From Bdellovibrionales bacterium (GTDB taxonomy: Bacteria > Bdellovibrionota > Bdellovibrionia > Bdellovibrionales > UBA1609), in assembly GCA_020850475.1 (NCBI GenBank), contig JADZEO010000088.1, positions 1-32,971 on the forward strand: a DNA stretch of 32,971 nt. The letters are read 5' to 3'. Shown here in pieces: positions 1 to 32,971 of this stretch. A program made the position numbers and the translations under genes. Position 1 is the first letter of the stretch. Each line of letters begins with the position of its first letter. Below the pieces are notes generated by a model. That model was not told where the DNA came from. It saw nothing but the letters and a program-made list of their open reading frames with translations, and made no database searches.

Positions 1-446
1 CCATAGTGAAGGGTCAGTTGGGTGGACTGCAGCGAAGTCCCGAGCAAACGCAGATTGAACAAGTAAGAGCTGGCGGTGATTTCGCCTGGCCAGTTTTCAA
101 ACTCACCAGTGATCCCAAAGATGCGATAATAGAGCGACAACCAGCCTCGAGACAAATCATCTTCGTTGGTGACGCCGGGAGCGAGGTCAGATTCACCCTC
201 GTAGCTAAAACTCAACCCGCCGAGCGTTCCCTCAAAATTTACCGGGGACGTGTTCAGCGCCAACCAGTAATCCATGAGACGCACCTTTTGCTTCTGCGCG
301 AGCCAATCTTCGAGAGTCCAACGCGAGCTTTCTTTCTTTTTTTGTTGCTGCTGAAAATCTTGAAGCCACTTCGGCATGACCGCTCCGGCTGTCAGTGGAG
401 TGAGCGCAAAGGCAATCGCTAAAACCAGTCCTCGTACCCAGTGCAA
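1..446 (-). CDS. Exported protein, probable outer-membrane type, 3' end cut by window edge
   Basis: This is an open frame with no stop before the left edge, giving 148 visible residues. I chose the TTG start at 446 because AGGAG lies six bases upstream and the codons that follow encode a classic signal peptide: a short basic start (HWVRG), a hydrophobic core, and a cleavage site near TAGA. After the signal comes a Gln/Lys-rich stretch, then alternating polar and aromatic residues (for example GLSFSYEGE and GWLSLYYRIFG) that look like beta-strands. It begins 16 bases after the stop of the gene at 463-1440, so it is probably the last visible gene of the ABC/GldG operon. I do not recognise the family. 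An outer-membrane barrel is an inference from strand character only. Confidence 0.6.
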   Translation of the reverse strand, partial: MHWVRGLVLAIAFALTPLTAGAVMPKWLQDFQQQQKKKESSRWTLEDWLAQKQKVRLMDYWLALNTSPVNFEGTLGGLSFSYEGESDLAPGVTNEDDLSRGWLSLYYRIFGITGEFENWPGEITASSYLFNLRLLGTSLQSTQLTLHY

Positions 447-462
447 GAGCTTCTCCTGAAAA

Positions 463-1440
463 CTAAAAGGCCAAAATCAACCAAGCCGCGAGGTTGACGA
501 TAAAGGTGACGGAAGCGACCAGCGGCTTTTTTTCGGCGATCTCTTTGTCGACGGAAGTCATACCTGGTGCCAAGAGTTGAGGATCAACCCCCGAAGCGGC
601 CGCCGGACGGATGGCGTAACTCTCGCGCAGACGCTTGAGTTCGCGCGGCAAACGCACCAGCGTGGCCTCTTTGATTTCTGCCAACTTGGTAACCCGTAGA
701 ATTTCGACATTCAATATTCCGCGAGCTTCACTGACCACTCGCCCCTCAGCGAAGACTTCGGTCGTTGCCCCATCAAGAAATAGGGGACGCAAGTTGTCGC
801 TCAGCACGCGGACCAACTGCACTTGGTCGCCCACCTCGATGGCCGCATTTTCACCAATGTCGACTTTGACGAGGTATTTGTCTTTTTCTGAGTAAACGGG
901 TTTGCCAATCAAGTTATCAACCACCACAAAACCCTGATACGGAATGGACGCAACAAAGTCCATGATGAGTTTACGGGCGGCCCCGGGAATTTGGCGCGCT
1001 AACGGAATGGAGGGTTGCAACTGAAATTCATACTGCCAAAGTAAGCGCCCGTAATCTCCCTCGTAGATCTTCATGTAAAGAGTCTTACTCTGCAGATAGG
1101 TCACCACAAGAGCATGGGCATCCAAGAGCTTGCCTAGAATAATCGCATCGGCCGGACTGAGTTCACCTCGTGATTGGTAAACATCCTTTTGCACCATAAA
1201 GTTTTTGCTGGCCACTAAGAACCGACGGTTCTCGGTCAAGGCCTCACGCACCTGCCACCAAGCCTCTTCCGCCGCATCATTCAGCGATCGATCGGCTTGA
1301 AGTGGAAAGACTGTAATTCGACGAAGCAAGGGGTGTTGCACCGGACCCACTTGCTCGGCCCACGTCGGCAAAGTCCACAGTAACAACAGCAAGAAAATCC
1401 AGGATCGTTGGTGCATGATATTTATTGTACTCGGGAGCAT
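463..1440 (-). CDS. Exported CsgG/FlgT-like protein with C-terminal membrane anchor
   Basis: The protein has 325 residues. An ATG at 1440 has GGGAG eight to nine bases upstream; an internal ATG at 1416 lacks a clear ribosome site but would also leave an intact signal peptide (WIFLLLLLWTLPTWA, cleaved before EQ). Residues about 35-120 (RRITVFPL, then a helix, then ALVVTYL) resemble the nucleotide-free alpha/beta fold of CsgG, TolB-N and FlgT middle domains. Residues about 170-265 form a small beta-domain (VEVGDQVQLV-type strands) like the C-terminal domain of FlgT. The last 20 residues are hydrophobic (VASVTFIVNLAAWLILAF) and end the protein, suggesting a tail anchor or inner-membrane segment. 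It lies 39 bases downstream of the DUF429 gene. Function is unknown and the fold assignment is tentative. Confidence 0.6.
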   Translation of the reverse strand: MLPSTINIMHQRSWIFLLLLLWTLPTWAEQVGPVQHPLLRRITVFPLQADRSLNDAAEEAWWQVREALTENRRFLVASKNFMVQKDVYQSRGELSPADAIILGKLLDAHALVVTYLQSKTLYMKIYEGDYGRLLWQYEFQLQPSIPLARQIPGAARKLIMDFVASIPYQGFVVVDNLIGKPVYSEKDKYLVKVDIGENAAIEVGDQVQLVRVLSDNLRPLFLDGATTEVFAEGRVVSEARGILNVEILRVTKLAEIKEATLVRLPRELKRLRESYAIRPAAASGVDPQLLAPGMTSVDKEIAEKKPLVASVTFIVNLAAWLILAF

Positions 1441-1479
1441 CGACGACTCCCAAGGTGTTTACCAATTGCCCCGGACCTT

Positions 1480-2445
1480 CTACCAGCGAATGGACTCGCG
1501 CGGAAATTCAATCCAAGCCTCGGCGCGCGGAAACCCTTTAGGACGCGGTTCGGTTTGTCCGGTAAATTTTAACACCGCCGTCAGCGCGCAAACAAAGGCA
1601 TCAAAGGCTGGAGCAAACTCGATCATAGTCCGGGCATCTTGCTCGTAAATAAAGGCAATATCTCGCTGGACCAGTTTCTCAAGAATGGCTTCACGGCTTT
1701 CATCCCCTCCCACCGCATGCTTGTGATAACGCAAGTGAGATTTGATCACTCCGAGCGCCCGGCCGATCCGCCACAGCGACAATTTGGGATAAACCTCGAT
1801 GGCGGGAGCTTTCATTCTGCGCTCAAGAAACAAGGCCCGAGCGGTGAGAGGAGCCAAATTCGACCCCAACGCGTGAGAGGGATGGAACACTTCTTCGAGC
1901 TCCGAAGAAACATAGAGCTCAGCACAGCGCTCGGTGTAGGGCGTGAAGAGTCGCTCCGGGCGCTTCTTTTTGTTGCGCTCGCGGTAGTGCTTCCACATCC
2001 ATTTGATTTCCGGTTCACTGCAATCCTCGTATCCCGGGCATTTGAGGCGACAGCGCATGCACTTCGGCAACTTCAAAGGCGCATCAACGGCAATGGTTTC
2101 GACCTCTCCGGCCCCTTCAATGAGCCGAAAGACAATCTGGTCCGCCGACAACTCACCCTCACTGCGAATTCGGGGAAAGAGCTGACTCAAAAAAATTTTG
2201 CGGTAATGCGGATAGTACTCGAGCAGAGCGAGGCAGGTTTTGTCGGTCTTCCCCCCGCCCAGGGCAAGGCCGGCAAAGATCTTGACGTTGAGTTTGCCTT
2301 TTTTTCCGGCGAATAAATGGGCCCGCGCCTCTTCGCGCATTTCGCGCAGACTTTGCGCCAGAGCATCGCCCGAACCGGAGCCCGAAACCGAAACTAAATC
2401 TGCTGTAACCTCAAGGGTAGGATCTGAAATCCCGCTGCCTGACAT
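1480..2445 (-). CDS. DUF429 family protein (RNase H-like fold, predicted nuclease)
   Basis: The 321-residue protein shows the DUF429 landmarks: an N-terminal strand and glycine turn (FAGLALGGGK, standing where the family has its DG motif), an internal VDAPLKLP segment, and a later IEVYPK segment. Between them lies a cysteine cluster, CMRCRLKCPGYEDC, which could bind a metal. The family is known only as a predicted RNase H-like nuclease. The start is uncertain. The ATG at 2445 (GGGAG ten bases upstream) overlaps the kinase gene by 52 bases and adds a Ser/Gly-rich leader. The ATG at 2340 is closer to the conserved core but has no ribosome site. The overlap indicates translational coupling to the GHMP kinase. 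A link to nucleotide or nucleic acid turnover is known for the family only by prediction. Confidence 0.75.
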   Translation of the reverse strand: MSGSGISDPTLEVTADLVSVSGSGSGDALAQSLREMREEARAHLFAGKKGKLNVKIFAGLALGGGKTDKTCLALLEYYPHYRKIFLSQLFPRIRSEGELSADQIVFRLIEGAGEVETIAVDAPLKLPKCMRCRLKCPGYEDCSEPEIKWMWKHYRERNKKKRPERLFTPYTERCAELYVSSELEEVFHPSHALGSNLAPLTARALFLERRMKAPAIEVYPKLSLWRIGRALGVIKSHLRYHKHAVGGDESREAILEKLVQRDIAFIYEQDARTMIEFAPAFDAFVCALTAVLKFTGQTEPRPKGFPRAEAWIEFPRESIRW

Positions 2446-3380
2446 GCGGCTTCGACTCCCCGTTTTCTCTCTGCAGGCGACCAAACCACCACACAACCAC
2501 CGCCGCCCGCTCCACATATCTTAACAGCATCGGCGCCAGCCGACAAAACGACATCTTTCAACTCTTCAATACGGGGGCTCGAAAAGTGTGGAGTTAACAT
2601 GACTCGAAAGCGGTATTCCTCAGAAAAAAGCCGAGGGATTTCATCCCATTGAGAAGAGAGAACCACTTTTTGCATATGCTTGGCGACTTGATTGATTTCG
2701 CGCAGTGCTGCCAAGACCTGAGCGCTCCCCTCAATCACTGCCTTAATCACTTGCCAATTGTTAATGCCACTGTGATGAGGGACCCCAGTGTAGACCAAAG
2801 TCATAGAGCGCTCAAAAACGTCTTTGGGTGTCGCTTGTGATTCCAGTCGAATGCCGTCGGCGTGATAGTTGATAAAGTGCAAACCGGACTGAAAAGCTGG
2901 AATGTAGTCTTGAGTCCCGGTCGGGGCCTTGATCAACTGAGCTTCAAGATTGTGGGCCACCTCAACGATATCCCGAACCGTCCACTGTCGGCCCAACCAC
3001 TTGCCAAAGGCCTTTAACAAGCTAATCGTTAAACTGGAGCTACCACCCAAGCCGCCACCCACCGGAGAATCGGAGCGTGTCTCCAGCGAAAAATTCTGAG
3101 TGGGTTTAAAATATTCGGCCACGATCCGAATGAGCCGAAGCTCGGGGTCCGTACAACTCATCAATTGATTGAGGTTCGCAAAGCTCTTGCGGTATTTGAG
3201 ATCATTCATCACGATCTCGATGGACTTGCCTTCCTGAGGCGTGAGTTTGGCTTCGGTACAAATCCCAATCGAAAAATTCACTGTCAAACAATGCGAATCG
3301 ACGAGCGGAAATAAGGGCCAGCAATCAAGAGTGCCACCGGCCAAATCAATCCGCGTGGGACTGGTCGTGGTTATCGTCAC
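2394..3380 (-). CDS. GHMP family sugar kinase (heptose-7-phosphate kinase-like)
   Basis: At 328 residues this is a normal-length GHMP kinase. It phosphorylates a small alcohol or sugar with ATP in the cytoplasm. Visible motifs in order are the substrate-binding start SPTRIDLAGGTLD (residues 6-18), the ATP-binding loop SPVGGGLGGSSSL (about 105-117), GTQDY with a downstream Phe/Gly segment (about 155-170), and the C-terminal glycine motif KICGAGGGG (about 285-295). The pattern is closest to D-glycero-D-manno-heptose 7-phosphate kinases and related sugar kinases, but the substrate cannot be read from sequence. The start is a GTG that overlaps the stop of the DUF4340 gene as GTGA, with AAGGAAG upstream. 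No other heptose-pathway gene is visible nearby, so the role inside this operon is unclear. Confidence 0.85.
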   Translation of the reverse strand: MTITTTSPTRIDLAGGTLDCWPLFPLVDSHCLTVNFSIGICTEAKLTPQEGKSIEIVMNDLKYRKSFANLNQLMSCTDPELRLIRIVAEYFKPTQNFSLETRSDSPVGGGLGGSSSLTISLLKAFGKWLGRQWTVRDIVEVAHNLEAQLIKAPTGTQDYIPAFQSGLHFINYHADGIRLESQATPKDVFERSMTLVYTGVPHHSGINNWQVIKAVIEGSAQVLAALREINQVAKHMQKVVLSSQWDEIPRLFSEEYRFRVMLTPHFSSPRIEELKDVVLSAGADAVKICGAGGGGCVVVWSPAERKRGVEAACQAAGFQILPLRLQQI

Positions 3381-4828
3381 TTGGCTTCCTTGCCAGTTGA
3401 CTGGCTATTGGGAGGTTGAGCGGCTCCCGCTCCGGCAGCAGAGGCCTCGGGCTTAGCCAAATCCTTAAGCAAAGTTTGTCCTGGCAAACCGTCAATTTTT
3501 GCCGTGGCAACTCCCAGCGTCTCCGCAGCGAGATTGGTCTTTGCATAGTAAAGTTCTTCGTCTGAATCGACCTTAAGCTCCTGCTTGGCTTTAAAACTGG
3601 CACCCCAGCTGAGTTCAAAGAGCGCTTCACCCTTGCTGTTTTTGAGCACCACGCGATTAGCCGGTGGCTGCAACCCTTTACCCGGTTTGGCCCCTAAAAA
3701 GTAGCGAGCCTCGAGCTCACCCAAGTTCTGTATGAGACTCGCCACTCGTTCTTGATCCACTTCCTTGCCCGCCACCGGAACGGTAACGGTCCACTTGCCG
3801 TCTTTTTTTTCTAAACTCAGATCAGTCAAGCTGGTTTTTAGAGAGAGCTTCTCCACCGCGTCCGGAACAAACTTAAAAGGTAATTTTTTATCTCGAAAGT
3901 CACTCAGATTCTTACTAAAGCGCCGAACCGTATCTTCATGAATTTTATAAATGGTGGCCCGCTCCGAATGATAAGCAAAACCCTCTTTGCCGGCCGGGGC
4001 GCGCTTCACCTTCATCCACCAATGAGGACCAGGTCCATCAGCACCATCCAGCCAATACTCAAGAACCAGATCCGGCTGATCCAAGCCAAAATGAGCCAGT
4101 AGCTTTGGCTCAGTTTCCTCAGCAACAAAATCAAGTGCTTTAAAATTGGAAGAGTCCAAGACGAACTTGTCGACTTCATCGGCCGCAATCGGCAGGTCGG
4201 GTTGGCGATCCGCCTTCCAAACTTCACCTTCACGTTTGATCGTGAGATCAATTTTGTCTTTGGGGACCCGCAAACGAAATCCGCTAATCTTTTTGTCGGA
4301 ATGAAAAAACTTTTTGTCGCGAAGCTCGCCAATGGCCTTCTGGCCAATTCGTTCCCAATCACTGGTACCTACCAACAACCGATTGCCTTCTCGAATAAAA
4401 AATGAACCGTCATAGGCTTTCTCAGAACTCACTTCGATTTGCCGACGCTCGTTGCTTTTGCCAACCATCTCGAATTGTACAGTGGCATTCTCCAGGCCAT
4501 AGTCCTTCCAATTGGTGTTGTTCTCCTCGACAACTTTGCCATCCTGACTCAAGATCGAAGAGATGTAACTGCCCACCATGAAATCGTCAGTCCGATCTTC
4601 AACGGGCTTTTTTAGTTTCCAGTTGTAGCCGTCACGGATGAGAGTGAAGCTCTCATCCGAGCGAGTCACTGATAGCTCCACGACATCGATTTCGTTCCAA
4701 GGGAAAAGACGGTCTTTTTTGGCCTCACGCACGGCGACCGACTCGCCTCTTTGCATTTCATAGACCGTAAAGCCGACAACCGCAGCCACAATGACCGCGA
4801 AGATGAGAGTTGAGCGAAAGGACTTCAT
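3377..4828 (-). CDS. DUF4340 domain-containing protein of GldG-type ABC cassette
   Basis: The 483-residue protein begins with an uncleaved-looking membrane segment (STLIFAVIVAAVVGFTVYEM) followed by a long periplasmic part. It contains repeated units of the DUF4340 type: FPW..IDVVELSV, then WKLKKPVEDRTD, an ENxxWKDYGLEN segment and RLLVGT, a pattern that recurs weakly in the second half. The C-terminus is Ala/Pro/Ser-rich. I chose the ATG at 4828, not 4849, because it makes an ATGA overlap with the upstream GldG-type gene and has GGAGG six bases before it. DUF4340 proteins regularly follow GldG-like genes in ABC-2 cassettes. They are thought to be auxiliary envelope components, but the transported substrate is not established. 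Confidence 0.85.
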   Translation of the reverse strand: MKSFRSTLIFAVIVAAVVGFTVYEMQRGESVAVREAKKDRLFPWNEIDVVELSVTRSDESFTLIRDGYNWKLKKPVEDRTDDFMVGSYISSILSQDGKVVEENNTNWKDYGLENATVQFEMVGKSNERRQIEVSSEKAYDGSFFIREGNRLLVGTSDWERIGQKAIGELRDKKFFHSDKKISGFRLRVPKDKIDLTIKREGEVWKADRQPDLPIAADEVDKFVLDSSNFKALDFVAEETEPKLLAHFGLDQPDLVLEYWLDGADGPGPHWWMKVKRAPAGKEGFAYHSERATIYKIHEDTVRRFSKNLSDFRDKKLPFKFVPDAVEKLSLKTSLTDLSLEKKDGKWTVTVPVAGKEVDQERVASLIQNLGELEARYFLGAKPGKGLQPPANRVVLKNSKGEALFELSWGASFKAKQELKVDSDEELYYAKTNLAAETLGVATAKIDGLPGQTLLKDLAKPEASAAGAGAAQPPNSQSTGKEAK

Positions 4829-6408
4829 GCGCCCCTCCGGCGAAACCATACCACCGCACTCGACACGAGCAGGGCCAGAGGCAGAAGCAGTCCAGCAATG
4901 ACCACAATCACTCGAGTTGTCGGCGTAAGATTGAGTCGCGTCCCCTCAACTTTCTTGGGCCGAATACTAATGAGGTCCGCTTCTTTAGCCAAATACGCCA
5001 TGGCGTTCAAGATCATGTCCCGATTGATTCCCTGAATGATCCAGGCATTGGTCAGAAAGTCGCTATCTCCAAATACCACGGCCGCAAAGTTCTCACTGCT
5101 CTCTTCGGCTTTGGTTTGGCCTTCGGGACCTTCCAAGGTTCGCCCAGGCAAACGGCCTTCGGCTGACATCGCCAAAGTGAACTGCTGGCGCGGTGACTCT
5201 GGCTTGTTGGCCCGCGAGAGGTCCGAAACCGCATAACTCGCTTCATTGGTCTTAATGAGTTCGCGAATCGTTAGACTTCCGGGGGCGTCGGGAGCTTTGC
5301 TGACCTGACTCGCCAAGGGAAAGGCGGTAAAGTTTTGCCCCGAGCGAAAGGCCCGAGTGATTTCACTCGATTTGTCAAAGGCCACGCCCAAGGCTTCGCC
5401 GGCATCTCGTTGGGCCAAGAAGTTAAACTCATTGACCAGAAAGTTATTGCCGAACTCAATGCCAAAAGTCTTGGTCAACTGGGCGATTTGACTGCGCTCA
5501 CCTGGGTCCGCGGCAACGAGAAAGCGGCCGCCTTTGCGGGCAAATTCACGCAAAACTTCGAGTTCTCGATCCTGCAACTGACTGGTGGGTCCGACAATGG
5601 CGACGATCGACGCATCGGCGGGAAGCTCCGGCCGCTCCAGGAGCGACACTGTCGAAACTTCAAACGACGAATCCTCAAGCCCCTGCTTGAGCACGGCCAA
5701 CCCGTGTTCATCGTCTTCGCCGCCCTCGAGGGATTTTTCGCCGTGACCGGTGAGAAAGTAAATCTTCTTTTTGTCCGAGCGAGTCGCCTTGATCAGCGCG
5801 GTCGTGAGCTGTTCTTCCTTTAAAGGTTGCTGGGCGCGGATCTTGCGCCCTTGGTATTCGACAAAGACCACCAGCCCAGGTTCGCTCTTAACGTCTTTAA
5901 GATACTTTTGGGCTTCGGCGTGTTCGCGGTAGGAGTCAATAAAGCGGACCTTCACGCGACCTGAGCTCTCCGTGTACATGCTGAGCATGTCTTTCATCTC
6001 GGCTTTAGGATTCATGTCGTTTTGGCCGCGATAAAAAACCAAGATTTGCACGTCTTCCTTGAGCTCGCTCAGGACTTTCTCAGTCTGTTCAGCCAATGAG
6101 TTGAGCTTTTCGGCGGTAAGGTCGAGCGACTTATCAAAACGCACGCCCAGAAAGTTGACCGCCACCAGCAAGCCCATCACCAGAACGATGAGCACTCCCA
6201 TGTTCATCCCGTGCTTGGTCGTCCGCAAAGACAAAAACTCCAAGTAGAATTTGTAGTCCATGCTCAGGGCCAGAGCGAAACTGGCCGCAAAAATCGCCAA
6301 AGGAATAAACAAGAAGTTGGCCCAGCCACCCAGGATAAAACGCACGGCAATCAAAATGACCAACGACAAACCACACAAAAGCCAAGAGATCTTTGCCCAA
6401 CGACTCAT
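4825..6408 (-). CDS. GldG family ABC transporter auxiliary protein
   Basis: The 527-residue protein has about three membrane segments in the first 80 residues and one at the C-terminus (VIVVIAGLLLPLALLVSSAVVWF, ending in RRRGA). Between them lies a large periplasmic domain with the GldG signatures: FDKSLDLTAEKLNSLAEQT at the start, VQILVFYRG, VKVRFIDSYRE, and KIYFLTGHGEKSLEGG. The family pairs with an ABC-2 permease and ATPase. It is named after Bacteroidetes gliding motility but is widespread in non-gliding bacteria. I chose the ATG at 6408, not the TTG at 6423, because GGAGGT sits seven bases upstream. The permease gene stops five bases before it. Confidence 0.9.
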   Translation of the reverse strand: MSRWAKISWLLCGLSLVILIAVRFILGGWANFLFIPLAIFAASFALALSMDYKFYLEFLSLRTTKHGMNMGVLIVLVMGLLVAVNFLGVRFDKSLDLTAEKLNSLAEQTEKVLSELKEDVQILVFYRGQNDMNPKAEMKDMLSMYTESSGRVKVRFIDSYREHAEAQKYLKDVKSEPGLVVFVEYQGRKIRAQQPLKEEQLTTALIKATRSDKKKIYFLTGHGEKSLEGGEDDEHGLAVLKQGLEDSSFEVSTVSLLERPELPADASIVAIVGPTSQLQDRELEVLREFARKGGRFLVAADPGERSQIAQLTKTFGIEFGNNFLVNEFNFLAQRDAGEALGVAFDKSSEITRAFRSGQNFTAFPLASQVSKAPDAPGSLTIRELIKTNEASYAVSDLSRANKPESPRQQFTLAMSAEGRLPGRTLEGPEGQTKAEESSENFAAVVFGDSDFLTNAWIIQGINRDMILNAMAYLAKEADLISIRPKKVEGTRLNLTPTTRVIVVIAGLLLPLALLVSSAVVWFRRRGA

Positions 6409-6413
6409 CGACC

Positions 6414-7178
6414 TTACCTCCAACGAGAAGATTCAACCACCCGCTCTGTGAGAAACACAAAGAACGCGGCGGCACTGGCGAAAAATAGAAGGGAACTTAC
6501 TTTTAAAGTGCCCTTCATGAAATTGACAAACTGTTGTGGAACCGAAATATGCTCGAGGACCTTGACCATCTCCGGCTGATCCGTCATTTCGGCGGCCTGA
6601 CCCAAGAACCACAAAGCCAAATTAAGGATCAACGCCATGACGACCGCAAGGACGACGGATTCCGTTACCGACGAGGCGAACAAGCCGACGGCGACGTAAA
6701 TCCCCATAATCAAGGCCATCCCTAGATAGGAAGTCATCAGTGGCCCCAGCGAAAAATCCGCAAAGGCCAAAGTGATTAAGGGATAAAGAAACGAAATGGA
6801 AATCAAGGCGAGGCCCGCCCCAAATGCCGCCAAGAATTTTCCCAGAGAAATCTCCGCGGCGGTGATCGGTACTGTCAGCAGCAAATCGTAAGTGCGCAAC
6901 TTCTTTTCTTCGGCCAACAACCTCATCGTCAGAGCCGGAATGGCGAAAATCAAAATGATATTGACCCTAGCTAAATGGGAAGCAAACAAAGTCTGGTGGA
7001 TATTCAATCCCCCACCCGATTGAAAGGCCCGAGCGGCGTAACGCTCAAACTGGAAAATTTGCGGCAAAAAGTTGTAGCTCCAAATGCACGCACACAATCC
7101 TGCGACCATGAGAAACATGGGGCTCGCGACCAAAACTCGAAAATCCTTCCAGGCGACCGTCCAAGCTCCTCGCATCAT
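6414..7178 (-). CDS. ABC-2 type transporter permease (GldF-like)
   Basis: The 254-residue protein has the ABC-2 permease layout: a cytosolic start (AWTVAWKDFRVLVASP), a first membrane segment, an extracytoplasmic stretch (about residues 35-60), then five further hydrophobic segments ending near FFASAAAFFVFL. The conserved helix with LLAEEKKLRTYDLLLTVP (about 88-105) is the cytosolic coupling element typical of GldF-like permeases. Its start overlaps the ATPase stop as ATGA, and a second in-frame ATG at 7175 is equally possible. GGAGG precedes both. It should form the membrane channel of the transporter whose ATPase is encoded just upstream and whose auxiliary protein is encoded just downstream. 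Confidence 0.9.
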   Translation of the reverse strand: MMRGAWTVAWKDFRVLVASPMFLMVAGLCACIWSYNFLPQIFQFERYAARAFQSGGGLNIHQTLFASHLARVNIILIFAIPALTMRLLAEEKKLRTYDLLLTVPITAAEISLGKFLAAFGAGLALISISFLYPLITLAFADFSLGPLMTSYLGMALIMGIYVAVGLFASSVTESVVLAVVMALILNLALWFLGQAAEMTDQPEMVKVLEHISVPQQFVNFMKGTLKVSSLLFFASAAAFFVFLTERVVESSRWR

Positions 7179-8122
7179 AGTGCACCTCCTGTCGGTTGCG
7201 CAGATCCCAGTTCACTCGTGAGTTGAATAAAGATATCTTCCAGATCCATGCTGGTGGACTTCATTTCCAAAAGTCCCGCGCCCTCGGCCACGATCAGATT
7301 GGCGACGGCCTCGGTGGTGTCTTCGGCGCCGTCGACATCAATTTGCAACACATTGCCTTCGGCTCGTAATTGATGAACACCGGCGACGTCGCCCAGACCC
7401 TTCTCAAGGCGCGACGAGGGCCGCCGGACTCGAACCACTAACTTTTGCCCGCCAGACATCCGTTTCGACAATCCCGCCAGAGAGTCTTCCGCGACGATTC
7501 GACCGCGATTAATAATTATGATGCGTTCACAGCTGGCTTGCACTTCGGGCAAAATGTGAGTCGAAAGCACGATGGTGTGCTGACCCTTAAGGCTGTGAAT
7601 GAGCTTGCGCATTTCGGCAACTTGCTTGGGATCAAGACCCACGGTGGGCTCATCAAGAATCAGGATCTCGGGATCAGCCACGAGAGCTTGTGCCAGCCCC
7701 ACCCGTTGACGGTAGCCTTTCGAGAGATTGTGAATTAAGCGCTTGCGCACATCTTGCAAATTGGTTTTTTCGAGCGCGGCATCGACCATGCTGTTAAGAT
7801 TGCCACTCGCCACCCCTCGCAAGCGAGCCACGTACTTGAGATAATCTTGGACAAACATGTCCATGTAAACCGGGGGGGTCTCCGGCAGATAACCAATACG
7901 ACGCTTCACCTCAATTGGTGATTCGAACACGTCAAAGCCAGCCACTTTGACGATGCCCGAGGTGGGCGCCATGTAGCCCGTGATAATTTTCATGGTGGTG
8001 GATTTCCCCGCACCGTTGGGTCCCAGAAAACCGACAACCTCACCCTTGCTGACTGAAAAGTTGAGGCGGTCAATTGCCGTGCGGTCCCCATAGTTTTTCG
8101 TTAGATCGCGCACTTCAATCAT
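7175..8122 (-). CDS. ABC transporter ATP-binding protein (GldA-like)
   Basis: The 315-residue ATPase has a complete nucleotide-binding domain: Walker A GPNGAGKST (about 33-41), a Q-loop region near GYLPETPPVY, the signature LSKGYRQRVGLAQAL, Walker B ILILDEPTVGLDP and the switch His in LSTHIL. A C-terminal extension of about 100 residues (from KLVVRVRRP on) matches the regulatory tail of GldA/DUF4162-like ATPases. I chose the ATG at 8122, which has AGGAG seven to eight bases upstream, over the alternative start at 8143. It is the first gene of the operon and is preceded by a promoter-like sequence at 8157-8184. Confidence 0.93.
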   Translation of the reverse strand: MIEVRDLTKNYGDRTAIDRLNFSVSKGEVVGFLGPNGAGKSTTMKIITGYMAPTSGIVKVAGFDVFESPIEVKRRIGYLPETPPVYMDMFVQDYLKYVARLRGVASGNLNSMVDAALEKTNLQDVRKRLIHNLSKGYRQRVGLAQALVADPEILILDEPTVGLDPKQVAEMRKLIHSLKGQHTIVLSTHILPEVQASCERIIIINRGRIVAEDSLAGLSKRMSGGQKLVVRVRRPSSRLEKGLGDVAGVHQLRAEGNVLQIDVDGAEDTTEAVANLIVAEGAGLLEMKSTSMDLEDIFIQLTSELGSAQPTGGAL

Positions 8123-8156
8123 AGATGATTCTCCTCGTCTCAAGGTTGCGCCTAAA

Positions 8157-8184
8157 ATCCTAATTCGCCGATTTTATGAGTCAA
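8157..8184 (-). promoter_or_regulatory. Sigma-70-type promoter of the ABC/GldG operon
   Basis: Read on the minus strand, TTGACT (8179-8184) and TAGGAT (8157-8162) are separated by 16 bases. The first matches the -35 consensus at five of six bases and the second the -10 consensus at four of six. It lies about 35 bases upstream of the ATPase start, in a spacer of 124 bases between two genes pointing the same way. I see no convincing terminator for the preceding RqcH-like gene in the same spacer. Confidence 0.5.
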
Positions 8185-8246
8185 GACCTGTGTCGTTGTG
8201 ACTGGGATAATAATTGGTGCGTTGCGACTCTAAAAGTGGCGCAGCA

Positions 8247-9536
8247 CTAAGAATTCGGCGGGTGAAACACCACGGTCAGGGTCGTTTCATTTTGATAGTT
8301 CACACGCCCCATTTTATCCCCCCGAATGGGCCGCACGAAACGACATTCCGCACACAAGACCGTCAGCTTCTCCCCCTTCTTCTGCTCCGACTTGCGCCCA
8401 AAGGTGGACTGGGCGACCCACTGCGCGGCCTCAAGAAGCAAATGATCAGGAACCTTTTCGTTTTTATTACGATGAATGATGCAGTGGCTTCCGGGATAAT
8501 CGCGGAGGTGCAGCCACAAATCCCAGGCGCGAGCCCGTCGAAGAAGTTCCAAATTGTCGCGCGCCGACTTACCCACGTAGGCGACAAACTTTTCTCCCAG
8601 CAGCAACTTGCGTGCTTTGACCCCTTCCGTGGCACTGGAATTTTTGAGATTTCGTTCGGGTGGGGCTGCCTTTTTTGCGGGCAGCTCACCCCGTCGAAGC
8701 AGCTCGAGTTCGCTCTCCAAGTCGCGTAGCCGCTGTTCAGTTCCCGCTCGCTTCGCCTCTAACTGCTTGGCCTTGGTGAAACAATGATCTAGATTCCACG
8801 CTAAATCCTGCGCCGCATCCACCATCTCTTGCCACTCCACCGGCACTTTGACTGTTTGGTGAGATTTGAGCCACTCCCCTAGTTCGCGCCACTGCCGAGC
8901 CCGATCCTGACTCAACTCCTGCCGAATTTTCTCAATGGCTCGCTCGCGACGAGCAATTTCCTGGGCCACGTCGACGGGAGCCGCGGGCCTCGCATTCTGG
9001 AGTGATGGAGCCCTCCCCCACCGCTGGTCCATCCACTCTTGCCACAACGGCGCGGGCGAGGTCGGCGCGGTGCTTTCTTCGACCAACTGTGGTGCCGGGA
9101 GCGCTTGGGGTTTTTTCCACCACATCCCCTTCCCGCCCACTTGAACTCCGAGATTTTGGCCATGAGGAAACAGACGAACTTCGATTTCGCAATCTTCCCG
9201 ATCGCCCTCCGCCCCACCTTCCAAGGTGAGCCGCAACATTCGTCCCGTACCTGGTGGACGCATCACTTGGGTGAGTCGCTTGTTGACCGCGTGGGCTCGC
9301 AAAAACAGCACTAAGGGTTTTACCTGCTTGGGCAGCGAGGGCGGTCGCGTTGAGAACAACAGGACCATGGGGTGCTGGGGTCGCAGCTCCCACCACAACC
9401 AAAACTCCCCCGACCCGCCGTAAAACTCCATGACGAGCTCATTTTCTGAGCTAAAAACCTTTTGCAGTCGCGCCCCGACCAAGGTTTTAAGACTGTTTAC
9501 GAAATGTTCAATTTCCCCGATCGTCATGGGTCTCAT
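8247..9536 (-). CDS. Short NFACT/RqcH-like protein with degenerate N-terminal motif
   Basis: The 429-residue protein has an NFACT-N-like domain (residues 1-150), a charged coiled coil rich in Glu/Arg (about 200-300) and a C-terminal NFACT-R RNA-binding domain (about 315-429) with the hallmark YVGKSARDN, DLWLHLRDYPGSH and later AAQWVAQSTFG. Full-length RqcH/Rqc2 proteins, which add C-terminal alanine tails on stalled ribosomes, are about 550-580 residues; here the middle HhH part is reduced. The conserved Asp-Arg pair of the N-domain appears as Gly98-Arg99 (GTGRMLRL). I chose the ATG at 9536 because AGGA lies just upstream and the 15 codons before it are not conserved-looking. It may bind nascent-chain-blocked 50S subunits without full tailing activity; that is inference. 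Confidence 0.8.
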   Translation of the reverse strand: MRPMTIGEIEHFVNSLKTLVGARLQKVFSSENELVMEFYGGSGEFWLWWELRPQHPMVLLFSTRPPSLPKQVKPLVLFLRAHAVNKRLTQVMRPPGTGRMLRLTLEGGAEGDREDCEIEVRLFPHGQNLGVQVGGKGMWWKKPQALPAPQLVEESTAPTSPAPLWQEWMDQRWGRAPSLQNARPAAPVDVAQEIARRERAIEKIRQELSQDRARQWRELGEWLKSHQTVKVPVEWQEMVDAAQDLAWNLDHCFTKAKQLEAKRAGTEQRLRDLESELELLRRGELPAKKAAPPERNLKNSSATEGVKARKLLLGEKFVAYVGKSARDNLELLRRARAWDLWLHLRDYPGSHCIIHRNKNEKVPDHLLLEAAQWVAQSTFGRKSEQKKGEKLTVLCAECRFVRPIRGDKMGRVNYQNETTLTVVFHPPNS

Positions 9537-9640
9537 AGTCCTGATCCTACTCTCCAAAGTACTGATTTTACAACTCATCATGAAGCGACAGGCGGATCAC
9601 TCCGAAAAAGGGTTAGAACCAACAAGGTAGGTAATGCTCC

Positions 9641-9913
9641 ATGTGGAAGCAGGATCAAGATTTGCTTTACGTTTGTTTTGAAAAGAATCTTCACGAGTAT
9701 CTCGTCGAAGACGAGTCGGTCGAGGAATTTTCCAGTCGGGTGATTCAAGACTTTGCCACCCGCTTGGTCAGCAAGGGACATATCCCCACCCAGTATCTCG
9801 AGGGACTTCACCAAGAATTGGAAGAAGAAATCATCGAAATGCTGCAGAAGAAAATCTACGGCCACTGGGATATCGGCAACTATCGCCGCTCCCTCAAAGA
9901 TCGAGTGGCTTAA
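9641..9913 (+). CDS. Small soluble protein of unknown function
   Basis: The frame encodes 90 residues with no signal peptide or membrane segment. The sequence is strongly helical and acidic, with a coiled-coil-like stretch (GLHQELEEEIIEMLQKKI) near residues 54-71. The N-terminal part has aromatic residues (DLLYVCFEKNLHEYL). It is divergent from the RqcH-like gene and shares its 104-base upstream region, and a terminator-like hairpin lies directly downstream at 9920-9942. The ribosome site is weak (AAGGTAGG, about nine bases upstream). I do not recognise the family. Normal codon use and the protein-like composition support it as a real gene. Confidence 0.65.
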   Translation: MWKQDQDLLYVCFEKNLHEYLVEDESVEEFSSRVIQDFATRLVSKGHIPTQYLEGLHQELEEEIIEMLQKKIYGHWDIGNYRRSLKDRVA

Positions 9914-9919
9914 ACAAAA

Positions 9920-9942
9920 CGGCCGACTTTTGAGGTCGGCCG
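9920..9942 (-). terminator. Rho-independent terminator of the lipoprotein gene
   Basis: An 8-bp perfect stem (CGGCCGAC / GTCGGCCG) with a seven-base loop lies between two convergent genes. Read on the minus strand it is followed by TTTTGTTTA, the expected T tract, so it ends transcription of the gene at 9983-12022. On the plus strand it lies seven bases after the stop of the 90-residue gene but lacks a good T run, so it may act weakly in that direction. Confidence 0.75.
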
Positions 9943-9982
9943 CTTCGACGTAAACTTCGTTTTGCAAACTTCCGTTAAAAAC

Positions 9983-12022
9983 TTATTCCCCATTCCCGGT
10001 TGCTGCAGCTGGCGCTGAAGCCGGGGCGGCAGCCGCTGGTGCTGCTGCTGGCGCTGAAGCCGGGGCGGCGGCTGGTGCTGCTGCCGGAGCTGCTGCTGGT
10101 GCTGCTGCCGGAGCTGCTGCCGGTGCTGCTGCTGGTGCCGCAGCGGGGGCGGGAGCGGGAGCCGCAGCGGGCTCAACGATGCGATCAGCTTCGGTTGCCC
10201 GTTTGCGCATATTCTCGAAGGCCTTTTGGTACTCGCGACCCTGAGCCTCTGCAGCCTCACGACCAAACGCCGCAATTTCAAGCGGGCGGGTCAAATTGGC
10301 TGTCGCCGTTTGGAAAGAAATTCGACATTCGACACGCTCAACGTTGGCGGCCTTCCGGCTAAGGCAAGCCTCCAAACGCCCCTGATCTTCACCTGCAGAC
10401 TGGACACAAACGCGGCGCTCGTCTTTTTGATTAGCAGCCTCTATACATTGCTTGAGTGTCGTCTTCAGTTGATTCATCGTCGCCAGCGCTTGAATTCCCA
10501 AAACCTGTCCCGCAGTGGTGTAACTCACTTTGAGTTCTTCTTTGTTGGGCTCGGCCTCGAATCGATAAGCGCCAAGACCAATCGGCTGACCGGGTTTAAA
10601 TTGAGGCTTTCCATCGGCACCTTGTTCAACGGTTCCAATAACACCAGAAACAACGGCATCGACTTTTTGGCAATTCTCAGAACACTTGTAATCAATGAGG
10701 TACATGAAGGTCTTGTCAGAAGAAGGGCTACCAAGAATAATGCCGGTTTGCCCCGCCTGTTTTCCCTCAAGGACTTCTTTTTCCACCTTGTTCTCGGCAT
10801 CACCTTTCGGGTCGCTTCCGTCATCTGAGGTAATCATACCATTGGGTGAAAGGGCGATAAAAATAGGACGCAAAATCACGTCCTCGCCTGACTTCTTTAA
10901 CTGAAGGCTAACCAAGGGAAGACCAACGCTAAAACTATCCAAAAACGATTTTTGAATTTGTTCCCGCAGCTGAGTCAACTCATTACCCGCCGGCATTTTT
11001 CCTTCCTGATGAACGGCCACCACGATGTCGAGAGTCGTCTGCAGATCTCCGCCCATTTGGGGTTTGCGTATTTTTATACCGTTGGGCAAAGTAATGAAAC
11101 CATCATCACTGACGGCTGCTGGAGCTGCGGCTTGCGGAGCCGCACCGGGAGCTGCCGCTGGGGCCGCTGCTGCTGGAGCTGCTGCCGGAGCTGCCGCTGG
11201 GGCCGCCGCTGCCGGAAGCGCACGAGCTTGATCGCGCTCATCACCGCCATCCGCCGGCTGAGGTAGGTTGATCACGGCTGCGCCCGGAGCCCCAACACCA
11301 TCAGGACGGGCGGGGATTCCGTCACCAGGACGCACTTCGATATTGACGGAACGTAACACGTCATCAAAGGACTTTAACTGTGAGCCCAACGAAGAGCCAT
11401 TGATCGTTCCGACACCCGTCGTTTGATCAATTGAGAACATAAAGGCGGCACTCGCTTCGCCTGAAGTGATCAATACCAATAAGACTTTACAGTTCTCATA
11501 GCACGCGGCTTTAATTTGCGCGCTGCCTGTCGTCTGATCCAAAAAGCTCTTGCCCGGCTCAAACTGACCGGTGGTTTCAAGTACCTTGGCCGTGGCCGCA
11601 GGACCAACAATCGTTGATACCGTCACCTGAACGTTGGCACCCGGCGCTTGCGGCTCGGCCGTGGCACTGGCCGGACCACCGAGGGCCGGCGGAGCTTCCA
11701 CGCGGGCCAAGCTGGCCTTGGCGGTCATCACAATTTGTGCGGCACTTTCGGGCAACAATTGTTTCAAACGCTCCACATCTTGAATTTCCGAATCCGAGCG
11801 GCCCATCAAAGCCTTGGCGACCAACTGCCGCGCCAACTGATCTTGGGCTGCGCGAGCGAGCTCCTGGGGGCTCCCTTTGCCGGCGGGGGTTAAGCCACCC
11901 GTTCCGACGGCCCGCTTTTTCGGGCGAAACCCTCGATTGTTGTTTCCGCACGCCACGACCAAGGAGGCCACAGATGCTGCAACGATCACCGACTTCAATA
12001 TATTAGACATTTTGGACGTCAT
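9983..12022 (-). CDS. Large Ala/Pro-rich lipoprotein with duplicated cysteine motifs
   Basis: The 679-residue protein starts at the ATG at 12022 (GGGAGA upstream), giving a lipoprotein signal with lipobox VVAC followed by GNNN; the longer frame to 12091 has no ribosome site. After the lipid-anchored Cys come a basic linker, a region holding the motif CYENC, an Ala/Pro-rich linker (coded near 11115-11230), a region holding a second CSENC motif, then a helical section with four cysteines arranged as two CxxxxxxxxxxxxC units (coded about 10323-10450). It ends in a long APAA-type tail (coded near 9990-10160). The repeated Cys patterns suggest disulfide-stabilised domain duplication in the periplasm. 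I do not recognise a family; the Ala/Pro parts look like flexible spacers such as those of periplasm-spanning proteins. Confidence 0.8.
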   Translation of the reverse strand: MTSKMSNILKSVIVAASVASLVVACGNNNRGFRPKKRAVGTGGLTPAGKGSPQELARAAQDQLARQLVAKALMGRSDSEIQDVERLKQLLPESAAQIVMTAKASLARVEAPPALGGPASATAEPQAPGANVQVTVSTIVGPAATAKVLETTGQFEPGKSFLDQTTGSAQIKAACYENCKVLLVLITSGEASAAFMFSIDQTTGVGTINGSSLGSQLKSFDDVLRSVNIEVRPGDGIPARPDGVGAPGAAVINLPQPADGGDERDQARALPAAAAPAAAPAAAPAAAAPAAAPGAAPQAAAPAAVSDDGFITLPNGIKIRKPQMGGDLQTTLDIVVAVHQEGKMPAGNELTQLREQIQKSFLDSFSVGLPLVSLQLKKSGEDVILRPIFIALSPNGMITSDDGSDPKGDAENKVEKEVLEGKQAGQTGIILGSPSSDKTFMYLIDYKCSENCQKVDAVVSGVIGTVEQGADGKPQFKPGQPIGLGAYRFEAEPNKEELKVSYTTAGQVLGIQALATMNQLKTTLKQCIEAANQKDERRVCVQSAGEDQGRLEACLSRKAANVERVECRISFQTATANLTRPLEIAAFGREAAEAQGREYQKAFENMRKRATEADRIVEPAAAPAPAPAAAPAAAPAAAPAAAPAAAPAAAPAAAPASAPAAAPAAAAPASAPAAATGNGE
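9999..10160 (-). repeat. Ala/Pro-coding low-complexity repeat, 39-base period in part
   Basis: The DNA coding the C-terminal tail of the lipoprotein is built from GCTGCTGG/GCTGCCGG-type units. A 22-base segment at 10009-10030 recurs exactly at 10048-10069, a 39-base (13-codon) offset. Such repeats are prone to length change by slippage. Confidence 0.7.
11115..11220 (-). repeat. Ala/Pro-coding linker repeat, 39-base period
   Basis: A second low-complexity block lies within the same lipoprotein gene and codes a central linker. A 19-base segment at 11149-11167 recurs exactly at 11188-11206, again 39 bases apart, the same offset as in the C-terminal block. Confidence 0.65.
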
Positions 12023-12201
12023 AAGTTCTCCCAAGTTTTGGCCAAGCGGGCAGGGCCCGACGGGATAGAATATCGATTGAACATTGAGCAAGGGAGGTGC
12101 CAGGACCTTGACGGTCCGGAAATAATTTCCTGGGCTCCATCAGCAGAAGAGCGACGGTTTACGACACTTTAGGTATCGGAGCGACAAATTTCGTCACTTC
12201 T

Positions 12202-12230
12202 CAAGGGGCAAAAACCCTTGGGACCCAAGG
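12202..12230. promoter_or_regulatory. Two overlapping inverted repeats sharing a central arm
   Basis: CAAGGG (12202-12207) can pair with CCCTTG (12215-12220). The same central segment also forms the 15-base palindrome CCTTGGGACCCAAGG (12216-12230). The two pairings exclude each other. It lies in the 244-base spacer between the lipoprotein gene and the small ORF at 12267, about 37 bases before that ORF. It could be an operator or an RNA switch-like element; the sequence does not decide. The remainder of 12023-12266 shows no clear promoter to my eye. Confidence 0.35.
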
Positions 12231-12266
12231 CCTCCCTGGCGAGGATTTTGAACTGATTGTTCCCTC

Positions 12267-12509
12267 ATGAAAGACCGCTTGCTTGATCAGTTTCAGATTC
12301 AATACCGTCACCAACGGCAAGGTTCCGCCGAACTTTGGGTGCTGGCCCTTTTGATGGTGCTGTTTGTGGGAAGTCTGCTGCAGGTCAACCTCGGGTCTCG
12401 ACATCCGTTGCTTGACGAAGTCCATCCTGAAGTGACCGACCATTTAGGGGTCGGTCCCGCACCCTTCCTTGAAGAGCGTCTCCCTCAGTCCCCCGCCGTC
12501 GGCTACTAA
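12267..12509 (+). CDS. Possible small single-pass membrane protein
   Basis: The frame encodes 80 residues with one convincing membrane segment (AELWVLALLMVLFVGSLLQV, about residues 21-40), a basic N-terminal side and an acidic/Pro-rich C-terminal side. An in-frame TGA lies shortly upstream, so ATG 12267 is the first possible start, but no ribosome site is visible, which weakens the call. A hairpin at 12541-12556 lies 31 bases after the stop, between this frame and the convergent gene at 12577. If it is not real, 12023-12576 is non-coding. Confidence 0.4.
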   Translation: MKDRLLDQFQIQYRHQRQGSAELWVLALLMVLFVGSLLQVNLGSRHPLLDEVHPEVTDHLGVGPAPFLEERLPQSPAVGY

Positions 12510-12540
12510 GATCTCGTCACAAAATCCGACCTCAGAAGCC

Positions 12541-12556
12541 TCGCCGACTCCGGCGA
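12541..12556. terminator. Weak terminator-like hairpin between convergent genes
   Basis: TCGCCG and CGGCGA form a perfect 6-bp stem with loop ACTC. It lies between the stop at 12509 (plus) and the stop at 12577 (minus). Neither side has an immediate T tract, although TTTTTT follows about 25 bases later on the plus strand. It is a plausible but weak two-way terminator. Confidence 0.3.
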
Positions 12557-12576
12557 TCCGCTTTAGCCGCTCAGAC

Positions 12577-13107
12577 TTATTTTTTGAGTTCCTGGACGAC
12601 CTCACCCTCGAAGGAGTTGAGGATTTGTCCGATATTTTGGCGAAGCTCATCAAAGCCCTTGGCTAAAACCAAGGGAACTTTTTTGAAGGCCTTTTGTTGA
12701 CGTGCGGCTTCGACCAAAGAGCGTAGCGGGGTGTATTGCGAGAAATACTCTTTGCCGTCGGCGGTGCGTACCCGCGGGAAGGTGGAATCAGGACGCCCGT
12801 TCCGATAAGCGCAGGCTTCGCCACTCCCTAATCCATAGGCCTTGAGTCCCTGACTCTTTAAGAGCGTCTCATATTCTTTGGCCTCGTCGGCGGATTCAAA
12901 AATCAAGCGCGCGGCCCCGGTGTCTTCTTCGTCTGCCCATTGGGGATCGAAGGTGAAGAGGCAGGCGGCGGTGACTTGTACGATGGTGAAATCAATCACA
13001 GCTGGCGCCTGCAATTGGGCTTGATGCCGGCCCGATTTGACCACCTGGAGAGCTTGAGCCGAAAGCGAAGTTAGAAGAATTGCGACGAAGATTGAGAGTT
13101 GACGCAT
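12577..13107 (-). CDS. Exported hypothetical protein
   Basis: The 176-residue protein has a clean signal peptide (QLSIFVAILLTSLSAQALQ, cleaved about residue 19-20) and a mature part of about 155 residues. Two cysteines (in TAACLF and EACAYR) could form a disulfide. A WADEEDTGAARLIF segment and the C-terminal helix are the other notable parts. No membrane segment follows the signal, so it should be periplasmic. I do not recognise a family. It lies downstream of, and in the same direction as, the gene at 13252-13653, but three palindromes in the 144-base spacer probably separate or modulate the two transcripts. Confidence 0.65.
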   Translation of the reverse strand: MRQLSIFVAILLTSLSAQALQVVKSGRHQAQLQAPAVIDFTIVQVTAACLFTFDPQWADEEDTGAARLIFESADEAKEYETLLKSQGLKAYGLGSGEACAYRNGRPDSTFPRVRTADGKEYFSQYTPLRSLVEAARQQKAFKKVPLVLAKGFDELRQNIGQILNSFEGEVVQELKK

Positions 13108-13145
13108 TTGAAACCCCGGGTAAAGAAGTTACCCTCACATATCAC

Positions 13146-13170
13146 GGTCTCTGACGCGAAGTCAGAGACC
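13146..13170. repeat. Perfect 10-bp inverted repeat in spacer
   Basis: GGTCTCTGAC and GTCAGAGACC form a perfect 10-bp stem with a five-base loop (GCGAA on plus, TTCGC on minus). It lies 38 bases upstream of the start of the exported gene at 13107. No T tract follows on either strand, so it is unlikely to be a simple terminator. An operator or a 5' leader hairpin of that gene is possible. Confidence 0.55.
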
Positions 13171-13204
13171 CGTCCGGGGCGGAAAAAAGAATTCAGGATG
13201 ACCC

Positions 13205-13224
13205 GTCTCCCCTCTCGGGGAGAC
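13205..13224. repeat. Perfect 8-bp inverted repeat in spacer
   Basis: GTCTCCCC and GGGGAGAC enclose the tetraloop TCTC (GAGA on the minus strand). It lies between the terminator at 13242-13270 and the larger palindrome at 13146-13170. Read on the minus strand, a T run appears about 14 bases later, so a second tandem terminator is possible. Confidence 0.45.
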
Positions 13225-13241
13225 TGTAAAAAAATCAGCCT

Positions 13242-13270
13242 CGAGCCGAGATTATTCTTGGATCGGCTCG
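13242..13270 (-). terminator. Terminator-like hairpin straddling the stop codon
   Basis: CGAGCCGA and TCGGCTCG form an 8-bp stem that spans the TAA stop (13252-13254) of the gene at 13252-13653. On the minus strand the stem is followed, after seven bases, by TTTTTTT. The gap before the T run makes it imperfect, but the position at the gene end supports termination. Confidence 0.5.
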
Positions 13271-13653
13271 CCGGGTTGGGGTTCGACGACGGGAGGAGTC
13301 ACTTCGGAATTTCCCTGAAGATTGGACTTCAGCTCACCTCGTTGTTGGCCGTCATGTTTCTGGCGATAGATTCGACGATTGGCCTGCCGTTGTTTATGGC
13401 GGATGCGGGCCGCCTCACCGGCGGTAACTTGGCCATCAGCGGCCGCTTCCTTGCGCATGTGCGCAATGCGTGCTTGTTGCATCATCAGGCGGCGGGTCTC
13501 GGGACCATTCAACTCACCACTTTGAACACCCTCCGCAATTCGGGCCGCTTGCCGTGCTTGGGTGCGCTGAATCGGCCGACGCGGTCCCGCACTCGCCGTC
13601 TCATTAACCATCAACGCCACGACGAATCCTAAGATCAAAGTTAGATTTTTCAT
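13252..13653 (-). CDS. Exported helical protein with IYRQKHD motif
   Basis: The 133-residue protein starts at the ATG at 13653 with GGAGGAG six bases upstream. The signal peptide (KNLTLILGFVVALMVNETASA) is followed by a very Arg/Gln-rich helical part. Landmarks are RIAEGVQSGELN..E..R, QQARI, ADGQVTAGEAARI and NRRIYRQKHD. I recall this arrangement from small exported proteins in many proteobacteria, whose function is unknown. The ADGQVTAGE stretch is reminiscent of an EF-hand-like or TerB-like turn, but the spacing is not diagnostic. The last 30 residues are Pro/Glu-rich. Confidence 0.7.
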   Translation of the reverse strand: MKNLTLILGFVVALMVNETASAGPRRPIQRTQARQAARIAEGVQSGELNGPETRRLMMQQARIAHMRKEAAADGQVTAGEAARIRHKQRQANRRIYRQKHDGQQRGELKSNLQGNSEVTPPVVEPQPGEPIQE

Positions 13654-13687
13654 CCGCAACTCCTCCAGTTATTTGGTTGGGTCTGGG

Positions 13688-13722
13688 CCTTGCCGCCCTT
13701 CGCTTCAGAAACCCGGGCAAGG
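13688..13722. repeat. Inverted repeat in spacer between two minus-strand genes
   Basis: CCTTGCC (13688-13694) and GGCAAGG (13716-13722) are perfect inverted copies 21 bases apart. They lie in the 164-base spacer between the barrel-like gene ending at 13818 and the gene starting at 13653. No T tract follows. I see nothing else definite in this spacer. Confidence 0.3.
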
Positions 13723-13817
13723 GAAGAAAGTTGCGCCGCCCTGGCAATTAGCCATCAGTGGTTGGAAATGCCTCAAATTGAGACTGATCGGCCCACCTGG
13801 CCGCCGCCGTTTAGAAC

Positions 13818-14735
13818 CTATTGATTCCAAGCAAAGGAAAGTCCCAACTGACCAAAGGTAACGGCCTGGGCGGTGGTCGAATCTGGAAAGGTCGAGCGCC
13901 CGGCTTGCACCTGGAGGGCGAAACTGCGATTCACATCCCAACTCACCAAGAGGGTTCCGGTGCGTGAGCGGGTGTCATCAATGGCCGAGACACTGGTGGT
14001 GCCTTCCACTCCCAAATACCAACGCGAAAATTGATAGCCGACTTCGAGACTGCCCACCCGATCCACAAAACTTGACGACAGCGTCAGGGTTTCAGGAGAA
14101 AAGAACTGGCTGATCCGCGAATTTTGGAGCGCCGACACGTCGACGTTGTACCAATTTTTTTCCCCCGAAAGTCGCACGCTCCAATGCGAACCGAAAGCAC
14201 CTTGCACACTGAGAGCCATCGCCGGACTGTGAACCTCGACGTCGAGGCCCTGAATGCTCGGATGGTCGGTGATGAGGTGAATCTGCCGGTAGGCGGCGGT
14301 CCCCTGCGTGTTCCAAGTTTCTCCCCAGCGAACCAGAGTCGCCGACCACTTTCGATAACTCAATTCCTCTTTGACTCCCCAGTCTTCAAACACCAAGGTT
14401 CCTTGGTACTCGTTGGCCGGGTCCGAGGCCAATCCTAAGCGAAAACTTTGGGTCTTAAGTTCTTCGCCATCGAGATCGCTCCGATGGGATCCCCCGCCAA
14501 TCAAAAAGCGATAGTCGTTGGGCAATCGCAGATCCGCATCAACCGAGGAGTTGCGACCTTCCTCGGAGTCCGAACCGAGGGAAAGTTGAACGCTATTGGG
14601 CTGAGTTTGCAAATACTGCTCAAAACTAAAAGTGGTCCCAGCCTCTTTGGCTGCGCCCGCAAGGGCATGGAGCAGCAGCCATCCGCTCCCGAACACTCTT
14701 GCGTTCAACCTAAACCAAGGAATGAATTTGCCCAT
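13818..14735 (-). CDS. Outer-membrane beta-barrel-like protein in sigma-factor operon
   Basis: The 305-residue protein starts at the ATG at 14735, sharing one base with the stop of the DUF3106 gene (TGATG); the longer frame back to 15074 only reads through that gene in another frame. A hydrophobic leader (GSGWLLLHALAGAA) follows a basic start and looks like a signal peptide. The remainder is a series of short alternating strands with aromatic ends, such as YRFLIGGGSHRSDL, SATLVRWGETWN, WSVRLSGEKNWYN and RWYLGVEGTTSV, ending in QLGLSFAWNQ. This fits a barrel of about 12-14 strands, although the terminal residue is Gln, not Phe. It is the last gene of the ECF sigma operon, so it may be a target or part of the sensing system. 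I do not recognise a family. Confidence 0.7.
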   Translation of the reverse strand: MGKFIPWFRLNARVFGSGWLLLHALAGAAKEAGTTFSFEQYLQTQPNSVQLSLGSDSEEGRNSSVDADLRLPNDYRFLIGGGSHRSDLDGEELKTQSFRLGLASDPANEYQGTLVFEDWGVKEELSYRKWSATLVRWGETWNTQGTAAYRQIHLITDHPSIQGLDVEVHSPAMALSVQGAFGSHWSVRLSGEKNWYNVDVSALQNSRISQFFSPETLTLSSSFVDRVGSLEVGYQFSRWYLGVEGTTSVSAIDDTRSRTGTLLVSWDVNRSFALQVQAGRSTFPDSTTAQAVTFGQLGLSFAWNQ

Positions 14736-15217
14736 CACTGGTTTTGGCGACGCAACCGTTTGAGGTGACGATGGCGGGCGGTTTGGCCGCCGCGCCTTTG
14801 GATTCGGCGGTAGCGTTGACGTAATTGTTGGCGCTTTTCTGGAGGCAAAGTTTGCCACTTGCGAAAACGCTGGCGAAGTACGTCCCGCCGCTCTGGGGGC
14901 AACTGTTGAAAGCGCTGCCACTTTTGCCGAAGCTGCTGCCGGCGCTCCGGAGGAAGCTGTTGAAAGCGCCGCCAAGCTTTGAGCAAGCGCCGACGCTTCT
15001 GGGGCGGCAGGTCTTTGAATCGAGCCCACCGCTCCTTGATTTTTTGTTGCTGCTCTGGCGTTAACGAGTCCCAACGTTGACGGGCTTCACCCGACGGTTC
15101 GGGAGTTGGCGTGTCCGGAGTTTGCTCCACTGAGTTTTGCGCCCTGGCGATCGAGCCTATAACCGGCAGAGCCATCACTCCTAATAAGCCTTTAAGAAAA
15201 AATTCACGCCGATTCAT
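14735..15217 (-). CDS. DUF3106-like Arg-rich protein with Tat-type signal
   Basis: The 160-residue protein begins NRREFFLKG, a twin-arginine-type motif, followed by GLLGVMALPVIGSIARAQ and a probable cleavage after ARA. The mature protein has five tandem units of about 17 residues of the form LxPExRxxLRxxW (LTPEQQQKIKERW, LPPQKRRRLLKAW, then three LPPE units), which is the DUF3106 pattern and is reminiscent of the LTxxQ motif of CpxP/ZraP-type periplasmic sensors. It is extremely basic. AGGAG stands eight bases before the ATG. It overlaps the small acidic gene by 14 bases. A periplasmic sensor or modulator role in the sigma system is an inference from position and repeat type. Confidence 0.8.
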   Translation of the reverse strand: MNRREFFLKGLLGVMALPVIGSIARAQNSVEQTPDTPTPEPSGEARQRWDSLTPEQQQKIKERWARFKDLPPQKRRRLLKAWRRFQQLPPERRQQLRQKWQRFQQLPPERRDVLRQRFRKWQTLPPEKRQQLRQRYRRIQRRGGQTARHRHLKRLRRQNQ

Positions 15218-15398
15218 GATTCTTCTCCTGGTCCGCTTCGTCTTCTTCTTTGATTTCGCCCTCGTCCATCTCTTGCATCATGCCGACATCCTCTTCGGAC
15301 TCGAGCATCTCCATATCCATTAACATCTCGAGGTTCTTTAACATCTCGGGGTCAACACCCTCATTGGTACCTTTAGTTTTGGTGGTTTGCTCGTCCAT
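15204..15398 (-). CDS. Small Met-rich, acidic protein in sigma operon
   Basis: The gene encodes 64 residues, about 30% Asp/Glu and nine methionines. Its core (KNLEMLMDMEMLESEED) has the same spacing of leucines and acids as the tail of the upstream membrane protein. There is no signal peptide. It shares one base with the upstream stop (TAATG) and overlaps the DUF3106 gene by 14 bases, so it is embedded in a translationally coupled operon, which supports it as a real gene despite its size. Metal binding through Met/acidic residues is possible but unproven. Confidence 0.7.
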   Translation of the reverse strand: MDEQTTKTKGTNEGVDPEMLKNLEMLMDMEMLESEEDVGMMQEMDEGEIKEEDEADQEKNHESA

Positions 15399-15760
15399 TA
15401 GACTTGTTCTCCATCTAGGTCGTCGGCTTCTTCCAAAAACTCCAACTCATCAAGCAGGTCCAAGTCTTCCAACAGGTCCAGGTCCTCGATGGACTCCAGA
15501 CTTGCGGTTAACTGATCGCCCTCGGCACCCGCAGGGCTAGCCTGAGGCATTTGCCGTTTCATTAGCTTCGGCGCTAACACCACTCCCACGATGACCGCAG
15601 CGGCCGAAGACCACACGGTGCTGGTCAAAAGTGTTTGCCACCACCAACCTCGGCGACTTTCGCGAGCGTATTGCTCCAGCTCCGGCAATACCGCTTGAAA
15701 GACCCGATCCCGATGGGCGCGACTGGGTTTTTCTTCGATGATTGAATTCCACTTCTTCAT
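15398..15760 (-). CDS. Single-pass membrane protein, probable anti-sigma factor
   Basis: The 120-residue protein has a cytosolic-looking basic N-terminal part (residues 1-42), one membrane segment (about 43-64, LLTSTVWSSAAAVIVGVVLAP) and a C-terminal tail of repeating DLDLLEDLDLLDELEFLEE character. It follows the sigma gene with an ATGA overlap, the usual place and layout for an anti-sigma factor. No zinc HxxxCxxC motif is present, so it is not a ZAS-type anti-sigma. The acidic tail should lie in the periplasm, where it could meet the Arg-rich DUF3106 protein. The anti-sigma role is inferred from context. Confidence 0.75.
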   Translation of the reverse strand: MKKWNSIIEEKPSRAHRDRVFQAVLPELEQYARESRRGWWWQTLLTSTVWSSAAAVIVGVVLAPKLMKRQMPQASPAGAEGDQLTASLESIEDLDLLEDLDLLDELEFLEEADDLDGEQV

Positions 15761-16311
15761 CGCTTTGCCCCCAAGGCTTGCTCCAAACTTCGACGGGCCC
15801 TAAACAACAAACTCTTAACCGCCGGGACCGAGGTGCCGAGCTGAGCTGCCAATTCATCATAACTCAGATCTTCGGTGAGCCAACTCACCAACGCGACTCG
15901 CTGTACTTCTGGTAATTTATCAATCGCGTTTTTCACTCGTTCTACCTCGGCTAGTTTCATGATCTTCTCTTCGAGGTCGTCACGGTCAGGAAGGTCCACT
16001 AATTCGTCACCACTGCCGCCCGCTAAGGCCTCGTCCAACTTTTTAGCATCGCGAATTGAGTTGAGCGCGCGATTGCGGGTTAAAGTAAAGGCCCAGGCGA
16101 TAAAGTGTCCGCTCCCTTGGTAGCTCGGAGCCGTCTTGACAATCCTGAACCAAACATCCTGGGATACATCTTCGGCCCGCGCTTGGTCTCCCACCAAACG
16201 ACAGGCGTAACCCAGGATCTTTCCCGCGTGGCGCTCAAACAATTCAGCAAACGCCCGCTGATCCCCTTGGGCCAGTCGCTGCATCAGCTCGTCATCACTT
16301 GGTTGACTCAT
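15757..16311 (-). CDS. ECF-type RNA polymerase sigma factor
   Basis: The 184-residue protein has region 2 (residues 10-85, with AFAELFERHAGKILGYACRLVGD, AEDVSQDVWFRI and AWAFTLTRNRALN) and region 4 (about 125-180, with LPEVQRVALVSWLTEDLSYDELAAQLGTSVPAVKSLLFRARRSLEQAL). The size and the short linker are typical of ECF sigma factors of the RpoE class. The start at 16311 has AAGG a few bases upstream. It heads a five-gene overlapping operon and is divergent from the acyltransferase gene. Autoregulation is likely by analogy, but I could not identify an ECF -35/-10 pair with confidence in 16312-16430. Confidence 0.93.
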   Translation of the reverse strand: MSQPSDDELMQRLAQGDQRAFAELFERHAGKILGYACRLVGDQARAEDVSQDVWFRIVKTAPSYQGSGHFIAWAFTLTRNRALNSIRDAKKLDEALAGGSGDELVDLPDRDDLEEKIMKLAEVERVKNAIDKLPEVQRVALVSWLTEDLSYDELAAQLGTSVPAVKSLLFRARRSLEQALGAKR

Positions 16312-16340
16312 GCCTTACCTTGTCGTGACGCTGACCCGTC

Positions 16341-16358
16341 GGTTTCACTGGAGAAACC
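16341..16358. promoter_or_regulatory. Inverted repeat upstream of sigma operon
   Basis: GGTTTC and GAAACC form a perfect 6-bp inverted repeat around ACTGGA, 30 bases upstream of the sigma factor start. It may be an operator or a leader hairpin. The 182-base divergent spacer 16312-16493 also holds the plus-strand promoter candidate described separately. Confidence 0.3.
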
Positions 16359-16398
16359 CCAGGCCGCGCATTTAGTTGCGTTTTTTTAGTCTAAAATA

Positions 16399-16426
16399 TT
16401 GCCAAGTAAAATCAAATGGTTATCTA
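16399..16426 (+). promoter_or_regulatory. Promoter candidate for acyltransferase gene
   Basis: TTGCCA (16399-16404) and TATCTA (16421-16426) are 16 bases apart. The -35 matches consensus at five of six bases, while the -10 matches at only three. A transcript would start near 16433, leaving a leader of about 60 bases before the TTG start of the acyltransferase. Confidence 0.35.
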
Positions 16427-16493
16427 GGTCCTAACAGGTCTTGGCGAGGGCTCCAAATTTTGCAAGAATACTTAAGCCACTCAGGAGATCAAA

Positions 16494-17267
16494 TTGGGAC
16501 GTCGAATCGGTGATTATCAAATTCGCGAAGGGGTGCTCGATCCCATCGCCCGCGCCGTCACTTGGTTTGGCCGCTTGTACAACGACTTTGAAATCAACGG
16601 TCTCGACCATATTCCGCGCGAAGGTCCAGCTCTGGTGGTTTTTTATCATGGCCTCATGCCCCTCGACCTCTACTATTGCGGCTTGCTTTACTACCTTGAA
16701 ACTGGGCGCAAGGCGAGGGCCCTGACCGACAACTTTTTGTTTAAAATTCCCGGCTTGAATTGGCTCTTGGAATCCGTCGGGGCCGTCCCCGGTGACCCTG
16801 AACTTGCCACCGAGTTGCTCAAACAAGGTTTTGTCGTGGGAGTCTCCCCCGGTGGCGTTCGCGAGGCCATCGCCGGCGGCGAAAGAGACTACGAGTTGGT
16901 CTGGGGTCAGCGACAGGGTTTTGCCCGAGTGGCACTGGCGGCCAAGGCCCCCGTCATCCCAGCCTTTACCCGAAATGTCGAGGGCCTCTATCGCGCGCCG
17001 TTCGCCAGCTCGCGACTCGTGCAAGCACTCTACGAAAAAACCCGCTGGCCCATTGTCCCGATTGTGGGCCTCGGGCCCCTGCCGTTTCCAGTAAAACTCG
17101 TCTCATTTATTGGCCAACCCATCCCGCACGATCCTCTCGACACGCCAGCCACCTTGGCCGCAAAAACCAAAGCGGCGCTCCAGGAATTAATCGCCGCCAA
17201 CCAACCAAAGGACAGTGGAGTTATGTCGGGGCTGCGCGAGCGCTGGCAGCGCCGCCGCGACCCCTAG
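16494..17267 (+). CDS. Lysophospholipid acyltransferase family protein (TMEM68-like)
   Basis: The 257-residue protein begins at TTG 16494, with AGGAG seven bases upstream. The catalytic motif is YHGLMPLDLYY (about residues 51-61), with His and Asp as in TMEM68/DAGAT-type members, which differ slightly from the usual HxxxxD. A second family motif, SPGGVREA (about 118-125), fits the acyl-acceptor binding segment, and AAKAPVIPAF follows at the usual place. Such enzymes transfer an acyl chain from acyl-CoA or acyl-ACP to a glycerolipid at the inner membrane. The exact substrate is not readable. The C-terminus is Arg-rich. The peptidase-barrel gene starts 58 bases downstream and may be co-transcribed. 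Confidence 0.88.
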   Translation: MGRRIGDYQIREGVLDPIARAVTWFGRLYNDFEINGLDHIPREGPALVVFYHGLMPLDLYYCGLLYYLETGRKARALTDNFLFKIPGLNWLLESVGAVPGDPELATELLKQGFVVGVSPGGVREAIAGGERDYELVWGQRQGFARVALAAKAPVIPAFTRNVEGLYRAPFASSRLVQALYEKTRWPIVPIVGLGPLPFPVKLVSFIGQPIPHDPLDTPATLAAKTKAALQELIAANQPKDSGVMSGLRERWQRRRDP

Positions 17268-17325
17268 GCAGGTGTCAAAAATTCGTGAGTGACGCTGCTC
17301 TTGGCCGGTGCTGTAATTGTTCTAG

Positions 17326-20256
17326 ATGCGCCCACTTCAACTTTGCGTCTCCATCTTGTTGGTGTTTTTCCTCGGACTCGAGGCCCAAGCGGCATCGGTT
17401 GATCCTGCGATCGATTGGGACGTCATTCGCACCCCGCACTTTAAAATCATCTACGACAAGAAGTTGAAAAACCTTGCCCGACTCTACGCTTGGCAAGCCG
17501 AACGTGCCCACTCTTTGCTTAAACCAATTTTCAAGAAGGCGCCCGATCTCACCCATGTGCTGATCTCTGATACCAGTGATTTTGCCAACGGCTTTGCGAG
17601 CTTTCTGCCGCTCCCCTTGATTACCGTTTTTCCGGTGCTCCCCAGTGCGATTGATTCCGTCTCCCACTACGACAACTGGGCCGCTGAACTCATGATCCAC
17701 GAGTACACCCACATTCTCACCTTTGAACCGACGGCGGGATTTTATACACCCTTGCGCTACATTTTTGGTTCTCTGATTCATCCCACCGGACTGCTCCCGT
17801 CCTGGTGGCAAGAAGGTCTCGCGGTCGAAATGGAAACCCGTTTTACTCTCTTCGGCCGCTTGCGCTCTCCGAGTTACGGGGCCACTCTCCGCAATCTTGT
17901 ACTGGGTGAAAAGCTCCGCGCCGAGACTCTGGACCGCATCAACGAGGGCGACATTCCCACTTGGCCGTTCGGACAGCGGCCCTATTTGTTTGGTTCGCTG
18001 ATCTGGAACAAACTGCTGAGCGAATCGGAGCAAGGGGCCGATCTGGCGCCCAACCTGCTGGAGCGGTATTCCCACCGTTTTCCCTTTTTGCTCAATGAAC
18101 CGCTCAAGGACAACATTGGCAAAACCTACCAAACCGTACTTTCCGAACTCTATGGTCAGGTCGAAGATCGCGCAACCGAACAGCTCAAAACCATTAATCA
18201 TGCAAAAGTAAAAACGGAGACGCGGCTCTCTCACCCCGGCACGGGTCAACACAGTCCAATGATCAGTCCCAACGGGCGAATGCTTGCCTATCTCGCTTAC
18301 ATTCCCCGACAGAGTGGCGAAATCCGCTTGGTGGAGAGACCCGAGGGAAGCAACGCGAGTTTTTCCACTTTGCCTTACCAAGTCGTGAAGAAAATGGTAG
18401 GCACCACGCGCATCAGTTGGCTCCCCGATTCGACAGGCTTTGTCTACGACCAAATGCGCACCTATAAGCGCTACTACCGATACCGGGATCTTTATCTTTA
18501 CAACCTCGCCAACAAAACCACGGTGCGGCTCACCCAAGGAGCGCGCGCCAGCGAACCATCCGTCAGTCCGGATGGTAACAAAGTGGCCTTTGTGCAGACC
18601 ACTCCGGGATCGACTCGTTTGGCCATCTACGACATCGAAAAAGGCGAAATTTCCACACTGCTGGAACCCCCCAAGCCGCAGATGCGCATTTCTTCGCCTG
18701 AGTTTGTCACTGCCAATGAAATTATTTTTGCCGCCCGCAATTTGCGCGGACAAGAGGGGCTCTTTCGCCTGCGCCTCGACAATCCCAAGCCGGTTGCGAT
18801 GCTCAATGAGTTTCGCCCGGCCCGCCAGCCGCGAATGACCCCGGTGGGGCTGCTCTTCGTCTCGGATCGCAGCGGAGTTTCGAATCTCTACATTGCTAAC
18901 AAGTCATTGACCGGGGCCCGTGCCCTCACCAACACGAAAACCCAGATCGTCAATGCCGAGGCCGACCGCCAATCCCGCGAGTATCTCGTGGCCCAATCTT
19001 CTCCCGACGGGACGGTCTTGTTTTTTGGCAAAGATGTCACCACCGCCAATCCCCCCACTGTTGAACCCTTTGTCGAAAATCGTTGGCAAAAAATCCCCGA
19101 AGGCCCCCAACTTTCTGAAGTCAAAATGAAAGAGGAAGACTTCTCCTCGTGGCCTTACCTCTACCCCCGCTATTGGATTCCGTTTTTGTATCCCGTCGAG
19201 GGCGGAGTGCTCGTCCAGGGCACCACCACGGCCGGCGATCCGCTTGGAAAACACAGCTACGCTCTCGATCTGTCGTATGACACCGTCACCGAGAAACCCA
19301 GCTATGGTGTGAACTATCTCAACGGGACCACTTCCATCGACTGGAGCTTGTTCTACACCGAAACCCAAGACTACTACGCTGGGTTTGACACCACCCTCAC
19401 GAATCGCGCCGCCGGGACGAGTGCGGGCTTTTACCTGCCTAAGCTGAGCGACCGCTGGCGCGGCAGCCTCGGCTACGTGGCCATTGAAACTGAGAATGTG
19501 AGCTCCCAAGTCAAGCGCCAAGGGCCCAGTGCTTCATTTTCTTATTCGACCTTTGTCAGCGGTGAGGGCGAGAGTGAAGAGGACGAAGAGAGTGCGGAAG
19601 AAGATCAGGTGGCCGACTACAATACCCAGATCGCCATCGGTCACACTCAATATCAAGAGGGACCCGAGCTGGTGGATTACGGGCGCACCTCGCTCACCTG
19701 GAATCAAGTTATCACCAAGTGGTTGCCGGCCCGGCACAGCTTGGTCACTCAACTGCGGGCGGCTTTTTCTCCGCAAATGAATCTGAGCCAAGTGATTGGC
19801 TTGGGCGACAAAACCGTGGGCGGCAACTACATTGCCAGCCTCGTCACCAGCTCCTTTTTGATGCGCGGTTACCCCTCCACCTCATTCGTCGGCCGCCGAA
19901 TCGTAAACGCCAATCTGGAGTATCGTTTTCCTTTGACGGATGTCTTCCGCGGCAAGGATTTGGTGCCGATCTTTCTTAAGGACATCAGGGCCACCATCTT
20001 TGCCGACGGTGTGGCGGTCGACGGCGGAGCCTTTGATCCCGAGCTTGGCGGTTATCGCCGAGTGGAATTAGACCGGCAGTTCTACGCGGCCGGACTCGAG
20101 CTCAAGCTTCGAACGACCATGGCTTATCAATTCCCGGTCACCTACATTCTTGGCGCCTACTACGGTTTTGACCAGCAGATGCAAGGGGGATTTCATCCCT
20201 TTATTGGCGTTGGTATTGGCGGAATTTCTGACATAGAGAAGGGAGGACGGCTTTGA
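17326..20256 (+). CDS. Metallopeptidase / TolB-propeller / Omp85-type barrel fusion protein
   Basis: The 976-residue protein has a signal peptide (LQLCVSILLVFFLGLEAQA). Residues about 30-250 resemble a peptidase MA-type gluzincin: HEYTH at 125-129 and WWQEGLAVE with Glu163 give a full set of zinc ligands and the catalytic Glu126. Residues about 290-600 hold TolB/PD40 propeller blades, such as HSPMISPNGRMLAYLAY, PSVSPDGNKVAFVQ and RISWLPDSTGFVY. Residues about 640-976 look like an outer-membrane barrel; the segment SSFLMRGYPSTSFVGRRIVN followed by ANLEYRFPL matches the C-terminal part of Omp85/surface-antigen barrels. A very acidic loop lies near residues 745-765. The stop overlaps the next gene start (TTGA). 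The last residues are not the usual Phe-ending beta-signal. The protein could expose or process substrates at the outer membrane. Confidence 0.85.
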   Translation: MRPLQLCVSILLVFFLGLEAQAASVDPAIDWDVIRTPHFKIIYDKKLKNLARLYAWQAERAHSLLKPIFKKAPDLTHVLISDTSDFANGFASFLPLPLITVFPVLPSAIDSVSHYDNWAAELMIHEYTHILTFEPTAGFYTPLRYIFGSLIHPTGLLPSWWQEGLAVEMETRFTLFGRLRSPSYGATLRNLVLGEKLRAETLDRINEGDIPTWPFGQRPYLFGSLIWNKLLSESEQGADLAPNLLERYSHRFPFLLNEPLKDNIGKTYQTVLSELYGQVEDRATEQLKTINHAKVKTETRLSHPGTGQHSPMISPNGRMLAYLAYIPRQSGEIRLVERPEGSNASFSTLPYQVVKKMVGTTRISWLPDSTGFVYDQMRTYKRYYRYRDLYLYNLANKTTVRLTQGARASEPSVSPDGNKVAFVQTTPGSTRLAIYDIEKGEISTLLEPPKPQMRISSPEFVTANEIIFAARNLRGQEGLFRLRLDNPKPVAMLNEFRPARQPRMTPVGLLFVSDRSGVSNLYIANKSLTGARALTNTKTQIVNAEADRQSREYLVAQSSPDGTVLFFGKDVTTANPPTVEPFVENRWQKIPEGPQLSEVKMKEEDFSSWPYLYPRYWIPFLYPVEGGVLVQGTTTAGDPLGKHSYALDLSYDTVTEKPSYGVNYLNGTTSIDWSLFYTETQDYYAGFDTTLTNRAAGTSAGFYLPKLSDRWRGSLGYVAIETENVSSQVKRQGPSASFSYSTFVSGEGESEEDEESAEEDQVADYNTQIAIGHTQYQEGPELVDYGRTSLTWNQVITKWLPARHSLVTQLRAAFSPQMNLSQVIGLGDKTVGGNYIASLVTSSFLMRGYPSTSFVGRRIVNANLEYRFPLTDVFRGKDLVPIFLKDIRATIFADGVAVDGGAFDPELGGYRRVELDRQFYAAGLELKLRTTMAYQFPVTYILGAYYGFDQQMQGGFHPFIGVGIGGISDIEKGGRL

Positions 20257-20819
20257 AACTCAAGCTCCTACTCGCAACCCTCTTGGGTGGGCTCACGCTA
20301 ACAGCCTCGGCCTTTTCCATCGATTCAAATCTCTTTTATCTCTCTGATGCGCTCGATGTGACCTCGGACACCACGGCCGTAAAAATGTTTATGGATTTTT
20401 CGGTCAATCTCGATTTGTCCAAGAAGGGTGATTTCACGATTGGCTGGGCCTATTCCATTGTCACCATTTCTGATGATGACAACGGAACCTCAACAACCTT
20501 TGGCCTCAATGAAATGGGTCCGCGATTTGGCTATTACCTCGACAAGGAAAAGTTGTGGGGCTTATTTCTAACTTACAATCTCCAAGCCCGTGCCGATTAC
20601 AAGAGTGGGGCCACGGACGTCGAGTGGCGCGGTTCCAGTTACAAATTCGAAATCGGCTATCGACCGGAATTGACTGAAAGCCTGCACGCCGGCATGCACC
20701 TCATTTACTACACGGCCTCGTTTTCAGAACAGCTGACCGGGTCGACCACTTTTGAGCTGGTGAGCAACTCCCGGGCCATCATTTACCCGGCCTTCACCAT
20801 TAGTTACCGATTTGAATAG
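20253..20819 (+). CDS. Small outer-membrane beta-barrel protein
   Basis: The 188-residue protein starts at TTG 20253 within the upstream stop (TTGA), with GGGAGG about eight bases before it. The signal peptide (KLLLATLLGGLTLTASA) is followed by about eight strands of alternating character, for example FTIGWAYSIVTI, GPRFGYYLD, LWGLFLTYNLQ, YKFEIGYRPEL and HLIYYTASF, ending in AFTISYRFE. Size and strand number fit an OmpA/OmpX-like eight-stranded barrel, but no family motif is visible. Translational coupling to the peptidase-barrel fusion suggests the two work together. Downstream, 20820-20921 contains nothing definite. Confidence 0.75.
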   Translation: MKLKLLLATLLGGLTLTASAFSIDSNLFYLSDALDVTSDTTAVKMFMDFSVNLDLSKKGDFTIGWAYSIVTISDDDNGTSTTFGLNEMGPRFGYYLDKEKLWGLFLTYNLQARADYKSGATDVEWRGSSYKFEIGYRPELTESLHAGMHLIYYTASFSEQLTGSTTFELVSNSRAIIYPAFTISYRFE

Positions 20820-20921
20820 GATGATCCTTCAATAATCTCGCAAGCTCTGCAGCTTCCGATCCACCGCAATTGGCCGGGTAAGCCCGAAGTTAAAAGTCGA
20901 GTGTATCAAACTGAGAATTAC

Positions 20922-20950
20922 TTAAGGTTCGGGGCAGATCAAGATATAAT
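20922..20950 (+). promoter_or_regulatory. Promoter of beta-helix lipoprotein gene
   Basis: A perfect -10 box TATAAT (20945-20950) has the weak -35 candidate TTAAGG (20922-20927) 17 bases upstream. Transcription would start near 20957, leaving a short leader with the strong ribosome site AGGAGG just before the ATG at 20974. Confidence 0.55.
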
Positions 20951-20973
20951 AGAAAGACTTTTAGGAGGCATGG

Positions 20974-22827
20974 ATGCGCCGCTCTCTCGCTCTCGCCGCT
21001 GCGACGAGTTTGACTCTCGCGGGAGTCTTAGGGCTCTTTCAAAACTGCGCCAAGGGCTTTCGCTCACAATCGGCTTCCTCCCAAAACCAACTCGGCGGTC
21101 CGGGTTGTGATCCACTCGATCCTTCTAACTGCGGTGCGGAGGAACCAGGCGGAGGGACCAATACTCCTCCCCCCACATGTCCACCTCCCGTTTTGGGATC
21201 GACTGGCAATAGCGGTTCTGCCAATGCTGTCCAAGCGGGTACTATCACCACTCCTCATCCAACCTTGCAAAACCTGACGGTTGAATGGCCGTTTTCGGGC
21301 GACCTCAACAACAACTCTCAAGTCTTGGTTCGCTATCATAAGCAAGGCGACGCCAACTGGTACTGTGGTATGCCCCTGCGCTTGATTCCGAGTGGCAACT
21401 TAGAGGGATTTTCTTGGGCCACGCGCCACTCCGGGAGCATCTTTGACCTCCAACCAGCAACGGCCTACGAACTCGAATTAACACTTAACGATCCCGACGG
21501 AGGCTCAGTCCGTAGAACAGTCGTCGTTAACACCCGCGCGGTGCCTGCGCCGATGGCTGGAGCAGTCATTAAGCTGGCCACTCCTTCCACTCTCAATTCG
21601 GTCCTCTCAGCGGCGCAACCGGGTGATGTTGTCGAGTTGGGAGGCGGGTCTTACAGTGGATTTCAAATCAACAAAAGCGGACAAGCGGGGAAGCCTCTGG
21701 TCATTCGCGGGACTCCCAACGCCGTAATTACTGGCGAAGTGGGCGCGTTCTCGGCAAATCACTTGATCTTCGAGGACTTAACAATTAACGGGCGCCTCCG
21801 ACTCAATGGATCGAGCAACATCGCCGTTACTGGCTGCCATATCAGGGCCGCCACGGCCCAAGGTGGTGATGGGATTGTCTCCTACACTCGATCCGAAGAT
21901 TTTTATATTGCCGACAATTGGGTGGAAGGAACGACTCGCTGGGCGGAATCCTCGTTGGGCGTCAATGGCGACAACCTCGGAGAAGGAATTCTTGTCACCG
22001 GCCCCGGTCATGTGATCACTCACAACCAGGTCAGCGGGTTTCGTGACGGCATTTCATTTATGGAGGACAGCGAGGCCGAAGATCAATTCAGCCTCGACGT
22101 GCTCAATAACGATATCTCCCAAAATGCCGACGACGGTGTTGAAGCTGACTTTTGCCAACACAACTGCCGCATCATGAATAATCGCTTAACCAATAATTTT
22201 ATTGCTCTCTCCTCCCAACCAAGTTTGGGGGGGCCCACTTACTTTATTCGCAACTCAATCTACAACGCTGCCCATGTGGCCTTTAAACTTTACCGCGGCA
22301 GTATTGGCGATCTACTGCTACACAACACCATCGTCAAAAACGGTGATGGCCTTGGAATCTACGCTGGCCGGTCGGTGTCGCGCGCCATGATACTTAACAA
22401 CATCTTTATCGGCGGACCCGGAGGTGACTTTGGTGGTTACAGCAGCGGCACTGGCAAAGTCATCGCCTTTGCTGACCTCGTTGTGGCGAACTCCACCATT
22501 AATTACCAGGCCTATGGGTCCACCTCAGGCAGCTTGAGTGGGACGATTGGCTCGACGAGCTTTTCCAATCTGGCGAGTTTACGCTCGACCACTCAAGAAA
22601 AAAACGCGATACAAGTGGATCTGGGGAGTTTCGCTGCCACTGTTTCCTACCCTGCCACCCCCATGACGCCCTATGGAGCCGTCGATTTGCGTCTAAACCC
22701 GGCTTCCCCAGCCGTGGATGCTGCCTACCCCATTTCCAATGTCAATGATCGCCATCACGGAGCCGGGCCCGACATCGGCGCCTTCGAAGTTGGACAGCCC
22801 GCACCACTTTTTGGTCCCCGTCCCTGA
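20974..22827 (+). CDS. Beta-helix (pectate/chondroitin lyase-like) lipoprotein
   Basis: The 617-residue protein starts at the second ATG (20974); the ATG at 20970 is too close to the AGGAGG site. The leader ends in GLFQNC with Cys25, a non-canonical lipobox of a kind I associate with Bdellovibrio-type lipoproteins. A Pro/Gly/Cys-rich linker follows, then a fibronectin-III-like domain (about 85-190, LTVEWPFSGDL to TAYELELTLNDPDG). From about 200 to 600 it is a right-handed parallel beta-helix with repeated short strands (VIRGTPNAVITGEV, LIFEDLTINGRLRL, NIAVTGCHIRAA, VITHNQVSGF, LDVLNNDISQNADDGVE), like polysaccharide lyase family 6 and related surface proteins. The C-terminal NPASPAVDAA and GPDIGAFE segment is typical of such proteins. 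Lyase activity cannot be confirmed. Confidence 0.85.
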   Translation: MRRSLALAAATSLTLAGVLGLFQNCAKGFRSQSASSQNQLGGPGCDPLDPSNCGAEEPGGGTNTPPPTCPPPVLGSTGNSGSANAVQAGTITTPHPTLQNLTVEWPFSGDLNNNSQVLVRYHKQGDANWYCGMPLRLIPSGNLEGFSWATRHSGSIFDLQPATAYELELTLNDPDGGSVRRTVVVNTRAVPAPMAGAVIKLATPSTLNSVLSAAQPGDVVELGGGSYSGFQINKSGQAGKPLVIRGTPNAVITGEVGAFSANHLIFEDLTINGRLRLNGSSNIAVTGCHIRAATAQGGDGIVSYTRSEDFYIADNWVEGTTRWAESSLGVNGDNLGEGILVTGPGHVITHNQVSGFRDGISFMEDSEAEDQFSLDVLNNDISQNADDGVEADFCQHNCRIMNNRLTNNFIALSSQPSLGGPTYFIRNSIYNAAHVAFKLYRGSIGDLLLHNTIVKNGDGLGIYAGRSVSRAMILNNIFIGGPGGDFGGYSSGTGKVIAFADLVVANSTINYQAYGSTSGSLSGTIGSTSFSNLASLRSTTQEKNAIQVDLGSFAATVSYPATPMTPYGAVDLRLNPASPAVDAAYPISNVNDRHHGAGPDIGAFEVGQPAPLFGPRP

Positions 22828-22855
22828 CGGCCCCCGCAACGCACTTAGTTGTCGA

Positions 22856-22885
22856 TTGAATCTCGACCCACTCGTCTCATAGACT
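22856..22885 (+). promoter_or_regulatory. Promoter candidate of the alpha-2-macroglobulin operon
   Basis: TTGAAT (22856-22861) and TAGACT (22880-22885) are 18 bases apart, each matching consensus at four of six bases. A short inverted repeat (GTCGA 22851-22855, TCGAC 22863-22867) overlaps the -35 box and could be an operator. The operon start codon lies 34 bases downstream. No terminator is visible after the upstream lipoprotein gene, so read-through is also possible. Confidence 0.35.
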
Positions 22886-22918
22886 GCCTCACTCAACACC
22901 CCGTTCGTGAGGTCAGCA

Positions 22919-23824
22919 ATGCCTTGGACATCGAGTATCCCTCTCCTGCTTGTGTTGGTCTTAACTCCCGTCGCCTTCGGAGCTCGCTCTAAAGACTCGG
23001 GCGCCGTGGTCGGCACGGGCACGGCCCCCATCACCATTGACCTCAGTTCGCCCAAAGGGGGATGGACGGTCGACCGCATGGTCTCGGTGAAAGGGCGAGT
23101 GAGTGATGCCACCGTGAACCCCGTGACGATCAGTATAAACGGTGATCGCTATCTCATTCGAACCGTCAACGGCGAGTTCAGCCGAAAATTTCCCGTCACC
23201 TCGGGGAAGAATGTGATTTCCGTTCAGGCTGCTAATAAAGCGGGAACCTTTAATTTCGCGAAAACTTTTTTTGCCAAGGTCGAACCGGTTCCCTTGGTGA
23301 CGGTACTCACCAGTGACACCGACAATGTCTACACTGACCTCCACATCTACGAACCCAGCGCTGACCTGACCGATCCGGTGAAGCAAAGTGAAAACAAAAC
23401 CGAACACGTTTTTTGGGCCCAAACCCAGTCACAAACGGGCGGAAATTTTTACCTCAATGAACAAGCGGGCAGTTACGATCAGCCCGGGTACGGTCCTTAT
23501 CTTTACACTCATCGTTCTCCGCCGCTGGGAATTTACCGCATCGACGCCAACTACTGGCCGAGTGGTGATAAAGCCCATGTGGTCGCCACTCTCAACGTTG
23601 TGCTTTTTGGCGGGACTTCAAAAGAAGTTCGCAAGACCGTGCGCAATCCACTGGTGATGCCGGGTGAAACCGTCACCATGGCTTTTGTTCGAATCGACAA
23701 GAATCAAGTCGGCTACATTTTTGCTCCGACGATGGATCCCAAGCCTCGAGATGAAAGTGTTTGGCCTAAGTGGGTTATTAATTACAACCCCCGACAAAAA
23801 TCCTCAGGTGGCGAGGAATATTAA
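22919..23824 (+). CDS. yfaP: YfaP-like DUF2135 periplasmic protein
   Basis: The 301-residue protein starts at the ATG at 22919 with GAGGT five bases upstream, in preference to a GTG at 22907. It has a signal peptide (MPWTSSIPLLLVLVLTPVAFGA). The N-terminal half is an Ig-like domain (ITIDLSSPKGGWTV, VSVKGRVSDATVNPVTISING, FPVTSGKNVISVQAANKAG). The C-terminal half is DUF2135, with LTSDTDNVYTDLHIYEP, then GYGPYLYTHRSPPLGIYRIDANYW. This family is known as a companion of YfaS-type alpha-2-macroglobulins in the yfa genes of Escherichia coli and the mag genes of Pseudomonas. Its biochemical role is not established. It is the first gene of a five-gene unit whose members are spaced 2 bases apart or overlap. 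Confidence 0.88.
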   Translation: MPWTSSIPLLLVLVLTPVAFGARSKDSGAVVGTGTAPITIDLSSPKGGWTVDRMVSVKGRVSDATVNPVTISINGDRYLIRTVNGEFSRKFPVTSGKNVISVQAANKAGTFNFAKTFFAKVEPVPLVTVLTSDTDNVYTDLHIYEPSADLTDPVKQSENKTEHVFWAQTQSQTGGNFYLNEQAGSYDQPGYGPYLYTHRSPPLGIYRIDANYWPSGDKAHVVATLNVVLFGGTSKEVRKTVRNPLVMPGETVTMAFVRIDKNQVGYIFAPTMDPKPRDESVWPKWVINYNPRQKSSGGEEY

Positions 23825-23826
23825 CC

Positions 23827-24447
23827 ATGACCCGATATTGGCAGTGGCTCGCCGTGAGCGTTTTGACTTGCTCGGCTTCGGCTCGCCCCAGTGAAACCCG
23901 CCTTTACCAGCAGGAGCGCATCGCCCGCGTGGCTTTGGAGCAAGCCCGCCGGACCACGGGCGAATGGGATCCGGCTCAGCGAGATTGCGCTGGGCTGATT
24001 CGGTGTGCCTACCGTCGGGGACTGGGACTTCCCACCACGCTTTGGCGTAACCAACACAACCAGTGGGTCGACTATGTCGGCGCCGGTGAACTGGTGAGCC
24101 ACAATTTTGATTTTATCACCCGTAGCCCCGAGCCAGATCAGATTGAGTCGGGCGACGTGCTGGTTTTTTATAATCCCCACAAAAAGCCCTTTGAGGCCTG
24201 GCATCTGATGTTGCTGATAAAATCCCCCGGCTCGGCCTCCCATCAAACTCTGGTCGTCTACCACAACGGCGAAACCGGTCGCCGTGCGGCGGTTCGCAAG
24301 GTGCGGTGGGAAAATTTGTTAGAGGAGCCGTCTTCGTGGCAACCCCGATCTTCGAATCCCCTCTTCCAAGGGGTTTTTCGCTGGCAGGGGTGGTCGCGCC
24401 TATTAACTAAGAGTATCGACATCACCGAAAACCGTAACAGGGAATAA
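23827..24447 (+). CDS. yfaT: YfaT-like DUF1175 protein, NlpC/P60-like fold
   Basis: The 206-residue protein has a signal peptide of about 19 residues (WLAVSVLTCSASA). It matches DUF1175 with RDCAGLIRCAYRRGL (Cys54), SGDVLVFYNP, AWHLMLL (His126) and VVYHNGE (His146). Cys-His-His in this order and with this strand context is the catalytic layout of NlpC/P60 papain-like peptidases, which cut peptidoglycan stem peptides. Enzymatic activity for DUF1175 is inferred from the motif and has not been shown, as far as I recall. It starts two bases after yfaP stops and ends two bases before yfaA starts. Confidence 0.85.
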   Translation: MTRYWQWLAVSVLTCSASARPSETRLYQQERIARVALEQARRTTGEWDPAQRDCAGLIRCAYRRGLGLPTTLWRNQHNQWVDYVGAGELVSHNFDFITRSPEPDQIESGDVLVFYNPHKKPFEAWHLMLLIKSPGSASHQTLVVYHNGETGRRAAVRKVRWENLLEEPSSWQPRSSNPLFQGVFRWQGWSRLLTKSIDITENRNRE

Positions 24448-24449
24448 TC

Positions 24450-25850
24450 ATGAAATATTTTTTCCAAATCATCTTTGTCAGCGCCGTCCTCATGGCCACT
24501 TCCCGTGGAGCTGTGGCGGAAGTTCTTCCGGAGCCCGACGAGGCCCTCGCGCCTAAGATCACCTTTCAGGTTCGCGATGCTGTTCAATTGCACCAGTTCT
24601 TGCGACAAAATACCGAGGCTAAACGCTTTGTGGGTTCGAATCTTTTCCGTGGGTTGTTTTATCGTTTGAATCCGGTGTTTGGGATGCTCGGCAGTGAGTA
24701 TGCGGCCTCTTGGCAGGGCACGCTCCTTGATTTTGCCTATGAAAAGACGATGGCGGGTCACCCACTGACACTGGCTTATTATCCGCAGCGCCGCCTGAAC
24801 TCGCCTTTTGGGTCCGCGATCGGCGGACTCGGGTCAGTCGAACAAAAGCTCGTCGCTACACTCACCAAGTCGCTGGGAGCTACGGATCATCAAATTCGCC
24901 CAGCAGAGAAGGGTGGCGCCTTGACCACCGTGCGGAGTGTGAAAGTGCAAAATCAGCTTTTTGCTCAAGGGCTGAATAACGGTTGCTTGGGCCTGAGTCG
25001 CGATCCCTATGTGACGGCCCACCTCATGCGGTCCTGTGCAAGGCCTCAGGCGGATGCGACGGTGGAAGCGGATCTGCGCTTGTTGTTTCCCGCCTTGTCA
25101 GCGGTTTATCGACGATTTTTTTCGGAACAGAGCTTAATGAAATTGAACTTTGCCTGGGACCCCAAGAGTTCGTCCTGGAAACCACGCGATGTGCAGTTGC
25201 CTCTCAACCAAGACCACCAGTTCAAGACGGGCGCCATTCCCAGTGGCTTCTTCGCCGCCGTCCCTTCGTCCACGGCTCTGCTGATTGCCGCACAGGTCCC
25301 CGACCCAAAGGGCTTTGGTCCCGACCAGTTCAAATCCTATCTTGGTGAGTCTGCCACCATTCGGCGCCAACGCGATCCGGTCACCGTGGGTCTCATTGCT
25401 TTTTGGCTGGAGCATAAACTCGAAACGGCAATCCTCATCGGCAAAGAAGCATCGACTGAAGAAATGGAAGGCTTTCGTGAACTGTACGGCGAGTCCGGTC
25501 TCTACAGCATTCACTTTGCACGGGTGTGCAAACAATTTGTCGGAGTTGCCCCCAACGCCAGCGCCCTTGAAGAACTCAACAAGGCCTGCGCCGGAAGCGT
25601 CCCTAATATGTTACACCTTGCTCAAGCTGGCGTGCAGAAGCTGCACGGCCAAAATCCCTCGGTTGCTCTCCTCGTAAATTTGGGAAAGCTTTTGGATGAA
25701 ACTTTTAAGTCGGGGCTCGCCTCGATCGGTGAAGGATCGGAAGGTGCCCCTGAGGTCAAAGAGGCGCAATCGATCTTGAACCAACTCCCGTATTACCTTT
25801 TCGCTGGCAGCATCGAAGATAACACCCTGGTCATGAAAGAGGTTCTTTAA
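24450..25850 (+). CDS. yfaA: YfaA-like DUF2138 periplasmic protein
   Basis: The 466-residue protein has a signal peptide (KYFFQIIFVSAVLMATSRGAVA) and no further membrane segment. I assign it to DUF2138 from position between DUF1175 and YfaS-type genes and from overall features: LTLAYYPQRRLNSPFGSAIGG, FFAAVPSSTALLIAAQVP and ETAILIGKEAS. Three or four cysteines occur in the middle (NNGCLG, MRSCARP) and late (RVCKQF, NKACAG), consistent with disulfides. The E. coli protein is somewhat longer, as I recall. The function is unknown. The stop shares one base with the start of the alpha-2-macroglobulin gene (TAATG), showing tight coupling. Confidence 0.75.
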   Translation: MKYFFQIIFVSAVLMATSRGAVAEVLPEPDEALAPKITFQVRDAVQLHQFLRQNTEAKRFVGSNLFRGLFYRLNPVFGMLGSEYAASWQGTLLDFAYEKTMAGHPLTLAYYPQRRLNSPFGSAIGGLGSVEQKLVATLTKSLGATDHQIRPAEKGGALTTVRSVKVQNQLFAQGLNNGCLGLSRDPYVTAHLMRSCARPQADATVEADLRLLFPALSAVYRRFFSEQSLMKLNFAWDPKSSSWKPRDVQLPLNQDHQFKTGAIPSGFFAAVPSSTALLIAAQVPDPKGFGPDQFKSYLGESATIRRQRDPVTVGLIAFWLEHKLETAILIGKEASTEEMEGFRELYGESGLYSIHFARVCKQFVGVAPNASALEELNKACAGSVPNMLHLAQAGVQKLHGQNPSVALLVNLGKLLDETFKSGLASIGEGSEGAPEVKEAQSILNQLPYYLFAGSIEDNTLVMKEVL

Positions 25851-28800
25851 TGGCACGCCTGAGCTTACGACTTTGTTTTTTACTGATCGGAACCTTCTCT
25901 GCGAACCTCGCATGGAGCAAAAATCTTTACATGACGATCCGCCGGGATTTTGGGCCTCAAGAAAATCCTCAAGTGGAGGTCAACTATGTGAGTCCTGCGC
26001 CCGTGAGCTTTCGCTTGCTTAAGCCGAAGGACATGGCCCAGTTTATTTCCAGTCAGATCGATTTGCGACGGGCCTGGAAGCAACCCAAAACGGAACTCAA
26101 TTCGGCCCGATTTCTTCTCCAAGGATTTAACGATTTAAAACTCGACACCGGGTGGATTCGCGCCGGTCTCAATCAGGACCTGAAACTGGCAATGAAACCC
26201 CAGTTCGGTGGCGCGAGCTACGGAAGTACGCCAAGTCCCTTAGCTCTCGGACCTAAGGAGTTCATCGCCGCCCCCGAAGGTTTTGAAGTGCTCAAAGAAT
26301 TTTCCTCAGTCCCCGAGGAACAAGACAACAAAAAGCCCTTTGATGTTCCCGGTTTTGACTGGTGGAACATGAATAGTGAGGGCGGACTCAAAACCCGCAT
26401 CGTGACTCTCCCTCAACTCGATCCGGGATTTTATGTCCTGCAGGTTTTGCAGTTGGGTCTCGAAGGTCAAGTGGTTCTGGTGATTAACGACATTGTGGCT
26501 CGCCTAGAACAAACCGCCGATGCCGCCGTGGTGACCGCTACCAACCGCAATGGTGAGCCCCTCAGCGGAGCCAAAGTCAGTCTGCGCAACATTCAAGGCG
26601 AGTGGGTCGCCAAAGAAACCACCGACAAAAACGGTGTGGCCCACTTTAAGCGCCTCAATAGCCCCCAGCTCATCGCCACCGTGGAAAAAAGCGGAACCGC
26701 CATTATTGACACGGATTTTTACGCCACCACCGCCGTGAGCCCCGATCTGTATCTTTACACGGACCGACCCATGTTTAAGTCGGGTGAAACCGTTCACTAC
26801 CGAGGAATTCTCCGCGAAACTGCTCGGGGCGTGAGCGCACTCACAGCCGCCTCGACTGCCAAGGTGAGAGTCGTCGATGTCGACGACGGTATGGTGGTAA
26901 GTGAAACGCCCGTGAAAGTGGGCGAGTTCGGCACTTTCCATGGCGAAGTGGCGATGCCAAGCGACCAAGAGGCCGGAGTTTACCGCATCGAAGCCGCGGT
27001 GGACGACAAGTCACATATCGGCGAGTTCCGGGTTAAGAATTATGTAAAGCCCATTTTTTTCCTAACCATTCAGTCGGATCAGGAAACCCTGAAGCCTGGC
27101 ACGCAATTGCGGGCGACGATCAAGGTCGAGCGCTTTGCCGGCGGTGTGCCCACCGACGTGGTTTACCGCGCGCAGTTGTTTCGCTCCAAAGCTGATTCCC
27201 CTCAATGGGTGGACGATGCTGGCATGGGCGAGACCGGTTCCTTGGTGACTTACTTTTGGGACCAAACGCCCAATCAGTACAATCCCTTGACGTTGTTGCA
27301 CAGTCAGGACGAAGTGAAGTTAAATCGTAACGGCACCGGTACAATCAATTTGACCGTCCCCACCGACTCCACCTACCAAGCGAATTTTGACTATAAATAT
27401 CTACTTAAAATCACCGCTCAAGATGCCGACGGCAATTCGGCCGACGCCGCCAAATCCTTTTTGGACATGAAGAGTGAACTCATGGCTCAAGCTCGGATGT
27501 CGGCCTCGTTTGCTGGCGCGGGATTTCCAGCCACTCTCAAAGTGCGCTCAGTGTACCCTTCGGGCAAGGCTTACCCCCAAGCCAGGGGTCAAATCCAGTG
27601 GAGCGTCACCGCCTACAATGGAACTGAAACCAAAATCGAAGACAAAACTTTTAAAACCGACGATCAAGGTCGCTTCGAGGTCGCCGTCCCCACCAACCAA
27701 CCCGGAGCCGTTCGTGCTCGGGTTTTTATTTGGGACTCCAAGGACGTTGCGAATCGAGCCGAAGCGGAATTGTTGGTCCTGGGCTCTGACCTTCGCCAAG
27801 GAGTGGTTCGGGTTCAAGAAATGTCGCTGCTCAGCCGCCGCGATTATTTTTTCCCAGGCGAAACCGCCAAAGGTTTGGTCATGCTCCCCGAGGGCTGGGG
27901 CCACAACCGTCAAAATAAGGGATTGTTGTACATAACCGTCGCCGGCGAAAAGATTTTTAGTCAACGCGTTCAACCCGTGGAGGGCTTGGCAACTTGGATT
28001 GAAGAAAAAATTCTCCCTGAATTTGGTACCGGGGTTTACCTCATCGTGGCGTACGCCGACCCTACGCACGGCTGGGTGGAACGCAAGTTTTCTTACCGTA
28101 TTCCGCAAAAAGACAAATACCTCCAGGTGAAGCTGGCCTTTGCCCAAGGCAACGTGATGCCGGGCCAAGAACAAACCGTCAACTTGACGGTTCTTGATCA
28201 TGAGGGGAAGCCTCTCAAATCCGAGGTCTCGCTGTCGGTGGTGGATAAGGCCGTGCTGACTTTGCAACCGGAGTTTCGTCCGCCGCTCATGGAGTTCTTT
28301 TATCCCCAGGCGAAACTGAATTTATCCAGTTTTTTTAGTAGCCAGTTTCAATCCTATGGATACGGCGAACCCCTCGCTAAATTGTTTCGACCCAATTATT
28401 GGTTTTCGGCGGCTAAAGCGGAGCCGGAAAAGCTCAAAGAAGAAGACACGGCTCACTGGGTCGCTGACTTGTTAACCAATGACAAGGGAATGGCCAGCTC
28501 CACCTTTAGAATGCCTTCGAATCAAACCATTTGGGAAGTGACGGCGGTCGCGGTCGATAAGAATGGTCGCTTTGGCGAGGGCAAAAGTGAGTTCAAGTCC
28601 CAAATGCCGATTTCGCTCATTCTGGCCATGCCCGCCTTCTTGCGAACCGGTGATATCATGGAGCCACGCCTCTCAATTGCCAACACGCAAGAGACCAAAC
28701 AAACCTATGACGTCAAGTACAGTCTAGAGACACCACCCGAACTCAAAGTGGAAACTCCCATCGCGACCAGCGGCTCGGTTGCCCCCGGCAAAAATCTTGA

Positions 28801-30751
28801 TTTTGTGGGACAGGCGACACTTGTCAGTCATGTCGGCGAACCAAAAAACTTAAGCTTAACCAGCCATCTCGAGTTTGCGCAAAAGAGCTTGGCTTTTTCT
28901 CATTCGCTGCGCGCGATGGAATCGCGCATTCCCATTCAAGAAACTCCCAAGGAAACCGATGGCGCTTGGCGCTTGAGTCAGAGTGCTGAGGCACCCATTC
29001 GCTCGGTTCGCTACACGGTAACCCAGGGCTTGATGGGCACCATGATGCCTGCCATGCGTTGGCTGATCGCCTATCCGCATGGGTGTGTGGAACAAACACT
29101 CAGTCGAACCATTCCAAGTTTGGTGGTTCGAGACCTATTTGAGTCCACGAGCCCGGGAGCGACCTCGGCTGCAACCTTAGCTCCCTCGGCCGGAGTCTTG
29201 GCTAAGGCTTGGTTTTGGGTAAAAAATCTGCTGAGCCGATTCTGGAATTGGCTTAAGAGTTTGTTCGTCGGTGAGACCGTTCAAGTTAAGCTCACCCGCA
29301 ACTTTGGAAAACTCGTAGGCGATGCGAAAGAATTTGCCTCGGCGGGACTCAAAAAGATTGCTGGCTTTCAAAATCAAAATGGCTCTTTTGCTTGGTTTGC
29401 CGGAGAAGGCGAAGGCGATCTCGACATGACTCTCGCCGTGACCATGATGCTTCTCAGTCACGAACGCCCCTACTTCAGCAGCGAAGGCATTGAGCTCGAC
29501 CGCACCTGGAGTTGGCTCAGCAACCAGTACCTCGACAACAACTCCGAGCGCGGCGTGGTCATGACTTTTATTGAGTCCCGACTGAGCAAAGCGGGAACCA
29601 TTCAAACCGGGCGCAGTGACGCCATCGCCCGCATCAATCAAATTGGCCCCACGCTTAAAGATCAGGGACTCGGCCTGCAAGGCTTGACGTTGTTGGCAAT
29701 CGACAGCTTTGGTTTGAAGGATGCTGCCGAAATTAAAACGACTCAAGACTCCTTACTGGCGAGCCTCAAATCCGGTTTGCAAGATTTCTTTAATAAAGGC
29801 GGCCAGATCGATTTGTGGCGACCTCTCCGGGCCCAGTGGCAAGGCTACCCGGGCCTCTTTGTGTCGGATGTCGCCCTGAGTGCGCGAGCCTTGCAGGCTT
29901 TCGGAGCACTCGACAACAGCCTGAGAGCTTCGTTGGTGACTCTGCTGCTACGCGAATTCAATGGCTCGCACTTTGGCTCAACCTTTGAGACCTCGATGAC
30001 TTTGCTCCACAGCGCGTGGCTCCTCAAAGAAGACTTGAGTAGCAAAGAATCGACTCGCCCACCAGAACTTGAAATTGACGGTAAAACGGTTGCGAACGAC
30101 AAAATTCAAGCGCTGTCGAACTTTGGTGGTTGGGAACTGGAAGTCGACGGTTCAGTTCTGAGCCCGGGTGAACATGTCATTAAGGCCGAGCGCGGCGACT
30201 ACCTTTCCGCCGACCTTCAAGCCACGCGTTGGGTGCCGATCGAAAAAGCTTCCCTTCAAGCTCACGGCTGGGCACTCAAGAAGTCCATTTTCAAAATTGA
30301 AAATGGGGGATTACAAAAGCGTCCCTTTGATCCCGCCCTAGAAGGGGTCCGCGTTGGAGATCTACTCTATGTTGAACTCGAGTTCAGTCATCAGCGCGAC
30401 CAAGAGGGCTGGCGGCACTCCCTGTCCCCCAGCCATTTTATCGTTCAAGACGACATTCCCTCCGGTTTTGTCGTGCTCGAGAGCGACAAAGATTATTCGG
30501 CTTTCGCTTGGTACGATCCCGATAAAACCAGGAGTCGCCATGTCCGCCGCCTCGAACCCGACCGCGCGGCTTGGTACTTTCGTTATGAGAGTAATTGGAT
30601 GAAACAAAATCGTCGCGTGGGTTATTTTATGCGAGCCACTTACGGCGGGACTTATTCGAGCGGTGTGGCTCGGGTAGAAGATTTTTATGATGAAGCAAGT
30701 TTTGCACAAACTGGCGGTTATCGCGTGCGCGTGGCCCCTCATCAGCGTTAA
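25850..30751 (+). CDS. yfaS: Bacterial alpha-2-macroglobulin, YfaS/MagD type, thioester-containing
   Basis: The 1633-residue protein has an ordinary signal peptide (cleaved near AWS, residue 22-23) and no lipobox, so it should be a soluble or peripherally bound periplasmic protein. Landmarks in order are a YfaS-type N-domain, the MG2 signature YLYTDRPMFKSGETVHYRG (about 300-318), further MG domains, a central A2M segment (HWVADLLTNDKGMASSTFRMPSN, about 866-890), the thioester motif GCVEQ with Cys1079 and Gln1082, an alpha/alpha-toroid thioester domain (to about 1400) and C-terminal receptor-like domains (DIPSGFVVLESD). Macroglobulins trap proteases: cleavage of a bait segment exposes the thioester, which binds the attacker. 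Residues 1118-1142 form an unusual Trp-rich amphipathic segment inside the thioester domain. Neighbours make a full yfa/mag operon. Confidence 0.95.
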   Translation: MARLSLRLCFLLIGTFSANLAWSKNLYMTIRRDFGPQENPQVEVNYVSPAPVSFRLLKPKDMAQFISSQIDLRRAWKQPKTELNSARFLLQGFNDLKLDTGWIRAGLNQDLKLAMKPQFGGASYGSTPSPLALGPKEFIAAPEGFEVLKEFSSVPEEQDNKKPFDVPGFDWWNMNSEGGLKTRIVTLPQLDPGFYVLQVLQLGLEGQVVLVINDIVARLEQTADAAVVTATNRNGEPLSGAKVSLRNIQGEWVAKETTDKNGVAHFKRLNSPQLIATVEKSGTAIIDTDFYATTAVSPDLYLYTDRPMFKSGETVHYRGILRETARGVSALTAASTAKVRVVDVDDGMVVSETPVKVGEFGTFHGEVAMPSDQEAGVYRIEAAVDDKSHIGEFRVKNYVKPIFFLTIQSDQETLKPGTQLRATIKVERFAGGVPTDVVYRAQLFRSKADSPQWVDDAGMGETGSLVTYFWDQTPNQYNPLTLLHSQDEVKLNRNGTGTINLTVPTDSTYQANFDYKYLLKITAQDADGNSADAAKSFLDMKSELMAQARMSASFAGAGFPATLKVRSVYPSGKAYPQARGQIQWSVTAYNGTETKIEDKTFKTDDQGRFEVAVPTNQPGAVRARVFIWDSKDVANRAEAELLVLGSDLRQGVVRVQEMSLLSRRDYFFPGETAKGLVMLPEGWGHNRQNKGLLYITVAGEKIFSQRVQPVEGLATWIEEKILPEFGTGVYLIVAYADPTHGWVERKFSYRIPQKDKYLQVKLAFAQGNVMPGQEQTVNLTVLDHEGKPLKSEVSLSVVDKAVLTLQPEFRPPLMEFFYPQAKLNLSSFFSSQFQSYGYGEPLAKLFRPNYWFSAAKAEPEKLKEEDTAHWVADLLTNDKGMASSTFRMPSNQTIWEVTAVAVDKNGRFGEGKSEFKSQMPISLILAMPAFLRTGDIMEPRLSIANTQETKQTYDVKYSLETPPELKVETPIATSGSVAPGKNLDFVGQATLVSHVGEPKNLSLTSHLEFAQKSLAFSHSLRAMESRIPIQETPKETDGAWRLSQSAEAPIRSVRYTVTQGLMGTMMPAMRWLIAYPHGCVEQTLSRTIPSLVVRDLFESTSPGATSAATLAPSAGVLAKAWFWVKNLLSRFWNWLKSLFVGETVQVKLTRNFGKLVGDAKEFASAGLKKIAGFQNQNGSFAWFAGEGEGDLDMTLAVTMMLLSHERPYFSSEGIELDRTWSWLSNQYLDNNSERGVVMTFIESRLSKAGTIQTGRSDAIARINQIGPTLKDQGLGLQGLTLLAIDSFGLKDAAEIKTTQDSLLASLKSGLQDFFNKGGQIDLWRPLRAQWQGYPGLFVSDVALSARALQAFGALDNSLRASLVTLLLREFNGSHFGSTFETSMTLLHSAWLLKEDLSSKESTRPPELEIDGKTVANDKIQALSNFGGWELEVDGSVLSPGEHVIKAERGDYLSADLQATRWVPIEKASLQAHGWALKKSIFKIENGGLQKRPFDPALEGVRVGDLLYVELEFSHQRDQEGWRHSLSPSHFIVQDDIPSGFVVLESDKDYSAFAWYDPDKTRSRHVRRLEPDRAAWYFRYESNWMKQNRRVGYFMRATYGGTYSSGVARVEDFYDEASFAQTGGYRVRVAPHQR

Positions 30752-32971
30752 GGCCCACGGCCTCGACCTGAAGTGGGATGCGTCTTTTACGCGCGATCAA
30801 CAAGTGCTGGGGCGCCAAGCCCTGGCGAGAATTGCTTCGCGTTGGCAGTCGCTTTCGTTTGAAACACTACCCGCAACTCCTGTTAAAATCGAAGTTCTGG
30901 GGAGGCCTCAGGCCTCTCGGCATGGCGCTCGTTCCCAGCCGGGAGTCATACAACTCAATGCCTTGCTCAGCCCCAAAGATTTTTCCTCTGTTATCGCGCA
31001 CGAATTCGCCCACCAAGTTTGGCTCAACCATTGCGGCCTGACCTCGCCGCAAGACGAAATCATCCACGAAGCCTTGGCGCTTTGGATCTCCGAAGACCTC
31101 CATCGCCTGGTGCTCAACGATCAGCAGACACCTTATTTGAGTCAGGCCCGTGAGGCCCTTTTTCAACAAAAAGGACAGCCCCTGACTTCGGACCCGAAAC
31201 CGGTGCAGGTAGCACTCTCGCGCCTTCTGGCGACCCCCGATACCCAAAAAACCTGGCAGCAATTCTTTCAAAAGCTCGTCCCTCAGTGTCGCTCGACCGA
31301 GAATTTTCGCGAGCAATTTTGGAATCTGGTGGCTCAAACGGACTATGCACCGCGGGTCGGTCGCCTGCACTTTTTGCTTCAAGATGGACTTTCCCATGAA
31401 GTCTTGTCGAGCCACGGTCCAGTGCAAAACTCGTATCCCGTAGGGTCACTCCTAAAACCTCTCGCGATTCAGCTGTTACCCTCCTTGCAAACGCCTTTAA
31501 ATTCCCGTCCCGATCCCACCTGGTATTGCCCGTCGATGAACGTGCGGTCGCGGACTTGGAATTGGCAAGAGGCTCTCACCAAGTCTTGCAATGGATTTTT
31601 CCTCGATCACCTGATCGGTGCCTCGGAGTGGCAGAATTGGCGACACTTTTGGACTCACTGGGGCCGCCCTCAGGTCGGTCTCGCGATGACCGAAGTCATC
31701 GGTCTCAACGCTCACTTCAAAATGAGTCTCGAGCAAGTCTTGCAAATTTACCAGTGGTTGGATCTGACTTCGCCTACGATCATTGATGCTCTTCGCGAAA
31801 CTGCTCACAGCGGCACCATGGCCAGCGGCGCTGATGCCGAGTGGTTTGAGCGCAATCAAATTGCGCTCAAGACCGGCTCGGTCAGGTCCACTAGCGGTGA
31901 ACCCATTTACTCTTGGATTGTGGCACTTGGTCCGCGCACGGGCGAAGGGGCCAGTGCCTTTCGCGCCGTAATTTTTAGTGAGGGGCGGGCCACCAGCGAA
32001 TTGTTGCCCGAGCTGCGGGCGCTGCTGGTTAAAAGGTGGTGGCAAAAATCCAAGCCGGCTCAGGTGCAAGTCTTAGGATTAGTGCCCTTGAACAAACTCA
32101 AGTTTTCCTGCCCTGCCGGTAGCCCCGCTCTGTATCGGCCGATGCCAGGCCAATGGAAACTCTCGGCCGCTGGTGCTGCACCCATGAATTTACCAGTCAA
32201 CCATGAATTGCAGTGTCTCGGCGGTCCTGTGCGGCTGCACTTTCCGGGACGTAAAGGCGAAGACCTCTCTCGGCTCTACTACGGCCGCCTAAGAGTTGAG
32301 TCCGAAGATCAACTTCTAGCAGAAAGTAAGGTGGACTTAGTTTCTGCTGACTCACTTCCCGCCGATGGCCGGCAACTTCGCGCTCGGCGCGGTTCGGCCG
32401 TGACCTTGATCACCAGTGAGGGACACTATGCCGAGCAAGTCCTGGCCTCGGAATTTCCGCGCGGACACCAAGAAACTTTGAAAGCTCTTGCCCTCGGCGT
32501 CCTCCACAACCACTCCCACAGTCCCCACGGCGCACGCCCGGTCTGCGACACCACCCATTGCCAAGTTTTTGCCTTTCAAGAGGGAGTGCCAGCGCATTTG
32601 CGCGCGCGCATCCGCTCGGCCGTCGAGGTGGCCTTGCACCAGCGCGGCGATTTTAAATTTGCCGAGCCTTGGTTTTATTTTTCGCTCGGAGGTTCCAAAC
32701 CCTGGTCAAAAAAAGTGTCTAATGACCTCATCAAACAACAACTCGCGCTGACCAGCTCGGCTGCCGAACTCATCCGCGAGCCCAGTGGGCAAATTCAAGT
32801 TCTTTCTCAAAGTGGCGAGCGACGCCTCCTCGACTGCGAAAGCTTGCGCAATCAATTGCGCCTACTCAGTTGCCCCGACAACATCCATCGCGCCGGTTCC
32901 GAGTGGACTTTCTCAGGAAGAGGAGAAGGCCACGGTCGCGGTCTCAACCTCATCGACGCCGACCTCAAATC
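30687..32971 (+). CDS. yfaQ: YfaQ-type protein (DUF2300/SpoIID-like) with peptidase and transpeptidase motifs, 3' end cut
   Basis: This frame has no stop before the right edge and gives 761 visible residues. It starts at ATG 30687 (or 30690), inside the end of yfaS with a 65-base overlap. The signal peptide is HKLAVIACAWPLISVKA. Residues 105-109 are HEFAH with Glu128 in HEALALW, a gluzincin zinc pattern with thermolysin-like spacing. Residues about 240-420 carry YPVGSLLKP (Ser254, Lys257), EALTKSCN (Ser300, Asn302) and LKTGS (Lys395), the three motifs of penicillin-binding transpeptidases in correct order. From about 560 on, VLASEFPRGHQETLKALALGV, CDTTHCQVF and finally GRGEGHGRGLNL match SpoIID-type domains, as in DUF2300. 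The protein should be periplasmic and act on peptidoglycan. Activity of each part is inferred. Confidence 0.85.
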   Translation, partial: MMKQVLHKLAVIACAWPLISVKAHGLDLKWDASFTRDQQVLGRQALARIASRWQSLSFETLPATPVKIEVLGRPQASRHGARSQPGVIQLNALLSPKDFSSVIAHEFAHQVWLNHCGLTSPQDEIIHEALALWISEDLHRLVLNDQQTPYLSQAREALFQQKGQPLTSDPKPVQVALSRLLATPDTQKTWQQFFQKLVPQCRSTENFREQFWNLVAQTDYAPRVGRLHFLLQDGLSHEVLSSHGPVQNSYPVGSLLKPLAIQLLPSLQTPLNSRPDPTWYCPSMNVRSRTWNWQEALTKSCNGFFLDHLIGASEWQNWRHFWTHWGRPQVGLAMTEVIGLNAHFKMSLEQVLQIYQWLDLTSPTIIDALRETAHSGTMASGADAEWFERNQIALKTGSVRSTSGEPIYSWIVALGPRTGEGASAFRAVIFSEGRATSELLPELRALLVKRWWQKSKPAQVQVLGLVPLNKLKFSCPAGSPALYRPMPGQWKLSAAGAAPMNLPVNHELQCLGGPVRLHFPGRKGEDLSRLYYGRLRVESEDQLLAESKVDLVSADSLPADGRQLRARRGSAVTLITSEGHYAEQVLASEFPRGHQETLKALALGVLHNHSHSPHGARPVCDTTHCQVFAFQEGVPAHLRARIRSAVEVALHQRGDFKFAEPWFYFSLGGSKPWSKKVSNDLIKQQLALTSSAAELIREPSGQIQVLSQSGERRLLDCESLRNQLRLLSCPDNIHRAGSEWTFSGRGEGHGRGLNLIDADLK

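Follow-up and report, generated by a model that had tools for sequence, protein, structure and literature searches.

The analysed stretch of DNA, hereafter termed the window, has a length of 32,971 nucleotides and constitutes the whole of a contig (C88) from a genome of 3.9 Mb that was assembled into 175 contigs. On its forward strand, it carries a conserved operon of five genes encoding a YfaP-like protein, a DUF1175 protein, a conserved protein of 466 residues (ORF466), an alpha-2-macroglobulin (A2M) and, as last member, the YfaQ-like protein on which this study is centered (Table 1). The same gene order is found in 25 of the 35 homologous loci that were fetched, with the operon being cut off by the end of the locus or contig in the others. 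Upstream of the operon on the same strand (17326-22827), the window contains genes coding for a TolB-like propeller protein, a small outer-membrane beta-barrel and a NosD-like beta-helix, which show no conservation beside the operon in other loci. The YfaQ-like protein is encoded by a single frame (30687-32969, +) of 761 amino acids, which is free of stop codons up to the end of the contig. The last 127 bases of the window exactly match contig C84, which supplies 22 additional codons (...SLAGAKFDSLLNEKVNENSSHY-stop), and the full protein thus most likely consists of 783 residues, as an exact overlap of this kind is typical for an assembly break and makes the joining of both contigs likely, albeit unproven. 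The start codon of the gene is located inside the A2M gene, resulting in an overlap of 65 bases, and a similar overlap is found in the Bdellovibrionota relatives L014-L017. A lipobox-like LGGC sequence is present at the N-terminus of one relative (L002).

Table 1. Genes of the A2M operon and domains and motifs of the YfaQ-like protein (positions in the window).
Feature	Position	Strand	Basis or remark
YfaP-like protein (Glucodextran_B, weak DUF2135)	22907..23824	+	Pfam, operon comparison
DUF1175 protein (YfaT/MagC), NlpC/P60-like	23827..24447	+	Pfam; C54, H126, H146 conserved
ORF466, 466 aa, conserved in operon	24450..25850	+	no Pfam match
Alpha-2-macroglobulin (YfaS/MagD position)	25850..30751	+	Pfam MG2, A2M, A2M_BRD, bMG10
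A2M thioester motif CVEQ, within YPHGCVEQ	29084..29095	+	sequence
YfaQ-like gene	30687..32971	+	761 codons within window; 22 further codons on contig C84
Predicted signal peptide, Sec type, residues 1-23	30687..30755	+	sequence read directly (by eye)
Gluzincin-type metallopeptidase domain, residues 25-222	30759..31352	+	AlphaFold2 pLDDT 87; M61/M1/M9 fold matches
HEFAH zinc-site motif, residues 105-109	30999..31013	+	H105, E106, H109 invariant
E128, presumed third zinc ligand	31068..31070	+	invariant
Compact penicillin-binding (transpeptidase) domain, residues 223-455	31353..32051	+	fold matches, hhalign
SxxK motif SLLK, residues 254-257	31446..31457	+	S254, K257 invariant
SxN motif SCN, residues 300-302	31584..31592	+	invariant
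KTG motif, residues 395-397	31869..31877	+	K, G invariant; some homologues KSG
Beta-rich linker domain, residues 456-560	32052..32366	+	AlphaFold2 model
SpoIID-type lytic transglycosylase domain, residues 562-end	32370..32971	+	profile search vs PDB, Pfam
E589, aligned to conserved SpoIID glutamate (VVASEM in 4rwr)	32451..32453	+	near-invariant

Single-sequence searches with the window protein did not retrieve any match in a collection of genome contigs or in the PDB, and an alignment was thus required. This alignment comprises 31 homologues from Bdellovibrionota and Myxococcota, which share 24-36% identity with the window protein. Within the window's phylum, 9 of 340 genomes were found to contain a homologue in a whole-genome search. 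The 35 loci described above, which are mainly of Bdellovibrionota and Myxococcota origin, stem from a scan of 84,980 species that was driven by the alignment. Loci with the full set of motifs all belong to these two phyla, or else to metagenome-assembled genomes and records that are labelled otherwise. Two loci labelled as Comamonas sp. (L019) and Streptomyces griseus (L024) contain the operon in myxobacterial- or Bdellovibrio-like sequence, and their labels are probably wrong. Viral contigs and plasmids contained no relatives of the protein, and a library of defence systems yielded no match.

The original prediction had described, within one frame, an HEFAH sequence with a glutamate 19 residues downstream, followed by SLLK, SCN and KTG sequences and by SpoIID-like motifs, all of which are present. 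Since the scan demanded solely the stretch A[LM]xxSCNG[FY]F, the remaining motifs provide independent evidence. Among the positions that are invariant in all 31 homologues are H105, E106, H109 and E128 of the metallopeptidase motif, S254, K257, P258, A296, L297, S300, C301, N302, G303 and F305 of the serine domain and, as further positions, G376, T377, K395, G397, C281, C475 and C510, while E589, C620, D621, T623, C625, Q626, G744, G746, G748, H749 and G752 are near-invariant. The invariance of motif residues in proteins of such low identity to the window protein confirms that their joint occurrence in this frame reflects more than chance. A lack of conservation among close homologues had been named beforehand as one of two observations that could overturn the prediction; the residues are kept and the reading stands. 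The distribution of full-motif loci could point towards a tool for predation, which would act on the peptidoglycan and proteins of prey. We consider such a role highly improbable in light of the small number of genomes of the window's phylum that contain the protein, the presence of operon homologues in the non-predators E. coli, Citrobacter and Deinococcota (latter with a DUF1175-A2M pair) and the signal peptides and the single lipobox, which suggest the cell's own envelope as the place of action.

An AlphaFold2 model of the whole protein, calculated on the alignment, shows a mean pLDDT of 82, and each of the three proposed domains folds as predicted when judged by AlphaFold2, Foldseek and VIA. 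The N-terminal domain displays the hallmarks of a gluzincin, with an HExxH motif and a downstream glutamate (HExxH-x18-E) located in a thermolysin-like fold. In Foldseek searches it matches an M61 aminopeptidase (the best match, E = 3e-3) and M1 enzymes with a probability of 1.00 at E-values that are modest. Its superposition by VIA extends over about 180-193 of its 198 residues with Z-scores of 10 to 13, including collagenase H (Z 13.0, 190 residues, rmsd 3.3) and M1 aminopeptidases (Z about 11). The domain thus shares its motif and catalytic-domain fold with M1, M61 and M9 gluzincins, whereas the similarity in sequence is sub-significant, as the best profile matches in the PDB (E = 0.0077) and in Pfam (M78, E = 0.0032) are both below the cut-off, and the accessory domains of M1 enzymes were not seen in the window protein.

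The subsequent serine domain closely resembles penicillin-binding proteins (PBPs). VIA superimposes it on PBP5 of Enterococcus faecium (PBP5fm, 8f3y) with a Z-score of 20.6 and an rmsd of 2.8 over 218 residues, and the top matches of a Foldseek search against the PDB are PBP transpeptidase domains and serine beta-lactamases (E = 1.6e-5, probability 1.00). On the level of sequence, hhalign relates the domain to E. coli PbpC (E = 3.4e-6), with SVLKP, SLN and KTG of the latter aligned with GSLLKP, SCN and KTG, and a match to the PBP 7rd0 (E = 0.0028) places SCN and KTG in register. These scores are discriminating, since the cross-comparison of non-corresponding domains gave probabilities below 1%. 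SxxK, SxN and K[TS]G motifs are thus found in order within a transpeptidase-type fold, at median spacings of 45 residues between the first and second and 96 between the second and third motif in homologues. From the fold match and the motif register we infer that Ser254, Ser300 and Lys395 converge in one site, and S254 may bind penicillin covalently, which membership in the superfamily predicts as a trait of the class only. In zinc-binding class B PBPs of the SpoVD type, the central residue of the SxN motif is a zinc ligand (PMC9334274, PMC9974482), which acts together with a histidine and two Cys/Asp residues where it is a cysteine (PMC9334274). The invariant C301 and C281 of the window protein recall these enzymes, with no conserved histidine being seen between them, no evident candidates for the other ligands and a disulfide being equally possible.

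Whether the serine domain works as transpeptidase, carboxypeptidase or endopeptidase cannot be separated by sequence alone. There is some chance, though clearly a minor one, that it acts as DD-carboxypeptidase/endopeptidase or as a beta-lactamase-like enzyme, so that the wall would be trimmed or degraded and not crosslinked. This would agree with the compact size of the domain (233 residues, with 95-96 residues between SxN and KTG), with the appearance of PBP6 and of TEM, KPC and PER enzymes among the Foldseek matches and with the SpoIID domain and the NlpC/P60-like partner alongside, but class B transpeptidases provide the best matches in structure, and in sequence the domain is most closely in register with PbpC and a class B PBP. 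Such an activity would be compatible with most of the mechanism that we favor below.

Following the linker, the C-terminal domain contains the motifs of SpoIID lytic transglycosylases, in the window protein as ASEFP (including E589), CDTTHCQVF (620-628) and GRGEGHGRG (744-752). A sequence profile of this part matches 4rwr in an hmmsearch against the PDB (E = 1.1e-5), and Foldseek identifies the SpoIID structures 5i1t and 4rwr (E = 1.6e-4, probability 1.00). The Pfam SpoIID model detects 21 of the 31 members at E<=1, the window protein itself remaining below the cut-off. The profile match is thus accompanied by the conserved glutamate. With SpoIID the domain shares the YxxxVLASE, CDTTHCQVF and GxGxGHG motifs, while it differs by its fusion to two other enzyme-like domains and its origin from Gram-negatives outside the sporulating Firmicutes.

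Of the partner proteins, DUF1175 preserves C54, H126 and H146 each in 30 or 31 of 31 sequences, and its NlpC/P60 catalytic site may thus be intact, whereas one survey has classed DUF1175 as inactive (PMC10318531). The title of a study in FEBS Letters from 2021, cited in the same survey, describes MagC as NlpC/P60-like and as interacting with peptidoglycan. ORF466 (24450-25850) is conserved across two phyla without any match in Pfam or NCBIfam, and its assignment as homologue of DUF2138/YfaA is unsupported (hhalign probability 0.5%).

According to the textbook division, A2Ms with a thioester are associated with PBP1C and those without with the Mag operon. Judged by its motif, the A2M of the window does not obey this division, since it belongs to a Mag-type operon and still contains GCVEQ, where a thioester-less (type II, Mag-type) A2M would have no CxEQ. 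Its sequence is related more closely to YfaS, with a score of 139 bits, than to YfhM with 51 bits. In the homologous loci, YPxGC[LV]EQ is found in each A2M whose sequence extends over this region, and the motif is also kept in A2Ms of Meiothermus and Deinococcus that adjoin DUF1175, whereas YfaS of E. coli and Citrobacter both contain GGVINT at the equivalent position. Among the sampled proteins, the loss of the thioester hence seems confined to the enterobacterial branch, with MagD of P. aeruginosa also lacking it (PMC5764988). In the two enterobacterial operons, the absence of the thioester coincides with degraded YfaQ motifs (SCG, KTW and no GxGxGHG), which, given the few genomes, is an observation and not a statistical result. 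The genome of the window encodes a second A2M (L059 771-10002, contig C58) of 2033 residues with a CIEQ motif, which adjoins a subtilase gene and not a PBP, both forming a possible protease-inhibitor pair.

Judging from the fold class computed for each of the modules, from the conserved catalytic-type residues and from the operon, we think that the YfaQ-like protein is probably a secreted periplasmic enzyme of three modules, which docks on the A2M and edits peptidoglycan; its catalysis we infer throughout. The protein would bind the A2M complex by analogy to the binding of MagD by MagB and edit peptidoglycan at this location. In this process, glycan strands would be cleaved by the SpoIID domain, 4,3-crosslinks would be either formed or trimmed by the serine domain, and the NlpC/P60-like partner would hold on to stem peptides or cleave them. 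For the metallopeptidase, we would expect a protein as substrate, the simplest candidate being the A2M, which it may process given that MagB is required for the cleavage of MagD from 165 to 100 kDa (PMC5764988). The whole complex would thereby constitute a local unit for envelope repair and defence, with the repair or remodelling of peptidoglycan likely being coupled to protease trapping. In a more far-reaching version, which we regard as doubtful, the complex would be a self-contained envelope defence particle. Its fused metallopeptidase would then cleave the bait region or mature the thioester A2M, and the PBP and SpoIID domains together with the NlpC/P60 partner would mend the wall, whereby a single complex would trap the attacking protease as well as repair the wall. 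The thioester-less enterobacterial system would in this case be a decayed remnant.

The closest described protein is E. coli YfaQ, which is encoded in the yfaA-yfaT-yfaS-yfaQ-yfaP operon and was in June 2025 described as bipartite, with a transpeptidase-like domain preceding a SpoIID-like domain (PMC12282094). Its deletion causes wider cells, with a profile connected to deletions of mepS, mepK and nlpI, and the main text of this study does not mention a metallopeptidase (PMC12282094). Both proteins are secreted, adjoin an A2M and DUF1175 and share the transpeptidase-like and SpoIID-like domains in the same order (hhalign E = 1.8e-6 and 3e-4). Conversely, YfaQ contains SCG and KTW in place of SCN and KTG, which argues against transpeptidation in the E. 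coli and Citrobacter proteins, it lacks GxGxGHG, and its A2M partner is devoid of the thioester that is present in the window. An HExxH...E pattern is located at the C-terminus of YfaQ and at the N-terminus of the window protein, without significant sequence similarity between them. In E. coli (L006 2152-3798 (-)) it consists of HEYLH with a glutamate 16 residues further on and is identical in Citrobacter. A domain permutation relating both regions is only a lead, as hhalign yields a probability of 0.5% and the HMM score is matched by shuffled sequences, with 131 and 185 of 1000 reaching it. The 'tandem DUF2300' of Pfam covers residues 84-205 (serine domain) and 412-532 (C-terminus) of E. coli YfaQ, which are mutually dissimilar, and the model may thus mix two unrelated regions. 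The original prediction is hence borne out in part. Its three-domain reading has held, whereas the pairing of transpeptidase and SpoIID domains, assumed to be undescribed, was already known from YfaQ. As far as we have seen, the new element is the metallopeptidase module and thus the three-domain form, neither of which was found in the searched literature. The assignment to YfaQ finds support in the operon position next to A2M and DUF1175 and in the transpeptidase-SpoIID core, but the DUF2300 label does not, as the Pfam model shows no match to the window protein.

In P. aeruginosa, the equivalent operon partner of an A2M is MagB of the magABCDEF operon, which we compare by its description in a study on MagA, MagB, MagD and MagF (PMC5764988). 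MagB is predicted to contain a transmembrane helix and lacks a signal peptide, whereas the window protein likely has a Sec signal peptide. As MagB was examined as a scaffold and not as an enzyme and was found to bind, anchor and stabilise MagD (PMC5764988), the window protein could similarly be mainly a scaffold, whose enzyme-like domains would attach to peptidoglycan and peptides and thereby hold the A2M in place and stabilise it, with no catalysis involved. The described inactivity of DUF1175 and the degraded serine-domain motifs of E. coli YfaQ would fit this role, but we find it unlikely, since catalytic sites kept as widely as in the 31 Bdellovibrionota and Myxococcota proteins, and in DUF1175 itself, are not expected of a pure scaffold. 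Our preferred reading as peptidoglycan-editing enzyme presupposes, by analogy, that the Mag data apply to so distant a homologue. Protection against some T6SS effectors that target peptidoglycan has been described for MagD (PMC12663445), and a link between trap and wall would offer testable reasons for this protection and for the need for MagB in MagD cleavage. Studies in E. coli, and perhaps also in P. aeruginosa, may represent the system poorly if the copies in these species have decayed.

Finally, the window protein resembles PBP1C (PbpC) and its thioester A2M YfhM in the association of a penicillin-binding domain with a thioester A2M and in the GSxLKP, SxN and KTG motifs that are in register. 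It differs by the absence of the N-terminal glycosyltransferase and the C-terminal BiPBP_C domain that define PBP1C, neither of which has a match in the protein, and by the metallopeptidase and SpoIID modules that are fused instead. As originally stated, the operon contains no pbpC, and BiPBP_C was not found genome-wide. The proposal that both macroglobulin systems could be unified is strengthened by the intact thioester motif of the partner A2M. Since this family combines a Mag-type operon with this motif and with a penicillin-binding domain that is apparently intact, the PBP1C and Mag contexts look like one theme, in which a protease trap is tied to a wall-editing enzyme.
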